64,000 bases of DNA from Ruminococcus sp. Its GTDB lineage: Bacteria; Bacillota; Clostridia; Oscillospirales; Ruminococcaceae. The stretch lies in assembly GCA_021205185.1 (NCBI GenBank), contig JAJPYB010000008.1, positions 1 through 64,000 of the forward strand. Direction: 5' to 3'. Made by a program: the position numbers and the translations under genes. Positions 1 to 64,000 of the stretch are shown here, in pieces. Positions within the stretch are counted from its first letter, which is position 1; every line of letters begins with the position of its first letter. Below the pieces are notes generated by a model. That model made no database searches. It was not told the DNA's origin and worked only from the letters and a program-made list of their open reading frames with translations.

Positions 1-111
1 CGCGCCCATCTGACGCTCAATTGCGAAGGAGCTGTGCCGCATCGCATGCGCGAGTAATTCCTTATCCCGGAACTGTACGCCGATCAGCTGCTCCAGTTTT
101 TCCATCTTCAT
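1..111 (-). CDS. rnc: Ribonuclease III, N-terminal fragment cut by the window edge
   Basis: Only the first 37 codons are present; the gene runs off the left edge. The peptide begins MKMEKLEQLIGVQFRDKELL and continues with an AHAMRHSSFA stretch, the usual N-terminal helices of RNase III ahead of its catalytic domain, which lies outside the window. RNase III cleaves double-stranded RNA in rRNA and mRNA processing. The start at 111 has a GTGAGG-like ribosome site just upstream; a second ATG at 105 is possible. It lies downstream of plsX and acpP on the same strand, the common Firmicutes order plsX-acpP-rnc, which supports the call despite the short length. Confidence 0.8.
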   Translation of the reverse strand, partial: MKMEKLEQLIGVQFRDKELLAHAMRHSSFAIERQMGA

Positions 112-144
112 CCCAAGACCTCACACTTCTTTTTGTTGTACGCT

Positions 145-200
145 GTAAACGGAATGAAACGCCCACCGGGAGATCAGACAGAAGACTGGCCTCATATCCC
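145..200 (-). terminator. Hairpin between acpP and rnc
   Basis: An inverted repeat (CGCCCACCGGGA near 155-166 against TCCCGTGGGCG near 198-208) can form a stem with one bulge. On the minus strand it is followed by TTTCATT, so it may be a weak terminator or processing site between acpP and rnc. There is no long T-run. Confidence 0.35.
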
Positions 201-245
201 GTGGGCGCCGCATGTTTAACCATTCCTGTATGCGGAGAAATAATA

Positions 246-476
246 TTAATTCAGAGCGCTGCGAATCTGCTCCACCGCGTCCCCGACAGAGACAATCTTC
301 TCCGCGGCCTCATTTCCGATCTCGATGTTAAACTCCTCCTCGATACCCATGACAATCTGGAAAATATCGAGCGAATCCGCTCCCAGATCGTCCACAAAGG
401 TGGTCTCCATCGTGATCTCATCCGCGTCCACATTCAGCACTTCCGCAATGATCTCGCGCAGCTTGTCAAACTCCAT
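246..476 (-). CDS. acpP: Acyl carrier protein
   Basis: A 76-residue acidic protein of normal acyl-carrier length. It has the phosphopantetheine attachment motif DLGADSLD with the modified serine at residue 35, and the typical N-terminal helix and EEEFNIEI segment. It carries growing acyl chains on a 4'-phosphopantetheine arm in type II fatty acid synthesis in the cytoplasm. It starts 2 bp after the plsX stop codon, so the two are almost certainly cotranscribed. Coding bases are G+C-rich compared with the gyrA or lysS genes further along. The family assignment is secure. Confidence 0.96.
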
Positions 477-478
477 AA

Positions 479-1501
479 CTAACCATCTTGGTTTTGTTCC
501 GCCTGAATACCGGCTTTTATTTTTTCATTCATTCCCTGTTCGCTAAAGCTCACGCACTGGATGATCGAGGTGCGCACATGCACCGCCTTCGCGGTCCAGT
601 GCGTCTTCACCACAAGGCCTTTCAGACCAAGGAGCGGCGCCCCGCCATGTTCGCTCAGGTCAAACTGTTTCAGGCTCTTTTTGAGAGCGGGCTGTACCAG
701 CAGTGCACCGATCTTACTGCGCATGTTGGACATCATCCCCTCTTTCACCATCGACGACATCGTGCTGCCGACGCCCTCGAAGAACTTCAGGATCACATTC
801 CCGACGAAAGCCTCACAGACGATCACATCCGCGTAGCCGTTCGGAATGTCGCGCGCCTCGACGCTCCCGATAAAGTTGATATCCTTACACTCTCTGAGCA
901 ATGGGAAGGTCTCCTTCACCAGCGCATTGCCCTTCTCCTCCTCGGCTCCGATATTGACGATCGCAACCCGCGGATTCTTCACGCCGACGACATTCTCCAT
1001 GTAGATCGAACCCATTTGCGCGAACTGCACAAGATGAGCCGGCCGCGCGTCCACGTTGGCGCCACAGTCGATCAGCAGCGAGACTCCCTTCGCAGTGGGA
1101 AACAGCGGCGCAAGCGGTGCGCGCTCCACCCCTTTGACTCTGCCGACAATCGTCGTGCCGCCCACCAGCACCGCGCCGGTATTGCCCGCGCCGACGAAGG
1201 CATCCGCCTCTCCGGAAAGAACCATCTTCATCGCCACCACGATGGATGAATCCTTCTTCTGCCGGATCGCGTTCACCGGCGGCTCCGCCATCTCGATGAC
1301 CTCCGTGGCGTTCACAACCTCAACCCTCGTCTCATCAAAGGAATATTTCTGCAGCTCCCCGCGGATGGCATTCTCGCGCCCCACCAGAATCACCTTTACG
1401 TTATCCCGGACATCCAGCGCCTCCACGGCGCCCTTCACAATCTCAGCGGGCGCATTGTCTCCGCCCATCGCGTCGACCGCTACTCTCACCAAATCCTGCA
1501 T
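479..1501 (-). CDS. plsX: Phosphate acyltransferase PlsX
   Basis: PlsX converts acyl-ACP and phosphate to acyl-phosphate, the first step of the PlsX/PlsY route to phosphatidic acid. The N terminus reads [20 protein letters not shown], the hallmark PlsX start, followed by a [12 protein letters not shown] segment and a C-terminal [10 protein letters not shown] motif, over 340 residues. An upstream in-frame start at 1558 exists, but the ATG at 1501 has a strong AGGAGGAGAG ribosome site, so it was chosen. It lies directly before acpP. A good promoter is present upstream (1530-1558). The block is G+C-rich relative to the rest of the backbone. Confidence 0.96.
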
Positions 1502-1529
1502 TGGTCTCTCCTCCTCATCTGTCCCTTCC

Positions 1530-1558
1530 ATAATACGAAAACGGGTTCTTGAAGTCAA
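1530..1558 (-). promoter_or_regulatory. Promoter of plsX-acpP(-rnc)
   Basis: On the minus strand TTGACT (1558-1553) and TATTAT (1535-1530) are separated by 17 bp, a near-consensus sigma-A promoter about 30 bp upstream of the chosen plsX start. It is intact although the recombinase element begins some 40 bp further upstream. Confidence 0.7.
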
Positions 1559-1597
1559 TACTTTCCGACAAAAAACGCACTCCCCAAAGGTGGTGCA

Positions 1598-1610
1598 ACT
1601 TAGGGATTTT
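1598..1610 (+). repeat. Left inverted repeat of the serine-recombinase element
   Basis: ACTTAGGGATTTT here is the exact reverse complement of AAAATCCCTAAGT at 15204-15216. It lies between plsX and the recombinase 3' end and is taken as the left boundary. The adjacent AGGGATT..AATCCCT (1602-1618) is itself palindromic. Inverted arms are expected at the ends of elements moved by large serine recombinases, but the exact crossover base cannot be told. Confidence 0.5.
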
Positions 1611-1650
1611 TAATCCCTCAAAAAAATAACGGCGTAGCTTGGTATGTAAA

Positions 1651-3364
<1,714 letters not shown>

Positions 3365-3375
3365 GTCATTTATCG

Positions 3376-3537
3376 TTAAGAAGCCTTGGATTTTACAAGG
3401 CTTTCGGCATCGGCAAGCATCAGCCGTTTCAGCTTCTCCGCAGCCGTTTCCTTTGCCGTGTCGCTGACGGCGTTCTCCACAATGCAGATGGTCTGTTCCT
3501 TGCGTATGGCTGTTATCCTGATTGGTATCTCTTTCAT
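3376..3537 (-). CDS. TnpW-like small element protein
   Basis: A 53-residue protein beginning MKEIPIRITAIRKEQTICIV and ending in a charged helix (SDTAKETAAEKLKRLML). The pattern of a short beta-rich start followed by SxTAKET and a helix resembles the TnpW family of small proteins found beside TnpX-type serine recombinases; its function is unknown to me. The start at 3537 was chosen because GGAGGAGGGAG lies three bases upstream. A longer reading frame extends further but has no comparable ribosome site. It lies immediately upstream of the recombinase and probably belongs to the same mobility module. Confidence 0.65.
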   Translation of the reverse strand: MKEIPIRITAIRKEQTICIVENAVSDTAKETAAEKLKRLMLADAESLVKSKAS

Positions 3538-3798
3538 AATCTCCCTCCTCCGTAGGGCGGGGCAAAATCCCTGAAAGGCGCCTGCAGAACACCGGCGCCC
3601 CCTCAAACGCACAAAATCGCATAAGTTTTCAGGGGAATAGCCCAAGGGGAGGGGCGGCATAAATCGCAGACACCCTCCGCATGGAAACCGGCGGCCCCTG
3701 TCACGCAGGAAAAAAGCGAATTCAAAGGGGTAATAATCCCCGCCCGCTGACAATCGAAAAAAATATAATAAAATGCGGTGCAGCACATTCTTTGAAAA

Positions 3799-3830
3799 AG
3801 CCGGGAGCAGAATTAATCAAACTCCCGGCT
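3799..3830 (-). terminator. Terminator after the capsid gene
   Basis: On the minus strand a perfect 9-bp stem AGCCGGGAG/CTCCCGGCT is followed by TTTTTC, a good rho-independent terminator just after the capsid stop codon. It separates the capsid/replication operon from the tnpW-recombinase module. The stretch 3538-3798 has no other gene that I can support. Confidence 0.75.
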
Positions 3831-3835
3831 ATGCC

Positions 3836-4771
3836 TTATTCAGAATCCGCTGTGTTCATCTGGATGGCTTTCACAGCCTCCCTGCGGATAAGTTTCCCGT
3901 CAAGGAACTCAAAGCCGAGGTAGCCGACCTGTCCGACAGCTGCGAACTTCTCCGAAAGCACACGGATACTCAAAGGGCTTCTGGTAATGACCCAGTAGTA
4001 GCTGAAATCGCCAAAGACAACAGGCGTCGTGCCTTCCTCCATATCCGGCATGAATTCAGAGATGACAACCTTCCTGCCGAGGATAGTATCATCACACTCC
4101 CGCCAGAGATAGTTGCCGTTATCGTCTTTCAGCGTCTTGATGTGCAGGGCGGTGGTATCGTTCATCATCCAGACCGCACGGCTGCGGTACTCCGGCTTCA
4201 ATGAAAAGTACAGGGCAATAACATCATCATAGGTGACGCTGTCCGTAGTCACAGCCGTTTCAGCACCTTTACCGGAGCAGAGGATTCCTGTGGGCATATC
4301 CTCGCCCGTACCGTTGATGAAAGCGTCTGTTTCTGCCCTGCCAAAGTTGCGTGCAAAGCGGGAAAGCAGATAATCCTCAATATCAAAGGCTGCATCGTGG
4401 ATAAACTCCTCGCTGAGTTTTGTGAACGCCGCCAGCTTGTGTCTGCCCACGGCAACGGTCTCAAAATCCCTGATGCCCTCGTAGATGGGAATATCCCCGC
4501 CCTCAGGCACAAACAATGCAAGGTCATCGGTGTACTTTGCGAAAATCTGATAGCTGGTATCGTAGGCGGTCATGGTGGTAGCATACTGCCGAAACAGGCT
4601 CTCCTGCGTAAGTAGATTGTCAAACTTCGTGTTCGCCGCATCTGGCACATGGTAACTGCCCAGCCCCGCAATGCGCCCGGCAAGGAGCTTGTCCTCCTGA
4701 CGGATTCTGCCCCTTGCCGCATCCCAGAAATGGCGGTCATATTCGCCTGTATAAAATCTCTTATCGTTCAT
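3836..4771 (-). CDS. HK97-fold phage major capsid protein, solitary
   Basis: A 311-residue protein of the HK97 major capsid class. Supporting features are the start MNDKRFYTGEYDRHFWDA, a segment with FVPEGGDIPIYE, the helix-rich SEEFIHDAAFDIEDYLLSRF, FGRAETDAFINGTGEDMPTG, SRAVWMMNDTTALHIKTLKD and FGDFSYYWVITRSPLSIRVL, all typical of the P-domain and spine helix of this fold. ATG 4771 was chosen over upstream starts because AAGGAGG lies 8 bp before it. There is no portal, terminase, protease or tail gene nearby, which is odd. Similar lone capsid genes occur in other gut mobile elements as far as I recall; the function there is not known. Confidence 0.85.
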   Translation of the reverse strand: MNDKRFYTGEYDRHFWDAARGRIRQEDKLLAGRIAGLGSYHVPDAANTKFDNLLTQESLFRQYATTMTAYDTSYQIFAKYTDDLALFVPEGGDIPIYEGIRDFETVAVGRHKLAAFTKLSEEFIHDAAFDIEDYLLSRFARNFGRAETDAFINGTGEDMPTGILCSGKGAETAVTTDSVTYDDVIALYFSLKPEYRSRAVWMMNDTTALHIKTLKDDNGNYLWRECDDTILGRKVVISEFMPDMEEGTTPVVFGDFSYYWVITRSPLSIRVLSEKFAAVGQVGYLGFEFLDGKLIRREAVKAIQMNTADSE

Positions 4772-5087
4772 GTTGAAATCCTCCTTCATGTCTGTTGCAG
4801 TTCCTGCAAGTAAAAAGTGAAAGTGTACGGTCGGAGACGGCTGCGTCAACCGTCTCCATCTTCCTGCTGCACCGTGGGCAGAGGACGTTGTAGGAAAGCG
4901 CCATGCGGACGCTCTGGGGCTGCTTTGCATGAAGCCTGTAGCACTTCAATACCCTGCCGTCCTTGCCCACGCTGTCTTCCTCGGTCAGGTAGAGCCTGCC
5001 TGCGTCATCACAGGAATAGGAATAAAATCCCCGTGCAGGTACGAGCAAAGCGCCGTCACGGTTCTTTCTGTTTAGTGCGTAAACCAT
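4761..5087 (-). CDS. Small zinc-ribbon protein A (paralogue of the next gene)
   Basis: A 108-residue protein of unknown function. It carries CPRCSRKME and CRNCNR, two CxxC knuckles that probably bind zinc, after a beta-rich half with GRLYLTEEDSVGKDGR and YRLHAKQPQSVRMALSYN. It is clearly related to the gene at 5103-5408 along its whole length. Its 3' end overlaps the capsid start by 11 bp, which suggests translational coupling with the capsid gene. The sequence shows no enzymatic motif; a nucleic-acid or protein-binding role would be a guess. Confidence 0.75.
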   Translation of the reverse strand: MVYALNRKNRDGALLVPARGFYSYSCDDAGRLYLTEEDSVGKDGRVLKCYRLHAKQPQSVRMALSYNVLCPRCSRKMETVDAAVSDRTLSLFTCRNCNRHEGGFQHER

Positions 5088-5102
5088 GTCAAAGCCCTCC
5101 TA

Positions 5103-5408
5103 TCAGCGTTGATTACAGGCTTTGCAGGTATAAAGCCCCAGCGTGTGTGCGTCAAGGCTCCTGCCGACCTGCTTCATATGCCCTCCGCAGCAAGGGCAGT
5201 GGATGTCATAAGCCAGCGCCATTTCAATGCTGTGGGGGTTCTTTGCGTGAAGCCGGTAGTTTTTCGTGCGTCCGCCCTTTGCGTCTACGGCAGTCTCGTC
5301 CGTGAGGTAAAGTCTGCACATCTCATCGGCATACTCCTTGGAGTAATAGGTCTGGACAGGATGGAGCAGGGTGCCCTCGGTGTTTTGTTTGGTGAGTGAA
5401 TAAATCAT
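5103..5408 (-). CDS. Small zinc-ribbon protein B (paralogue of the previous gene)
   Basis: A 101-residue protein that matches its downstream neighbour in order: an MIYSLTKQN start like MVYALNRKN, CRLYLTDET like GRLYLTEED, YRLHAKNPHSIEMALAYD like YRLHAKQPQSVRMALSYN, then CPCCGGHM and CKACNQ knuckles. The two form a tandem duplication separated by 15 bp. Function is unknown. It sits in the operon that runs from the primase to the capsid gene and has a ribosome site (AAAGGAGG) before the start. Confidence 0.75.
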   Translation of the reverse strand: MIYSLTKQNTEGTLLHPVQTYYSKEYADEMCRLYLTDETAVDAKGGRTKNYRLHAKNPHSIEMALAYDIHCPCCGGHMKQVGRSLDAHTLGLYTCKACNQR

Positions 5409-5420
5409 AGTGATCCTCCT

Positions 5421-5786
5421 TTAAAATTTGATATTGGTTGTTTTCAGTTCCGGGTGCTTCATGGAAAATAAAGCGTCCCTGTTGTCATAGCCGTTACGGA
5501 TAAGCTGCTCCGAATACCGGAACAGTTCATCCACGGCACTGCCGATGTCTTCCTGCGCTACATTGCGCACAGTCTCCACAATCATGCAGCTGGGCGGCTT
5601 TTCGCCGTACCACAGGTAGAGTGTTGCGGTCTTTTCCTGCTTTGCGGTATGCACACCGCTGACCTCGACGTTAAATCCGTTTCCGAAGTCCCGGTACAAA
5701 CATCGTTCAAAGTCGATGGTGCGGATGCAGTAGCCGTCTCCAAGCTGTCTGCACAGCGACCGCAGTCTGTTATCACGGCTGCTCAT
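5421..5786 (-). CDS. Hypothetical protein of the element
   Basis: A 121-residue soluble protein that I do not recognise. It starts MSSRDNRLRSLCRQLGDGYC, has a beta-rich middle (FGNGFNVEVSGVH; ATLYLWYGEKPPSCMIVETV) and a helical tail. The start has a GGGAGG ribosome site a few bases upstream. It is 12 bp before zinc-ribbon gene B and directly downstream of the iteron array, so it is probably cotranscribed with the capsid operon. No catalytic or binding motif is evident. Confidence 0.65.
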   Translation of the reverse strand: MSSRDNRLRSLCRQLGDGYCIRTIDFERCLYRDFGNGFNVEVSGVHTAKQEKTATLYLWYGEKPPSCMIVETVRNVAQEDIGSAVDELFRYSEQLIRNGYDNRDALFSMKHPELKTTNIKF

Positions 5787-5815
5787 GGTGGTTCACCTCC
5801 CCTCCGTGTGATTCT

Positions 5816-6121
5816 GGGTAGCAGTGGGTAGCAGCACGGGTAGCAGTTGTTTTGGGTACTGCTACCCCGAAAAAGCCAGTAATATCAACGGTTTCAGCCG
5901 TCTGGGTAGCAGGGGTAGCAGTAAAATCAACTTCATCCGTGATTTTCACAAAGTTCATACTCAATTCCCTGAATTGCTTCCTAACTTTCTTAAAATCGGC
6001 TAAGAAGTTAGAAGTGCTGCTACCTCTGCTACCCAATGCCCTGAAAGCCTTGTGGTACAAGGGTTTTCGTGGGTAGCAGCAGTGAAAAAGTCTGCTACCC
6101 GTACTGCTACCTCTGCTACCC
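5816..6121. repeat. Iteron array, candidate replication origin
   Basis: At least twelve copies of GGGTAGCAG or its complement CTGCTACC(C) occur in about 300 bp. Forward copies are at 5816, 5826, 5838, 5904, 5913 and 6071; reverse copies at 5859, 6017, 6026, 6092, 6104 and 6113 (6017 and 6104 lack the last base). They form two clusters around an AT-richer centre (about 5922-6010). Two iteron clusters flanking an AT-rich stretch next to a primase-helicase gene is the layout of satellite and plasmid origins bound by the initiator. The 338 bp hold no gene that I support. Confidence 0.75.
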
Positions 6122-6124
6122 GTT

Positions 6125-8410
6125 TTACAGAAATTCGACACCGTCATAGCCGTACTCACGTGAAAACTGTTCTTTTGACTCCTGTGTCAGGGAATAATCC
6201 CGGTAGTAGGTGTTGCCCTTTACCCGTGTGGTTATCTCGGCATAGGGGCGTCCTAAGTATTCCTCCAGCCCGTCCCGGAACTCCTTCGCCGTTTTGGCAT
6301 AGCCGTTATTATTCTCACGGCACCACGCCTGATAGACACGGTAGATACGTCCTGTGGTGCAGTGGCGGTTTAGCCTGCCATCCGGCCAAGGGCACATACA
6401 TTCATTGAAGAAGCTGATGACGGTGTTGTTCTCCTCCATATAGATGTTCCGTGCGTTCGATACACTCTGCGGCTCGGAGAAGCGGTAGCCGTTTTTGATA
6501 ACGGTCTGGAGCGCCGTGACCGCTTTGTAGACGATGCCGTCCCGCTCAGCGTACATCTTATCGAGCAGCTGCTTGTCCTGTTTTTCCTTCGGTATCACAT
6601 TCGGGCAGTCAACCACCATGATGCGGTCATACACCCACTTGCCGTCATCCCCGCCGAACTTCGGCAGGCGGTTCATACAAAACCAGAGCAGGCCGCTGTA
6701 GGTAAACTCAAATGCCTGCTGACCTTTGAACTCCGCGTACAGGCTGTCCCCGCCAGTGAGCTTCTTGAAGGTCTTTAACTCGTCCACGGACAGGAAACTC
6801 ATATCGGAGCTGCCTGCAAGCCTTGTGCCGTAGACAGCGCCCGTGCCAAACCTCGCTTCGATTTCTTTCAGGTCGATGCCGATGAAGTTGCCCTTGCCGA
6901 GCAGCTTCTCCACAAGGCTCTTTAGTTGGGATTTGCCCGTGTCTCCCTTACCCACAAGGAACAGCGATTTCTTCATGCGCCAGCCCTTGATGTTGGAGAT
7001 GCACGCTCCGATAAACTCCAGCAGGAGCTGCTCAACGGCAGCGTTGCCGTTTGTGAGCGTGTGCATATAGGAATCGAACACGGGCGTGGGTGACGGCTTA
7101 CCCGTCCACTTGCAGGGTATCTGTATGGTAGACAGGACATTTGGCGTGTGGGGAATCATATTCAGTTCTGTGGCTGTCACATGGAGCAGCCCATTCTGGA
7201 AATTGATAAGGTTCTCATTCGCATTCAGTTCATCCTGCCCCACATAGTTCAGATCGGTGGTGATGTGCTGGAGCGTTTCATTGACCTTGCTCATCCTTAC
7301 CAGTTCCTCGTCATAATCAGCGATGTACTGCTTGATAACGCCGAGGAGCATATTATCGGCATAGAGCCGATAGACACCGTCCTCGTATACATATTTCAGA
7401 AGTCCTTGTTTGCCGTTGTCACGGACGAGGATATAGTTCAGATGTTCCCGCACATACTTTGCAAGGAGCGGAACAACGATATACGGCTGCCCGGTTTCCT
7501 CATTGAATCGAATAAAGTATGGGTGTTCCATTTTGGAGCGGTGGAATGTGCCGTGGCACGATTCGATGCCTGCGTTTATGGTGCTTTCCCTGTAATCCTC
7601 CCGCTCCCATTTCTCACGGTAGAGCGCCGAGGAGCGGAACACCTCATCGACTGCCGCTGGGTCGGGACCGGTGCGGAACGCTATCATGGCGCAGAGGGCG
7701 GCGTCCGCTTCGGACTGGGAGCCGTAATCGCTGAAATCGCCGTCATCATATAGTTTGGAGAACTTTTCGCCGTTCTTCTGTTTCCGTAAGTCGCAGACAG
7801 TATCGAACAGCGCCCTGTCCCCGTCACGTTTTGCGCTGTAGCTGCTCTTGGGCTTCCTGCGCATATTTTTGTCCAGCGTTGTCAGCACAGCCTGTGTGCA
7901 GTCACATAAAGGTTCGTCCATAACAGTATTGCCCGTGAAAACGGCATAACGGTTTGTGATGCCACCCACATACAGTTCTATGCCGTTGTTCGGATTCTTG
8001 GTGTAGAACTCCTTCGCCAGACGGACGATGCCTTTGCTGTCTGTATAGGTGGGAATCTGCCCTCGGTCACACATGCCGTAGATGTGCAACCCCTCGCCAC
8101 TGACCGATTTCTCCGCATAGGAGTGGTACCGCTCCAGCATGAGCTGCACGAACGGGTCTGTCAGTGCCATGTGGTCGATATCCAGAAAGAAATATCCCTC
8201 CGGGATAACGAACCCGACGCCGTCATAACCGTTTCTTGCTGCTGCCGCCTTTGCCTCCTCATAGGTAACCCATGTGTGCGCATGGGCGGCATCCGTGCCT
8301 GTCGGAGTGCCGTAGGCAGAGATGGGCTTCTTCGTCCTGCGCCCCTTGACCTCGGCAAAGTTCCAGCATATCCATATTTTCTGTTCCATCAATTCCTGCA
8401 CGTTTTTCAC
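6125..8410 (-). CDS. Primase-helicase (phage/plasmid P4-type replication initiator)
   Basis: A 761-residue replication protein. The N-terminal part resembles a primase-polymerase domain: GVGFVIPEGYFFLDIDHMAL with acidic metal ligands at residues 77 and 79, then KSVSGEGLHIYG around 102-112. The C-terminal half is an SF3/D5-type helicase with the Walker A motif GKGDTGKS at 487-494 and a later FGGDDGKWVYDRIMVVDCPN region. It should make primers and unwind DNA at the element's origin, most likely the adjacent iteron array just past its stop codon. The upstream gene is the excisionase, 26 bp away. The start has GGGAGGAGG upstream. Confidence 0.88.
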   Translation of the reverse strand: MKNVQELMEQKIWICWNFAEVKGRRTKKPISAYGTPTGTDAAHAHTWVTYEEAKAAAARNGYDGVGFVIPEGYFFLDIDHMALTDPFVQLMLERYHSYAEKSVSGEGLHIYGMCDRGQIPTYTDSKGIVRLAKEFYTKNPNNGIELYVGGITNRYAVFTGNTVMDEPLCDCTQAVLTTLDKNMRRKPKSSYSAKRDGDRALFDTVCDLRKQKNGEKFSKLYDDGDFSDYGSQSEADAALCAMIAFRTGPDPAAVDEVFRSSALYREKWEREDYRESTINAGIESCHGTFHRSKMEHPYFIRFNEETGQPYIVVPLLAKYVREHLNYILVRDNGKQGLLKYVYEDGVYRLYADNMLLGVIKQYIADYDEELVRMSKVNETLQHITTDLNYVGQDELNANENLINFQNGLLHVTATELNMIPHTPNVLSTIQIPCKWTGKPSPTPVFDSYMHTLTNGNAAVEQLLLEFIGACISNIKGWRMKKSLFLVGKGDTGKSQLKSLVEKLLGKGNFIGIDLKEIEARFGTGAVYGTRLAGSSDMSFLSVDELKTFKKLTGGDSLYAEFKGQQAFEFTYSGLLWFCMNRLPKFGGDDGKWVYDRIMVVDCPNVIPKEKQDKQLLDKMYAERDGIVYKAVTALQTVIKNGYRFSEPQSVSNARNIYMEENNTVISFFNECMCPWPDGRLNRHCTTGRIYRVYQAWCRENNNGYAKTAKEFRDGLEEYLGRPYAEITTRVKGNTYYRDYSLTQESKEQFSREYGYDGVEFL

Positions 8411-8436
8411 CTCCTCCCTCGGCAGATTCTCTGTTG

Positions 8437-8616
8437 TTACTCCTCATGGTTGGATGTGATGACCAGCCACTCTTTGAATGCGTCCACAGGGATAAGAATC
8501 CGTGTACCGATGCGTATGGTCGGGAACCCCGGCTCCTTGACCAGTTCATACGCTTTCGGCAGGCTGATATCCATCTGCGCTGCCATCTCCCGCACGCTCA
8601 TTACTGCTTTGTCCAT
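8437..8616 (-). CDS. xis: Excisionase / small helix-turn-helix protein
   Basis: A 59-residue protein with the layout of an excisionase-type winged helix: MSVREMAAQMDISLPKAYEL (recognition helix) followed by PGFPTIRIGTRILIPVDAFK (wing) and EWL at the end. Such proteins bend att DNA to drive excision or act as small regulators. It is too short to have been picked up readily as a long reading frame. The start at 8616 has a GAAGGAGG ribosome site. It is the first gene of the primase operon, behind a terminator that separates it from the 51-residue gene. Confidence 0.8.
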   Translation of the reverse strand: MDKAVMSVREMAAQMDISLPKAYELVKEPGFPTIRIGTRILIPVDAFKEWLVITSNHEE

Positions 8617-8643
8617 AATGTCCTCCTTCCTGATTTTGGGCGT

Positions 8644-8677
8644 AAAAATACCGCTCTCCGTGACCGAAAAGCGGTAC
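8644..8677 (-). terminator. Terminator between the 51-residue gene and xis
   Basis: On the minus strand TACCGCT and AGCGGTA pair over 7 bp around a 14-nt loop, followed by TTTTTA. It stands between the 51-residue gene and xis and may attenuate read-through into the replication operon. Confidence 0.6.
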
Positions 8678-8682
8678 CTGCG

Positions 8683-8838
8683 TTATTTCAATACGACTTC
8701 TGCCTTGTTGCCGAACTTCATATGCGCCACGGCATTGTATGCGGTCAGGTCTTTGACCCCGCAGCCGTTGCGCTTGTCCAGCATCTCTTCCTTGTTTTTA
8801 AGCCTTCGGTTGGCTCTCTGCTTCGTCCTGTTCTTCAT
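8683..8838 (-). CDS. Small basic hypothetical protein
   Basis: A 51-residue basic protein (MKNRTKQRANRRLKNKEEML, then a short tail KDLTAYNAVAHMKFGNKAEV). It is rich in arginine and lysine at the start, suggesting nucleic-acid binding, but I do not recognise the family. It is the first gene on the minus strand after the divergent intergenic region at 8839-9040, and a terminator follows it. The ribosome site is a purine-rich AAGGAAG about 10 bp upstream. Confidence 0.55.
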   Translation of the reverse strand: MKNRTKQRANRRLKNKEEMLDKRNGCGVKDLTAYNAVAHMKFGNKAEVVLK

Positions 8839-8925
8839 CCCATTTCACTTCCTTCCTCCAGACAGACTTCTCCCTCTGTGCGGGAAACAACCCTCGGTGG
8901 ATTGACGTCCGCTGATTCAAGAAGA

Positions 8926-8971
8926 AAATTTACAATTACCTCTTGAATTTAACCCTATTGTACACTATAAT
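8926..8971 (+). promoter_or_regulatory. Promoter and candidate operator for the DUF6076 gene
   Basis: TTGAAT (8943-8948), a 17-bp spacer and TATAAT (8966-8971) make a near-consensus promoter. An inverted repeat TTCAAGA (8926-8932) / TCTTGAA (8941-8947) overlaps the -35 box and lies between the divergent transcripts, so it may be an operator that controls both. Confidence 0.65.
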
Positions 8972-9040
8972 ATAAGCATGAGCAAATTACTGACGGTTAC
9001 GCTTACGATTACGGCTTAACGATAGGAGGTGCAGGCGCAA

Positions 9041-10141
9041 ATGCCATATACATGGGATGGAAAATATGTTGAATCCAAGGCTGATGCCCGGACGGACACG
9101 CTCGGATTTAAGGAAATCGGCGGCATTGGGCAGCTCATTTACCACCTGTTTCGATTCAAGAATTACAAATTGGAATACGATAATAACAATAGGGTGTGTG
9201 CATTCCCTATCTGCGGGAAAGGCAATGAGCCGGAGATTGCGGATGCTGACGATTACACGGGATGGGACTTGCTTGCCTCCCTGTGCAACCTTGCAAAAAA
9301 AATAGACGACTTCAATGAGCCGAAGTCGTACTTAGAACTGATTATTGAGTGGTGCCGTTACGTGGCGCACCCATATAATATAGATTTTATATACAGAGGA
9401 CTGTCTGACGAGAGCTATGACATTGATGAGGACGGCTATTATATAAGTAAAGATGGGATTTTCTCCATTGACGAATTCATGACTGATTTGGGGAATCTCT
9501 ATCAGGCGGCTCGGTTTTATACGGCATTAGAGGGCGTGTGCTTCGATGATGAAAACGCTGCATACAACCTGTATAAAGACGGTCGGCATTTTGACGGTCT
9601 GCCGTTTTTCGAGAGATATAAACATCCGCAGGATGAAGCAGATATTGATTATAGTTCCGCAGGAGGCGACCTGCTGAAGGAGATGCAACTCGATTCGGCA
9701 TACCGTGAAACACATCCCCTGCCGAAGGCAGACGGAGAATTTGACCACACACCTTATGATGATTATGAAAAGCTGCGGGACACGCTGATTGACATGATTC
9801 CCGATTTCAGAATACGGCTGAAGGTTGATCCGAAAACAGAAAAGCTGGTGTTCTCAGCGGATGTTAACTCGGTATTTGATATAGCGTGGTACACGCTTGC
9901 GAGGATGCTTTCAGAAGACCCTGCGCTTTTAGATAAGGGCAAAGAAAAAGAGCGGCCGGAGGGCATTATGATATGCTGTCGGCATTGTGGCGATTTCATT
10001 ATGCGCCGGAACAGCCGACAGGAATACTGTGACAAGCAGGAGTGCCAGCGGGCACGGAATGCAAAGAACCAGCGTGACTACAGAGAGCGCAGGAGAATAG
10101 AAAAGCTGAAAAAGAAACATGGGGGTCAGGAGAATGGCTAA
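9041..10141 (+). CDS. DUF6076-like protein with C-terminal zinc finger
   Basis: A 366-residue acidic protein that resembles the family I recall as DUF6076. The long N-terminal part has no motif that I know. Near the end is a putative zinc finger, CCRHCGDFIMRRNSRQEYCD followed by a further Cys, and then a very basic tail (RARNAKNQRDYRERRRIEKL). This arrangement could bind nucleic acid, but no function is established here. ATG 9041 is preferred over an upstream GTG at 9029 because AGGAGGT lies about 10 bp before it. It opens the plus-strand half of the element and precedes the restriction genes. Confidence 0.65.
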   Translation: MPYTWDGKYVESKADARTDTLGFKEIGGIGQLIYHLFRFKNYKLEYDNNNRVCAFPICGKGNEPEIADADDYTGWDLLASLCNLAKKIDDFNEPKSYLELIIEWCRYVAHPYNIDFIYRGLSDESYDIDEDGYYISKDGIFSIDEFMTDLGNLYQAARFYTALEGVCFDDENAAYNLYKDGRHFDGLPFFERYKHPQDEADIDYSSAGGDLLKEMQLDSAYRETHPLPKADGEFDHTPYDDYEKLRDTLIDMIPDFRIRLKVDPKTEKLVFSADVNSVFDIAWYTLARMLSEDPALLDKGKEKERPEGIMICCRHCGDFIMRRNSRQEYCDKQECQRARNAKNQRDYRERRRIEKLKKKHGGQENG

Positions 10142-10249
10142 ATTTATTGTGGGCAAGTAATATGCAACTCATAGAAGGGCATTTATATGACAACCTTATA
10201 ACGAGCATTTTTAGAAAATCATTCATGAAAGAATGGAAAGGATATTTTT

Positions 10250-11239
10250 ATGAAAATTGAGAAAGATGGACAATTTACGCTATGCCTTGAAGAAAACTCA
10301 CCAGATATAATGAAATCAATAACCGATGAGAAAAATAGAGGCTGCAGTTATTACGATTTTAACCAGTTGTTTGAGAATTCATTATCCGAGGAGCACAGAG
10401 AAAATTCGCAATCAATGGCTATTCTTGGTGAAAGCCTATCTGTGCTAAAAAAGATGAAAAGTAAATCTGTTCATCTTATTTTTGCGGACGCTCCTTATAA
10501 CATTGGGAAAGACTTTGGCAATAATGTCGATAAATGGGATTCCGTCTCAGATTATGTAAAATGGTGTGAGTTGTGGATTGATGAGTGTATGAGAGTATTG
10601 TCTGACGAAGGTACATTTTATTTCATGACTGCCACACAACATATGCCTTATCTGGATGTATATGTATCCGAAAAATATAATGTTTTATGCAGAATTGTCT
10701 GGACATATGATAGTTCGGGTGTACAATCCAAAAAAATGTTTGGTTCCTTGTATGAACCTATACTTATGGTAAATAAAAGTAATAAGGCATCATATACATT
10801 CAACCATGAAGATATACTTGTTGAAGCAAAAACGGGTGCTGAAAGAAAGTTGATAGATTATAGGAAAAATCCGCCACAGCCTTATAATACAAAAAAAGTA
10901 CCTGGCAATGTATGGAATTTTAGTAGGGTACGCTTTAAAATGGACGAATATGAAAATCATCCGACGCAGAAACCAGAGGCACTATTGGAAAGAATTATAA
11001 AAGCATCATCTAATCCCGGTGACGTAATACTTGACCCTTTTTCTGGGTCATTCACAACCTCGGCCGTGGCGATTAAACTTGGAAGAATTGGAGTGGGAAT
11101 AGATTTGAATGAAGAATACTATGAGATGGGGTTGCGACGTACTGGAATTGCTACTGAAAGAAACGGTAAAACGCTAGAAAAAATTAAGGCACGAAAAACC
11201 AAGGCAAAATCAAAATATGTGAGAGGTGAAGAAACATGA
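10250..11239 (+). CDS. DNA adenine-N6 (or cytosine-N4) methyltransferase, beta class
   Basis: A 329-residue methyltransferase. The catalytic motif IV appears as DAPYNIG at residues 80-86, ahead of the S-adenosylmethionine motif I region DPFSGSFTTSAVA near residue 265, an order typical of the beta class. NHPTQKPEALLERIIKASS is the usual segment just before motif I. It should modify the recognition site of the partner nuclease, which begins inside its stop codon (4-bp overlap). Base composition is more AT-rich than the primase operon, consistent with separate acquisition. The start has GGAAAGGA upstream. Confidence 0.9.
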   Translation: MKIEKDGQFTLCLEENSPDIMKSITDEKNRGCSYYDFNQLFENSLSEEHRENSQSMAILGESLSVLKKMKSKSVHLIFADAPYNIGKDFGNNVDKWDSVSDYVKWCELWIDECMRVLSDEGTFYFMTATQHMPYLDVYVSEKYNVLCRIVWTYDSSGVQSKKMFGSLYEPILMVNKSNKASYTFNHEDILVEAKTGAERKLIDYRKNPPQPYNTKKVPGNVWNFSRVRFKMDEYENHPTQKPEALLERIIKASSNPGDVILDPFSGSFTTSAVAIKLGRIGVGIDLNEEYYEMGLRRTGIATERNGKTLEKIKARKTKAKSKYVRGEET

Positions 11240-12324
11240 AAATAACAGAAGATTTTATCACAGATATTCTAGAAGAGGATTATCCGTCTGACTATCAAAA
11301 AGTTTACGATGATAGTCCAATGTTGCAGTACCTAGATAAAAAAATGAAAGCTGTTCACGGGAATAGCAAAACAAGAAGAAGTCTGGCAAATATTTATGCT
11401 ATATATTCCATCCTATATTTTTATCAGGATGATTTTTATGAGGATCAGCAGAAATATCGAAGCTTTGATGGATATGATTACATGCGTTTATTTAGCTTTT
11501 ACCGTGGATTATATGGAGGAAGTAAGCTACAAAATCATGCTTTAAATTCAAGAGTGAACGGAGAATTCCACAACAAAATTGATAATACACAAAATGACCT
11601 TATCATTATTGATAATGGGAAATACCTTATTCATATAGATTATATCTATGTAGATGGACACGATATAAGCAAAACTTCATGTAGGATAATTGAAAAATAT
11701 ATCGAGTTGCTCATGGAGAAGGATCACGCTCTTATTGGAATTCTGAATGAATTAAAGGGAATTACAGACTATGCGCAGAAGAAAGCTAAAATCAATGCAT
11801 TGTTAACGGAGGATGCTGAAGCTCGTATCTTCGAAATAATAAGTTATGCAATATTAAAAAATCACTATAAGAACACTCGAGTCTACTTTGGCTATACACC
11901 AGAAACAATAGCGGAGGTTGAACTGGAATTATACAAAACGGGACGAACAAATGCGAATGATGGTGGGATAGATTTTGTTATGCGCCCCGTGGGTCGATTT
12001 TTTCAAGTGACAGAAGTTAATAACTATGACAAATACTTGCTCGATATAGATAAGGTCATGCATTTTCCAATTACATTTGTTATTAAAACAAAACAGCCAC
12101 ATAAGGAGGTGCTTACGGATTTAGAAAAATATATCAATAAAAGGTCTAGTGGAATGGCTGTATTAGAAGAACGTTACAGAAATGCAATAGAAGAAATAAT
12201 AACCATCAACGAGTTGCAAGAATGGACCAAGGAACTGGATGATGAAGATATTGATGGAATAATTAGAGATATTGATGTCTATTACAAGTTGGAAATGAAT
12301 ATGGATGCTGAGGATGAAGAGTAA
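11236..12324 (+). CDS. Type II restriction endonuclease, partner of the methyltransferase
   Basis: A 362-residue protein of unrecognised family. Its position, overlapping the methyltransferase stop codon by 4 bp, makes a restriction endonuclease the likely call. A candidate catalytic core is a glutamate in RIFEIISYAIL (E200), then GGIDFVMRPVGRFFQVTE with D246 and the QVTE end at 257-260 in place of the usual ExK. This resembles a PD-(D/E)xK fold with an altered final motif. The N-terminal part is helical and rich in aromatic residues. The target sequence cannot be told. It would cut DNA lacking the partner's methyl mark. Confidence 0.72.
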   Translation: MKITEDFITDILEEDYPSDYQKVYDDSPMLQYLDKKMKAVHGNSKTRRSLANIYAIYSILYFYQDDFYEDQQKYRSFDGYDYMRLFSFYRGLYGGSKLQNHALNSRVNGEFHNKIDNTQNDLIIIDNGKYLIHIDYIYVDGHDISKTSCRIIEKYIELLMEKDHALIGILNELKGITDYAQKKAKINALLTEDAEARIFEIISYAILKNHYKNTRVYFGYTPETIAEVELELYKTGRTNANDGGIDFVMRPVGRFFQVTEVNNYDKYLLDIDKVMHFPITFVIKTKQPHKEVLTDLEKYINKRSSGMAVLEERYRNAIEEIITINELQEWTKELDDEDIDGIIRDIDVYYKLEMNMDAEDEE

Positions 12325-12344
12325 AATATTTTTCACTGTAATCA

Positions 12345-12458
12345 AATAACCGAACGGCATACGAATGGCACGGCTTTGGCACAATCTATCGAGAAAACGG
12401 AAGATATTATATAAAACTCAATTTACAAGTGCGCTTCATAAAAATGACCGCGAGATAG
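12345..12458 (+). pseudogene. Relic of a HpaII-like nuclease C terminus
   Basis: A reading frame with no start encodes NNRTAYEWHGFGTIYRENGR followed by YYIKLNLQVRF and a stop. The ending resembles the C terminus of the intact HpaII-like protein at 33441-34586 (YIKKENDNYYLPLNISVRF). It appears to be the 3' stub of a lost restriction gene. The call rests on this local similarity alone. Confidence 0.45.
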
Positions 12459-12535
12459 ATGGTGTCCCTTCCACATATAATACAAAGTAGAAGAGAATTG
12501 CTAAAAACTGAGATATATTTGTGACTGTTGGTTTT

Positions 12536-12718
12536 TTGTATAAACAATTTTCCAGTCAGGCATCTGGAGAGATAGTCAAAAATCTTAACAGCGATAAGAT
12601 GACAAATTCTCTATTTTCACTTGCGCATATTAAAGAACAACATCGCATTGTTGAATAATTGGAAATTTTAATGCCGTTGTATGACTTGCCTACTCGTAAT
12701 TTAAAAGGTGGTGCTTAA
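12536..12718 (+). pseudogene. hsdS: Relic of a type I specificity subunit (hsdS 3' end)
   Basis: The frame reads LYKQFSSQASGEIVKNLNSD, then LFSLAHIKEQHRIVE, a stop codon (GAA TAA TTG) and LEILMPLYDLPTRNLKGGA. The KEQHRIVE-x-LE-x-LMPL pattern is the familiar end of a half-repeat of HsdS. No start or upstream part exists and an internal TAA interrupts it. It ends immediately before the next gene's start, so the gene was decayed before or during insertion of the neighbour. Confidence 0.6.
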
Positions 12719-13678
12719 ATGAATTTTGGCGAAACAATACTAAATTTAATTTCATTGAAGCAGGAAGGCTCATATTGGGACTTCAAGCGTCAATGGTATG
12801 AAAGCGGGCACGATGGCGATTTATTATTGGATATTATCTGTATGGCAAACACCCTTGACCATCACGATGCATATATTATTATAGGCGTTGACGAAGAACA
12901 TGATTTTTCTCCATTTGATATATCTAATGACCCACAGCGTAGGAATACGCAAATGCTCGTGACATTTCTGCGTGATAAAAAATTTGCGGGAGGCATTCGC
13001 CCTGTCGTGTCAGTTGAGCATGTAACAGGAAATGGTTATGATTTAGATGTAATCGTTATCTATGATTCAACAAATACACCATTTTACTTAACTGAAAATA
13101 CACGTGGGGTTTTGCCTAATAACATCTATACACGAATCCAAGACAGCAACACACCACGGGATAAATCTGCCGATTTACATATTGTAGAAAAGTTGTGGAA
13201 GAAAAGATTCGGCATAGACCTATCCGCCTTAGAACGTTTTAAAATTCTTTTGAACGATACAGATAAGTGGAATTGTGACTGGGGAAATAAAAAATATGCG
13301 TATCATTCCGATTTTCCGGAATTTCAATTAATACAAGCAGACGAATTGGAATCTGGATGGTGGCCCGCTGCTGCGTTCTATACTCATCCTAAAATGCATA
13401 TGGCTTCATTGCTTTTAAAGTTTCATGATACAGTTATATACGAAACAGAACTATGGTGCTTTGATAATTTCCATAAATATCTTCCAAAAGCAGAAAATCA
13501 TTGTATTAATCACAGCCTGAGTTTCTGCTACTCATATTATTTACTGAATTCCATTGAGGGAAAATTATTGACAATATTCACAAATGGGAAAAATGATATC
13601 AGCAGTCGCGAACCTAATTATCATCAGCTCCTTATATTCGCTGACCAAGAAGAAAAAAAGACTATGACAGTTTTTTGA
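12719..13678 (+). CDS. AlbA_2 (Schlafen-type) domain protein, frameshifted near the 3' end
   Basis: A 319-residue protein starting MNFGETILNLISLKQEGSYW with DFKRQWYE, then MANTLDHHDAYIIIGVDE, the signature of an AlbA_2/Schlafen-type putative DNA- or RNA-binding domain. Such domains occur in defence proteins and regulators; the exact role here is unknown. The annotated stop follows a run of six T at about 13670-13675. The next frame continues without a break for some 53 codons (FLIEHFTDYTDDF and so on) to a stop at 13837-13839. The intact product was therefore probably about 373 residues. The ribosome site is GGTGG, 8 bp upstream. Confidence 0.7.
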   Translation: MNFGETILNLISLKQEGSYWDFKRQWYESGHDGDLLLDIICMANTLDHHDAYIIIGVDEEHDFSPFDISNDPQRRNTQMLVTFLRDKKFAGGIRPVVSVEHVTGNGYDLDVIVIYDSTNTPFYLTENTRGVLPNNIYTRIQDSNTPRDKSADLHIVEKLWKKRFGIDLSALERFKILLNDTDKWNCDWGNKKYAYHSDFPEFQLIQADELESGWWPAAAFYTHPKMHMASLLLKFHDTVIYETELWCFDNFHKYLPKAENHCINHSLSFCYSYYLLNSIEGKLLTIFTNGKNDISSREPNYHQLLIFADQEEKKTMTVF

Positions 13679-13839
13679 TTGAACATTTCACGGACTATAC
13701 GGACGATTTTATTATGAGCAAATACCAGTATCAAATTAAAGAAGATACAGATGATAATTTGGGAGGACTTCAATATTCGGCTTTTCAAGTGGGTAAAGCA
13801 GCGCTATTATACGAAGAATGGTTAAAATCCAAAGACTAA
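13670..13839 (+). other. Frameshifted continuation of the AlbA_2 gene
   Basis: After the six-T run the alternative frame encodes FLIEHFTDYTDDFIMSKYQY and ends with ALLYEEWLKSKD. It has no own start or ribosome site, so it is best read as the displaced C terminus of the upstream gene by a natural mutation, slippage or a sequencing error. Confidence 0.7.
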
Positions 13840-13840
13840 A

Positions 13841-13875
13841 CAAATTGAGAGCAGGCCAAGCTCGCTCTCAATTTG
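13841..13875. terminator. Strong hairpin between convergent genes
   Basis: CAAATTGAGAGC and GCTCTCAATTTG form a perfect 12-bp stem, between the AlbA_2 gene (+) and the DUF5049 gene (-). It is probably a bidirectional terminator, although the T-run is poor. Confidence 0.65.
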
Positions 13876-13893
13876 CTATATTGAATTTATTCT

Positions 13894-14070
13894 TTAAGGT
13901 TCTTTCGTAAAAATAAAGTGTACATACTCTTTGCGGTTCTCCTCCAGATACACCACCAACTCGTAAAAGCCGTATTCATTGGCGAGGTACTGCACCATTC
14001 CCACATCAAACATATTTGTTTTTCCAGTGTCACGGATATATAAAATCTGCTCCTTGATTTTCTCAGTCAT
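13894..14070 (-). CDS. DUF5049-like small protein
   Basis: A 58-residue protein beginning MTEKIKEQILYIRDTGKTNM and continuing FDVGMVQYLANEYGFYELVV. The pattern matches what I remember as DUF5049, a small phage and mobile-element family of unknown function. The start codon overlaps the 3' end of the DUF4314 gene by 8 bp, so the two are translationally coupled. It is the last gene of the minus-strand end operon. Confidence 0.7.
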   Translation of the reverse strand: MTEKIKEQILYIRDTGKTNMFDVGMVQYLANEYGFYELVVYLEENRKEYVHFIFTKEP

Positions 14071-14302
14071 GGTCGCTCACCTTTCTTATGACATCTTCGC
14101 CGTAAATGACATTCAGTCCGCCGCCGTTGTCCCACGCCACCATCACACTGGCGGTATCGTCCACTCCGATAACCGTACCCTGTGTGCCGATGGGAGGGGC
14201 TTGCACATCCTCCATATGCACAAGCTCTACCCGTGTGCCAACAGGGTATGCACTCCTAACGGCATCCACAACCTCTTTATTCGGAAATTTCACGCTTGCC
14301 AC
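14063..14302 (-). CDS. DUF4314-like protein
   Basis: A 79-residue, mostly beta protein: YPVGTRVELVHMEDVQAPPI, then GTQGTVIGVDDTASVMVAWD and GLNVIYGEDVIRKV. This is the small barrel of DUF4314 as I recall it, common in prophages and integrative elements, function unknown. It overlaps both neighbours (26 bp with the upstream gene, 8 bp with the downstream one), indicating a tight operon. Confidence 0.75.
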   Translation of the reverse strand: MASVKFPNKEVVDAVRSAYPVGTRVELVHMEDVQAPPIGTQGTVIGVDDTASVMVAWDNGGGLNVIYGEDVIRKVSDHD

Positions 14303-14984
14303 CTCCCGTTCTCCATGCGGAGTTGCCCTTCAGATTGCGGAGCAGGATTTTCCTGTCCTGTTTGTACTCTGCGCCGATGAAGCCCAGTCGGAGCAGAAAG
14401 CAGCGGAAGGTGTATTTTTCGTTCTCCACTGGGCGCTCGACTGCGGTCACACGTTTCAGCGTCCGGCTCATTTCGCAGAGGGCGCTGATGAAGTGTGTAT
14501 ACGCTGTGCATTCGTCCGGTGTGGGCAATTCCGTGAACCAAGGGAAGGAAACTGTATCTTCGCCGATTTCAATCGGCAGGCTGTCAATGCTCAGAGCCTT
14601 TTTGATAAGACTGCCCTTTGCGTCCAGCAGGCTGGTCAGTGTGCCGACCGCCACCTTGTCGAGCGGAACCGTTATTGTAAGCCCTGTGACCGTTTCCTGC
14701 GGCTCGTTCTCTTCTGCAGCATCCTCGTCCTCGGCTTCCTCTAAATCCTCCGCAGGCTCGGCAGTGAAGCCCCTCTCGGCAAGCTGCTCCAGCAAGTTTT
14801 CAATCTCCTCGGAATCGGCTCTGTCATCAAAACTGACCGCTCCGTTCTTGTCAATAGTGAAGTAATCCACCTCATAGGCTGCTGTGGGCATTCCCATGTA
14901 CTTCGGCTTAATCTCCAGAATTTCGCCCATTGCTGTGACGAGCGCCTTGCGGTCTGTTCCCGTTACGTTATAATTGATTGTCAT
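14277..14984 (-). CDS. Conserved mobile-element protein (often labelled 'virulence protein')
   Basis: A 235-residue protein. The start MTINYNVTGTDRKALVTAMG, followed by MPTAAYEVDYFTIDKNGAVS and an acidic stretch (residues about 75-95, rich in Glu and Asp), is typical of a family usually called 'virulence protein' in phage and integrative elements; no biochemical role is known to me and the label should not be read as evidence of virulence. The C-terminal half includes GLTITVPLDKVAVGTLTSLL and a basic end. It begins the operon DUF4314-DUF5049 and lies behind a promoter with the motif shared with the recombinase. Confidence 0.65.
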   Translation of the reverse strand: MTINYNVTGTDRKALVTAMGEILEIKPKYMGMPTAAYEVDYFTIDKNGAVSFDDRADSEEIENLLEQLAERGFTAEPAEDLEEAEDEDAAEENEPQETVTGLTITVPLDKVAVGTLTSLLDAKGSLIKKALSIDSLPIEIGEDTVSFPWFTELPTPDECTAYTHFISALCEMSRTLKRVTAVERPVENEKYTFRCFLLRLGFIGAEYKQDRKILLRNLKGNSAWRTGGGKREISE

Positions 14985-15020
14985 GTTGGTATTCCTCCGT
15001 TTTCTGTGATTCCCCCTTGG

Positions 15021-15058
15021 GGTAGTGTCATATTCGCTCTTAATCGACAGAATAGCAA
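15021..15058 (-). promoter_or_regulatory. Promoter of the right-end operon, shared motif
   Basis: On the minus strand TTGCTA, a 17-bp spacer and GAATAT (about 15058-15030) precede the 'virulence protein' operon. GGTAGTGTCATATTC (15021-15035, plus strand) differs by one base from 3327-3341 in front of the recombinase. Confidence 0.5.
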
Positions 15059-15110
15059 GCGGGTAATACCACCAATCATCTTGAACAGAATTTGTGATGT
15101 TTACAGCATA

Positions 15111-15158
15111 AAAATACGGCCATGCAAAAGCATTCCTGCTCTCACATGACCGTATTTT
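15111..15158. terminator. Long hairpin near the right end of the element
   Basis: AAAATACGGCCATG and CATGACCGTATTTT form a 14-bp stem with a single mismatch and T/A-rich arms on both sides. It would terminate transcription in either direction and may insulate the element end. Confidence 0.6.
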
Positions 15159-15203
15159 ATTTGCCCCGCTTAAAGGTCATCCTCGAAAATTAGCTTGTTT
15201 CAG

Positions 15204-15216
15204 AAAATCCCTAAGT
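15204..15216 (-). repeat. Right inverted repeat of the serine-recombinase element
   Basis: AAAATCCCTAAGT is the exact reverse complement of 1598-1610. It lies just beyond the last recognisable element gene and its terminator, and before the repeat-rich backbone spacer. Confidence 0.5.
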
Positions 15217-15776
15217 CCAACCCTCAAAGGCAGCTCCTCTTTTTTGCTCTCCGCTTTTATTTCCAGCGACTGGGTCGCTGGAAATTTCAATCCTCAATAA
15301 CCGACACCGTTGGCGGAGGTTATTGAAACCTTTTGGATAAGGGCGGTGCGGGCGGGGGTTAAAATTTATTATTCTCACATCTCCGTCTGATTATTTTTCT
15401 TGACATCTGTTTGACAGTAGGACGAGGCGACAAGCGTTAAGCGTAGCATAATGCGTGTCGCCTATTCTATTTACGAGGCGTAAAAGGCAATTGGAAAGTT
15501 AGCTTCTCATCCCCGCCGCAGGCGGGGAGAGAAACAAACAGCTACTTAATTCGTAATGCGGTCGCCGCTTGACTTTTCAAAATTAGTGAGTTATAATTTA
15601 GTAAATCGTAATCAACCAGATTTTCGAGAAGATTTTTCCAGAAAAAAGACAAGAACGACGTTTCCCTTTCGCCGTGGTCGGAGAGAAAACAGATAACAGG
15701 AGCTTAGAAAATCGAGAATTGAAATAAGTAGTTTACAAATTAGTAAATCGTAACTCACTAAATTGGAGGAACAAAA
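15217..15776. other. Gene-free spacer with hairpins and dispersed repeat
   Basis: No gene is supported. It holds two hairpins (TTTCCAGCGAC/GTCGCTGGAAA, 15260-15284; TCAATAACC/GGTTATTGA, 15294-15326), one copy of the palindromic backbone repeat at 15426-15462, and another C+G hairpin near 15510. The sequence is typical of the backbone intergenic regions further along. Confidence 0.6.
15426..15462. repeat. Dispersed palindromic repeat
   Basis: GGCGACA at 15426 pairs with TGTCGCC at 15456-15462 around an inner GCGTTAAGC/GCATAATGC-like stem. Related motifs recur near 38.8, 41.85, 47.05, 47.6 and 62.2 kb. Confidence 0.7.
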
Positions 15777-17162
15777 ATGTTTATTGGAAGGCAATCGGAG
15801 CTTAATACGCTTAACAAGCTTTATACGTCGGGAAAATTTGAATTTGCCGTTATATACGGACGTCGTCGGGTCGGAAAAACCGCCCTGCTTAGTGAATTTA
15901 CAAAGGACAAGGACACTATTTTCTTCACAGGAGTAGAAACCAATTCAAAGCAAAACCTTGAAAACCTTTCACGTTGCATTATGGAGTATGCAGGTATTTC
16001 AGCCGACACTTCGTTTGCGTCTTTTCAGACGGCACTGAAATACGTTTTTGAGCTGGCGCTCGATAAGAGAATTGTTTTTGTAATTGACGAATATCCTTAT
16101 GTGGCAAGAGTTTCAAAAAGCTTGGCTTCAACGCTTCAGCTCTTAATTGACAGGTATAAAGACCATACAAAGCTGTTTTTAATTCTTTGTGGCTCGTCTA
16201 TGTCATATATGGAAGACAACGTGCTGGCATATAAAGCTCCTCTTTACGGACGGCGAACAGCACAGCTTAAAATCAATCCGTTTGATTTTTTTGAAGCCTG
16301 TCAATACTTTCCAAACTTTTCAAGCCTTGACAAGGCTTTGGCTTATGGAATAGTTGGCGGAACTCCGCAATACCTCTTGCAGCTTGACGACAAGCTATCT
16401 ATTGAGGACAATATAAAAAACACGCACTTAAACCCTTCCTCGGCTATTTTTGAAGAACCAAACAATCTCATAAAGCAAGAGGTTCGTGAACCTGCAATTT
16501 ATAATGCAATAGTTACGGCGATAGCGACAGGCTGTTCTAAAATGAATGAGATTTCAAACAAGGTTGGCGAGGACACAAGCGTTTGCTCGTCGTACATTAA
16601 AAATCTTATAACGCTAGGCATTGTAAAAAAAGAAACTCCGTTTGGTGAAAAGTCAAGCCGCAAAACAATTTACGCAATTGAAGACAATATGTTCAGATTC
16701 TGGTATCGCTTTGTTCCCGAAAATACTTCAATTATTTCCCGTGGGGCGACAGATTTAGCTTACAAGCGTATAGAGCCTGAAATCTCCGCATACATGGGCG
16801 GTGTATTTGAAGAAATTTGTAAACAATACCTTTGGAAGCTGCTTCGTGAAAACAATTGCGCTGTAAGCTTCAGTAATCTTGGTCGCTGGTGGGGAACGAA
16901 CGCCAAAACCAAACAGCAGGAAGAAATCGACATTATGGGAGCCAACAAAGACACCGCTCTCTTTGCTGAATGCAAATGGACCAACGAGAAGATTGACCTT
17001 AGTGTTTTGCAAACGCTTATAGAGCGCAGCGAGCTGTTTAACTATCAGAAAAAGCATTTTTACCTTTTTGCAAAAACAGGCTTCACGACAGGCTGTATAG
17101 AAAAATCTGAACAGTTAGGCAACGTAACGCTTGTCACCTACAACGATATGCTGACGTGGTAG
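15777..17162 (+). CDS. AAA-type ATPase with DUF234-like C terminus
   Basis: A 461-residue cytoplasmic ATPase. It starts MFIGRQSELNTLNKLY, has the Walker A motif GRRRVGKT at 28-35 and Walker B-like VFVIDEYPYV near 100. The middle contains a winged-helix-like region (GCSKMNEISNKVGEDTSVCS), and the C-terminal part has NMFRFWYRFVPENTSII and DIMGANKDTALFAECKWTNE, the DUF234-type ending with nuclease-like residues. This family is widespread in anaerobes, with no settled function. It is monocistronic and followed by the greA promoter. The start has GGAGGAAC upstream. Confidence 0.85.
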   Translation: MFIGRQSELNTLNKLYTSGKFEFAVIYGRRRVGKTALLSEFTKDKDTIFFTGVETNSKQNLENLSRCIMEYAGISADTSFASFQTALKYVFELALDKRIVFVIDEYPYVARVSKSLASTLQLLIDRYKDHTKLFLILCGSSMSYMEDNVLAYKAPLYGRRTAQLKINPFDFFEACQYFPNFSSLDKALAYGIVGGTPQYLLQLDDKLSIEDNIKNTHLNPSSAIFEEPNNLIKQEVREPAIYNAIVTAIATGCSKMNEISNKVGEDTSVCSSYIKNLITLGIVKKETPFGEKSSRKTIYAIEDNMFRFWYRFVPENTSIISRGATDLAYKRIEPEISAYMGGVFEEICKQYLWKLLRENNCAVSFSNLGRWWGTNAKTKQQEEIDIMGANKDTALFAECKWTNEKIDLSVLQTLIERSELFNYQKKHFYLFAKTGFTTGCIEKSEQLGNVTLVTYNDMLTW

Positions 17163-17180
17163 CTCCACCACCTCAAAATA

Positions 17181-17209
17181 TTGACATCTCGCTGAATTTA
17201 CTATATAAT
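17181..17209 (+). promoter_or_regulatory. Promoter of greA-lysS
   Basis: TTGACA (17181-17186), 17-bp spacer, TATAAT (17204-17209): consensus sigma-A promoter. The leader of about 110 nt contains a TTCGGTTG/CAACCGAA stem (about 17252-17290) of unknown meaning. Confidence 0.85.
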
Positions 17210-17322
17210 TATATGATAGCCGCAAGACTGATGCAAAAATGGCTAATATCCGTTCGGTTGCTCACATAGCGACGGACGTTCAACCGAAAAACTATATTAT
17301 AATAATGTAAGGAGAAATTAAA

Positions 17323-17790
17323 ATGGCGCAAAATGTTCATGTTTCAAAGGAAGGCTACAAAAAGCTTGAGGAAGAATTAAATTATCTCGTTTCGGTAAGA
17401 AGAAGCGAGGTTGCCGAGCAGCTTAAAGAAGCAAGAAGCTACGGCGACTTGTCGGAAAACGCTGAGTACGACGAGGCTAAAAACGCTCAGGCGCTTTTAG
17501 AGGCAAGAATCAACGAGCTTGAAATGCAAATTTCAAACGCTGTTATTGTGGAAGCGGCAAACGCAGACGAAATTTCTATCGGCTCGAAAATCAAGCTTTT
17601 AGACCTCGAAACCAACGAAATCGAGGAGCTTGAAATTGTCGGCTCAACAGAGTCAGACCCGGACAACGGAAGAATTTCAGACGAATCTCCTATCGGCAAG
17701 GCAGTATTAAAGAAAAAGCTTGGCGATACGGTTGAGGTTCAGGCGCCTATCGGTATTTTAAAGTTTGAGGTTGTTGAAATTTCGGAATAG
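17323..17790 (+). CDS. greA: Transcription elongation factor GreA
   Basis: A 155-residue protein of exact family length. The N-terminal antiparallel coiled coil carries the conserved EARSYGDLSENAEYDEAKNA segment, whose acidic tip enters the RNA polymerase secondary channel and stimulates cleavage of backtracked RNA. The C-terminal FKBP-like part has ISDESPIGKAVLKKKLGDTV. It has a good ribosome site (AAGGAGA) and precedes lysS by 15 bp, a common pairing. Nothing is unusual. Confidence 0.96.
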   Translation: MAQNVHVSKEGYKKLEEELNYLVSVRRSEVAEQLKEARSYGDLSENAEYDEAKNAQALLEARINELEMQISNAVIVEAANADEISIGSKIKLLDLETNEIEELEIVGSTESDPDNGRISDESPIGKAVLKKKLGDTVEVQAPIGILKFEVVEISE

Positions 17791-17805
17791 TTAGGAGCAA
17801 AAAGG

Positions 17806-19377
17806 ATGACAGAGAATATCGAAAACACCAGCGAGGAGCTTTCTCAGGAAGAGGTCGGCAGCTTACGACAGATAAGAATCGACAAATTAACCGAGCTTCA
17901 AGCAAATGGCAAGGACCCGTTTAAGATTACAAAGTACGACGTTGACGCAAGCGCCTCGGAGCTTAAAAGCCGCTACGAGCAGGACGAAGCCAATGCAAAA
18001 GAGATTTCCGGCGACGACGAGCAAAAGCTCAAGGAAGAGCTTGACAAGCTAAAGGAGAAGAAAATCTCCTTCGCCGGAAGAATTATCAGCTGGCGAGATA
18101 TGGGAAAGGCAAACTTTATCGACGTTCAGGACCGCTCGGACAGAATGCAGGTTTATGTCAGGATGAACGACATTGGCGAGGAGCAATTCGCCGAATTTAA
18201 AAAGTGGGATATAGGAGATATTGTCGGAATCAAGGGCTTTGTTTTCAGAACTCGCCGTGGCGAGATTTCGGTTCACGCAGAGGAAATTACTCTTCTCTCA
18301 AAGTCGCTTTTGCCGTTACCTGAAAAATGGCACGGACTAAAGGACAGAGATCAGCGCTACCGCCAAAGATACACAGACCTTATTTGCAACCCTGACGTCC
18401 GCCAAACATTCATCAAACGTTCGCAGATTATAGCTTCTATCCGCCGTTATCTTGACGAAAAGGGCTTTATGGAGGTTGAAACGCCAATGCTCGTTTCAAA
18501 CGCAGGCGGCGCGGCGGCAAGACCTTTTGAAACCCACTACAACGCTCTCGACGAGGACGTAAAGCTCAGAATTTCTCTTGAGCTTTACCTGAAGCGCCTT
18601 ATTGTCGGAGGCTTAGAGCGAGTATACGAAATTGGTAGAGTTTTCAGAAACGAAGGCGTCGACACAAGGCATAACCCTGAGTTTACGCTGATGGAGCTTT
18701 ATCAGGCATACACCGACTATCACGGAATGATGAAGCTTACCGAAGACCTCTACCGCCACGTTGCAAACGAGGTTTTAGGCACAACTAAATTTGTCTACGG
18801 CGAGCACGAAATCGACTTCGGCAAGCCGTTTGAAAAAATGACTATGGTTGACGCCGTTAAAAAGTATTCGGGCGTTGACTTTACAACAGTTGAAACTCTC
18901 GAGCAGGCGAGAACGCTTGCCGACGAGCGAGGTATAGAATACAACCAAAATCACAAGAAGGGCGATATTTTAAATCTCTTCTTCGAGGAATACGTCGAGG
19001 AGCATCTGGTTCAGCCGACATTTATTATGGATCACCCTGTTGAAATCTCGCCGCTTACAAAGAAAAAGCCCGACAACCCAGACTACGTCGAGCGATTCGA
19101 GCTTTTCATCAACGGCTGGGAAATGTGCAACGCTTACTCTGAGCTTAACGATCCTATCGACCAGCGTGAGCGCTTTGCCGCTCAGGAGGAAATGCTAAAG
19201 CAGGGCAACGAGGAGGCCAACCACACGGACGAGGACTTCCTTCGCGCACTTGAAATCGGTATGCCGCCTACAGGCGGTATCGGCTACGGCATAGACAGGC
19301 TTGTTATGCTTCTTACAAATTCCGGCTCTATCCGAGACGTTTTACTCTTCCCGACGATGAGAAACATTGAGAAATGA
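17806..19377 (+). CDS. lysS: Lysyl-tRNA synthetase, class II
   Basis: A 523-residue class II enzyme that charges tRNA-Lys. The N-terminal anticodon-binding OB domain includes ISFAGRIISWRDMGKANFID. Motif 1 lies near KGFMEVETPMLVSNAGGAAA, motif 2 near RVYEIGRVFRNEGVDTRHNP, and motif 3 is GGIGYGIDRLVMLL. The N terminus has an acidic extension (TENIENTSEELSQEEVG). The last codons (FPTMRNIEK) lie inside the attachment site of the second element: the end PTMKTLY, more typical of LysRS, is found at 28386 on the far side. The element seems to have supplied a replacement 3' end. Confidence 0.96.
   Translation: MTENIENTSEELSQEEVGSLRQIRIDKLTELQANGKDPFKITKYDVDASASELKSRYEQDEANAKEISGDDEQKLKEELDKLKEKKISFAGRIISWRDMGKANFIDVQDRSDRMQVYVRMNDIGEEQFAEFKKWDIGDIVGIKGFVFRTRRGEISVHAEEITLLSKSLLPLPEKWHGLKDRDQRYRQRYTDLICNPDVRQTFIKRSQIIASIRRYLDEKGFMEVETPMLVSNAGGAAARPFETHYNALDEDVKLRISLELYLKRLIVGGLERVYEIGRVFRNEGVDTRHNPEFTLMELYQAYTDYHGMMKLTEDLYRHVANEVLGTTKFVYGEHEIDFGKPFEKMTMVDAVKKYSGVDFTTVETLEQARTLADERGIEYNQNHKKGDILNLFFEEYVEEHLVQPTFIMDHPVEISPLTKKKPDNPDYVERFELFINGWEMCNAYSELNDPIDQRERFAAQEEMLKQGNEEANHTDEDFLRALEIGMPPTGGIGYGIDRLVMLLTNSGSIRDVLLFPTMRNIEK
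19349..19360 (+). repeat. Candidate attL of the second element
   Basis: TCCCGACGATGA within the last codons of lysS is repeated exactly at 28384-28395, beyond the integrase. Direct repeats of this kind at a gene 3' end are the usual footprint of tyrosine-integrase insertion. Confidence 0.65.
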
Positions 19378-19523
19378 AGCCATTTTAAACGCCTTATTTC
19401 AAGCGGATTTTGCGATTGAGAAAAAAATCCCGTGAGCAATGAGAAAAAAACGAGAAAATTAACCAGCAACATCAAAAATTAACCGTATTGTATCTCGGCT
19501 TTCTCCTCTGGTGCAAACGTAAA

Positions 19524-19558
19524 GGGCTGTTATCCTCGGATAGCAGCCCTTTTTTGCA
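19524..19558 (+). terminator. Terminator downstream of lysS
   Basis: GGGCTGTTATCC/GGATAGCAGCCC stem followed by TTTTTT. Just after it, AGCAGCC/GGCTGCT (about 19573-19592) followed by a T-rich run on the minus strand would terminate the small minus-strand gene. Confidence 0.8.
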
Positions 19559-19592
19559 GAAAGAAAAGCAGCCCCGTAAGGCTGCTTTGCTG

Positions 19593-19757
19593 CTACCAGC
19601 ACATATAGAGCGCATCCAGCTGCGACACGATCTGACTGATGTTCTGTTTCTCGCTTTCTGAAAGCTTGTTTTTCTTCAGATATTCCTGCATCATGTCCTG
19701 AAGCGTGTCAATCTCCCGGCGCGACTCAATGACGATTTTGTCTCGATCCAGTCTCAT
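19593..19757 (-). CDS. Small coiled-coil-like hypothetical protein
   Basis: A 54-residue helical protein (MRLDRDKIVIESRREIDTLQ, then MMQEYLKKNKLSESEKQN and SQLDALYMCW). It is rich in charged heptad-like residues, but I do not recognise the family. ATG 19757 was chosen because AAAGGAG lies 10 bp upstream; a longer frame to 19814 lacks a ribosome site. It lies between the attL site and the Rep origin region, opposite to rep, and might be an excisionase-like or copy-control factor, which is only a guess. Confidence 0.55.
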   Translation of the reverse strand: MRLDRDKIVIESRREIDTLQDMMQEYLKKNKLSESEKQNISQIVSQLDALYMCW

Positions 19758-19889
19758 AAACCAGTATCTCCTTTCATTTTGCTCCCCTTGATAATACACC
19801 CGTGAGCGGCGCAAGCCGCGATTTCTCTTTCCGGTGACGAAAAAGAAAATGCGGAGTGATATAACAGTGGACGTTTTCTGCTGTATTCG

Positions 19890-20088
19890 CTCGCCCGACA
19901 GGGCGAGCCGTAACGGTATATCTTTTAAATATCCCGTTACGGTATTTCACAAAAACATGCCTTACAGTATATATCAAAGAGTGTATAGGGGGGTTATTTA
20001 TTCCCCTTAGCGCGCGGGCGGCAGGGCTTGTCAATGCCGCCCCGCGGTTGCCGAATCCTCGGAAACCCCGGATTTATACGGGGTTTTC
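19890..20088. repeat. Hairpin cluster upstream of rep, candidate rolling-circle origin
   Basis: Four consecutive inverted repeats: CTCGCCC/GGGCGAG (19890-19907), CCGTAACGG/CCGTTACGG with extra pairs (19908-19942), CGCGGGCGGCA/TGCCGCCCCGCG (20013-20046) and GGAAACCCCG/CGGGGTTTTC (20061-20088). Such dense folding is typical of double- or single-strand origins of rolling-circle replicons, and also of oriT. The 532 bp from 19758 to 20289 hold no gene. Confidence 0.55.
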
Positions 20089-20137
20089 GAGCTATCTGCC
20101 CCCAGCTGGCTTGCATGAAAAAACCGCTAAAATCCGT

Positions 20138-20270
20138 GGGGATAATAAGAGGGATAATATGGGGATAATATGGGGATAATTAAAAACTTTCTCTAAAAAT
20201 ATTCGATGATCCTATTGACTGTGAATTTTAATTATGCTATATTATCCCCGTGATAATTTTAATTATCCCT
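20138..20270. repeat. GGGGATAAT repeats upstream of rep
   Basis: Direct copies of (G)GGGATAAT occur at 20138, 20151, 20161 and 20172, with inverted ATTATCCC copies at 20241 and 20262. They surround the rep promoter, so they could bind Rep or a repressor. Confidence 0.65.
20215..20243 (+). promoter_or_regulatory. Promoter of rep
   Basis: TTGACT (20215-20220), 17-bp spacer, TATATT (20238-20243). The -10 box runs into an inverted ATTATCCCC repeat, consistent with autoregulation. Confidence 0.75.
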
Positions 20271-20289
20271 ATAGTAAAGGAGGCTGCAT

Positions 20290-21951
20290 ATGGCAAGGAC
20301 AGAAGCGACGCTGGGTCATGTGATGATTACGCAGGATTTCCAGACTATGCATTGGGATTGGACGGATCCGAGAGAAGTACAGGCATTACAGTCGAAAGAT
20401 GTCCGGCTTATAGGTGAGATTATCATAGAGAAGCTTGAAGCGGCAGGCATGGTTGTCGAGGACTTTTACGGGGTGCGTCATGATAAGGATGTCCATGAAG
20501 TCTGGAGCGAAGTGGACAAGATGATGATTGTGGATTACAAAACGGATCACGGACATTACCTTTCACATTTCGCAAAAGGCAAAGGCGGTACGATTGCTGA
20601 GATTGCCGTTGCTATCGGGCTTGAACCGCAGTTCATTGAGAAGCCTAAGCGCGGGCGTTACAGTTATGAGAATATGGTTGCATACCTTACGCACGTTAAG
20701 TACGATGATAAGGATAAGCATAATTACGATCCGCATGAAGTGGTGACGCTTCGCGGATATGATTATATGTCTTATTATATGGAGCATCTTGATTCGTGGC
20801 AGAAGGCGAAGGCTACTATAAAGGTGAAGAAGGTGAAAGCTGATATTGACTGGCTGGAGACTGAGATTTTGGAAGGCCGGATCAGCAAGTCGCAGGTTAT
20901 GCTTACGAATGAATACTACGAGATTTACGCCCGTAATAAGCGCCGCTGTGAAGATGCGTTTAGCACATGGGGTGAGCGGAAAGCTTACAGAGTGATACAG
21001 GCGATAGACAACGGGGAGTTCAAGATTTCGGTTTTCTTCATAACAGGAAAGTCTCATTCCGGAAAGAGTATGTTCACGGATAATCTGGTTAAGCGTATCA
21101 AGAAGAAAGCCAAAGAAGAAACCGGGGAAGATTGGACGGATTGCTCGGTTGCTTCGAAGAATCCGCTTGATGATTATACGGGCGATGAGATTATTATTAT
21201 GGACGATTTGCGCGGAATGTCAATGACTGCATCTGACTGGCTGAAACTGCTCGATCCGGACAGGGCAAGTATGATGTCCGCCCGCTATAATAATAAGCGT
21301 GTTGCATCGCGTGTGATTATTATAAACAGTGAGAAGGATGTTCTTGAGTTTTTCTATTATATGAAGGGTGCCGGGAGCGCTCTTGAGGAAGCGATGGATC
21401 AGTTTCTGCGCCGGATTATGTGCCGCGTTGTTGTTTATAGGGTTCCAAACGCAGATTTCCGACGAGTTACGATTTCCAATATGCAGGAGACGGAAAACGC
21501 TATGGTGAAGAGTTTGGGATACGATAAGTATACGCATGAACATAATTCCGTGACTGTGCATCATGATTATTTGGTAGCGCCTAATACGAATAACATGGAC
21601 TATGACGATGCTATTGAATATCTGACGACGGTGGTTGGCATTAACAATAACTGGTGTTCAGAAGATTCGCTTATTGAGATTGGCCATACGTTGGAAACGC
21701 CTATCTGTGATATGTCGTCGGAATGGATTATTTCCACTATAAGCTCATTGGAAAAAGAAGTCGCTGAGCTTGAGTATAGGGTATGCGAACATAACAGGTC
21801 GGAGCGGCCTGAAATTTACAAAAAGATTGAAGCATATCATCAGCAGATTGCTGCGTTAAATGCTGAAATGGTTTCGCGATGTGAAGAAGAGGGGGGAAGA
21901 ACCCGATTTTGCAGAATATGGTTTAGATTTGAAACCTGTGAAACCAGATGA
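20290..21951 (+). CDS. rep: Rolling-circle Rep with HUH endonuclease and SF3 helicase domains
   Basis: A 553-residue initiator. The N-terminal endonuclease domain looks like the pMV158-type Rep family: motif 1 FYGVRHDKD (59-67), metal-binding motif DHGHYLSHF (86-94, H87 and H89) and motif 3 MVAYLTH with a catalytic tyrosine candidate Y132. A superfamily 3 helicase follows, with Walker A GKSHSGKS (253-260) and Walker B-like EIIIMDDL. The combination is that of CRESS-virus and pCRESS plasmid Reps. A run of six G at 21891-21896 near the end may be a frameshift: with five G the tail would read EEPDFAEYGLDLKPVKPDEN and end at 21958. The start has AAAGGAGG. Confidence 0.88.
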   Translation: MARTEATLGHVMITQDFQTMHWDWTDPREVQALQSKDVRLIGEIIIEKLEAAGMVVEDFYGVRHDKDVHEVWSEVDKMMIVDYKTDHGHYLSHFAKGKGGTIAEIAVAIGLEPQFIEKPKRGRYSYENMVAYLTHVKYDDKDKHNYDPHEVVTLRGYDYMSYYMEHLDSWQKAKATIKVKKVKADIDWLETEILEGRISKSQVMLTNEYYEIYARNKRRCEDAFSTWGERKAYRVIQAIDNGEFKISVFFITGKSHSGKSMFTDNLVKRIKKKAKEETGEDWTDCSVASKNPLDDYTGDEIIIMDDLRGMSMTASDWLKLLDPDRASMMSARYNNKRVASRVIIINSEKDVLEFFYYMKGAGSALEEAMDQFLRRIMCRVVVYRVPNADFRRVTISNMQETENAMVKSLGYDKYTHEHNSVTVHHDYLVAPNTNNMDYDDAIEYLTTVVGINNNWCSEDSLIEIGHTLETPICDMSSEWIISTISSLEKEVAELEYRVCEHNRSERPEIYKKIEAYHQQIAALNAEMVSRCEEEGGRTRFCRIWFRFETCETR

Positions 21952-22016
21952 AAATTGAGGGATTGCGTTATTGAGGATTTAATTGGTTTTAGCCGTCGGC
22001 AGACCCCTCGGAGAGT

Positions 22017-22079
22017 CCACTAAAAAATGTCCCAGACAGTTTTACGTAGTAAAATTGTCCGGGACATTTTTATTAGTGG
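22017..22079. terminator. 63-nt near-perfect palindrome between rep and the relaxase gene
   Basis: CCACTAA...TTAGTGG enclose AAAAATGTCCCAGACAG and its partner, nearly 30 paired bases with only a 3-nt loop and two imperfect pairs. It would terminate rep transcription, but its size also suits a single-strand origin or oriT just upstream of the relaxase. Confidence 0.7.
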
Positions 22080-22173
22080 AGCTAATAAAAGACACCGCGA
22101 TAAAAATGTACAGAAGTGGGGTTGCGTTCTGATGATTTTGTGTTATTTTGTATTTAAAGGCAGGTGATTTATA

Positions 22174-23619
22174 ATGCAGACAGTGGTTACGACAAGCCGT
22201 GTTCATGGATACGGCGGGCCGGACTATGTGCATGTTACGGATGATAAGGTGAGGGCGAAAGAGCCGCATGTGTTTCCGGAACTTGGAGCAAACGAAGCGT
22301 GGAAAAAGGGAAGTCCGGAGCAGACTTACAAGGAACTGTTTGACGATGACATCATTGAGTACAATAAGGGTAAAAAGCCGAGCAGACAGATAGACGGATA
22401 CAGGGGATACATGGAAAAAGTGAAAGCCGATACGCGCGGAAAGCTTGCAACGAAACGGGGGAAAAACGGACAGCGGATCGTGGATACAAGCGTGGAAAAA
22501 GGGAAAAAGCTTTATTACGAACTGGTTGTTTCCGTCGGCAATACGGTAGACCGTCAGAAGGATGCGGACGGGCATATCATGTATGACGATGCGGATCATC
22601 TGATTATGCCGGGGAGACTGCCGGAAGCACTCAATAGAGCCGTGTGCCTTAAGTATTTCCAGACTTTTGAGCAGCGGAACCCGCATATGCGGATTATGAC
22701 GGCGAATTACCACTGTGACGAGGGATTCAGGAATAACCGGGGAGTGCTCGAGCAGGATACGGAGCATCTGTCGATCTTATATGTTCCATATGCAGACGGG
22801 GGCAAGACGGGTCTCGCGCACCAGAACAGTATCGGGAAAGCACTAAAGCAGCAGGGATATGACAGATACGATGAATGGCAGAAGGCGGAGCGTGATTATA
22901 TCGAGCAGCTGACGCGCGATCTGGCGCCGCAGTATGGGATTGATGTAGAGTTTGTGCATCCGGTTCAGGACAGGCAGCGCGAAGCCACTCCGGATGATCC
23001 GCGTGAGTTTAAGGCGTTTCAGGACGAGAAGGCGGCGGTTGCGGAAGCATGGGCAGACGTGCGCACAGCACAGAGGGAAGCGCAGGAGAAAACGCAGGAA
23101 GCCTCTGACCGCGAACAGAACGCTGCAGAACGTGAGCAGCAGATGGATGCGGAGGTACAGAGCCAGGTCGCCGCACTGCGTAAACAGATGGACGAGGAGA
23201 ACGAGAAGGAGCTTGCAAAGGAAAAAGAAAAACTGAAAGCACAGAATGCATCCGAAATGCAGGATATGCGCGAAGAAATGGACAAGCTGAAAGCCAGTGT
23301 TGATGCAATTCCGTCAGTGGACACGGATTCATACGAATACAGCCAGAAGGTGACTGGCACTGTCAGGCAGCAGCTTAACGCGCCGCTGACGAGAAACGGA
23401 CAGCCATGGAAATATCAGGACGGTCGTCCGGTGACAATCTGGAGCCAGTACGGCCGGCAGATTACAAATGCCGTGCAGAGTGCGCTGATATTGAACGGGG
23501 ACGATGATCCGCGGAAAAAGACAGTGGTGTCAAAGCAGACAATACAGAAGGATATACAGAGATTCAATGAAAAGTTTGGAACGCAGCAGGAGCAGGAAGG
23601 AGAATACGAGCCTTCATAA
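22174..23619 (+). CDS. MobV-like relaxase / plasmid recombination protein
   Basis: A 481-residue mobilisation protein. The relaxase part contains MRIMTANYHCDEGF with H180 and D182/E183, and EHLSILYVPYADGGKTGL with H198, followed by SIGKALKQQGYDRYDEW, the usual order in MobV/Pre-type proteins. Residues about 280-380 form a long charged coiled coil (Glu-, Gln- and Lys-rich). The last part, RQQLNAPLTRNGQPWKYQDG, is unassigned. It would nick at an oriT and allow transfer with a helper conjugative system, since no transfer genes are present. The final H-x-H pair of the motif is not clear, so the catalytic set is incomplete by eye. Confidence 0.78.
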   Translation: MQTVVTTSRVHGYGGPDYVHVTDDKVRAKEPHVFPELGANEAWKKGSPEQTYKELFDDDIIEYNKGKKPSRQIDGYRGYMEKVKADTRGKLATKRGKNGQRIVDTSVEKGKKLYYELVVSVGNTVDRQKDADGHIMYDDADHLIMPGRLPEALNRAVCLKYFQTFEQRNPHMRIMTANYHCDEGFRNNRGVLEQDTEHLSILYVPYADGGKTGLAHQNSIGKALKQQGYDRYDEWQKAERDYIEQLTRDLAPQYGIDVEFVHPVQDRQREATPDDPREFKAFQDEKAAVAEAWADVRTAQREAQEKTQEASDREQNAAEREQQMDAEVQSQVAALRKQMDEENEKELAKEKEKLKAQNASEMQDMREEMDKLKASVDAIPSVDTDSYEYSQKVTGTVRQQLNAPLTRNGQPWKYQDGRPVTIWSQYGRQITNAVQSALILNGDDDPRKKTVVSKQTIQKDIQRFNEKFGTQQEQEGEYEPS

Positions 23620-23679
23620 AAATGCCAGTTCCCGCAAAGATACAATCCCCTTCAAAAATATCTCAAATAATGCCCTGAA

Positions 23680-23709
23680 AACGCCCTTGGAATCAATCCC
23701 AAGGGCGTT
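23680..23709 (+). terminator. Terminator after the relaxase gene
   Basis: AACGCCCTTGG/CCAAGGGCGTT stem of 11 bp with a 7-nt loop, followed by TTAACGTGTTTTT. The interval 23620-23910 holds otherwise only the promoter of the next operon. Confidence 0.65.
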
Positions 23710-23839
23710 TAACGTGTTTTTATACGTCGAAGACGTTCTGAAGCATTTTACGGCATGAAAACGGGTATTTTCATATGAGGGCGGCTGCGCCGCCGATGGT
23801 CTGCACGATCGGCAGGGGCATACAGCAGGAAAAGTCCTG

Positions 23840-23877
23840 TTGAAATATCCGTCTGTTTGTGATACACTTAGTCACAG
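23840..23877 (+). promoter_or_regulatory. Promoter and operator of the RM operon
   Basis: TTGAAA (23840-23845), 17-bp spacer, TACACT (23863-23868). An inverted repeat TGTGA...TCACA (23859-23877) covers the -10 box and might be the binding site of the RHH protein. Confidence 0.5.
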
Positions 23878-23910
23878 AAGCACAGATAAACGTGATTAAG
23901 AGGTGAAATT

Positions 23911-24069
23911 ATGGCAGACAAAAATACGGTCAATTTAACGATTGTGTTGACGAAGGAAGAACGGAAAGCCTTGAAGCTGCTTGCGCTGGAACAGGATATT
24001 TCGGTATCTGCGCTGATCCGGCAGTGGTTGCAGGAACATCAGGAGAATGAGGTGAAAGACAATGGCTAA
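23911..24069 (+). CDS. Ribbon-helix-helix DNA-binding protein
   Basis: A 52-residue protein with the RHH/CopG pattern: a beta strand NTVNLTIVLTKEERKALKLL followed by two helices (ALEQDISVSALIRQWLQEHQ). RHH dimers bind short operators and often regulate their own operon. The stop codon overlaps the start of the restriction-modification gene by 8 bp, so it is translationally linked and may control expression of that system. It is not an obvious toxin-antitoxin partner since no toxin is adjacent. Confidence 0.75.
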   Translation: MADKNTVNLTIVLTKEERKALKLLALEQDISVSALIRQWLQEHQENEVKDNG

Positions 24070-25864
24070 AAACTTAACAGAAGATGCCGTGTGCGATATG
24101 GCACGAGACATTTTAGGTTTAGCTGATACTGATGATGTGCGTGCTGGGGTCGGTCAGCTTACAACCTTCAATCAGTTTGGATTTTCCGGTGCGGCTGATA
24201 AGCCGGATGGATGGTATCTCCCGAAAAACAGAAACGAAGTGGCTGTTATTCTCGAAACAAAAGGTTCATCTGTTCAATTAAAACAGCCACAGGTAGACGA
24301 GATATTGAAGAATGTTCATATTGCGCAGTCTCAATATGAAAAAGTCGTTGGCATTCTATATAATAGTGAAGATGTTCGAGTATTTAAGGGTGATAAGGAA
24401 GTACGGACTGCTGCTATGCTTCAAAGGGTTAGTTATTATTTATCTCTCTTTACAGTGGACAAAATTGACAAGGAGCGTATATATTCACTGACGGCGAAGA
24501 TTAATAATTGTTTGCATTTCGAGTTCGGAATTAAGAGTCTGTATCATCGAATGATTTTTACGGCTTGTGCCTTAGTTGCGGAGCGGTATGGCGCTGGTTT
24601 AAATCGGCTGAAAGACTTAGGATATTCGACTTTTCATACGGCGATCCATTCCACTCTTTCCAAGTCGCTTGCAAAGAGCCGCAGCCAGAATATGAAGATC
24701 GATATTCTGCTTGAAGAGTATTCAGATATCAAGATGAATACTACGGACAACCAGAACGCCATTAATGATTTTATCGACTGGGTTGTTGAGATATCTGAAT
24801 GCGTCAATTCCAATGAATGGCGCGGTGAAGACGTTATGGGTATTTTCTTTAACGAATTTAACCGTTACAAAAAGAAATCCGAATCCGGACAGGTGTTTAC
24901 GCCGGAGCATATTACAGATTTTATATATAAGATTCTTGAAGTTAATATGGACGATCGGGTATTGGATGCAACTTGTGGTTCCGGCGGTTTCCTTGTGAAA
25001 GCCATGGCAAATATGATTCATGAAGCTGGTGGAATGGAGACTGCGAAAGCAACTGAGATTAAGTCACAACAGCTATATGGAATCGAGTTTGACCGCGAGA
25101 TTTTTGCCCTTGCGTGCGCAAATATGCTGATACATAAGGACGGCAAAACGAATCTGGAGCAGATGGATACCCGGACGGAAGCTGCTTGCGATTGGATGAA
25201 ATCTAAGCATATCACAAAAGTGATGATGAATCCGCCTTACGAAAATAAATATGGCTGTATGACGATTGTTGAAAATGTATTGGATAGCGTTGAACCGCAT
25301 ACGATGTGCGCGTTCATTCTTCCTGATAAGAGGCTGGAAAAAGCGAGTAAGGTGCAAATGAAGCGCATTTTGAAACATCATCGTTTGCGAAAAGTTATTA
25401 AGCTTCCGGAAGATTTATTCTTCAATGTCGGAGTGACAACGAGTATATTTGTCTTTGAGTCCGGAGTCGCACAAGCTGGAAAAGAGTTTTTCGCTTGCTA
25501 TATGGAGTCCGATGGATTGGCGACAGTGAAAAACAAAGGACGCCATGATATATATGGAAAATGGGCGGATATAGAAGCGCGGTGGGTAGATGTCGTTTTA
25601 AAACAATCAGGCGATACCACGTGCCAGTGGATAAATCCAGCAGAGCATTTATCGTATCAAGTGCCGCAGAAGCCTTTTGAAATCAGCGAGGAAGATTTCA
25701 GAAAAACCGCTATGGATTATCTAATGTTCCAGAGGGGCATTGATACAAAACAGTTTAATGATAGTTTGCTGAGTACAATGTTGTATTCGAGTCAGGTAAA
25801 TGATGGTGAAGAGTCAGTATCAGTGGTTATGAAGAAGGGTGGTACTGTAGATGATGGAAACTGA
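24062..25864 (+). CDS. BcgI-like restriction-methylation subunit (nuclease fused to N6-adenine methylase)
   Basis: A 600-residue fusion. The N-terminal part carries a probable PD-(D/E)xK nuclease: KPDGWYLPKNRNEVAVILET with D49, and ETK with E65 and K67. The helical middle leads to a type I-like methylase with GQVFTPEHITDF (276-287), the SAM motif LDATCGSGGF (301-310) and catalytic NPPY (390-393). A separate specificity subunit follows, overlapping by 14 bp. This is the arrangement of BcgI-like type IIB/IIG systems, in which one subunit cuts and methylates and the other recognises DNA. No ATP-dependent HsdR is present. Confidence 0.85.
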   Translation: MAKNLTEDAVCDMARDILGLADTDDVRAGVGQLTTFNQFGFSGAADKPDGWYLPKNRNEVAVILETKGSSVQLKQPQVDEILKNVHIAQSQYEKVVGILYNSEDVRVFKGDKEVRTAAMLQRVSYYLSLFTVDKIDKERIYSLTAKINNCLHFEFGIKSLYHRMIFTACALVAERYGAGLNRLKDLGYSTFHTAIHSTLSKSLAKSRSQNMKIDILLEEYSDIKMNTTDNQNAINDFIDWVVEISECVNSNEWRGEDVMGIFFNEFNRYKKKSESGQVFTPEHITDFIYKILEVNMDDRVLDATCGSGGFLVKAMANMIHEAGGMETAKATEIKSQQLYGIEFDREIFALACANMLIHKDGKTNLEQMDTRTEAACDWMKSKHITKVMMNPPYENKYGCMTIVENVLDSVEPHTMCAFILPDKRLEKASKVQMKRILKHHRLRKVIKLPEDLFFNVGVTTSIFVFESGVAQAGKEFFACYMESDGLATVKNKGRHDIYGKWADIEARWVDVVLKQSGDTTCQWINPAEHLSYQVPQKPFEISEEDFRKTAMDYLMFQRGIDTKQFNDSLLSTMLYSSQVNDGEESVSVVMKKGGTVDDGN

Positions 25865-26921
25865 TATTACAAAGTGGAAGAAATTTGTAATAGGCGATTT
25901 GTTTGAAAAGTTGGATTTAAAAGTTATAAAATCAGACTTTAACAAGGCCCTCGATGTATCTGAAATACGTTCTGAAGAGTTTAATATTCCGTTAGTTAAT
26001 GCAAAGCATGGTAATAACGGCATAATGTTTTACGGTAGAGACTCCGATTTTGAGACAGCTGAAATGACTATTGATATAGTGCAGAATGGAGCTATTGCAA
26101 CAGGTGATGTGTATGCACAGCCACAAAAAACTGGTGTCTTATGGGATGCTTACTTGATAAAACCAAAAGTAGATATTAAATCCGTCTCGGTTTTGCAGTT
26201 TCTGGCAACAGTATTAGAGAAAGCCATCAAAGATAAGTTTAGTTATGATGATAAATGCGTTTGGGATAAGGCAAAACTTTTGTCAGTTCCGCTGCCAGTA
26301 ACTTTATCTGGCGAGCCGAACTGGAACTATATGGGCGAGTATATGAGCCGTATAGAACATGAAGTTGCAGATAGGCTGGCATTATTTAGACAAACAGACA
26401 GTAAGACAAGAAATATTGAGATTTTCGGGTGGAAAGAGTTCGTTGTCGGAGAATTGTTCAGAAATATTGTAAAACCGCCTGTGTTGCATTCGCGTCAGAT
26501 TGTAGAAACAGAAGATGGAGTCCCGTATGTTGTTAGGACGAAGTTTGATAACGGAATTAAATGCCGGGTTAAACCTGTTGCGTGTGTAGAACCCAGTCCG
26601 GCGGGTGTTATTTCATGGGGAGCAGAGAATGCAACGTTCTTCTATCAGGAAGAGCCGTTTTTGTCGGGTCGTGATATTTATTATATTGATACGACAGATT
26701 TGAAACCGATGACATGCAGATTTTTAACAGCATGTTTGCAAAAGATTGCGAGTAAGTATCCGTATAATTATGGGTTATTTCCTGATTTGCTCAAAGAGGA
26801 ACGGATTAAACTTCCTGTGACTTTGTCTGGAGAGCCAGACTGGAATTATATGGAAAAGTATATGACATTGGTGACAGCAGATGCAGAATCTAATCTTAAC
26901 GCATTTGAACAGTTGGTTTAG
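25851..26921 (+). CDS. Specificity subunit with two target-recognition domains
   Basis: A 356-residue S subunit for the upstream methylase-nuclease. It is an internal duplication: WKKFVIGDLF (9-18) is mirrored by WKEFVVGELF (194-203), and PVTLSGEPNWNYM (149-161) recurs as PVTLSGEPDWNYM near 320. Each half would read one half of a bipartite target. A second possible start is the ATG two codons in. The gene begins inside the end of the RM gene. The two TRDs are divergent, so an asymmetric site is expected. The sequence recognised cannot be told from the protein. Confidence 0.85.
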   Translation: MMETDITKWKKFVIGDLFEKLDLKVIKSDFNKALDVSEIRSEEFNIPLVNAKHGNNGIMFYGRDSDFETAEMTIDIVQNGAIATGDVYAQPQKTGVLWDAYLIKPKVDIKSVSVLQFLATVLEKAIKDKFSYDDKCVWDKAKLLSVPLPVTLSGEPNWNYMGEYMSRIEHEVADRLALFRQTDSKTRNIEIFGWKEFVVGELFRNIVKPPVLHSRQIVETEDGVPYVVRTKFDNGIKCRVKPVACVEPSPAGVISWGAENATFFYQEEPFLSGRDIYYIDTTDLKPMTCRFLTACLQKIASKYPYNYGLFPDLLKEERIKLPVTLSGEPDWNYMEKYMTLVTADAESNLNAFEQLV

Positions 26922-27069
26922 CATAAACTGCAATTTGAAGAAGGGCGCACAGGAGTAAAAGCATGTCATTCTATTGCTTTTTCTCACCTGATCGGATATA
27001 CTGATAAATGAAGAGAAGAAAGCTGAAAAACACAATGGAACTCTAAATTAGAAAAGGAGAGTATCTATT

Positions 27070-28293
27070 ATGCCGAAGCTTTCAAAGAGAGTTGCCCCTA
27101 AGACTGGTCTTGTGTTGCGCAAAGGCGAATACGTGAGACCGAACGGGAGCTATCAGTTCAGACTGTGGAACCCGGAGACCAAGCAGCTTGATCAGGCGAG
27201 CGCAACAACGCTTGATGAGCTGCGCGAAAAAGAAAAGGAGCTGATGAAGAACAGGCTGATCGGGGTGAAAACCGGTCAGAAGATAACGCTGAATGACTAT
27301 TATGTCATTTGGAAGCACAATAAGCATGTGAAGCCTAACGTCATGTCGAATTACGGCTATATGTATACGCGGTATATCGAACCGGTGCTGGGAAAGAAGA
27401 ACATTAAGGATATCAAGTATTCCACGGTTCAGTCATTTTACAATGGCCTGCTGGATAAAGAGATACTTGCGATTAACACGCTGGAAGTCGTACATAACGT
27501 ACTGCATCAGATCATGGAGTTGGCTGTGCGCGATGACGTTATCCGGCGCAATGTCACGGACGGGCTGCTTGCAGAGATCAAGCGCAACAGACCGGCACCG
27601 AAGCGTAAGGAAGGGCTGACACTGGAAGAACAGGAGCGGCTGCTGGAAGTTCTGGATGATCCGGAGTTCAAAGTCTGGAAACCGATGTTTCTGTTTCTTC
27701 TTAACACCGGGCTGCGCGTCTCCGAGATGGCCGGACTTACATGGGATGATATCGACTACGATAACAACCTGATCCACGTCAGGCGGAATCTGAAATATTA
27801 TCCCGATGAAAACCGGAAAAGCGTGCATGCGATTTCGACGACTAAGACAACTACGAGCCACAGAGACATTCCTCTGACGGATAAAATCAAGGACATTCTG
27901 GAGATGCAGCGCAGGGATGGCAATGCCTGTACGGAGTGCATTGACGGGGTTTCCGGTTTCATCTTCGGAAACAGGTTTGGCGGCGTACATCATCAGGGGT
28001 CGGTGAACCGGGCGATCAAGCGTATTGTCCGGAAAGCAAATGCCGATCCGGATGCGGTTCCGCTTCCGTCTTTCTCGTCTCACACTTTCAGGCACACGAT
28101 CACGACTAACATGATTTATGCCGGGGTGGAACTGACGGCGGCTGCGAATATCTTGGGTCACAAGGATATTAAGACAACCGCTAACATTTATAACCGCGTC
28201 CTGAACGAGCAGAAGCGTAACGCAATGGACGCACTCGATCAGTTTTCTCAGAAGATGGACTATGAGAAAAATGAGAAAAAAAAGAGAAAATAA
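27070..28293 (+). CDS. int: Tyrosine recombinase (integrase) of the second element
   Basis: A 407-residue tyrosine integrase. The N-terminal part has an arm-binding region (RPNGSYQFRLWNPETKQLDQ) and a SAM-like core-binding domain. Catalytic residues are visible: the first Arg in NTGLRVSEMAGLTWDD, a Lys in TTKTTTSHRDIPL, HTFRHT and then LGHKDIKTTANIYNR with the nucleophilic tyrosine. It ends in a lysine-rich tail (MDYEKNEKKKRK). It lies at the right end of the element, about 90 bp before the attR repeat, and would integrate into the lysS 3' end. Confidence 0.94.
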   Translation: MPKLSKRVAPKTGLVLRKGEYVRPNGSYQFRLWNPETKQLDQASATTLDELREKEKELMKNRLIGVKTGQKITLNDYYVIWKHNKHVKPNVMSNYGYMYTRYIEPVLGKKNIKDIKYSTVQSFYNGLLDKEILAINTLEVVHNVLHQIMELAVRDDVIRRNVTDGLLAEIKRNRPAPKRKEGLTLEEQERLLEVLDDPEFKVWKPMFLFLLNTGLRVSEMAGLTWDDIDYDNNLIHVRRNLKYYPDENRKSVHAISTTKTTTSHRDIPLTDKIKDILEMQRRDGNACTECIDGVSGFIFGNRFGGVHHQGSVNRAIKRIVRKANADPDAVPLPSFSSHTFRHTITTNMIYAGVELTAAANILGHKDIKTTANIYNRVLNEQKRNAMDALDQFSQKMDYEKNEKKKRK

Positions 28294-28383
28294 GCAGGAG
28301 CCAGAATGCTTATTCTGCGAGGGGTAGGAAAGTAACCGCTGAAATGCCCGTATAATTCTGGGTGAAAAACGGTGCTTTAGATA

Positions 28384-28395
28384 TCCCGACGATGA
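28384..28395 (+). repeat. Candidate attR of the second element
   Basis: TCCCGACGATGA identical to 19349-19360. The following codons read ATG AAA ACG CTT TAT TAG (M-K-T-L-Y-stop), which with the preceding CCG ACG gives PTMKTLY, a plausible original LysRS C terminus. Confidence 0.65.
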
Positions 28396-28403
28396 AAACG
28401 CTT

Positions 28404-28620
28404 TATTAGGATAGAACGGCGACGGAAATCTGACATTTTTAGTAGAATAGAATCTTGTAGTATCTACTGTTGTTTATACTATTTCCCCTCCCTCAACGGG
28501 GAGAGGGAAATTTATAGCATTTCAAGAAGCATAATGCGGGATATAGAGGGGACGGAACGCAATTCGTAATTCTTAATGCGTAATTAGGGCGTGCTGTTTC
28601 CGAAGAGGTTTGAGCTTTAA
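28404..28620. repeat. Dispersed backbone repeat copy
   Basis: Begins GGATAGAACGGCGACGGAAA and contains AATCTGACATTTTTAG, GAATCTTGTAGTATCTACTG and later GCATAATGCGGGATATAGAG with AATTCGTAATTCTTAATGCG. Equivalent blocks occur near 38.7, 41.7, 46.9, 47.45 and 62.2 kb. Confidence 0.65.
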
Positions 28621-28772
28621 GAATGAGCAATACAACAAAGCTCAGAAATACTACTTAGTCGCTTTCGATGAAAAAACGATGTAGAAGAGCTTAGACACAA
28701 AATTATTATGGATTTTGCCTTTGCCGATGACTTCAGGTTCTTTGGCTAATATCAGAAAAGGAGGCATCACCT

Positions 28773-29933
28773 ATGGATTGGAGTTTTTCAGACTCCTTAA
28801 TATTCGCTGCTGTTATGACAATGCGCGATATGAGTAAAGAAAAAAACAATAGGTTGATTAAGACACAGAAATTTTATCAGGAGTGCTATGAGCGAATTGC
28901 TGATGACAGCCATCAGGCTTTCAATGTCGTAACAAAGGTAGTTCAGAGGGCTTCACGAAAATATATTCCTAATGAAATCGGCTCAGGCAGTAAATATCTC
29001 GCCTTATATGCCTTTGCTCTCGTAATCGAAAGACAAGGCAGAGTTACCTCTGAACAAAACAAAATCATAAAAATATATTTTGACAATATGAGCTTTCCGT
29101 TTTCACAGAGTGCTTATTTAAGTGCTGCGAAAGCAGGGACTGAAATTGGAGATTTTAGAAAGGTTATCTCGATATCTCGAAGCTACGCAGGAGGCTTTTG
29201 GGTCAATTTCTTCAGGGCATTGTATAAGTCAGGTACGCAAAAAGACCTGCAAGATGTGATTGATTGTACAACTTCAATGATTGCGAGATTTTCCATTCTT
29301 GGTAATCCAAACAGCAATTTAGCACCGAGTATATGCACGGGCTTCGTTGAAAGCGTAAACTATCAGATTAACCAAGTCCGTGAAATCTCCATAAAGGAAA
29401 TAGATTGGCTCGGTGTGATACCTATTCCTGACCGATTGGAGAAAATGAAAATCTTCTATGAGAGCCTGATTGATGATTCCAATATCACAGACGATATTTC
29501 AAAGGATGAACTTCTACCTCTATTGGAACTCCTGATTTTGAATTGTATATGTGATGTTGTGATGATGACAAAACAGCCAAAGTCAGTCAAGCTCCAAATG
29601 ATGAACGATGCAGTAGCTCTTTCCGGAATACAAACAGATATAACACCGGAGCAGTATGTAAAAGAAATCGCAAACAATACCGAATTAGGGTCGTTTTATA
29701 AAACGATGTTTTCATCAGGCCCTCCCTTGGGTTCGATTTGGACAGTTATCCTCACTATGGGAGGACAGACCGGTAGAATTGATGAAGCAATGACAATTAC
29801 AAATGATGTGCTTTCCGTTTTGATTCAGATAGAAAACTATCTTGATGAAAAATATCATTTTTTGGAGCAAGAAAGCATTGCAAAAAATTATATGCTGCAT
29901 ATTATTCAGCAGCTTAGTGATTTGTGCAATTAA
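28773..29933 (+). CDS. Hypothetical protein, helix-rich
   Basis: A 386-residue protein that I do not recognise. It is predominantly helical with no signal peptide or clear membrane segment. A stretch ALYAFALVIERQGRVTSEQN followed by KIIKIYFDNM faintly recalls TerB-like helices, but no metal ligands are evident. The start has AAAGGAGG upstream. It lies downstream of the second element's attR among decayed sequence and may be part of a variable locus. Codon use is AT-leaning compared with murC and lexA beside it. Confidence 0.65.
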   Translation: MDWSFSDSLIFAAVMTMRDMSKEKNNRLIKTQKFYQECYERIADDSHQAFNVVTKVVQRASRKYIPNEIGSGSKYLALYAFALVIERQGRVTSEQNKIIKIYFDNMSFPFSQSAYLSAAKAGTEIGDFRKVISISRSYAGGFWVNFFRALYKSGTQKDLQDVIDCTTSMIARFSILGNPNSNLAPSICTGFVESVNYQINQVREISIKEIDWLGVIPIPDRLEKMKIFYESLIDDSNITDDISKDELLPLLELLILNCICDVVMMTKQPKSVKLQMMNDAVALSGIQTDITPEQYVKEIANNTELGSFYKTMFSSGPPLGSIWTVILTMGGQTGRIDEAMTITNDVLSVLIQIENYLDEKYHFLEQESIAKNYMLHIIQQLSDLCN

Positions 29934-29944
29934 TGAGGATAACG

Positions 29945-30022
29945 ATGGATAACATTAAAAGAGATATAGCTCAAGGCTATGCTGATTTTACAGACGGTAT
30001 AGTCACAGCGATACAAGACTGA
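29945..30022 (+). CDS. Possible 25-residue peptide
   Basis: A short frame MDNIKRDIAQGYADFTDGIV plus five residues, 12 bp after the previous gene, with GAGGATAACG before it. It is too short to judge and could be a truncated gene. The rest of 29934-30242 holds only the murC upstream region and a terminator hairpin (30118-30144). Confidence 0.25.
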   Translation: MDNIKRDIAQGYADFTDGIVTAIQD

Positions 30023-30117
30023 TAAAATAACTGCCATTAAAAGCACTAATCTCGCAATCTAGCCGCAAAGCACATCGCCGTGTAGCTCTTCCCCACCACT
30101 TGTGGTACGTTCATCAG

Positions 30118-30155
30118 GTATTCTCCGCCGCCAGCGGGGGATACTTTTTCTTATT
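30118..30155 (+). terminator. Terminator upstream of murC
   Basis: GTATTCTCCGC/GCGGGGGATAC stem (with G-T pairs) followed by TTTTTCTTATTTTC. Confidence 0.6.
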
Positions 30156-30242
30156 TTCTTCAATTTAGCTCTTTATTTTTCCCGCCGTTTGTGGTACAAT
30201 GATAAAAAGAACATACTTTCTATTGAGAGGTAGGCTGGGAAC

Positions 30243-31670
30243 TTGAATAACGATTTACTAAAAGACAAAAAACATATACATTTTATCGGAATAGGCGGCT
30301 CCGGTATGTACCCGCTGGCGCAAATTCTTCACTCGCAGGGATATTTTTTGACAGGCTCCGACAACAACGAAACCGAAACGCTCGAAGCGGTCAGAAAAAT
30401 GGGGATTCCTGTTTTTATGGGGCAGAGAGCTGAAAACGTAGAGGGCGCAGATTTGGTTGTTTATTCGGCGGCAATAATGAACGACAACCCCGAGCTTATC
30501 GCCGCAAGAGGAACGGGTGCAACGGTAGTTGAACGTTGTGACCTGCTGGGATATGTAACAGGCTGCTATGACAACGCCGTTTGTATCAGCGGAACTCACG
30601 GCAAGACCACCGCTTCGTCGATGCTCACGCAGATTTTCGTAAAGGCAAATGTGGATATTTCCTGCGTTATCGGCGGAAAGCTTCCTATAATCGGCGGTTC
30701 GGGAAGAGCAGGAAAGAGCGATATTATGGTTTGCGAGGCCTGCGAATTTGTCGACACATTTTTGCGGCTTTACCCTGACGTTTCGGTAATTTTAAACGTC
30801 GACGCTGACCATCTTGAATACTTCAAAACGCTTGACAACATCAAAAAGTCGTTTGTGAAGTTTGCCAACAACGCCTCAAAGGCGATAATTTATAACGGCG
30901 ACGACCGAAATACCGTAGAGGTTGTTTCCAGAGCGGACGACAAGGAGAAAATCTCGTTCGGCTTTGGCGAGCAAAACGACTACGTTGCAAAAATTGTTAA
31001 AGTAAAGGGTCTTCGCACAGATTTTGACGTTTACTTTAAGGGCAAGCTCAAGGGTCGGGCGACAATAAATGTTCCCGGTGAGCACAACGTTTTAAACGCC
31101 CTTGCCGCAATCGCAAGCGCCGTATACGAGGAAGTAAGCTGGGAGGATATAGTAACTGGACTTGAAAGCTTTACGGGAGCAATCAGGCGGTTTCAGAAGA
31201 TTGACGAGGTCGGCGGAATAACGATAGTTGACGACTACGCCCACCACCCGGCGGAGCTTAGCGTTACGCTGAACGCCGCTAAGGCGCTTGACTTCAAGAG
31301 AATATGGGTGGTATTTCAGCCGCTGACCTATTCGAGAACCAAAATACTTCTGAACGACTTCAAAGACGCTCTCTCGATAGCTGATATTGCCGTAATTACC
31401 GACATTATGGGAAGTCGTGAAAAGAACACGATTGGTATCTATTCGAGGGATTTAGCTCGTATTATTCCAGACAGCGTATTTTTTGACTGCGACAACGAAA
31501 CGCAGGACGAGCAGACGGCAAAGCGCAAAATGGAAAATTTCGCAGAGATAGTAGATTATATTGTAAAAAACGCACGCTCAGGAGACTTGGTTATAACCTG
31601 TGGCTGCGGCGACGTTTACAAGCTCGCAAAGATGCTTGATAAAAGGCTAAAGGAGGTTTACAATGGCTAA
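30243..31670 (+). CDS. murC: UDP-N-acetylmuramate-L-alanine ligase
   Basis: MurC adds L-alanine to UDP-MurNAc in the cytoplasmic steps of peptidoglycan synthesis. The 475-residue sequence has the N-terminal GIGGSGMYPLA nucleotide-sugar binding loop, the ATP-binding loop CISGTHGKTTASSM, and the middle-domain VDADHLEYF and GEHNVLNALAA segments. The start codon is TTG at 30243 behind a GAGAGG ribosome site. It overlaps lexA by 8 bp, which is an unusual pairing of wall synthesis and the SOS repressor, but the overlap implies cotranscription. Confidence 0.96.
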   Translation: MNNDLLKDKKHIHFIGIGGSGMYPLAQILHSQGYFLTGSDNNETETLEAVRKMGIPVFMGQRAENVEGADLVVYSAAIMNDNPELIAARGTGATVVERCDLLGYVTGCYDNAVCISGTHGKTTASSMLTQIFVKANVDISCVIGGKLPIIGGSGRAGKSDIMVCEACEFVDTFLRLYPDVSVILNVDADHLEYFKTLDNIKKSFVKFANNASKAIIYNGDDRNTVEVVSRADDKEKISFGFGEQNDYVAKIVKVKGLRTDFDVYFKGKLKGRATINVPGEHNVLNALAAIASAVYEEVSWEDIVTGLESFTGAIRRFQKIDEVGGITIVDDYAHHPAELSVTLNAAKALDFKRIWVVFQPLTYSRTKILLNDFKDALSIADIAVITDIMGSREKNTIGIYSRDLARIIPDSVFFDCDNETQDEQTAKRKMENFAEIVDYIVKNARSGDLVITCGCGDVYKLAKMLDKRLKEVYNG

Positions 31671-32256
31671 AGCGCTAACCGAAAGAGATAAGCGGGTTTT
31701 TGAGTACATCAAGGAGCGAATTGAGGACGGCTATGCGCCGACAGTTCGTGAAATTTGTGCGGCTATCGGACTTAATTCAACCTCTACCGGCTTTCGCTGT
31801 ATAAACAATCTTGTCGAAGCAGGTCTTTTGGAAAAGTCGGAAAACCAAAACCGAGCTATAAAGCTTGCAGGAAAGGGCGGAATGAGAGTTCCTGTTATCG
31901 GAACTGTAACGGCCGGAGTTCCGATTACCGCTATTGAAAATGTCACCGACTTTATAAGCTTCAAGACAAGCAAGCATTACGACAACCCTCTCTTCGCGCT
32001 GAAGGTTCGGGGAGAGAGCATGATTAACGCTGCTATTCTCGACGGCGATACTGTAATTGTCGAGCAGCAGCCTGTCGCTTCAAACGGCGATATTGTTGTG
32101 GCTCTTATCGACAACACCGACGCTACCGTTAAAACCTTCTATAAGGAAAACGGCCACTTCAGACTTCAGCCTGAAAACGACACTATGGAGCCGATAATCG
32201 TTGACGAGGTAAAAATCCTCGGCAGAGTTATAGCCGTGATGAGGTATTATGAGTGA
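31663..32256 (+). CDS. lexA: LexA SOS repressor
   Basis: A 197-residue repressor. The winged-helix N terminus includes YIKERIEDGYAPTVREICAA and IGLNSTSTGFRCINNL. The self-cleavage site is VTAGVPI with the Ala-Gly bond. The catalytic serine is in RGESMINAAILDGD and the lysine in DATVKTFYKEN. It represses DNA-damage genes until RecA filaments trigger cleavage. It overlaps the murC stop codon. A Clostridia-type SOS box is not clear upstream (GAACATACTTTC at 30209 is only a partial match). Confidence 0.95.
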   Translation: MAKALTERDKRVFEYIKERIEDGYAPTVREICAAIGLNSTSTGFRCINNLVEAGLLEKSENQNRAIKLAGKGGMRVPVIGTVTAGVPITAIENVTDFISFKTSKHYDNPLFALKVRGESMINAAILDGDTVIVEQQPVASNGDIVVALIDNTDATVKTFYKENGHFRLQPENDTMEPIIVDEVKILGRVIAVMRYYE

Positions 32257-32303
32257 GAGCAGAGAAAACCAGCCATACCAACTAACAGAAAGCGAGAGAA
32301 GGC

Positions 32304-33425
32304 ATGAGAAAAAAATACAAAACCATTGATTTGTGTGCAGGAATTGGCGGCATACGCAGAGGCTTTGAACTAACAGGGTGTTTTGAAAATGTTCTCTCTG
32401 CAGAAATTGACAAAAATGCGTGTCGCACATATGAACATTTGTTTGGCGAAAATCCTATGAATGACATCACAACGGAAGAATTCAAAAATAAAGTCGACAA
32501 TATCAGTTATGATATTTTGCTAGCTGGATTTCCTTGTCAAGCATTTAGCCGAGCTGGAAGGAAAGAAGGGTTTTTAGATAAAACTAGAGGCTCATTATTC
32601 TTTGACATTGCTGAAATAATCTGGCGAACAAATCCGAAGGCATTTATGCTTGAAAACGTTGATAATCTTATATCTCACGACAGGGGTAAAACATTTGCAA
32701 CCATTCTTGAAGTCCTCGTAAATGAATTAGATTACAAAGTAATTGGTGTCACTAAATCCGAAAGTAATACATTAAAATACAATGCGAAAGATTTTGTGCG
32801 AAACTCTAAAAACTTCGGTGTTCCACAAAACAGACCTCGTGTATATATTATAGGCTTTAGTAGAAAGCATTTTGGCTCCTTCATCGACACTTTGCCAAAT
32901 TCGCTTCCGCAAAAAAGAGACAGTTCCCTTTATAAAGATTTAAACGAGTTATTAGAAATGGATGCTGACGATAAATATTTTCTATCTTCTGGCTACGTAG
33001 AAACGCTAGAGCGCCACAAAGCAAGGCATGAAAAAAAGGGTAACGGTTTCGGATACAAAATTGTTAATCTACCAGAAATTGAAAATCCTATTTCTAACAC
33101 CATTCTTGCTACAGGCGGATCGGGAAAAGAACGTAACCTTGTTCTAGATCCCAAAAAAGGGATTGCTGGCAAAGTCGTTCCGTTTAAAAAATCGCCCCTC
33201 AATGATAAAGGAATTCGAGTAATGACTCCTAGAGAATGGGGCAAACTGCAAGGATTTATTAACTACGCTTTTGTTGACCCTCTTACAGGAGATGATAAAT
33301 TTAGTTTTCCCGAAAAAACTGCGGATAGCGCAAAATACAAGCAGTTTGGAAACGCAGTTACTATCCCTGTGGTTGAAGTTATGGCAAATTTTATGAAAAC
33401 CTGCTTAGAGAAAGTAGACTGTTAA
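32304..33425 (+). CDS. DNA cytosine-5 methyltransferase
   Basis: A 373-residue C5 methyltransferase. Motif I is DLCAGIGGIRRGFELTG (9-25), motif IV with the catalytic cysteine is GFPCQAFSRAG (75-85), motif VI is FMLENVDN, and the C-terminal motif X region has KQFGNAVTIPVVEVM. The neighbouring gene looks like a HpaII-type nuclease, so the target may be CCGG, as in M.HpaII, but the target domain cannot be read by eye. AT-richer than lexA or rpsT, it looks inserted between these housekeeping genes. Confidence 0.92.
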   Translation: MRKKYKTIDLCAGIGGIRRGFELTGCFENVLSAEIDKNACRTYEHLFGENPMNDITTEEFKNKVDNISYDILLAGFPCQAFSRAGRKEGFLDKTRGSLFFDIAEIIWRTNPKAFMLENVDNLISHDRGKTFATILEVLVNELDYKVIGVTKSESNTLKYNAKDFVRNSKNFGVPQNRPRVYIIGFSRKHFGSFIDTLPNSLPQKRDSSLYKDLNELLEMDADDKYFLSSGYVETLERHKARHEKKGNGFGYKIVNLPEIENPISNTILATGGSGKERNLVLDPKKGIAGKVVPFKKSPLNDKGIRVMTPREWGKLQGFINYAFVDPLTGDDKFSFPEKTADSAKYKQFGNAVTIPVVEVMANFMKTCLEKVDC

Positions 33426-33440
33426 ACAGGAGGATTGATT

Positions 33441-34586
33441 ATGTCAATTCAAGGAAAAAAACTAAACAAGGGAGAATGGGCTGAATTTTATGTTATGCTT
33501 AAATTGCTCGGTGAAGGACGACTGTATACGGCAAACAATTTGCTAGAAAAGAATGTTAACAGTTATCTTGACGTGTTAAAAATAATTAGGCAAGAAATAG
33601 AAACACACATTTTAGAATATGAAGTTGACAAAACCCATTCCGTTGTTATTATTAGGGATCAAACATCTTTGCAAGCTTTGCTTAGCGTGCCCTGTGCCAG
33701 ATTTTTAGAAAATGCACAAGACCTCTTTAATGGGATTAAAAACTTAAAAGGAAAATCTGTTCCTGCACCTGATAGCGTTTGTCAATTTGCTAAGTTCATC
33801 TATGTGCAAAAGCCAAAAGCCCCTTCTGTAAAAGCGTTAAAAAAACAGTTTGGCGGCAAGAATGACATTTTTATCGAAGTTCGCGATTCACAAACTGCGA
33901 TTGTCTCCGTAATGGGATTTTCTATAAAATCAAAATTTGCGCAAAGCCCAACATTATTTAACGCAGGTTCTTCCTCGCAATTTTTGTATAAGTTAACCAA
34001 TTGCTCTGATAAAATAATGAAAGAATTTAATGCAATTTCAGACAAGGCAGGACGAGGTTGGACGAAATGCAGAAAATATCTCGCCGAAAAAAATATTACT
34101 ATGGATTTTGAAAAAGTACAAAATCTGGTCTATCACAATAATCTGTTCCTTGTGGGTGAATCCATGGAAAAAATATTAGCGTGGTGTGTTAAAGATCGGC
34201 TGATTGATTCACAAAAGAATCACGAAGCAAAAGAAACAGTAGAACGCCTTGCGTTAGCAAACCCTCTTGCAGCACCAGTACCAAATATATATTACGAAAA
34301 AGCCGTGAAGGACTTTCTTATGGCTGGTTTTACTGGTATGACCGCAGGAAAAGAGTGGAACGGAAAAGAACAAGTAAACGGCGGCTATATTGTAGTTATG
34401 GATGATGGTGATGTGCTTTGTTACCATTCAAACGACAGAGAAGCATTCCGAGATTACTTGTATCGAAATACATATTTTGAATATGTTAGTGCAGATAAAT
34501 TTGCTTGGAGCTATATTAAAAAGGAAAACGACAATTACTACTTACCCTTGAATATTTCTGTGAGGTTTTGTAAGAAAACTCGATAA
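33441..34586 (+). CDS. HpaII-like restriction endonuclease
   Basis: A 381-residue protein beside a C5 methyltransferase. The start MSIQGKKLNKGEWAEFYVML resembles the HpaII-family N terminus as I recall it, and the end YIKKENDNYYLPLNISVRF has the usual terminal pattern. The start ATG 33441 follows AGGAGG by 7 bp; a TTG six bases upstream is less likely. It should cut unmethylated sites (CCGG if the family assignment holds). A related C-terminal relic lies at 12345-12458. The 15-bp gap after the methyltransferase indicates an operon. Confidence 0.75.
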   Translation: MSIQGKKLNKGEWAEFYVMLKLLGEGRLYTANNLLEKNVNSYLDVLKIIRQEIETHILEYEVDKTHSVVIIRDQTSLQALLSVPCARFLENAQDLFNGIKNLKGKSVPAPDSVCQFAKFIYVQKPKAPSVKALKKQFGGKNDIFIEVRDSQTAIVSVMGFSIKSKFAQSPTLFNAGSSSQFLYKLTNCSDKIMKEFNAISDKAGRGWTKCRKYLAEKNITMDFEKVQNLVYHNNLFLVGESMEKILAWCVKDRLIDSQKNHEAKETVERLALANPLAAPVPNIYYEKAVKDFLMAGFTGMTAGKEWNGKEQVNGGYIVVMDDGDVLCYHSNDREAFRDYLYRNTYFEYVSADKFAWSYIKKENDNYYLPLNISVRFCKKTR

Positions 34587-34601
34587 CAACCACGCAAAAA
34601 C

Positions 34602-34636
34602 AAAGACCGAAAAGCAATTTGCCTTTCGGTCTTTTT
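34602..34636. terminator. Bidirectional terminator between the nuclease gene and rpsT
   Basis: AAAGACCGAAA and TTTCGGTCTTT pair over 11 bp, with T-runs on both strands. A sister hairpin with the same stem appears at 35942-35983. Confidence 0.85.
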
Positions 34637-34655
34637 TACACACTGATTTAAATTC

Positions 34656-34892
34656 TTAGTTAGCCTGATTCAGCTTCATTAGCTGTGACTTCTTTCTCGC
34701 TGCATTGTTCTTGTGCAAAATACCCTTTGCGCAAGCCTTGTCAACCTTCTTGATAGCTTCCTTAACAGCGGCTTCATCGCCTGTCTGAGCCTTCTTGAGA
34801 GCTGTCTTGAGGTCTGACTTAATCGCCTTGTTTCTAAGAGTCTTTGTTTCGATAACCTTAACTCTCTTCTTAGCAGATTTGATGTTCGGCAA
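34656..34892 (-). CDS. rpsT: Ribosomal protein S20
   Basis: A 78-residue basic helical protein beginning [20 protein letters not shown], the normal S20 start, and ending [16 protein letters not shown]20 binds 16S rRNA in the small subunit body. It stands alone on the minus strand with its own promoter and a leader of roughly 110 nt, which may allow autoregulation. The ribosome site is AGGAGGGAA. Confidence 0.95.
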
Positions 34893-35010
34893 AATATTTC
34901 CCTCCTCATTTTACCGCGAAATTGTTCGCTTAATTTTCACTCATTTGCGTGAGCTCCACTCGCAGACTGAGAGGAAATGCGGTGGATTCATAAAACAAGT
35001 ACCAAATGGT

Positions 35011-35039
35011 ATAATAACATAAACTGCTTAAAAATGCAA
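35011..35039 (-). promoter_or_regulatory. Promoter of rpsT
   Basis: On the minus strand TTGCAT (35039-35034), a 17-bp spacer and TATTAT (35016-35011). Confidence 0.65.
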
Positions 35040-35071
35040 GCTTTTTTGCCAATTTTTTTAGAAGGAGTGAT

Positions 35072-35935
35072 GTGCTTTTGTCGATCAGAACAGATTTAGC
35101 GGTTGAGCTTACAGACAACCCCAATATATTGAATGGTATAAAAACAAGCGAAAGAAATATTTTTGACTTAAACGTCACCAAAACGGAAATTTTAACCGAA
35201 AAAGCCGAGCGGGAAATTTCAAAGCCGAGAGGACGGTACGTTACAATTCGCTCAAAAAGCAGCTTTGACGTTCACAGCGACCTGTTTTACGAGCGAGCAA
35301 AAATTATCTCCGACGAGCTTAAAGACCTGCTTGGAAACGCTAAAAGCGTTTTGGTTGCGGGGCTTGGAAACAGAGAAATAACGCCCGACAGTCTGGGGGT
35401 AATTACAGCCGACCACATTTTTGCAACACGGCACATTCACACGCTTGCGCCCGACCTTATAACCGACGATATGCCGAGCGTCAGCGTTTTAACTCCAAGC
35501 GTTATGGGAAAAACAGGAATCGAAACCTCTCAGCTTATTGGTGCCGTTGTAAAGGAGCTTTCGCCCGAGGTCGTTATCATTATTGACTCGCTAGCCTGCG
35601 CCAAACTTGTAAATCTTGCAAAAACGATACAGCTTTCCGACACGGGAATAACCCCCGGCAGCGGAGTTTTAAACAAGCGTGCCGAGCTTTCCCACTCGAC
35701 CCTTTCAACCCGTGTAATTTCTATCGGCGTGCCAACCGTAGTCGATATGCAAACAATTGCAGAAAGCCTGTCGGGCGGCAAAGTAAAAGGCGAGAGCAAC
35801 CTCGACCACTTTTTTGTAACGCCAAAGGACATAGACCGACTTATTGCCCGAGCGGCAAAGCTCATTTCCGCAAGCGTCAATATGTGTCTTTTTCCCGGTC
35901 TTTCGCTTGAGGAGATAAATTCGTTGGTGGAGTAG
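35072..35935 (+). CDS. gpr: GPR germination (spore) protease
   Basis: GPR degrades small acid-soluble spore proteins at germination. The 287-residue product has the family's start SIRTDLAVELTDN, the VLVAGLGNREITPDSLG segment, ATRHIHTLAPDLI, and SDTGITPGSGVLNKRAELS with SIGVPTVVDM near the end. It lacks an ATG: GTG 35072 or TTG 35078 follows a GAAGGAG ribosome site, the TTG having the better spacing. Its presence is the main evidence that this host makes endospores. It sits between rpsT and gyrA and has its own 3' terminator. Confidence 0.93.
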   Translation: MLLSIRTDLAVELTDNPNILNGIKTSERNIFDLNVTKTEILTEKAEREISKPRGRYVTIRSKSSFDVHSDLFYERAKIISDELKDLLGNAKSVLVAGLGNREITPDSLGVITADHIFATRHIHTLAPDLITDDMPSVSVLTPSVMGKTGIETSQLIGAVVKELSPEVVIIIDSLACAKLVNLAKTIQLSDTGITPGSGVLNKRAELSHSTLSTRVISIGVPTVVDMQTIAESLSGGKVKGESNLDHFFVTPKDIDRLIARAAKLISASVNMCLFPGLSLEEINSLVE

Positions 35936-35941
35936 GAATCT

Positions 35942-35983
35942 AAAAAAGACCGAAGAGCAAATTGCTTTTCGGTCTTTGTTTTT
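35942..35983. terminator. Bidirectional terminator between gpr and gyrA
   Basis: AAAAAGACCGAA/TTCGGTCTTTGTTTTTG with a central GAGC..GCTT extension; convergent genes on both sides. Confidence 0.85.
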
Positions 35984-36002
35984 GTGCTTTTTGGAGAAGC
36001 TT

Positions 36003-38660
36003 TTACTCCTCTTCCTCCGCGCCGTCCAGCGCTTCGAGGTCTTCTACTGATTCTTCTTCGACTGCTTCATCAGCGCTTACAGAGTCTGCCTCCTGAGCGA
36101 GCGCTTCTTCGTCGGAAATCTGCTCCACTTCGGTGATTTCCTCCTCGTCGTCATGCTCGGCACGGGTAAATGTTACAACGCTTGCGTCGTCGGAAAGCCT
36201 CATCAGGCGAACTCCGGCAGCATATCGTCCCATAACCCGAACGTCCGCCGCACGAAGTCTTATTACAACTCCGTCTGACGAAATCATAATAATATCGTCG
36301 TCCTCGTCAACCACCTTAATTCCGCAAATTGCTCCCCTTGCGGCAATCTTCTTTGCGTTGTAGTTGAGAAGTCCCATACCGCCTCTGTTCTGAATGCGGT
36401 AGTCTTCAAGCGCAGTTCTTCTTCCATATCCCTTTTCGGTAACTGTCAGAACCGTTGCGCCTTCACGCACTCTCGCCATTGAAACAACGTAATCCTGTCC
36501 CCGAAGCTTAATAGCGCGAACGCCGTGCGCAGTTCTCGACATTACTCTTGCCTGAGATTCCTCGATACGAATGATTCTTCCCTCGTGGGTTGCAACCAGA
36601 AGCTCGTCGCTGCCGGAAGTCATTCTGACGCCCATGATCTCGTCGCCCTCGTCAATTCCGATAGCTCTTAGTCCGCCCTTGCGAACGTGCTTATAGTCGC
36701 TGAGTCTTGTCCGCTTGATCTTGCCGTTTCTTGTAACCATAACGATATATTTATTCTCGTCCTCAAGCGAATCTGTCTTTATCATCTGAGCTATTCTTTC
36801 GCCCTCGCTAAGCGATAGCAGGTTTACAATATTAGTACCTCTCGACTGCTTTGAACCCTCGGGAACCTCATAGCATTTAAGCTTGTACATAATTCCCTTA
36901 TTGGTAATAAACAAAACGTAATCGTGAGATGAGCAGATAAACATTTCGGAAACAACGTCGTCCTCACGCTGCTTCATTCCTGTAACGCCCCTGCCGCCTC
37001 TATTCTGAGTTTTATAAACCGACACAGGCATTCTCTTGATATATCCCTGATTTGTATAAGTAACAACGCTTTCCTCAACAGGAATAAGGTCCTCGATATC
37101 AACCTCTCCGCTGACGTTTTCAATCTGAGTGCGGCGCTCGTCGCCAAACTTCTTCTTAAGCTCTTCAGTTTCCTCAAGAATAATCTCAAGCACTCTGTCG
37201 TGGTTTGCAAGTATATCCTCTAAATCTGCAATAGTAGCCTTCAGCTTTTCAAACTCATCTACTATCTTCTGTCTTTCAAGTCCTGTGAGTCTGCCAAGCT
37301 GCATCTTGACAATCTCGTCCGCCTGAATCTCAGTAAGACCTCTTGTATGCTCTGTAAGCTCATTGTCGCCGAGCAAAATTGCCATATCCTCGTCCTTAAA
37401 GCGCTCCATCAGCCTTTCTTTACCTTCGGCGATAGATTTACTCGACCGCAATATTGAAATAACCTCGTCGATATTATCAATGGCCAGACAATAGCCCTGC
37501 AAAATATGCGCTCTCGCCTTTGCCTTTTTAAAGTCGTACTGGGTTCTCTTTTCGATAATTGAAACCTGGTGGTTGAGGTAATGCACCAGCATTTCCTTTA
37601 AGGTAAGAACCTTTGGCACTCCGTCAACGAGCGCGAGCATAATAACACCGACGGTATCCTGAAGCTGGGTATATGAGTACAGCTTATTTAAAACGACCTG
37701 AGAAAGAGCGTCCTTTTTAAGCTCGATAACAATTCTCATTCCGTTTCTGTCCGACTCATCCCGAATATAATGTATACCGTCAATCCTCTTATCCTTAACG
37801 AGATTAGCAATGCTCTCTATAAGCCTTGCCTTATTTACCATATACGGAATTTCGGTAATAACAATCGCTTCTCTGCCTTTAACCGTTTCAATCGAAGTCT
37901 TTCCTCTTAAAATTATCTTACCACGGCCGGTTCCGTAAGCCGCTCTGATACCGGCTCTGCCCATAATAATTCCGCCCGTCGGGAAGTCAGGGCCCTTTAT
38001 ACTCTCCATAATTTCATCAAGAGTACAATCTGGATTGTGGACAAGCGTCTTGAGCGCGTCCACTACCTCGCACAAATTATGCGGAGGAATATTTGTTGCC
38101 ATACCAACAGCAATTCCCGTAGCTCCGTTTACAAGCATATTAGGGAATCTTGACGGAAGGACAACCGGTTCCTTTAATCTGTCGTCGTAGTTTGGCATAT
38201 ACGGAATCGTTTCCTTATCGATATCCGTGAGCATTGACAACGCAAGCTTTGCCATTTTAGCTTCTGTATAACGATAAGCAGCCGGAGGGTCGCCGTCGAC
38301 AGAACCGAAGTTTCCGTGTCCGTCGATAAGCGGATACCGCATTGAAAAGCTCTGCGCCAGACGCACCAATGCGTCATAAACAGATGCGTCGCCGTGCGGA
38401 TGATACCTACCGAGCACAGAACCTACTGTGTCTGCGCACTTTCTATACGGTTTATCAGGATACAAACCGTTTTCATACATTGTATAAAGTATTCTTCTAT
38501 GAACCGGCTTTAAGCCGTCACGTACATCCGGAAGCGCACGAGATACGATAACTGCCATTGAATACTGTATAAACGAGGTTTGCATCTCGTCTTCAATATC
38601 CTTGACTATTATCTTTTCGTCACCACCGAATGTTGTTATCTGGTTTTCATCATTTGCCAC
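36003..38660 (-). CDS. gyrA: DNA gyrase subunit A
   Basis: The cleavage-reunion subunit of gyrase, 885 residues. The quinolone-determining region is YHPHGDASVYDALVRLAQ, with alanine at residue 92 where most gyrases have serine. The catalytic tyrosine is Y131 in AYRYTEAKM. The C-terminal wrapping domain contains the GyrA-box QNRGGRG, which separates gyrase from topoisomerase IV. The tail is strongly acidic (Glu-rich, last 70 residues). It lies downstream of gyrB and the YcxB-like gene in the origin cluster. The start has AAAGAGTG upstream. Confidence 0.97.
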   Translation of the reverse strand: MANDENQITTFGGDEKIIVKDIEDEMQTSFIQYSMAVIVSRALPDVRDGLKPVHRRILYTMYENGLYPDKPYRKCADTVGSVLGRYHPHGDASVYDALVRLAQSFSMRYPLIDGHGNFGSVDGDPPAAYRYTEAKMAKLALSMLTDIDKETIPYMPNYDDRLKEPVVLPSRFPNMLVNGATGIAVGMATNIPPHNLCEVVDALKTLVHNPDCTLDEIMESIKGPDFPTGGIIMGRAGIRAAYGTGRGKIILRGKTSIETVKGREAIVITEIPYMVNKARLIESIANLVKDKRIDGIHYIRDESDRNGMRIVIELKKDALSQVVLNKLYSYTQLQDTVGVIMLALVDGVPKVLTLKEMLVHYLNHQVSIIEKRTQYDFKKAKARAHILQGYCLAIDNIDEVISILRSSKSIAEGKERLMERFKDEDMAILLGDNELTEHTRGLTEIQADEIVKMQLGRLTGLERQKIVDEFEKLKATIADLEDILANHDRVLEIILEETEELKKKFGDERRTQIENVSGEVDIEDLIPVEESVVTYTNQGYIKRMPVSVYKTQNRGGRGVTGMKQREDDVVSEMFICSSHDYVLFITNKGIMYKLKCYEVPEGSKQSRGTNIVNLLSLSEGERIAQMIKTDSLEDENKYIVMVTRNGKIKRTRLSDYKHVRKGGLRAIGIDEGDEIMGVRMTSGSDELLVATHEGRIIRIEESQARVMSRTAHGVRAIKLRGQDYVVSMARVREGATVLTVTEKGYGRRTALEDYRIQNRGGMGLLNYNAKKIAARGAICGIKVVDEDDDIIMISSDGVVIRLRAADVRVMGRYAAGVRLMRLSDDASVVTFTRAEHDDEEEITEVEQISDEEALAQEADSVSADEAVEEESVEDLEALDGAEEEE

Positions 38661-38679
38661 AAAATCACTCTTTTCTTTA

Positions 38680-38918
38680 TTTTAATTGGATAGAGAGGAA
38701 AAGAACTACAATCAATTTCACTCGCTCAAATATGTTTACTACCTACTGTTTAATCTACGCATTTTGTCGTTCTTTTTTCAAACCGCTATATGTTAATAGA
38801 ACGTGGCGACTTGTCGCCGAGCGTTATACGAAGTATAATGCGTGTTACTGCGATAGCATAATGCGTGCCGAGCTATTCTTTCTTTATACCACCCCCGTTG
38901 GGGGTGGTATAAAATTAT
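38680..38918. repeat. Dispersed backbone repeat copy between gyrA and the YcxB-like gene
   Basis: GGATAGAGAGGAAAAGAACT, then TACTACCTACTGTTT, TTCAAACCGCTATATGTTAA, GGCGACTTGTCGCC, GCGTTATACGAAGTATAATG and a strong ACCACCCCCGTTGGGGGTGG hairpin (about 38888-38910) that would terminate the upstream transcript. No gene is present. Confidence 0.65.
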
Positions 38919-39575
38919 TTACTTCTTTTTTGGCGTCTCTACTTCAAAGTCGTCGCCGAGCTTACTCTCAAACGTCTTCTTGACAATCTGAATCTGGTAA
39001 TCCTCCATACAGCGCTTTGGCAGCACATAAATGGTATCCTTCTTCAAAAACAGCACAAACATCTTCTCTTTTTCGATAATCTTGAGTCCAATGTCGTCAA
39101 ACTGTACCACTCTTGGCGGAATTTTAATCTCCTTGCCCTCTTCGTCGTACCTTTCGTCCTCAGGCAAAACCGTTTCGATAGAAAACTTATAATCATAAAG
39201 CTTGAAAATATACCTGTCGTCCTCAAGCGGCTTGAGCGACTGCATCAGCGTCTTTTTAATTCTGTGAGGATTATACCAGAAGATAAATATTGCCGCAAGA
39301 CAAATTACCAAGCCAATCCAATACACAGCGTTTTCGGGCTGAAAGGCTATTCTGATTGCGAAAATAATACCAATCAGCGCAAACACAACCGTCTTTAAAA
39401 TATTCTGCTTAAAGACGTACTTCTTCTGGAAAGCGGTAAACGCTTCGCCCTCTTCGGTATTTTTTATATCATATTCGACGATAGCTATGGCGTGCTCCTC
39501 CTGGTCGAGCTGCTGCCTGGCTTCGTTCTCGATTTCCATCATTTCCTTGGAAACCTTTTTAATATCATCCTTCAT
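38919..39575 (-). CDS. YcxB-like membrane protein
   Basis: A 218-residue protein with an N-terminal helical, charged start, two membrane helices (about residues 52-73 and 78-97) and a C-terminal cytoplasmic part containing VQFDDIGLKIIEKEKMFVLF and LKKDTIYVLPKRCM, the pattern of the YcxB-like domain as I recall it. Its function is unknown. It is on the same strand as gyrB and gyrA and lies between them, separated by repeat-containing spacers, so cotranscription is uncertain. Confidence 0.75.
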   Translation of the reverse strand: MKDDIKKVSKEMMEIENEARQQLDQEEHAIAIVEYDIKNTEEGEAFTAFQKKYVFKQNILKTVVFALIGIIFAIRIAFQPENAVYWIGLVICLAAIFIFWYNPHRIKKTLMQSLKPLEDDRYIFKLYDYKFSIETVLPEDERYDEEGKEIKIPPRVVQFDDIGLKIIEKEKMFVLFLKKDTIYVLPKRCMEDYQIQIVKKTFESKLGDDFEVETPKKK

Positions 39576-39687
39576 TATTGCTCCTTTCGATGTAATAATT
39601 GCACTATGTCATTCCTCGCCTGCGGCAATCCCTCTCTTGCTTCCGCCGACAGGCGGAAGTGAGAACAACCACTAAATTCACAAAGTC

Positions 39688-41664
39688 TTAAATATCCAGA
39701 TCCTTTGCGTACTGCGCATTCTTCTCAATAAACGCCTTTCTCGGCGCTACATTATCGCCCATTAAAATTGCAAAGGTTTCGTCCGCCTTTGCAGCGTCCT
39801 CCAGCGTTATTTTAATCATCGTTCTTCTCTCCGGGTCCATAGTAGTTTCCCAAAGCTGCTCCGGGTCCATTTCACCCAGACCTTTATATCTCTGAACGTC
39901 AACCTTCAGCTTGTTCTCGCCACCAAGCTCCGCTATATACCTATCTCTCTCCTCATCCGAGAAAGCATATCTGACCTGCTTACCACGATAAACCTTAAAC
40001 AGTGGCGGCTGAGCGATATAAACGTGACCCTGCTTGATAAGCTCGGGCATATATCTGAAGAAGAAGGTCAGCAAAAGTGTTCTGATGTGGCAGCCGTCAA
40101 CGTCGGCATCCGCCATAATAATAACCTTACCATATCTGAGCCTTGTAATATCGAAATCCTCGCCGATGCTCGTTCCCAGAGCGGCAACGACAGGCATCAG
40201 CTTTTCATTACCATAAACCTTGTCAATTCTTGCCTTTTCGACATTGAGCATTTTTCCCCAGAGAGCCAAAATAGCCTGATAGCGTCTGTCTCTGCCTTCC
40301 TTAGCAGAACCGCCCGCTGAATCTCCCTCGACAATATAAATCTCGGTGTTTTCAATTCCCGACTCGCTGCAGTCAGCAAGCTTTCCCGGAAGCTGAGCCG
40401 ACTCCATAGCGGACTTTCTCTTTGTAAGATCTCTTGCTCTTTTAGCGGCTTCTCTCGCCTTCTGTGCAAGCATAGCCTTATCGAAAATCATTCTTGCGAC
40501 TACAGGATTCTCCTCGAGGTAGTTCATAAACTTCTCGCAGACCAGCTTTTCAACAAGCGGTCTGACCTCGGGATTTCCAAGTCTGCCCTTTGTCTGTCCT
40601 TCAAACTCGCAGTTTGTAAGCTTTACAGAAACGATAGCTGTAAGACCCTCTCTGACGTCCTCTCCACTGAAAACTCCGCCGTCCTTTAAGAGATTAAACT
40701 TCTTTCCATAAGCGTTAAGTGTCTTTCTGATCGCCGATTTAAAGCCGTCCTCGTGAGAGCCTCCGTCGATAGTATGAATATTATTTGCAAACGACATAAT
40801 CGTTTCCTTATCGTCGGTATTATACTGAAAAGCAACCTCTGCAAACGAATCGCCCTCTGCGCCGTTAAAATATATAACATCGTTAAACAGCGGCGACCAA
40901 CCGCGAACCTTGTGAATATGCTCGACAAACTGCCTTATACCGCCCTCATAATGAAGCGTTTCGCTCTGAATGTTTTCTTCATCACGAAGATCGGAGAAAA
41001 CTATCTTTACGCCAGCGTTTAAAAACGCCTGCTCGCGAAGTCTTCTCAAAAGCGTATCGTAATTGTAAACTGTAGTCGTTTCAAAAATTTCAGGGTCAGC
41101 CTTAAACTTTATGGTAGTTCCTGTTTTGTCTGTCTTTCCAATGATTTTAATATCCTCTTTGTACTCTCCTCGATCAAACCGCTGGAAGTAGATATTTTCG
41201 CCGTCGTAAATAGTAACCTCCAACCATTCGGAAAGAGCGTTTACTACGCTTGCGCCAACTCCGTGAAGTCCGCCGGCTACCTTATATCCGCCGCCGCCAA
41301 ACTTTCCTCCTGCGTGCAAAACTGTAAATACTACTGTTGCGGCAGAGATTTTCTCCTTCGGGTGAATACCTGTCGGTATACCTCTTCCGTTATCAGACAC
41401 CTCTATTACGTCGCCAGGCAGAATATTAACCTTAATCTCGCTGCAATAGCCCGCCAGCGCTTCGTCGATTGCATTATCGACAATCTCATAAACCAGATGG
41501 TGAAGTCCCTTTTCGCCTGTCGATCCAATATACATTCCCGGACGTATTCTTACCGCTTCAAGCCCTTCAAGAACCTGAATCTGGTTTTCATCATAACTCT
41601 CCGACGCATCAATTTTTGATATGTCGCTGACATTTAATTCTGTGTTTTCTTCCAAAATATTCAA
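39688..41664 (-). CDS. gyrB: DNA gyrase subunit B
   Basis: The ATPase subunit, 658 residues. It has the GHKL start EAVRIRPGMYIGSTGEKGLH, NAIDEALAGYC with the catalytic Glu-Asn region, and DNGRGIPTGIHPK. The TOPRIM part has IVEGDSAGGSAKEGRDRRYQ and IMADADVDGCHIRTLL. The C-terminal RYKGLGEMDPEQLWETTMDP is typical. A short acidic extension of about 25 residues precedes the GHKL domain. It is downstream of remB with a 430-bp repeat-rich gap. Together with GyrA it supercoils DNA. Confidence 0.97.
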   Translation of the reverse strand: MNILEENTELNVSDISKIDASESYDENQIQVLEGLEAVRIRPGMYIGSTGEKGLHHLVYEIVDNAIDEALAGYCSEIKVNILPGDVIEVSDNGRGIPTGIHPKEKISAATVVFTVLHAGGKFGGGGYKVAGGLHGVGASVVNALSEWLEVTIYDGENIYFQRFDRGEYKEDIKIIGKTDKTGTTIKFKADPEIFETTTVYNYDTLLRRLREQAFLNAGVKIVFSDLRDEENIQSETLHYEGGIRQFVEHIHKVRGWSPLFNDVIYFNGAEGDSFAEVAFQYNTDDKETIMSFANNIHTIDGGSHEDGFKSAIRKTLNAYGKKFNLLKDGGVFSGEDVREGLTAIVSVKLTNCEFEGQTKGRLGNPEVRPLVEKLVCEKFMNYLEENPVVARMIFDKAMLAQKAREAAKRARDLTKRKSAMESAQLPGKLADCSESGIENTEIYIVEGDSAGGSAKEGRDRRYQAILALWGKMLNVEKARIDKVYGNEKLMPVVAALGTSIGEDFDITRLRYGKVIIMADADVDGCHIRTLLLTFFFRYMPELIKQGHVYIAQPPLFKVYRGKQVRYAFSDEERDRYIAELGGENKLKVDVQRYKGLGEMDPEQLWETTMDPERRTMIKITLEDAAKADETFAILMGDNVAPRKAFIEKNAQYAKDLDI

Positions 41665-42094
41665 CCTCTCTTTTTTTAAATGGATAGAGATGAAACGAAA
41701 TGCTATTCTCTATCCTTGTTAAGAATCTATTACTACCTACTATTATTTCTACTAATGTGGCGGCGTGCCGCCTAGCGTTTTGCGAAGCATAATGCGTTGA
41801 CATTCTTTTTTTCAAACCGCTATATGCTAATAGAATGAGGCGACAAGCGTTTTAATTCGTAATTCGTAATTAGGGCACGAAGCGTTTTACGAAGTATAAT
41901 GCGTGCCAAGCGTTTAGCGTAGCTTAATGCGGGATAGAGTGGTAATGGACTGTTGTTGTCCAATCTCGCTCAAAATCTCGTACTACCAACTTTTAATCTA
42001 TAAATTATAACAATTCCATACTTTTTTATTTGCTTTAGCAACGCTGACATTGTCCACTTTTCCGCCGTCAGACGGAAATATGTGGAAATAATTT
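41665..42094. repeat. Repeat-rich spacer between remB and gyrB
   Basis: A gene-free 430 bp. It holds two copies of the backbone repeat (GGATAGAGATGAAACGAAAT at about 41681; GGGATAGAGTGGTAATGGAC at about 41932), GCGTTTTGCGAAGCATAATG, AATTCGTAATTCGTAATTAG and GCGTTTAGCGTAGCTTAATG palindromes. It also includes the untranslated leader of gyrB. Confidence 0.6.
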
Positions 42095-42358
42095 CTATTT
42101 GTTGTACTTTCGTATTCTCTTCAACAAAGTAGAAACCGCCACAGGGCAGATATAAACCGTTTCATTTAAATTCTCATCAAGGCAAACCACAAAGCTCTTT
42201 GGCATATTGCTTGAAACATAGCTTACCCGCCTTTGCTTTCCTGCCTTATTAAGAAAATCCTTAGTAATTTTTGAAGCGCTCGTTCGCTCAATATCAAAAA
42301 TTCCAACAATATCCTTTGTATTTATAAGCTTGTCGTTTCCTATATGCAAAAACATCAT
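42095..42358 (-). CDS. remB: RemB/DUF370 family regulator
   Basis: An 87-residue protein (MMFLHIGNDKLINTKDIVGI, FDIERTSASKITKDFL, ICPVAVSTLLKRIRKYN). It matches the short DUF370 family between recF and gyrB in Firmicutes, whose Bacillus member (RemB/YaaB) is thought to act with the extracellular-matrix regulator RemA. It begins 7 bp after recF ends and is probably translated from the same message. The exact role in this organism is not known. Confidence 0.85.
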   Translation of the reverse strand: MMFLHIGNDKLINTKDIVGIFDIERTSASKITKDFLNKAGKQRRVSYVSSNMPKSFVVCLDENLNETVYICPVAVSTLLKRIRKYNK

Positions 42359-42365
42359 GCTGTCC

Positions 42366-43508
42366 CTAATCAGAAAGTATAGTATCGGGCGGCGCCTTTA
42401 CAATTCTTCCGTCGTGAATACTATAAACCCTGTTTTTAAAACTTCCCTTTATCTGATTTTCCTCACAGCAGGTAACAAACACCTGCATACCCTTGATTTT
42501 TGAAAATATAAAGCTCTGACGGTTTTTATCAAGCTCCGACAAAACGTCGTCAAGCAAGATTACAGGGCTTTCCTTTCTTTCATCGACTAAAATATACGCC
42601 TGAGAAAGCTTTAAAATAAGCGCGACCGACCTGTTTTGTCCCTGCGAGCCATATTCTCTTGACGGCAGGCTGTTAATACAGGTTAAAAGCTCATCTCTGT
42701 GAACGCCAATTTGCGTATATCCGAGCTTAATGTCGTCGTCAATATTAGCTTGTAGCTTTTTAAGATATTCGTCCTTCATTTCTCCCGCATAGTCTTCCCT
42801 TCCTTTAAGCTCATCAAAAACTGTCGAGCATAAAGAAACTGAAAGCTCCTCTTTACCTGAAGAAATTTCACTATACAGCCGCTTGGCGGTGAGGTTCAGA
42901 TTACTTGTATAGGCATATCTTAAAACGCTGATATACGAGCCCAGCTTTGCAAGCTGCTCATCCCATACCTCAAGCTCGTCTTTATCTGATACACCAAACG
43001 CTATATTTTTAAGAAGTCTGTTACGCTGAAAAATAATGCTGTCGTACTGATTTATAACGCTTATATAAGAGCGTTTAATCTGACTGATTGATAGGTCAAG
43101 AAAGCGTCGTCTGTTGTCGGGACTTCCCTTTGAAAGCTCTAAATCCTCCGGCGTAAAAACAACGCAGTCGAGGTTTCCAAAAAGCTTTGACGGATATTCA
43201 AGTTTTACTCCGTTTAGATAAACCGCCTTTTCTTTAGAGCTTCTTGACATATTATAGTTGATTTTCTGCTGCCTGAAAGAATCAGTAAAGGTAAGCTCAA
43301 TCTGTGAGGTATCTCCGTCAAGACAAATAAAATCCTTGTCCTTTGTGCCACGAAAGCTTTTAAGTCCGCTGCAAAGCCAGATAGATTCAATGAGATTTGT
43401 TTTTCCCTGTGCGTTTTTGCCGCAAATTACATTGATATTGTCGTTAAACGAAACGCCTATATTTTTTAAATTTTTAAAGCCGTTTACTCTAAGACTATTT
43501 ATAATCAT
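42366..43508 (-). CDS. recF: RecF recombination protein
   Basis: A 380-residue SMC-like ATPase that helps load RecA on gapped DNA. Walker A is GKNAQGKTNLIESIWL (34-49), the signature is NRSVALILKLSQAYIL, and Walker B is PVILLDDVLSELDKNR. It overlaps the S4-domain gene by 4 bp and lies in the dnaA-dnaN-yaaA-recF order. No oddities. Confidence 0.95.
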   Translation of the reverse strand: MIINSLRVNGFKNLKNIGVSFNDNINVICGKNAQGKTNLIESIWLCSGLKSFRGTKDKDFICLDGDTSQIELTFTDSFRQQKINYNMSRSSKEKAVYLNGVKLEYPSKLFGNLDCVVFTPEDLELSKGSPDNRRRFLDLSISQIKRSYISVINQYDSIIFQRNRLLKNIAFGVSDKDELEVWDEQLAKLGSYISVLRYAYTSNLNLTAKRLYSEISSGKEELSVSLCSTVFDELKGREDYAGEMKDEYLKKLQANIDDDIKLGYTQIGVHRDELLTCINSLPSREYGSQGQNRSVALILKLSQAYILVDERKESPVILLDDVLSELDKNRQSFIFSKIKGMQVFVTCCEENQIKGSFKNRVYSIHDGRIVKAPPDTILSD

Positions 43509-43723
43509 ACAATCTCAAATTCTACGTCAGCTTCGTCAATTTGTACCTTATTGCCTACACGAAGCTTTTTGCCTCTCATTGTACAAACCTCTCCGTTGAC
43601 CTTGATTCTACCCTCTGAGATAACTCCCTTAGCGTCTCCGCCCGACAAAACCATATTTGAAAACTTCAGAAATGAGTCGAGCTTTATATACTCAGTCGTT
43701 ATTTTTATCTGTTCCTTGTCCAT
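43505..43723 (-). CDS. yaaA: S4-domain RNA-binding protein
   Basis: A 72-residue protein with the S4 fold: LDSFLKFSNMVLSGGDAKGV, then ISEGRIKVNGEVCTMRGKKL. This is the small gene found between dnaN and recF in most Firmicutes (YaaA/RlbA), linked with ribosome assembly. It is 4 bp after dnaN and overlaps recF by 4 bp, forming one operon. Confidence 0.9.
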   Translation of the reverse strand: MDKEQIKITTEYIKLDSFLKFSNMVLSGGDAKGVISEGRIKVNGEVCTMRGKKLRVGNKVQIDEADVEFEIV

Positions 43724-43727
43724 CAGT

Positions 43728-44837
43728 CTACTCCGATTTAAGTCTTACAGGAAGTACAAGGAAGGTATAACCTTCGCCATTAACAGGAACTATCTTCATC
43801 GGCAGGTTTCCGCCGTTCATCAAAAGCTTTACCTTATCCTCTTCAATTACCTTTAGAGGGTCAAGCAAAAACTTGCAGTTAAAGCCTATTTCCATCATTG
43901 GTCCTGTTATATCAGCTGAAATCTTATCGTTTATTTTACCAATAGATGTTACACAGCTGATAGACAAAGCGCCGTTATTGAAAATACATCTTACAGGACT
44001 CTTGATTCTCTCATTGATTAATATTGAAGCACGCTCTAAGCTATTTATAAACTCTTTTCTGTCAATTATTACCTCTGTATTGCCAGAGTCAGGAATAGAA
44101 CCCTTGTAGTTATGAAATTCTCCTTCAATAAGACGAGAATAAACTGTATAGCCGGAAAACTCAAAGATAACGTGCTTTCTTGAAATGAAAATCTTTGCTG
44201 TAAGCTCATCGTCGTCCTTTAATAGCTTTGAAATTTCATAAAGAGCCTTTGACGGAATAATCATCTTGTTTTGTCCATCATACTTTATAGCTTCGTCACG
44301 AACTGCTAGTCTGTATCCGTCGATTGCAACTACTGTCAGCTTATTGTTGTCAATTTCAAAAAGCTCACCCTTTAAAACAGGCTTAGCGTCAGTCTGAGCA
44401 ACGGCAAATATAGTCTGATTTATCATACTTTTAAGTACAGGCTGAGAAATTTCAAATACCTCAGCGTCATCGCTTACAGTAGGAAGAGTTGGAAACTCAA
44501 CGGCATTCATATACATAATTGTATATTCAGTATCTCCGCCATAAACCTTAATTTGCTGGTTATCAATTACTTCAAGAGTTACGTCCTCGCTGTTCATCTT
44601 CTTTATCATTTCACCGAGAAGACGAGCGTTTACTACAAACTGTCCCGTGCCGATAGAAGAAGCGGAAATTTCCGTTTGAATACCGATTTCAAGGTCGTAG
44701 CCCGTAAGCTCGACAGCTGTTTTCTTTACGTTTATTTTTATACCCTCTAATACCAGCAGCGTTGATTTTTCAAAAACTGCCTTTGATACGTTTACGATAG
44801 CTTCATAAAGCTCGTTTGATTTACAGATAATTGTCAT
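43728..44837 (-). CDS. dnaN: DNA polymerase III beta subunit (sliding clamp)
   Basis: A 369-residue clamp of normal length with three similar domains. Visible segments include LEGIKINVKKTAVELTGYDL, VVAIDGYRLAVRDEAIKYDG and a C-terminal MKIVPVNGEGYTFLVLPVRL. It encircles DNA and tethers the polymerase and repair enzymes. It lies 470 bp downstream of dnaA, separated by the TGTTTAAA repeat cluster. The start has AAAGGACATTAACA upstream. Confidence 0.95.
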   Translation of the reverse strand: MTIICKSNELYEAIVNVSKAVFEKSTLLVLEGIKINVKKTAVELTGYDLEIGIQTEISASSIGTGQFVVNARLLGEMIKKMNSEDVTLEVIDNQQIKVYGGDTEYTIMYMNAVEFPTLPTVSDDAEVFEISQPVLKSMINQTIFAVAQTDAKPVLKGELFEIDNNKLTVVAIDGYRLAVRDEAIKYDGQNKMIIPSKALYEISKLLKDDDELTAKIFISRKHVIFEFSGYTVYSRLIEGEFHNYKGSIPDSGNTEVIIDRKEFINSLERASILINERIKSPVRCIFNNGALSISCVTSIGKINDKISADITGPMMEIGFNCKFLLDPLKVIEEDKVKLLMNGGNLPMKIVPVNGEGYTFLVLPVRLKSE

Positions 44838-45305
44838 TGTTAATGTCCTTTCAAAATAATGAATTTAAATTATATAAAGCCTCAGGTTTGTTTAATTTCA
44901 GAAAAACGAAATTTTTTCTGAAATAAATAAGTAAAATATATAAAATAAATAGCAGTAGTAATAGAGGCTGTTTAAACTATTAAAAAGCTCAAAAATTGGC
45001 TTGTACAAAGGCTTTGCGACTAAACAAAATTTCAACGCTCTTTAAACTGAAATGTTTACAGATTTTTGTTTTTTAACAGCTTTCAAACTTTTTAAACAGC
45101 GGTGTGCTGTTGAAATATAAAAAGTCTGTTTAAAAATGTCGGCTGCCAGAAGTCAATCGTGATGTTTCAACAAAATTTTTAAATTGGCGGTTTTTTGTTA
45201 CAGTTTATATTGTTTAAAGAGATGAGAATGTTACGCTAATAAAAGACTTTCAGCAAATTTTAAATTGTTTAGAAATTTGTTTAAAGTGTTTAAAACCAGT
45301 ATTAG
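44838..45305. other. dnaA-dnaN spacer with TGTTTAAA cluster, candidate oriC
   Basis: AT-rich spacer without a gene. TGTTTAAA occurs exactly at 44969, 45127, 45211, 45278 and 45287 and as its complement at 45091. Near matches are at 45041 (complement of AGTTTAAA), 45053 (TGTTTACA) and 45266 (TGTTTAGA). I saw no TTATCCACA box. This is where Firmicutes often carry DnaA boxes, so the cluster may be this organism's initiator site. Confidence 0.55.
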
Positions 45306-46688
45306 TTATGTTTCCTTGAGATTTTTAATAATGTCGTTTACAGTTTCCTTAAAGTCTGCATTTTTATCCATCATCTTTTTTACATCCTGATAGTTAAGAG
45401 TAATGGTTGCGTGGTTTCGATTTATCTCCTCGCCAATCTGCGCATAGCTTAAGCCCTTAATCTCACGGACAACGTAAATAAAAACCTTTCTTGCAAGTGA
45501 AATAGGCGCACATCTGTTAGGCGAGCGTATTTCCTCAGGAGTTACGTTAAAGGCAGTCGACACGTCATTCATAATTCTGTCAACGGTAATATCCGCAGGA
45601 GTTGAAGACACAGCATTCTCACGAATAATTCGCTGAACCATAGAGTATGTAACAGGCTCGTTGGTAAACATTGTAAGCGCTTTAATCTTATTGACAACGC
45701 CCTCAAGACTACGGATATTATTCTTAATCTTCTCAGCAATAAGCTTTGCAACAGAGTCTGACATACTGATATCTAAAAGCTCAGCCTTGCGCTTGACGAT
45801 AGCGAATCTTGTTTCAAAATCAGGCGGCTGAATATCTGCCTGAACGCCCTTTACAAAGCGGCTTCTGATTCTGTCGTCAAGCTTTTGAATCTTAGAAGGC
45901 GAAATATCACTGGTTAAAACTATTTGCTTGCCATTATTATAAAGCTCATTAAAGGTATGGAAAAACTCTTCCTGAGTGCTTTCCTTTCCGGCAATAAACT
46001 GAACATCGTCCATAAGCAAAAAGTCGCAGCTTCTGTACTTATCCTGAAACGGCGTAGTATTCTTATCCAAAATAGCCTTTACAAGCTCATTTGTAAAAGC
46101 TTCGCCTGTAACGTACAAAATGTTAAGCTCAGGGTGGTCGTGCCGAACCTTATGCTCGATAGCTTTAAGAAGATGAGTTTTACCAAGTCCTGAATCTCCG
46201 TAGATAAATAACGGATTAAAAATATCTGCGTTATTGAGCTTATTATCGTCGTTCTTACCTGCAACGGCATAGCAAAAAGCATATGCCAGCTCATTTGATT
46301 TTCCCTTGATAAAATTATCAAACGTAAGAGAATACTTTCCACTTTCCATAGCGCGCTCGAGCTTCTTTTCATTTTCCAGAACCTGATTAAACTTTAAAGC
46401 GTCGTTTTCTGCATTTGCATATCTTGGATCAAGCGTCGGATCAACCGTAATATCAATCTCAACATCAAAGCCCATTGCTTCAAAAAATCCACGCTTCATA
46501 ACGTCAAGATAAAAGTCATAAATCATTTGTTTTGAAAACTCGCTCGGCGAAGCTAAATACGCCGTCTTATTTTCAAAGCCTCTTGGCTGTAAGACGTCTA
46601 TCCACCTCTTATAGCCAATATCGCTTACGCCGTTATCCTCTTTACAATATTTTTTTACGTTTTCCAATACCTCTGAAAACGAGTCCAT
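45306..46688 (-). CDS. dnaA: Chromosomal replication initiator DnaA
   Basis: A 460-residue AAA+ initiator. The start MDSFSEVLENVKKYCKEDNG lies behind AAAGGAGG (12 bp); an upstream frame to 46757 is not supported. Walker A is GDSGLGKTHLL (164-174), Walker B is FLLMDDVQFIAGK (223-235), and the arginine finger region is DDRIRSRFVKG. In domain IV the usual GRDHTTV signature reads NRNHATI (423-429), so the Asp and first Thr that contact DnaA boxes in E. coli are Asn and Ala here. It heads the minus-strand replication operon. Confidence 0.96.
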   Translation of the reverse strand: MDSFSEVLENVKKYCKEDNGVSDIGYKRWIDVLQPRGFENKTAYLASPSEFSKQMIYDFYLDVMKRGFFEAMGFDVEIDITVDPTLDPRYANAENDALKFNQVLENEKKLERAMESGKYSLTFDNFIKGKSNELAYAFCYAVAGKNDDNKLNNADIFNPLFIYGDSGLGKTHLLKAIEHKVRHDHPELNILYVTGEAFTNELVKAILDKNTTPFQDKYRSCDFLLMDDVQFIAGKESTQEEFFHTFNELYNNGKQIVLTSDISPSKIQKLDDRIRSRFVKGVQADIQPPDFETRFAIVKRKAELLDISMSDSVAKLIAEKIKNNIRSLEGVVNKIKALTMFTNEPVTYSMVQRIIRENAVSSTPADITVDRIMNDVSTAFNVTPEEIRSPNRCAPISLARKVFIYVVREIKGLSYAQIGEEINRNHATITLNYQDVKKMMDKNADFKETVNDIIKNLKET

Positions 46689-46855
46689 GTTATTTAAATT
46701 CCTCCTTTTTGTAGGGTTTGTATATTTATTTTTGTGTGTAATTATGCAAAAGTGCAACTGTCACTTTCGCTTGGTTTAGATTTTTAAAATGCGTCGCTTT
46801 CCCGAAAAATCACCCCAAAATAAGACAATTTTTCACCAGCTTACAATACATATTT

Positions 46856-46884
46856 ATTATAGCATAAACTCACGCCATTTTCAA
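46856..46884 (-). promoter_or_regulatory. Promoter of the dnaA operon
   Basis: On the minus strand TTGAAA (46884-46879), a 17-bp spacer and TATAAT (46861-46856), about 170 bp ahead of dnaA. Confidence 0.7.
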
Positions 46885-46904
46885 CCATTTTTTCTTTTTT
46901 TTAA

Positions 46905-47110
46905 TAGGATAGAGAGGGGATTGAAATCTGACATTTTGGATAGAAAAGAATCTTTCACCTCCTACTGACTAAGAACTAAATATTGACAATCTTAATTCAA
47001 TAGCCTGAATGTTAATAGAATGTGGCAACAAGCATTTCAATTCGTAATTCGTAATTCGTAATGCGTAATTAGGGCAACGAAGCGTTTTACGAAGTATAAT
47101 GCGTGTGAAA
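46905..47110. repeat. Dispersed backbone repeat copy
   Basis: GGATAGAGAGGGGATTGAAA then TCTGACATTTTGGATAG, GAATCTTTCACCTCCTACTG, CAATTCGTAATTCGTAATTC and GCGTTTTACGAAGTATAATG. Confidence 0.65.
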
Positions 47111-47439
47111 GCCTAATGCGTCATCTCCTTTTATCTGTTTATTGATTTTAATACCCTCCTTTCAGACAACCAAACAAATATGACGGGCAGATTTTTTGAT
47201 CTTCCAGCGTGCTTTTTTAAAAAACTAACCAAGAACTTTAATTCAAGTCGAAACCCGGACGACCTGAATAAAACATATGTTCTAATTTTTATGATAGCCT
47301 CTTTTTTCAAGATTGTCAATAGAAAAATCAGAAATTTTTGTTGAATTTCTCGTAATGTACATTTTTTAGGACAGAAGCCTTCAAATTTCTTAATATTTTA
47401 TGAACAAATTATTGCCATTTTTACGCTTGTTGCATATTT

Positions 47440-47735
47440 TAAATGGATAGAGAGAAAATTGAAATCTGACATTTTTATTAGACTAGGATCTTCCACCTTC
47501 TACTATCTAAGAACTAATATTGACAATCGTTTTTATCTTTGTGGGATAGAACGTGGCGACAAGCATTTTAATGCGGTCGCCAAGCGTTTAGCGAAGCTAA
47601 ATGCTTGTTTAGGCAAAGCCTAATGCGGAATAGAGAGGGGACTGAAATCTGTCAATCTCATTTGCGAAGAATCTATCACGTACAGCTGTTATTCTTACAT
47701 CTCTCCCCGCCAACGGCGGGGGGTTCTTCTTTTCA
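47440..47735. repeat. Dispersed backbone repeat copies and C+G hairpin
   Basis: GGATAGAGAGAAAATTGAAA, AATCTGACATTTTTATTAG, a second start GGAATAGAGAGGGGACTGAA at 47623, GCGTTTAGCGAAGCTAAATG, and the CCCCGCCAACGGCGGGGGG hairpin near 47704-47722. Confidence 0.65.
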
Positions 47736-47826
47736 TAAGTTTCTCACAAAAATTGTAGATAAAACAAAAGCCATCCACTATATCTTGTATCAGTCAAAAA
47801 GTTTGTCCAAAAATTTCAAAAAATAC

Positions 47827-47856
47827 TTGACAAACACGTCCCTGTTAATATATAAT
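47827..47856 (+). promoter_or_regulatory. Promoter of rpmH
   Basis: TTGACA (47827-47832), 18-bp spacer, TATAAT (47851-47856), about 115 bp ahead of rpmH. Confidence 0.8.
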
Positions 47857-47971
47857 AACCTAGTGACTTTAGATGAAGTCGCCTGCCTTAGTGGCACTTA
47901 AATTAACGCTGAAAAATATTGAAATAGCTTTGGAAAATCCAAAGAACTATTTATGGAGGGAGGAATCCGTA

Positions 47972-48106
47972 ATGAAAAGAACTTATCAGCCAAAGAAAAG
48001 ACAAAGACAGAAGGTTCACGGCTTTCGTAAAAGAATGTCAACTTCTAACGGACGCAAGATCTTAGCTCGCAGAAGACTAAAGGGAAGAAAAAAATTAAGC
48101 TACTAA
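47972..48106 (+). CDS. rpmH: Ribosomal protein L34
   Basis: A 44-residue very basic protein with the invariant start [20 protein letters not shown] and the end [14 protein letters not shown] longer frame begins at 47873, but the true start is ATG 47972 after GGAGGGAGG. It begins the plus-strand cluster rpmH-rnpA-yidD-yidC, diverging from dnaA as in most Firmicutes. Confidence 0.96.
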
Positions 48107-48112
48107 TTCGCT

Positions 48113-48160
48113 GACCGCCTCTACTACTTTGAATTAGAAAAGTATAGAAGTGGTCTTTTT
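48113..48160 (+). terminator. Terminator or attenuator after rpmH
   Basis: GACCGCCTCTACTACTTT pairs with AAAGTATAGAAGTGGTC (two small bulges), followed by TTTTTATTTT. It separates rpmH from rnpA and may reduce downstream expression. Confidence 0.75.
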
Positions 48161-48180
48161 ATTTTCGTTATGAGGGAAAA

Positions 48181-48537
48181 ATGCTTTTTACCGACATTAT
48201 AAAATCCAACAAGGAATTTTCAAGAGTTTACAAAAAGGGGCGCTACTGTTCTAACGATCTCATATGCGTATATTATCTCAGAAACAACACCCCCTACAAC
48301 AAGCTTGGAATAACGGTATCAAAAAAGCTCGGCAACGCCGTAGAACGCAACCGTGCGAAGCGAATAATTCGCGCAGCGTACAGAGAAAGCGAGCGTTGTC
48401 TTCCTCTGGGATATGATTTAGTGGCGGTTGCAAGAGCCGGAATTAAGGGGAAGAAGTCGACCGATATAAAGCGGTTTTTTGTCAGCACACTTAATGCTGA
48501 CATAAACAGAAGCTTTAAAAAGGGTAAAAAGCAATGA
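48181..48537 (+). CDS. rnpA: Ribonuclease P protein component
   Basis: A 118-residue basic protein with the RnpA pattern: NKEFSRVYKKGRYCSNDLIC, GITVSKKLGNAVERNRAKRI (the RNR motif) and YDLVAVARAGI. It assists the RNase P RNA in trimming tRNA 5' ends. It ends overlapping yidD by 4 bp. The start lies after GAGGGAAAA. Confidence 0.95.
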   Translation: MLFTDIIKSNKEFSRVYKKGRYCSNDLICVYYLRNNTPYNKLGITVSKKLGNAVERNRAKRIIRAAYRESERCLPLGYDLVAVARAGIKGKKSTDIKRFFVSTLNADINRSFKKGKKQ

Positions 48538-48779
48538 AGCAGGTAATGATACTTCTTGTGAAATTTTATCAGAAGGTAATTTCGCCGCTTTTTCCTGCAA
48601 GATGCAAATACTACCCTACCTGTTCTAAATACGCCGTAGAAGCGTTTAAAAAGCACGGTTTTTTCAAGGGGTTGATTTTAGCGGTATGGCGAATTTTACG
48701 CTGCAATCCGTGGTCGAACGGCGGAATTGATCCCGTTCCCGAAAGGTTTACATTAAAACGACACAAAAAAGGAGTTTAG
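48534..48779 (+). CDS. yidD: YidD membrane-insertion efficiency factor
   Basis: An 81-residue protein with the conserved YQKVISPLFPARCKYYPTCS and CNPWSNGGIDPVP segments, including the paired cysteines. It is thought to assist insertion of inner-membrane proteins with YidC. It overlaps rnpA and precedes yidC by 3 bp. Confidence 0.95.
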   Translation: MKQVMILLVKFYQKVISPLFPARCKYYPTCSKYAVEAFKKHGFFKGLILAVWRILRCNPWSNGGIDPVPERFTLKRHKKGV

Positions 48780-48782
48780 TCT

Positions 48783-50141
48783 ATGTGGAATATTCCTATT
48801 ATCACGCCGATACTTGGCTACCTGATGAAATTATGCTACTGGATTTGCCAGAACAACTATGCTATAGCGCTGATTATTTTCACGCTGATTGTTAAGCTTT
48901 TAGCTCTTCCAACGTCAATCAAGCAACAAAAGAGCACAGCCAAAATGGCAAAATTCAGTCCTAAGCTACAAAGACTTCAGAAGCAGTATGCAAACAACAA
49001 GGAAAAGCTTCAAGAGGAAACAATGAAGCTCTATAACGAAGAGGGCGTAAACCCAATGGGTAGCTGCCTTCCGACGATAATTACTATGGTAATTCTTTTC
49101 GGCGTTATCGGAGTTGTTTATTCGCCTCTTAATTACATTTCAAATATAGGAGATCAGAGCTTTAGCCTTTGGTCGACTAAGAACGAAACAATAACAGAAG
49201 CAGAGGACCTTGTAACCGATGTTATTATCTTAGCGGACAAGCTTGACGGCAAAAGCTATTCTGAGCTGACGGATGAGGAAATTGAAGAAATTTTCACAGT
49301 CGATGTTCTCGAAGAGGGCGGAAAGATAAACAGCGTCAGCGTATCACAGGACGACGCTTCAGAGTCGGAGCTTGAAAGAGCGCAGAGGGTATTTGCGGAA
49401 CTTTATTACGACGACGCTGAGTTTGCTGAAAAGATAACAGACAGCGACGTTTTAGCTTCAAGGCTTTATCAAAGACCACAGCTACTTATTTTCCAGATTA
49501 TAGATGCAGGCTACGGAGATATGTTTAACGTAGTTGAGGACGGCTTGACGGATGAGCTTGAAGAGGTTGACTACACATTCTTCTCGATTCCTCTGAGCGC
49601 AATGCCGAGCTGGACGTCGTTCTATGTTATCATTCCGATTCTTTCGCTTCTTTCACAGCTGGCGCTGACGATTATTTCTCAGCGCTACCAGAAGAAGAAC
49701 AACGCAAACGCATCAACCGGCGGTATGGGAATGAAGGCTATGCTTTACATTATGCCGTTATTCTCGTTCTGGATTTCGTTTAGCTTCCCGGCGGGACTTG
49801 GTCTTTACTGGACGCTGTCGTCAATTTATTCGCTGATTCAGACGGTAGCTCTCAACAAGATTTATACGCCTGAGCGTGTTGAAAAGATGGACGCCGGAAA
49901 GAAGAAAAAGAAGAAAAAGCCGAGTATGTACGAGCGAGCTTTGCAGGCGCAGCAAATGCAGCAGGGCGGCGGCGTCAATACAAACGGCAGCAGTGCGACT
50001 GTTCTTTACGACGAGGACGGTAACGAAAAGAAAATGAGCAAGGAAGAAAGAAGAGCTTACGACCGCCAGAAAATAGCAGAAGCCAGAAAGCGAATGGCGG
50101 AAAAGTATGGCGACGAGTACGAAGAGTTTTTAGATGATTGA
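48783..50141 (+). CDS. yidC: Membrane protein insertase YidC/OxaA
   Basis: A 452-residue multi-pass protein. The first membrane helix and the cytoplasmic hairpin (KQQKSTAKMAKFSPKLQRLQ) are typical. The transmembrane core includes GSCLPTIITMVILFGVIGVV and later MKAMLYIMPLFSFWISFSFP and AGLGLYWTLSSIYSLIQ. Between the second and third core helices is a roughly 130-residue acidic insertion (about residues 130-260), apparently extracytoplasmic. The tail is basic (Lys-rich) followed by an acidic end and probably contacts the ribosome. Also known as SpoIIIJ in spore formers. Confidence 0.93.
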   Translation: MWNIPIITPILGYLMKLCYWICQNNYAIALIIFTLIVKLLALPTSIKQQKSTAKMAKFSPKLQRLQKQYANNKEKLQEETMKLYNEEGVNPMGSCLPTIITMVILFGVIGVVYSPLNYISNIGDQSFSLWSTKNETITEAEDLVTDVIILADKLDGKSYSELTDEEIEEIFTVDVLEEGGKINSVSVSQDDASESELERAQRVFAELYYDDAEFAEKITDSDVLASRLYQRPQLLIFQIIDAGYGDMFNVVEDGLTDELEEVDYTFFSIPLSAMPSWTSFYVIIPILSLLSQLALTIISQRYQKKNNANASTGGMGMKAMLYIMPLFSFWISFSFPAGLGLYWTLSSIYSLIQTVALNKIYTPERVEKMDAGKKKKKKKPSMYERALQAQQMQQGGGVNTNGSSATVLYDEDGNEKKMSKEERRAYDRQKIAEARKRMAEKYGDEYEEFLDD

Positions 50142-50159
50142 TGAGAGGAAGGATTTAAA

Positions 50160-50942
50160 ATGAAAAAGGTATTTACAGCAGAAAGTGTTGAAGAGGCAAA
50201 AAAGCAGGCAGCAGAGGAATTTGGCGTAGCTGAAGAGGAGATTACCTTTAACGTGTTAAAGGAAGCTAAAAAGTCGCTTTTCGGTAAGGTTAAAGAGGAC
50301 GCTGAGGTTGAGGCTGAATATGAGCCTTCAAAGGCGCAGATTGCTTCTAGCTATATAATCAGCGTGTTTGAAAAAATGGGCTGTGAGAATGTCAGCGTTG
50401 AGATTACGGAAATTGAAAAGGGCGTATCTCTTGACTTTTCAGGCGACGGAGTTGAAGATTCTATCGGCAGACGAGGAGAGGTTTTAGACTCTTTGCAATA
50501 CCTCGCTTCGCTTGTTTGCAACAAGGTTGACAGAGATTATTTCAGAATCGCTACCGACTGCAACGGCTTCAGAGAAAGAAGACAGGCTCAGCTCGAAGGA
50601 TTTGCAAGAAAGATTGCGGCAAACGTCAAGAGAACAGGCAGATCTACTGCTCTTGAGCCGATGAATCCTTACGAGAGAAGAATTATCCATGCAACAATTA
50701 CCGACATTGAGGGAGTTTCCTCTCATTCAAAGGGCGAGGACCCGTACAGAAAGGTAATTATCACCTCAAACGAAAGACGTCCACGCTCAAAGGGCGGCTA
50801 CAACAAGAGAGGAAACCAGAACAGACAGGGAAGAAACAGACAAAAGGGCTACGATATTGTAAGCTCGTTTGAAAAGGAATATAAAAAGCCGAAGCCTGAG
50901 GATAGTCTTGGTTCGGGACTTTATACAAAGATCGACCTTTAA
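50160..50942 (+). CDS. jag: Jag/KhpB RNA-binding protein
   Basis: A 260-residue protein with three parts: the Jag N-terminal domain (FTAESVEEAKKQAAEEFGVA), a KH domain with DSIGRRGEVLDSLQYLASLV, and an R3H domain (ALEPMNPYERRIIHATITDI). The C-terminal tail is Gly-, Arg- and Asn-rich and probably binds RNA too. It is 18 bp after yidC and cotranscribed. Related proteins (KhpB/EloR) affect cell division and elongation in other Firmicutes. Confidence 0.93.
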   Translation: MKKVFTAESVEEAKKQAAEEFGVAEEEITFNVLKEAKKSLFGKVKEDAEVEAEYEPSKAQIASSYIISVFEKMGCENVSVEITEIEKGVSLDFSGDGVEDSIGRRGEVLDSLQYLASLVCNKVDRDYFRIATDCNGFRERRQAQLEGFARKIAANVKRTGRSTALEPMNPYERRIIHATITDIEGVSSHSKGEDPYRKVIITSNERRPRSKGGYNKRGNQNRQGRNRQKGYDIVSSFEKEYKKPKPEDSLGSGLYTKIDL

Positions 50943-51009
50943 TTTTGAAGATAAGACTAAGGAAAGTGCGGCTATGTCGCACTTTTTCTATGCAAGCAAG
51001 GAGGGCGCT

Positions 51010-52362
51010 ATGGAAACGATTTGTGCAATATCTACTGCACTTTCGCAGGGTGCAATTTCACTTATCAGAATAAGCGGAGATAAAGCGATAGAAATAGCAG
51101 ACAAGATTTTTCGTTCATTTTCAGGCAGGAAAGCGTCCGAGATGGAAGGACATACCTGCTTATACGGAAAAATTTACGATAAAGAACAATCGGTCGACGA
51201 CGTTTTATTAACCGTTTTTCGCGCTCCTTCAAGCTATACAGGCGAGGACACAGTTGAAATTTCCTGTCACGGCGGAGTTTTCGTAACGAAAAAAGTTTTG
51301 GAGCTTGTAATCCGTGCAGGAGCTACACAGGCTTTAGCCGGCGAATTTACCAAGCGTGCCTTTGTAAACGGAAAGCTAGACCTGACGCAAGCGGAAGCTG
51401 TTATGGATATTATTTCCTCTGAGGGCGAGCGAGCGCTTGGGTCGGCAAACAGAATGCGTGACGGCGCAGTTTATAAAAAAATTACCTCCGTTCGGCAGGA
51501 GCTGATCTCGCTTCTCTCTTCGCTTGCTGCGTGGGCGGACTATCCCGAGGAGGATCTGCCTGACGTTGAGCAGGAAAGACTGAAGGCGACTATAGGAAAA
51601 GCCAATGACGAGCTTCTGGCGCTTATTAAAAGCTACGACGACGGACTTGTCTTTAAAGAGGGCGTGGAAACGGCGATTGTCGGAAGTCCGAATGTCGGAA
51701 AATCGTCGCTTATGAATTATCTGCTAGGCTTCGATCGCTCGATTGTCACAGACATCGAGGGAACCACCCGTGACGTAATTGAAGAAACTGCCAGAATTGG
51801 CGATATAACGCTCAAGCTTTGCGATACGGCTGGAATCAGAACCACCGACGATGTGGTTGAAAGTATAGGGGTTAAGCGTGCCAAAGAAAAGCTAGAGGGC
51901 GCAAGGATTGTTCTGGCGGTATTTGATGCGTCTTGTTCGCTATGTGACGAGGACAAGGAGCTTTTATCAGAGCTTAACCCTCAAAACACGCTTGTAATTC
52001 TTAACAAGACGGATCTTGAAAGAAAGCTTAACCAGTCGGACTTTTCAGGCTTTAAAGCAGTAGAGGTATCCGTTACGGAGCAGACGGGACTTGATAAATT
52101 AAAGGAAGAAATTTTAAACCTTATCGGCGTGACAACAGCTTCAAATGAGGAGGTTTTCGCTTCCCTGCGGCAAAAGGAATGCGCTCAAAGAGCGAGCAGT
52201 CTTTTAGGTTCGGCTCTTAAAGCGGCGGAGGAAGGCGAAACCCCCGACGCTGTAACGGTACTGCTCGATGAAGCACTTTCAAGTCTTCTGGAGCTTACCG
52301 GCGAGCGGGCAACCGATACGGTGGTAGACGAGGTATTTTCACGGTTTTGTGTTGGAAAGTAG
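51010..52362 (+). CDS. mnmE: tRNA modification GTPase MnmE
   Basis: A 450-residue protein that with MnmG makes 5-carboxymethylaminomethyl uridine at the tRNA wobble position. Visible are ETICAISTALSQGAISLIRI, EISCHGGVFVTKKVLELVI, the G1 motif GSPNVGKSSLMNYLLG, the potassium-loop DIEGTTRDVIEE, DTAG and NKTDL, and the C-terminal FCVGK with its cysteine. ATG 51010 follows AAGGAGGG; the upstream in-frame extension overlapping jag is not supported. Confidence 0.96.
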   Translation: METICAISTALSQGAISLIRISGDKAIEIADKIFRSFSGRKASEMEGHTCLYGKIYDKEQSVDDVLLTVFRAPSSYTGEDTVEISCHGGVFVTKKVLELVIRAGATQALAGEFTKRAFVNGKLDLTQAEAVMDIISSEGERALGSANRMRDGAVYKKITSVRQELISLLSSLAAWADYPEEDLPDVEQERLKATIGKANDELLALIKSYDDGLVFKEGVETAIVGSPNVGKSSLMNYLLGFDRSIVTDIEGTTRDVIEETARIGDITLKLCDTAGIRTTDDVVESIGVKRAKEKLEGARIVLAVFDASCSLCDEDKELLSELNPQNTLVILNKTDLERKLNQSDFSGFKAVEVSVTEQTGLDKLKEEILNLIGVTTASNEEVFASLRQKECAQRASSLLGSALKAAEEGETPDAVTVLLDEALSSLLELTGERATDTVVDEVFSRFCVGK

Positions 52363-52371
52363 AGGGGCGAA

Positions 52372-54225
52372 ATGGTTCTTGAAAGCTATGATGTAATTGT
52401 TGTGGGGGCGGGTCACGCCGGCTGTGAAGCGGCGTTTGCAAGCGCTCGGCTTGGAGCTAAGACTGCGCTTTTCACACTCACTCTTGACGCTCTGGCGAAT
52501 ATGCCCTGTAATCCGTCTATCGGCGGAACGGCAAAGGGACATCTGGTGCGTGAAATCGATGCTTTAGGCGGCGAAATGGGAAAGGCGGCGGACGCTACAT
52601 TTTTGCAAAGCAGAATGCTCAACAGAGGAAAGGGCCCTGCTGTGCATTCGCTTCGTGTGCAGTCTGACAGAGTAAAGTACCACACATATATGAAGCAGGC
52701 TGTTGAGAAAACGCCGCTTTTGGACTTAAAGCAGGGCGAGGTTACAGAAATTTTGTGCGAAGACGGCAGAGTGACTGGCGTTAAAACAAGGCTTCAAAGC
52801 GAGTATGCCGCAAAGGCGGTAATAATCTGCTCGGGTACATACCTAAAGGGCAGGATTTTTGTAGGATCCGAAAGCTATGAAAGCGGCCCTGATTCAACTC
52901 TTCCTGCGAATTTTCTGTCGGCTTCTCTTGAAAGGTGCGGCGTTAAATTAAGACGCTTTAAAACGGGAACGCCTGCAAGAGTTCACCGCCGTTCGATTGA
53001 TTTTGATCGACTTGAAAGACAGGACGGCGACGAGAACATCACTCCGTTTTCCTTTGAAACAAAGGGCGAGCTTCACAACACTCTCCCCTGCTATATAGGC
53101 TATACGAACGAAAAAACACACGAGGTTATTTTAAAGAACATCAAACGCTCGGCGATGTATGGCGGTCAGATTGAGGGAATCGGACCGAGATATTGTCCTT
53201 CTATCGAGGACAAAATTATGCGCTTTTCCGACAGACCCCGCCACCAGCTTTTTATCGAGCCGATGGGACTTGACACAGACGAGTTTTATCTGCAGGGAAT
53301 GTCAACCTCGCTTCCCGAGGAGGTACAGATTGAATTTTTAAGAACCATAAAGGGACTTGAAAATGTCGAAATAATGCGAAACGCTTATGCGATTGAGTAC
53401 GATTGCTGCGACCCGACAGAGCTTTACGCAACGCTTGAATTTAAGAGCGTCAAGGGCTTGTACGGAGCGGGTCAGTTTAACGGAACCTCAGGCTATGAGG
53501 AGGCGGCGGCGCAAGGACTGGTTGCAGGAATAAACGCCGCAAGGCAAACGCAGGGCAAGGAGCCGATAATCCTTGACAGGGCAAGCTCATATATAGGAAC
53601 GCTTATAGACGACCTTGTTACAAAGGGCTGCAGCGATCCGTATAGAATGCTGACGTCAAGAAGCGAGTACAGGCTGGTTCTTCGTCAGGATAACGCCGAC
53701 CAGCGATTAACGCCGCTCGGCTACAAAATAGGACTTGTTTCAAAGGAGCGTTACGACGCGCTTTGCGAGAAACAAAGGCAGATTGACGAGGAGCTTAAAA
53801 GAGTAAAGAGCGTCAACATCTCGCCGCTTGACGTAAACGAATATTTAAAGGAAATGGGAACCGAACCGCTCTCGACTGGCGCAAAGCTAAGTCAGCTTAT
53901 AAGACGTCCGCAGCTTAGCTATAAAGGTTTGGCGCCGTTTGACAAGGGTCGCCCGAAGCTAAGCGATGAGGTCGCAGAGCAGGTTGAGCTTTCAATAAAG
54001 TACGAGGGATATATTAAGATTCAGCTTGAGCGAATAGAAAGTATGCGCCGACTTGAGAAAAAGGAGCTGCCGCAGGATATTGATTATTCAAAAATACGTG
54101 GATTGCGGCTTGAAGCGGCGGAAAAGCTTGGAAAAATCCGTCCGCTTAATTTAGGACAGGCGAGCAGAATATCCGGAGTAAATCCAGCGGACATTTCCAT
54201 TTTGCTGATATGGCTTGAGCGTTAA
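52372..54225 (+). CDS. mnmG: tRNA uridine modification enzyme MnmG
   Basis: A 617-residue FAD enzyme, partner of MnmE. The N-terminal dinucleotide loop is [20 protein letters not shown], followed by [20 protein letters not shown] and [20 protein letters not shown], and the C-terminal [20 protein letters not shown]. The start is ATG 52372 after GAGGGGC. The gene order mnmE-mnmG-rsmG-noc-soj-parB matches the Bacillus origin region. Confidence 0.97.
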
Positions 54226-54237
54226 GGAGGGGTAGAA

Positions 54238-54945
54238 TTGATAAAAAATGAGTTAAGTATGCTGCTTGATGAGATAGGCTTGTCCATAACTGACAAACAG
54301 CTTGAATGCTTTGACCGCTATGCGCATATGCTGGTGTCGTATAATAAAAATGTGAACCTGACGGCTCTTACCTCGCCTGATGAAATCGCCGAAAAGCATT
54401 TTGTCGACAGTCTTCTCCCCTTTTTGCATTTTGAAATCAAACAGGGAGCGAGCGTTATTGACGTTGGAACGGGCGCGGGCTTTCCGTCGATTCCTTTAAA
54501 AATTGTGAGAGAGGACTTAAAAATTACGCTTCTCGACTCGCTTTTGAAGAGAGTGAGATTTTTGGAGCTTTTATGCCGAACGATGGATATCAAAGCGCCG
54601 TGCATTCACGGCCGAGCGGAGGAGCTGGGGCGAAAGAAGGAGTACAGAGAGCTTTACGATATAGCTACTGCTCGAGCTGTGGCAAACCTGCCTGCTCTTT
54701 GCGAGTTTTGCCTGCCGCTTGTCAAGGTCGGCGGATATTTTCTCGCATTAAAGGGAAGTCAGGGCGCTGACGAAGCAAAAGCGGCTTACACAGCTATTAA
54801 GACGCTCGGCGGAAAGCTCGACGAGGTTTACGAATATTCCCTGCCGAGCGGCGACAAAAGAACGCTTGCGGTTGTTAAAAAAATATCGCAAACTCCGCCA
54901 AAATACCCCCGAAACAAAGCTGCTATGACCAAAAGACCGCTTTAA
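54238..54945 (+). CDS. rsmG: 16S rRNA (guanine-N7) methyltransferase RsmG
   Basis: A 235-residue SAM-dependent enzyme. The N-terminal KNVNLTALTSPDEIAEKHFV precedes the SAM motif VIDVGTGAGFPSIPLKIV. It has the typical ATARAVANLPALCEFCLPLV segment. The start codon is TTG 54238 after AAGGAGGGG. It methylates G527 of 16S rRNA (E. coli numbering); loss of RsmG causes low-level streptomycin resistance in other bacteria. Confidence 0.95.
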   Translation: MIKNELSMLLDEIGLSITDKQLECFDRYAHMLVSYNKNVNLTALTSPDEIAEKHFVDSLLPFLHFEIKQGASVIDVGTGAGFPSIPLKIVREDLKITLLDSLLKRVRFLELLCRTMDIKAPCIHGRAEELGRKKEYRELYDIATARAVANLPALCEFCLPLVKVGGYFLALKGSQGADEAKAAYTAIKTLGGKLDEVYEYSLPSGDKRTLAVVKKISQTPPKYPRNKAAMTKRPL

Positions 54946-55012
54946 TTTCCCGAACAAAGGCGAACGGCTGCGAAAAAAGAAGAAAACTTTATATGGATTA
55001 TTGCGAATAATT

Positions 55013-55050
55013 GTGCTATTCTTGAGGTGGAAAAGAATAGCACTTTTTTA
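55013..55050 (+). terminator. Terminator after rsmG
   Basis: GTGCTATTC pairs with GAATAGCAC around a 13-nt loop, followed by TTTTTTATTT. It separates rsmG from noc. Confidence 0.85.
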
Positions 55051-55071
55051 TTTCAGAAAGGACGACAAAGA

Positions 55072-55881
55072 ATGGTAGGGTTAAAGACAAAGAAAAAAGA
55101 GCCTGACATTCGCCGAATTTTAGATATACCAATCGACAAAATTCGACCGAATCCCGGCCAGCCGAGGAAGAATTTCGATATAGCCGAGCTTACCTCCCTT
55201 GCGAAAAGCATCGCTCGCGACGGCATTATTCAGCCGCTGTCTGTCAGAAAACGAGGGGAAGATTACGAGCTTATTTCAGGCGAACGGCGGCTTCGTGCGG
55301 CAAAAATGGCGGGGCTTACAACTGTGCCTTGCATAATGTTCGACACGAGCGAGCGAAATTCTGCGCTGATGGCGCTAATCGAGAATCTCGAGCGATCGGA
55401 TTTGAGCTTCTTTGAGGAGGCGGAAGCGTTAAGCAATCTTGTGAATCTTTACGGAATGACGCAGGGCGACGCCGCCGTCAGACTCGGTATGGCGCAATCC
55501 ACCGTTGCAAACAAGCTGCGGCTGTTAAAGCTCCCAGATGATGAGCGAAAGCTGATAATGGCTATGAATTTAACCGAGCGGCACGCCAGAGCACTCGTGC
55601 AGCTCGAACGAAAGCAGGACAGGCTCTACGTTTTAAATCAAATCAACAAGCAGGGCTTAAACGTCGAGAAAACTGACAAACTCGTTCGGCAGCTGCTTGA
55701 AGCGACTGCGGCGAAAAAGTCCTACTCCAGGCGCTCTCCTGTTCTTAAAGACGTCAGGCTGTTTTTTAATACTGTCAACAAGGCGGTCGAGGTTATGAAG
55801 CTCGCTGGAGTTGACGCCAACGCCACCAAAAAGCAGCGTGGTAATGTTATCGAGTATGTAATAACAATTCCACTTGCGTAA
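55072..55881 (+). CDS. noc: Noc-like nucleoid occlusion protein (ParB paralogue)
   Basis: A 269-residue ParB-family protein. It has the CTPase motif region PGQPRKNFDIAELTSLAKSI, SGERRLRAAKMAGLTTVPCI and ENLERSDLSFFEEAEALSNL, and the helix-turn-helix TQGDAAVRLGMAQSTVANKL. Its place between rsmG and soj is that of Noc in Bacillus, which stops division over the nucleoid; assignment rests on position. ATG 55072 has AGAAAGGA upstream; the longer frame to 55027 lies inside the terminator. The N terminus is basic. Confidence 0.85.
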   Translation: MVGLKTKKKEPDIRRILDIPIDKIRPNPGQPRKNFDIAELTSLAKSIARDGIIQPLSVRKRGEDYELISGERRLRAAKMAGLTTVPCIMFDTSERNSALMALIENLERSDLSFFEEAEALSNLVNLYGMTQGDAAVRLGMAQSTVANKLRLLKLPDDERKLIMAMNLTERHARALVQLERKQDRLYVLNQINKQGLNVEKTDKLVRQLLEATAAKKSYSRRSPVLKDVRLFFNTVNKAVEVMKLAGVDANATKKQRGNVIEYVITIPLA

Positions 55882-55919
55882 ATTTGCTGTTTTGCGTGAA
55901 ACATTTTTCTCTCTCCCAA

Positions 55920-55935
55920 TGTTTCACGTTAAACA
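55920..55935 (+). other. parS-like site 1
   Basis: TGTTTCACGTTAAACA, one base different from the consensus palindrome TGTTTCACGTGAAACA. Half-sites GTGAAACA also occur near 55894 and 56012. Confidence 0.7.
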
Positions 55936-55979
55936 TAGCGGCGATACTCTCCACAAACGCCGTTTGAATATTCTTTTAA

Positions 55980-55995
55980 TGTTTCACGTGAAACT
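55980..55995 (+). other. parS-like site 2
   Basis: TGTTTCACGTGAAACT, with a perfect GTTTCACGTGAAAC core. This is the normal place for parS next to soj-parB. Confidence 0.85.
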
Positions 55996-56109
55996 CACCC
56001 CCTGAGACTTGCGTGAAACATTTTTCTTTTGCTCTTGAAAATTGCAGAATATGTGGTATACTATTATTTAGAGAAATTTTGTACGAGCAAATCACGAGAG
56101 GTTAAATAA

Positions 56110-56898
56110 ATGGGAAGAATCGTAGCAATATCCAACCAAAAGGGCGGTGTTGGAAAGTCGACAACCTGCGTTAATCTTGCCGCCGCATTAGGCAAAAAGG
56201 GTAAGAAAATTTTGGTTGTTGACTTTGATCCTCAGGGCAACACAACCACCAGCTTTGGAATAAAAAAGCGAAGCATCAGAAACACCGTTTATGAAGCGAT
56301 AATAGGTAATTGCCGAATAATTGAGGCTATAAACGCTACTGATTTTCGGGGCGTGTGCGTAGTCCCTGCAACGCAAACGCTCGCAGGTGCGGCGGTAGAG
56401 CTGATGGAAACCGAAAAGCGCTCTCTTCGGCTTAAAATGCAGCTTTTGAGCGTCAAGGACGACTACGATTATATTTTTATCGACTGCCCCCCAACGCTTG
56501 ATCTTATAACAATAAACGCTCTTGCGGCTTGCGACTGCGTTCTGATTCCGATTCAATGCGAATTTTTGTCGCTTGAAGGATTGGTGGAGCTTGGCGAAGC
56601 GATTAAGCGAGTTAAGAAGAGCTACAACCCGAAGATCGAGGTTTGCGGAATTTTGTTCACTATGTACGTTAAAAGATACAACCTTACCGCTCAGGTCGTT
56701 GACGAGGTAAAAAAGCACTTTGGCGACTTGGTTTACGAAACTGTAATACCCAGAAATGTTGCGCTTTCGGAGGCGCCGAGCTTTGGCGAGCCGATAATGT
56801 ATTACAACCCGAAATGTAAGGGCGCAAAGGCTTATGAGGAATTGGCAAACGAGTTTTTAAAGCGTGAAAAGAAAGCTTTAAAGGCGAAGTCGAAATAG
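56110..56898 (+). CDS. soj: Soj/ParA chromosome-partition ATPase
   Basis: A 262-residue ParA-type ATPase. Deviant Walker A is SNQKGGVGKSTTCVNLAAAL (7-26), Walker B is DYIFIDCPPTLDLITINALA and the nucleotide-base region IPRNVALSEAPSFGEPI is typical. It acts with ParB on origin segregation and, in Bacillus, regulates DnaA. It is 28 bp before parB. Confidence 0.95.
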   Translation: MGRIVAISNQKGGVGKSTTCVNLAAALGKKGKKILVVDFDPQGNTTTSFGIKKRSIRNTVYEAIIGNCRIIEAINATDFRGVCVVPATQTLAGAAVELMETEKRSLRLKMQLLSVKDDYDYIFIDCPPTLDLITINALAACDCVLIPIQCEFLSLEGLVELGEAIKRVKKSYNPKIEVCGILFTMYVKRYNLTAQVVDEVKKHFGDLVYETVIPRNVALSEAPSFGEPIMYYNPKCKGAKAYEELANEFLKREKKALKAKSK

Positions 56899-56926
56899 AG
56901 CGAACGGACACAATAAAGGAGGAAAT

Positions 56927-57832
56927 ATGGCGAAAAAACGACTAGGAAAGGGAATGGACGCTTTATTTTTAGAAGCGCAGGAGGAACGCTCGGAGAGTGC
57001 CGATCGCTCTGCTGTAAGCGTAAAAACTTCCGAAATTGAACCTAACCGAAACCAGCCGAGAAGAAGCTTTGACGAGGACGCAATTATAAACCTCGCCGAT
57101 TCTATCAGGCAGCACGGCATTTTGCAGCCGATTCTGGTGCGACCTCTGGACAGCGGCGGCTATCAGATAGTTGCTGGCGAGCGGCGTTGGAGAGCCGCTA
57201 AAATGGTAGGGCTGTCGGAGGTTCCGGTATTTATAAAGGAGCTTGACGACTTTCAGGCGATGCAAATAGCGTTAATTGAAAACCTTCAGAGAGAGGACTT
57301 AAATCCCATTGAAGAAGCGGAAGGCTACGAGCGGCTGATGAAAAAGTACGATATGACGCAGGAGCAAATTTCCTCATCTGTTGGTAAATCAAGACCGGCG
57401 GTTGCTAACGCGCTAAGGCTTCTGACTCTCGACGAGGAAGCCAAAGAGCTTTTGCAGGACGGATCAATTACCGCCGGTCACGCAAGAGCGCTGCTGACCG
57501 TGTCGGATCTGTCCTTGCGAAGCGAGCTGCTGCATAAGGTTGTCAAGGAGGGCTTGTCGGTAAGGCAGACTGAAAGGCTTGCGGCGGACAGCAAGAATGT
57601 TGGTGAGCAAACCTCAATAAAATTTAAGGATATTTATGCTAAAGAGATTGAGGTTTCCTTAGCTGAGGTTTTCGGAAAGAAAAACGTAACGGTTACGCCT
57701 GCCGCAAAGGGCAGCTATCAGGTTAAGTTTAAGGTAAGCGACAAGGACGCGCTAAAGCAGCTTGCAACGCTGTGCGCTGAGTTTGAAATTGACAATAATC
57801 ATAAAAATAAAGGAGAAGAAAGTAATGATTGA
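56927..57832 (+). CDS. parB: ParB/Spo0J chromosome-partition protein
   Basis: A 301-residue CTPase DNA clamp that loads at parS. It has the start KKRLGKGMDALFLEA, NQPRRSFDEDAIINLADSIR, the box GERRWRAAKMVGLSEVPVFI, ENLQREDLNPIEEAEGYERL and the HTH TQEQISSSVGKSRPAVANAL. Its last codons overlap serS by 8 bp, which is an uncommon junction. The start has AAAGGAGG. Confidence 0.95.
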   Translation: MAKKRLGKGMDALFLEAQEERSESADRSAVSVKTSEIEPNRNQPRRSFDEDAIINLADSIRQHGILQPILVRPLDSGGYQIVAGERRWRAAKMVGLSEVPVFIKELDDFQAMQIALIENLQREDLNPIEEAEGYERLMKKYDMTQEQISSSVGKSRPAVANALRLLTLDEEAKELLQDGSITAGHARALLTVSDLSLRSELLHKVVKEGLSVRQTERLAADSKNVGEQTSIKFKDIYAKEIEVSLAEVFGKKNVTVTPAAKGSYQVKFKVSDKDALKQLATLCAEFEIDNNHKNKGEESND

Positions 57833-59105
57833 CATTAAGGAGCTAAGAACAAACCCACAGAGAGTCAAGGACAATATCAAAAAGAAGTTTCAGGACGAAA
57901 AGCTACCGCTTGTAGACGTGGTGGTATCCCTTGACGCTGAATACCGTGAAACAAAAACGCTTGCCGACGAGCTAAGAAACAAGAGAAACGTAATGTCGAA
58001 GCAGATTGGCGGTTTAATGGCAAAGGGCGAGCGTGAGGAAGCGGAAAAGGTAAAAACTGAGGTCAAGGAAATCGGCGCGCGCTTAGAGGAGCTTTCCGCT
58101 AAGGAAACGGAGCTTGAGGCGAGAATAAAAGAAATAATGCTTATTATTCCAAACTTTATTGACGACAGTGTGCCTATCGGCAAGGACGACAGTGAAAATG
58201 TCGAGATTGAACGCTTTGGCGAGCCGACAGTTCCAGATTTTGAGGTACCGTATCACGTTGATATTATGGAGCGCTTAAACGGAATTGATATTGACGCGGC
58301 AAGAAAGACCAGCGGAAACGGATTTTATTATCTCTGCGGCGATATAGCAAGACTTCATTCGGCGATTTTATCCTACGCAAGAGATTTTATGATTGACAGA
58401 GGCTTTACCTACTACATTCCGCCGTTTATGATCAGAAGCAACGTCGTAACGGGTGTTATGTCGTTTGCGGAAATGGAAGGAATGATGTACAAGATTGAGG
58501 GCGAGGACCTTTATCTGATTGGTACGAGCGAGCATTCGATGATAGGAAAGTTTATTGATACTATTTTGAAGAAGGAGGAGCTTCCTAAAACGCTTACCTC
58601 CTATTCGCCGTGCTTCAGAAAAGAGGTTGGCGCACACGGAATAGAGGAGCGTGGAGTTTACAGAATCCACCAGTTTGAGAAGCAGGAAATGATAGTTGTC
58701 TGCGAGCCCGAGGAGAGTATGGAGTGGTTTAAAAAGCTTTATACGAATACGGTTGACTTCTTTAGAACGCTTGATATTCCTGTCAGAACGCTTGAGTGCT
58801 GTTCCGGCGACCTTGCAGACTTAAAGGTTAAGAGCATAGACGTTGAAGCGTGGAGTCCGAGACAGAAAAAGTATTTCGAGGTTGGCTCCTGCTCAAATTT
58901 AGGCGATGCTCAGGCGAGAAGATTGTCAATCAGAGTAAAAGACGAAAACGGTAATAAATACTTCCCACACACCCTTAATAACACGGTGGTTGCGCCGCCG
59001 AGAATGCTGATAGCATTTCTTGAAAACAATCTGAACGAGGACGGCAGCGTCAGAATACCTGAAAAGCTAAGACCGTATATGGGACAAAAGTCGGTTATTA
59101 AGTAG
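57825..59105 (+). CDS. serS: Seryl-tRNA synthetase
   Basis: A 426-residue class II enzyme. The N-terminal tRNA-binding coiled coil (MIDIKELRTNPQRVKDNIKK, about residues 1-105) is followed by motif 2 SPCFRKEVGAHGIEERGVYR and motif 3 NNTVVAPPRMLIAFLENN. The start ATG 57825 follows AAAGGAGAAG; a longer frame to 57762 is within parB. No T-box leader is visible, since it sits inside the parB operon. Confidence 0.95.
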   Translation: MIDIKELRTNPQRVKDNIKKKFQDEKLPLVDVVVSLDAEYRETKTLADELRNKRNVMSKQIGGLMAKGEREEAEKVKTEVKEIGARLEELSAKETELEARIKEIMLIIPNFIDDSVPIGKDDSENVEIERFGEPTVPDFEVPYHVDIMERLNGIDIDAARKTSGNGFYYLCGDIARLHSAILSYARDFMIDRGFTYYIPPFMIRSNVVTGVMSFAEMEGMMYKIEGEDLYLIGTSEHSMIGKFIDTILKKEELPKTLTSYSPCFRKEVGAHGIEERGVYRIHQFEKQEMIVVCEPEESMEWFKKLYTNTVDFFRTLDIPVRTLECCSGDLADLKVKSIDVEAWSPRQKKYFEVGSCSNLGDAQARRLSIRVKDENGNKYFPHTLNNTVVAPPRMLIAFLENNLNEDGSVRIPEKLRPYMGQKSVIK

Positions 59106-59220
59106 CTTTTGAAGCCTCTCAGATATGAGTAATTTTTGCTTGTGCGAAACAGGAATTAGTGGCAGTTGTTGCAAATTTTTAAGCAGCTGTTTCTGACAGA
59201 AAAAGCGGGAAATTCAACGG

Positions 59221-59249
59221 TTGACAATTGCGAAAAGATGTTGTATACT
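59221..59249 (+). promoter_or_regulatory. Promoter of guaB
   Basis: TTGACA (59221-59226), 17-bp spacer, TATACT (59244-59249), about 60 bp ahead of the start. The rest of 59106-59311 holds no gene. Confidence 0.8.
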
Positions 59250-59281
59250 ATACTTTAATATTTAAGTGGAAAAAGGTTTAG

Positions 59282-60787
<1,506 letters not shown>

Positions 60788-60803
60788 TTGAACACAAAAG
60801 ATA

Positions 60804-60838
60804 AAGCAGCAGATGAAAAAGTCTGCTGCTTGGTTTTT
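60804..60838 (+). terminator. Terminator after guaB
   Basis: AAGCAGCAGA/TCTGCTGCTT stem of 10 bp with an 8-nt loop, followed by GGTTTTTT. Confidence 0.9.
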
Positions 60839-60847
60839 TATGAAAGA

Positions 60848-60892
60848 AAAAGCGACCAGGCTTTATTTAGCCCGATCGCTTTTGCTTTTGAT
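60848..60892 (-). terminator. Terminator of the zinc-ribbon gene (minus strand)
   Basis: AAAAGCGA and TCGCTTTT pair, with an inner CGGGCT/AGCCTGG extension, followed on the minus strand by a T-rich run. Confidence 0.75.
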
Positions 60893-60894
60893 TT

Positions 60895-62076
60895 TTAATA
60901 GCTGTAACCATAGTAGAGATCAAACATTTCATCTGACAGCTCGCCATAGTCGATAAACGTGCTAACTACGCTTGTCAAATCCATTACGCACCAATCGCCG
61001 TCATATCTGATAACCGTCAGCGTTTCTGAATCGCTTCCGTTATCGTCGGCGCCTGTTGTATAGGTCGATACGTCAACTTCATAACCTGCCTCGCCTTTTA
61101 GTCCGTACTCGTCGTATTCTGCCACCTCGTCCTCGCTCATTTTGCGAACCTCGAGAATCTCGTATTCTACGTCGATATCAGGATACTGCTGCTTGTAAAG
61201 ACTAGCCATTCTTTGGCAGCCGAGCTTAAAGGTCTGAATGTCGCTTCCTTCGCCCTGCTCAACATAAGCTATCAAGGCTGTATCTCCTAGCGCTTCACAG
61301 AAGTCATCATATTCAAAATCCTCCATTGCTTCGTAATAAGCTTCAACTGCGTCGTCATATCCGCCCGACGAGAAGAAAATGAAGTAAATTAAAATTCCTG
61401 CGCCGATTAAAAGAAGCAAGATTACTATTAAAATTGTGATAAGTAAGCCGTTGCCCTTTTTCTTTGTCGGAGCTTGAGCAGGCACGCCATAGCTGCCGTT
61501 TGGATCTGCCTGATAATAAGGCTGACCCTGCGGGTACGGCTGACTCGGCTGCTGATAAGGCTGTCCCTGTGGATAAGGCTGATCCGGCTGCCCGTAAGCA
61601 GCGTTCGCCTGTGTGTTCATATCTGCTGCTGTCTGTGTCGGCTCAGCGTTTGACGGCGTATACGCTACAAACGGACTTGGATCCGACGAGCGTGGCGTGT
61701 TGTAAGGATTCTTTTCGTTTACAACAGGCTCAGGCTGTGGAGCAGGCTCAGGAACTGGCTGAGCAGCTGGCTCAACAATTGGCTCAGGTGCAGGCTCTGA
61801 CTGAACTGATTCGGGAACAGGCTCTACTACAGACTGTGAAATTGGCTCAACAACAGGCTCTGCTATAGGTTCAGGTTGAACTGGCTGGATTGGCTCTGCG
61901 ACCGGTTCCTGCTGAACTACAGGTTCTGCGACAGGTTCTGGAGCAGGCTCTACTACTGGCGCTGGAATCGGCTGTGGTGCAGGCTCGACAGCCTTCATTA
62001 CTTTAGCGCCGCAGGAAGTGCAGAAGTTAGCGCCCTCTGAAAGCGGTGTACCGCAGTTTGCACAAAATTTTGACAT
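60895..62076 (-). CDS. Zinc-ribbon membrane protein with Pro/Val/Glu repeats
   Basis: A 393-residue protein of unknown function. It starts with a zinc ribbon (FCANCGTPLSEGANFCTSCG), then about 110 residues of repeated P-x-P-E-P-V/I-x-E-P units, a Pro/Gln/Tyr-rich stretch (QPYPQGQPYQQP), one membrane helix (LLITILIVILLLLIGAGILI) and an extracytoplasmic domain that resembles the smaller paralogue at 62352-63095. No signal peptide is present, so the N terminus should be inside. ATG 62076 follows GGGGGATATT; a longer frame to 62121 lacks a ribosome site. The repeats are of low complexity. Confidence 0.8.
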   Translation of the reverse strand: MSKFCANCGTPLSEGANFCTSCGAKVMKAVEPAPQPIPAPVVEPAPEPVAEPVVQQEPVAEPIQPVQPEPIAEPVVEPISQSVVEPVPESVQSEPAPEPIVEPAAQPVPEPAPQPEPVVNEKNPYNTPRSSDPSPFVAYTPSNAEPTQTAADMNTQANAAYGQPDQPYPQGQPYQQPSQPYPQGQPYYQADPNGSYGVPAQAPTKKKGNGLLITILIVILLLLIGAGILIYFIFFSSGGYDDAVEAYYEAMEDFEYDDFCEALGDTALIAYVEQGEGSDIQTFKLGCQRMASLYKQQYPDIDVEYEILEVRKMSEDEVAEYDEYGLKGEAGYEVDVSTYTTGADDNGSDSETLTVIRYDGDWCVMDLTSVVSTFIDYGELSDEMFDLYYGYSY

Positions 62077-62202
62077 GGAAATATCCCCCTTTGTATTTTT
62101 TACGTTTTTCAAATCAGGCAATTTGCCTTATACCAAAATAATAGCATAAAATCGTTAAAAAGTAAACCATTTTACATTATTTTTTCAAACATTATAGGGC
62201 GA

Positions 62203-62229
62203 CACGCATTAAGCGAAGCTTAATGCGTG
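62203..62229. repeat. Perfect palindrome of the dispersed repeat
   Basis: CACGCATTAAGC and GCTTAATGCGTG form a perfect 12-bp stem with a 3-nt loop. The repeat block continues to about 62345 with GGGATAGAGCTGAAATGAAA, GAATCTCGTACCGCCTAC and a CCCCGCCGCTGGCGGGGTG hairpin. Confidence 0.75.
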
Positions 62230-62351
62230 CGTAGCATAATGCGGGATAGAGCTGAAATGAAAATCTGTTATTTTCATTTGATTAGAATCTCGTACCGCCT
62301 ACATATTTATTTTATTATACCACCCCGCCGCTGGCGGGGTGACTTACTCTA

Positions 62352-63095
62352 CTACTTACTTTCCCCGCCAAATGCGTCAAGCTCGTCCTCGTAGTCATCC
62401 TCGCTCATCTGGCTATAGAAAACAGCGTCGGAGATTAGCCCCAAAGCGTCGTAAGTGCACCACTCAGTGCCGACCTTCAGAACAGTAAACGTCTTTTCCT
62501 CATCGTGGTCTGAAAAGCTCTGCACAACCTCTACCTCATAGCCGCCGCTGGCGTCAATCTGAAAGCCCTGTCCGTAAGAATCTGATTTTGAGCGCTTATA
62601 GGCTAAAAGGTCAATGTCGTCAAGCTCTTTCACACTTTTTATAGTGATCTTAAAATCCTCGGTTTCCTTTGCTGCAGCGCTGATTGAAATCAGACGCTCT
62701 GTTCCTGTTTTCATATCTGAAATCGAAACGTCGTAATAGTCGTCGGCGGCAGTTCTCAAAATCTCTTCGCCGACAGCAATTTTAAGGTCGTTAAAATCGC
62801 CCTCGCCGTTTAAAATATTAAGATAGGAGGTTATCGCCGCTTCGTAAGTGTTGCTTTTTATGTAGGTTGCAATGATAAAAATTGCGAAAACGACAATAAT
62901 CGCTACGGCGACAATTCCGATTATAGCGTCTCTGAAGGGGAGAGATTTAAACTTTACCGCATTTTCGGCAATAATACTTTTTGTGGAGGAGGTACTTGCA
63001 GCTTGCGGCTGAGAGATAATTTCTTCGCCGCAAAAAGGACAGAACTTTTCATCCGGTGAAAGCTCTGCGCCGCAAATATGGCAAAAGTTTTGCAT
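62352..63095 (-). CDS. Zinc-ribbon membrane protein, smaller paralogue
   Basis: A 247-residue protein with an N-terminal zinc ribbon (FCHICGAELSPDEKFCPFCG), a membrane helix (AIIGIVAVAIIVVFAIFIIA, about residues 56-76) and an outside domain with KVGTEWCTYDALGLISDAVF, like WCVMDLTSVVSTFIDYGELS in the longer paralogue. It lacks the Pro/Val/Glu repeats. Function unknown; the pair may form a sensor or adaptor family in this lineage. It lies 31 bp upstream of nothing but alr on the same strand and may be independently expressed. Confidence 0.8.
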   Translation of the reverse strand: MQNFCHICGAELSPDEKFCPFCGEEIISQPQAASTSSTKSIIAENAVKFKSLPFRDAIIGIVAVAIIVVFAIFIIATYIKSNTYEAAITSYLNILNGEGDFNDLKIAVGEEILRTAADDYYDVSISDMKTGTERLISISAAAKETEDFKITIKSVKELDDIDLLAYKRSKSDSYGQGFQIDASGGYEVEVVQSFSDHDEEKTFTVLKVGTEWCTYDALGLISDAVFYSQMSEDDYEDELDAFGGESK

Positions 63096-63126
63096 ACTCT
63101 CCCTCCTTATCAGTTTTAAATCCTAT

Positions 63127-64000
63127 CTAGTCAAGTAAAACCTGTTTACCATTTCTGAAAGCACGTCGGTAAACTCGGCTTGAAATTCCGCAAACTATCT
63201 CGTAGTTAATGGTGCCGCAAAGGGAAGCTATATCGTCGACAGTAATTTCCTCGTCGCCCTGCTTGCCTATTAAAATAACGTCGTCGCCAACCTCAACCTC
63301 AGCGTTCGTAGCGTCGACGGTTATCTGGTCCATACAAACTCGCCCTACAACTTTGCATCTTGTGCCGTTTATAAGAACCTCACCCTTGTTTGAAAGAAGT
63401 CTGGGGTAGCCGTCTGCGTAGCCAACAGTAACGGTCGCAAGCTTCATATCCTTTGTCGCCTGAAAGGTTCTGCCATAGCCGACAAAGGTTCCGCTCTTTA
63501 TAGTTTTTACCATCGAAACGGTAGAAACAAGCTCCATTACAGGTCTGATTTCTATCGGAAGCTCAAGCGAGCTGTCTGGTTTTAGTCCGTAAAGAATAAT
63601 TCCCAGTCTTGCAAGATCCGAGCCCTCGGAGTCGGTATAAACGCCGCCCGCAGAGTTTAACCAATGACAGCATCCAACGTAGTATTCGTTCTGCTCCAGC
63701 CTAAAGCGAACCTCTTTGATTTTATCAATCTGCAATTTAGTATATGCTTCGTCGTCTGCGTTATTTGAATCTGCAACACAAAGGTGGGTGAAAATTCCTC
63801 CGACGACAAGATTAGGAAGCCTGTAAATTTTCTCCGCCTCACGAACAGCAAGACCTGTATCATCACAGGGAATACCAATTCTCGACATTCCCGTATCGAG
63901 CTTTATGTGAACCTTTACTCTTGACTTTCCTGCAAATTGGTTTGAAACGAAGGAGTTTAGCGCTTCGGCGTATTCATAGCTCATACAAGCCTGAATTATG
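63127..64000 (-). CDS. alr: Alanine racemase, C-terminal part cut by the window edge
   Basis: Alr makes D-alanine for peptidoglycan. The visible 291 codons have VHIKLDTGMSRIGI, GIFTHLCVADSNNADDEAYT, RLGIILYGLKPD, and the C-terminal barrel with VSTVSMVKTIKSGTFVGYGR, TVGYADGYPRLL and VGRVCMDQITVDAT, which includes the catalytic tyrosine of the other subunit. The frame continues upstream (QACMSYEYAEALN) and leaves the window, so the pyridoxal-phosphate lysine is not seen. The start at 63984 is therefore only an internal methionine. Confidence 0.94.
   Translation of the reverse strand, partial: IIQACMSYEYAEALNSFVSNQFAGKSRVKVHIKLDTGMSRIGIPCDDTGLAVREAEKIYRLPNLVVGGIFTHLCVADSNNADDEAYTKLQIDKIKEVRFRLEQNEYYVGCCHWLNSAGGVYTDSEGSDLARLGIILYGLKPDSSLELPIEIRPVMELVSTVSMVKTIKSGTFVGYGRTFQATKDMKLATVTVGYADGYPRLLSNKGEVLINGTRCKVVGRVCMDQITVDATNAEVEVGDDVILIGKQGDEEITVDDIASLCGTINYEIVCGISSRVYRRAFRNGKQVLLD

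Follow-up and report, generated by a model that had tools for sequence, protein, structure and literature searches.

A putative variant DnaA box between dnaA and dnaN in a clade of uncultured Clostridia, apparently reached stepwise alongside changes in DnaA domain IV

Introduction

Few regulatory words of bacteria are as conserved as the DnaA box, which is nearly the same in most species. In the account of a 2015 review, no analysed origin lay more than two mismatches from TTATCCACA, with the exception of that of T. maritima (PMC4285127). Base contacts of E. coli DnaA have been placed at residues 399, 423, 432-435 and 438-439; the recognition helix reads TnCACA, and Arg399 reads TTA in the minor groove (PMC5043019, PMC5742627). 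Position 5 of the box is described as unimportant for the DnaA proteins of E. coli and M. tuberculosis (PMC5043019). A motif proposed for mollicutes, TT(T/A)TCAACA, is rare in those genomes and was doubted by the review that discusses it (PMC3322544). In B. subtilis, the basal unwinding system (boxes 6/7, a GC stretch and DnaA-trios; PMC8287927, PMC10721633) lies between dnaA and dnaN, the same place as the locus described here.

Methods

The window is the whole stretch of 64,000 nucleotides that was analysed. The collection includes 15 genomes of its genus, all 15 with a DnaA match, and these fall into two clades. Clade A comprises the genome of the window (G000) together with G007, G001, G010 and G013 (loci L001-L005), and its DnaA carries RNHATI; clade B comprises ten genomes (L006-L015) whose DnaA carries RDHSTM. 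Sister genera are represented by 14 loci (L121-L134), and the remainder stands for the rest of the family. The family set includes 60 loci taken from the best-ranked family matches and leans to closer relatives, because loci were chosen from the top of the match list. In G137, the DnaA match (C54:166-1491) contains one internal TAA.

Counts of residues and of box position 6 left out L031 and L033 (on the same contigs as L006 and L017), L107, L108, L110, loci with spacers of 100 bp or less, and the order-level loci L021 and L028, which gives a family set of 85 loci. Shuffle-based spacer counts kept L021 and L028, so that the family comprises 87 loci. One genome is present twice (L038 and L189) in the residue, position-5 and paired residue-438 counts. 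Spacer words were counted on both strands, with dinucleotide shuffles as background. Fisher tests count sites as independent although the genomes are related. Residues are numbered as in E. coli by alignment with 1J1V, which we take to start at residue 374. This numbering agrees with RDHT at 432-435 in PMC5043019 and with Arg399.

Results

The origin locus

The window has a classical origin layout, in which dnaA and then dnaN lie on the minus strand and the genes to the right of dnaA run the opposite way. ORF directions were computed, and the divergent genes on that side appear from their sequence to be rpmH and rnpA. DnaA scored 421 bits against TIGR00362 (cut-off 343.9) and matched Bac_DnaA_C with an E value of 1.1e-15; it is a full-length initiator, with both the AAA+ domain and the C-terminal DnaA HTH present.

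45306..46688, minus strand: dnaA (460 aa), whose domain IV carries altered DNA-recognition residues (TIGR00362, Bac_DnaA_C)
44838..45305: dnaA-dnaN spacer, putative oriC (box enrichment, trios)
43728..44837, minus strand: dnaN, adjoining dnaA across the spacer

Cumulative GC skew has a local minimum at 47860, beside dnaA; over the 224 kb examined it is lowest at 8965. Canonical boxes at a skew minimum elsewhere, which the preliminary description had named as evidence against a changed box, did not come up in this 224 kb skew profile and a tandem-pair count: tandem TTWTNCACA pairs numbered 2 in the window's own genome versus 1 for the reversed control. To the left of the origin, positions 8350-35932 hold a mostly plus-strand gene run with reversed GC skew, unlike the genes nearer dnaA, which run on the minus strand. 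The left edge of this block is the lowest skew point, and the block is perhaps an inversion or an acquired segment. Three copies of TTATCCCCA, one mismatch from TTATCCACA, lie within 43 bp (20137-20179) in the gap before an ORF at 20278.

A repeated word in place of the canonical box

Six exact copies of TGTTTAAA/TTTAAACA lie within 44969-45294 (326 bp) of the spacer, and seven in the whole window. The preliminary description had counted six exact and three near copies in about 330 bp; its exact count stands, and there are more than three near copies.

44969..44976, minus strand: TTTAAACA beside the DnaA-trios, in the place of B. subtilis DnaA box 7
45091..45098, plus strand: TTTAAACA, oriented opposite to the other exact copies
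45127..45134, minus strand: TTTAAACA
45211..45218, minus strand: TTTAAACA
45278..45285, minus strand: TTTAAACA
45287..45294, minus strand: TTTAAACA, 9 bp from the neighbouring copy
45108..45115, minus strand: TTTCAACA, most frequent among the forms found elsewhere in the family
45165..45172, plus strand: TTTCAACA
45071..45078, plus strand: TTTTAACA, near copy
45266, 45041 and 45053: further near copies TCTAAACA, TTTAAACT and TGTAAACA, respectively

As a 9-mer, the word begins with T in three of the six exact copies, and three copies of TGTTTAAAA lie in the spacer. Not one of 5000 dinucleotide shuffles of the spacer reached six copies of TGTTTAAA (mean 0.33, maximum 4). Some 8-mer or other reached six copies in 355 of 2000 shuffles, so that a single AT-rich spacer is not decisive alone. 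The enrichment test on five genomes is the stronger one: in the pooled clade A spacers, TTTAAACA was the most over-represented 8-mer, with 30 copies versus 1.74 expected and a maximum of 6 in 300 shuffles, and 24 copies were still present without the near-copy locus L002. Against these counts, chance repetition of words in an AT-rich spacer is scarcely credible.

The canonical box was absent from the spacer (44838-45305), in which TTATCCACA was not found even with one mismatch, as had been described; its only exact copy in the window is at 61568. The clade A 9-mer TTTTAAACA has three mismatches to TTATCCACA (positions 3, 5 and 6) rather than at most two, and lacks the C at position 6 (C:A 0:20 in clade A). 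No TTTAAACA was found in the 1.5 kb upstream of dnaA. A genome-wide count of TGTTTAAAA, proposed in the preliminary description, gave 80 versus 58 for the reversed control. This over-abundance is too weak to serve as support, and the count weighs against the box reading because the word is common in the genome.

DnaA-trios beside the box

A repeat resembling the DnaA-trios described in PMC8287927 adjoins the last box.

44944..44964, minus strand: DnaA-trio-like repeat CTATTACTACTGCTATTTATT, separated from the last box by four bases (GCCT) and continuing into AT-rich DNA

The order in the window is TTTAAACA-GCCT-CTATTACTACTG; GCCT is followed by CTATTACTACTGCTATT, the complement of 3'-GAT-5' trios, and then by AT-rich DNA. 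All ten clade B loci carry TTTTAAACA (8) or TTTTTAACA (2) four bases before CTA trios. Within clade A, TTTAAACA stands beside the trios in only two of five loci (L001 and L002, which are near copies); in L005 the place is taken by TCTAAACA, and L003 and L004 show no clear trio at this point. A box within 16 bp of at least three trios was thus found, with the new box, in the window and in 10/10 clade B loci, and is less clear in L003-L005.

The box series across relatives

Spacer counts (expected in brackets) were as follows.

Rest of the family, 87 loci: TTTCAACA 198 (8.5), TTTCCACA 115 (4.1), TTTAAACA 41 (10.6)
Sister genera, 14 loci: TTTCAACA 39 (1.8), TTTAAACA 22 (2.9), TTTCCACA 0
Clade B, 10 loci: TTTTAACA 23 (2.5), TTTAAACA 15 (2.5), TTTCAACA 10 (0.4), TTTCCACA 0
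Clade A, 5 loci: TTTAAACA 30 (2.0, or 1.74 with the larger number of shuffles), TTTTAACA 4 (2.0), TTTCAACA 3 (0.4), TTTCCACA 0

At position 6 of TTWTxyACA, C:A was 59:35 in 31 loci with Bacillus-like Leu-Pro-type DnaA, 114:187 in the 85 other family loci, 1:43 in the 14 sister loci and 1:46 in clade B. At oriC, A versus C plus T at position 5 was 30:7 in clade A and 15:33 in clade B (p = 7.6e-6, related sites counted as independent). From the spacer counts, position 6 therefore appears to have gone from C or A to A alone, and position 5 then to A in clade A. Read along the series, the box changed stepwise, with C6 lost in the genus and sister genera and A5 coming to dominate mainly in clade A.

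Under the main rival, the ordinary box would remain the target of DnaA and A at positions 5 and 6 would be no more than tolerated, supplied by AT-biased mutation, with incidental protein changes. It draws on the report that the DnaA proteins of E. coli and M. tuberculosis do not read position 5 specifically (PMC5043019), on the clade B spacers (18% GC), in which A, T and C all occur at position 5, and on TTTCAACA being common already throughout the family beside TTTCCACA. Against it, A exceeds T by 30:4 in clade A versus 15:23 in clade B (p = 2.3e-5), and C6 is lost also in sister spacers of 32% GC that keep C5, which likewise removes GC content alone as the cause at position 6. Such drift may account for position 5 in clade B; it is less likely to explain why clade A prefers A to T or why the sister genera lack C6. 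As an account of the whole series we regard it as unlikely.

DnaA domain IV

The preliminary description had stated that RNHATI takes the place of E. coli RDHTTV, and alignment with 1J1V confirmed this.

45402..45419, minus strand: codons of RNHATI, start of the recognition helix (E. coli 432-437), from alignment with 1J1V and the predicted helix
45396..45401, minus strand: codons of the Thr438/Leu439 equivalents, which on correlative evidence may read box position 6
45441..45446, minus strand: codons of the Tyr422/Ala423 equivalents (E. coli Leu422/Pro423), from alignment with 1J1V

Domain IV was predicted as an intact, regular HTH (mean pLDDT 89.9) whose helix starts at the His434 equivalent, and the Arg399 equivalent is kept in clades A and B and in the sister loci. 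The genus and sister genera have in common Thr438 (mostly Val in the family, 75/85), Ile, Leu or Thr at 439 (versus Tyr in 84/85 family loci), Tyr or Phe at 422, an HTH turn shorter by one residue and, usually, Asn or Ser (one His) at 398, versus Lys in 76/85. Clade A alone has Ala423, Ala435 and Ile437 together with Asn433.

Co-evolution of box and initiator had been proposed from the replacement of Asp433 and Thr435 together with the spacer cluster. What stands is that the box and the DNA-reading part of DnaA change on the same stretch of the tree; the tie of these two replacements to the new box is not borne out in that form. Residue 435 is Ser rather than Thr already in 77 of 85 other family loci, and seven family loci with Ala435 and Asp433 have C5 17, A5 3 and T5 2. 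Asn433 occurs in 10 of the 14 sister loci, whose TTTxAACA sites have C5 25, A5 20, G 1 and T 1, and the ten same-genus loci with Asp433/Ser435 are already without canonical boxes. Asn433 was accordingly rejected as sole driver: it is neither needed for loss of the canonical box nor enough for dominance of A5. A partial effect is possible, as within the sister genera A5 makes up 20/47 sites in Asn433 loci versus 2/19 in Asp433 loci (p = 0.019, sites counted as independent).

Loci with a polar residue 438 and at least two boxes are free of C6 in 26 of 28 cases, versus 23 of 124 others, and L027, outside the clade, likewise combines Thr438 with an absence of C6. When phylogeny was taken into account, the association with residue 438 was not significant (3 independent pairs, median p 0.5), and the link of Thr438 to position 6 is a lead only, because it comes from just three independent contrasts. 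The better causal candidates, on this correlative evidence, are Thr438 for position 6 and Ala423, Asn433, Ala435 and Ile437 jointly for position 5. The shorter HTH turn was rejected as driver of A6: M. tuberculosis DnaA (3PVP) also has the short turn and its box is TTGTCCACA (PMC4285127), and other short-turn loci keep C6 (L041 CC 2, L058 CC 3, L077 CC 3).

DnaA and DnaN trees

In trees of DnaA (domains I-III) and DnaN, clades A and B are each one-sided and are joined with the sister loci. The DnaN tree does not unite the sister loci in one clade. In the DnaA tree the group also takes in the long row L155, whose place is unsure because of its long branch. With domain IV left out, the DnaA stem of genus, sisters and L155 measures 0.88 changes per column (support 100). 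For genus and sisters in the DnaN tree the stem is 0.051 (support 85); because that tree has a branch of 0.43 a little deeper, by some nodes, the contrast is not a clean rate ratio. A long DnaA stem where the DnaN stem is short speaks against incidental drift and hints at a special change in DnaA on this stem, the row sets of the two trees being different. L155 (G140) itself is a distant family DnaA with Asn438, a short turn and 12 TTWTCAACA boxes in its spacer.

Clusters outside oriC

Tandem TGTTKAAA pairs numbered 10 in the window's own genome versus 1 for the reversed control, and 102 versus 15 across the 15 genus genomes. The exact 12-bp tandem (the 9-mer plus 3 bp) gave 75 matches in 44 of 100 family genomes versus 1 for the control, and among same-strand copies no spacing is more frequent than 12 bp (33 times in the cluster loci and 10 times in the oriC spacers of clades A and B). 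Two intergenic clusters are conserved in the genus, each in 14 of 15 genomes.

G000 C8:86924-86997: cluster 1, by a SpoU-type methylase gene
G000 C11:97348-97523: cluster 2, flanked by GH94 and Fe-S protein genes at a distance of about 52 kb from dnaA

The SpoU methylase adjoins cluster 1 in 3/4 clade A and 6/10 clade B loci. Beside cluster 2, the Fe-S gene is present in 2/5 clade A and 9/9 clade B loci and GH94 in 5/5 clade A loci; GH94 is the shared neighbour that ties the G000 cluster to the remaining clade A loci, and the Fe-S gene ties it to clade B. At both clusters together, A5 versus C5 plus T5 was 30:17 in clade A and 20:66 in clade B (p = 5.6e-6, related sites counted as independent). 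At matching sites, TGTTGAAA and TGTTTAAA (C5/A5) swap in both directions, as drift would allow. The new word stands in for the canonical box at these conserved clusters as well as in the spacer, which upholds the earlier suggestion of a replacement box.

Clusters away from dnaA could also mean that TTTAAACA is the site of another DNA-binding protein, the true DnaA boxes being weak or elsewhere. This is very unlikely, given that across the family, within this one spacer, the motif passes gradually into TTTCCACA by way of TTTCAACA, that it holds the box place beside the trios in clade B and the window, and that B. subtilis DnaA also binds several other chromosomal regions (PMC4447404).

Neighbours of predicted clusters are genes for SpoU methylase/DUF6062, Fe-S protein/GH94 and MraZ. 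In four clade B genomes, groups of three TTTCAACA lie beside an ORF (approximately L239 597-720, L240 624-740, L241 690-800 and L242 700-796), and the ORF beside the L240 group matches MraZ; DnaA control of the division gene cluster is a possibility there. The tandem matches at C1:61469, C9:94768 and C9:99489 of the own genome were left out of the clusters, the latter two (L237, L238) because both lie inside open frames. A candidate group at C3:118382-119136 was dropped as partly coding, and L221 and L222 were rejected as partly coding or with too few boxes.

Discussion

The computed observations concern the motif itself, how far it is enriched, where it lies and that it recurs at conserved sites, as well as the residue changes and the tree. 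We infer that DnaA binds TTTAAACA from the place by the trios, the continuity with TTTCCACA through the family and the clusters elsewhere. We give a probability of about 0.78 to the reading that TTTAAACA (9-mer TTTTAAACA) is the DnaA box of this clade, reached stepwise while DnaA changed too. The described unimportance of position 5 in E. coli and M. tuberculosis counts against it, as do the two-way swaps at matching sites.

Under this reading, domain IV would bind the TTTAAACA boxes between dnaA and dnaN; from the trio-side box, a DnaA filament would spread onto the DnaA-trios, and the AT-rich DNA toward dnaN would open, by analogy with the B. subtilis basal unwinding system. The outer clusters probably bind DnaA too, for titration or for control of neighbouring genes. 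In a first step, C6 would have been lost in the ancestor of the genus and sister genera, with Thr438 and other domain IV changes; in a second, position 5 would have become mainly A in this clade, with Ala423, Asn433, Ala435 and Ile437.

A stronger version gives the residues an ordered causal role: the change of 438 from a hydrophobic residue to Thr moved position 6 from C to A, the later 423/433/435/437 set made the usually unread position 5 A, and oriC and the scattered clusters were rewritten together. We put this forward tentatively, at somewhat below even odds. Should it be true, the intermediates that survive would offer a natural key to the recognition code of DnaA.

If confirmed, the variant box would show an essential initiator changing its word at many sites together. 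With intermediates alive in the sister genera, residue-to-base rules could then be tested one step at a time. It would also be a warning that boxes of this kind are overlooked in origin prediction, where finders assume TTATCCACA within one or two mismatches. In the open-licence literature searched, no description of TTTTAAACA as a DnaA box was found, nor anything for DnaA box with Faecalibacterium and oriC; among the matches listed there for TGTTTAAA, TTTAAACA or TGTTGAAAA with DnaA, none was on DnaA. The same literature contains one relevant mention of TTTTCAACA with DnaA.

Among the systems described in the cited accounts, that of B. subtilis is alike in its box, short spacer, CTA (3'-GAT) trios and AT-rich DNA, recognised here from sequence; here, unlike there, the box is TTTAAACA instead of TTATCCACA and the region upstream of dnaA lacks it. 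The DnaA-bound regions of B. subtilis outside oriC (PMC4447404) are also intergenic box groups; those reported here are predicted and carry the new box. T. maritima DnaA (2Z4R) likewise has residues other than Asp/Thr at 433/435 (NRSHPVV), an HTH turn shorter by one residue and a divergent box, but its 12-mer AAACCTACCACC (PMC4285127) is unlike TTTTAAACA in sequence and length. In Epsilonproteobacteria with T5 boxes, position 5 matters too and DnaA differs at 435 and 438-439, but the boxes keep the core TTCAC, unlike TTTTAAACA (PMC5043019). The proposed mollicute motif has A6, like the family-wide form here, and its position 5 stays C (PMC3322544). The new box has the 9-mer length, the T-rich start and the ACA end in common with TTWTNCACA, the box known from E. 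coli, B. subtilis and C. difficile (PMC4285127, PMC7561715), and its DnaA keeps the Arg399 equivalent. As judged from these comparisons, this is a known DnaA-box system with a variant box, and a real, consistent shift in a very conserved recognition system.
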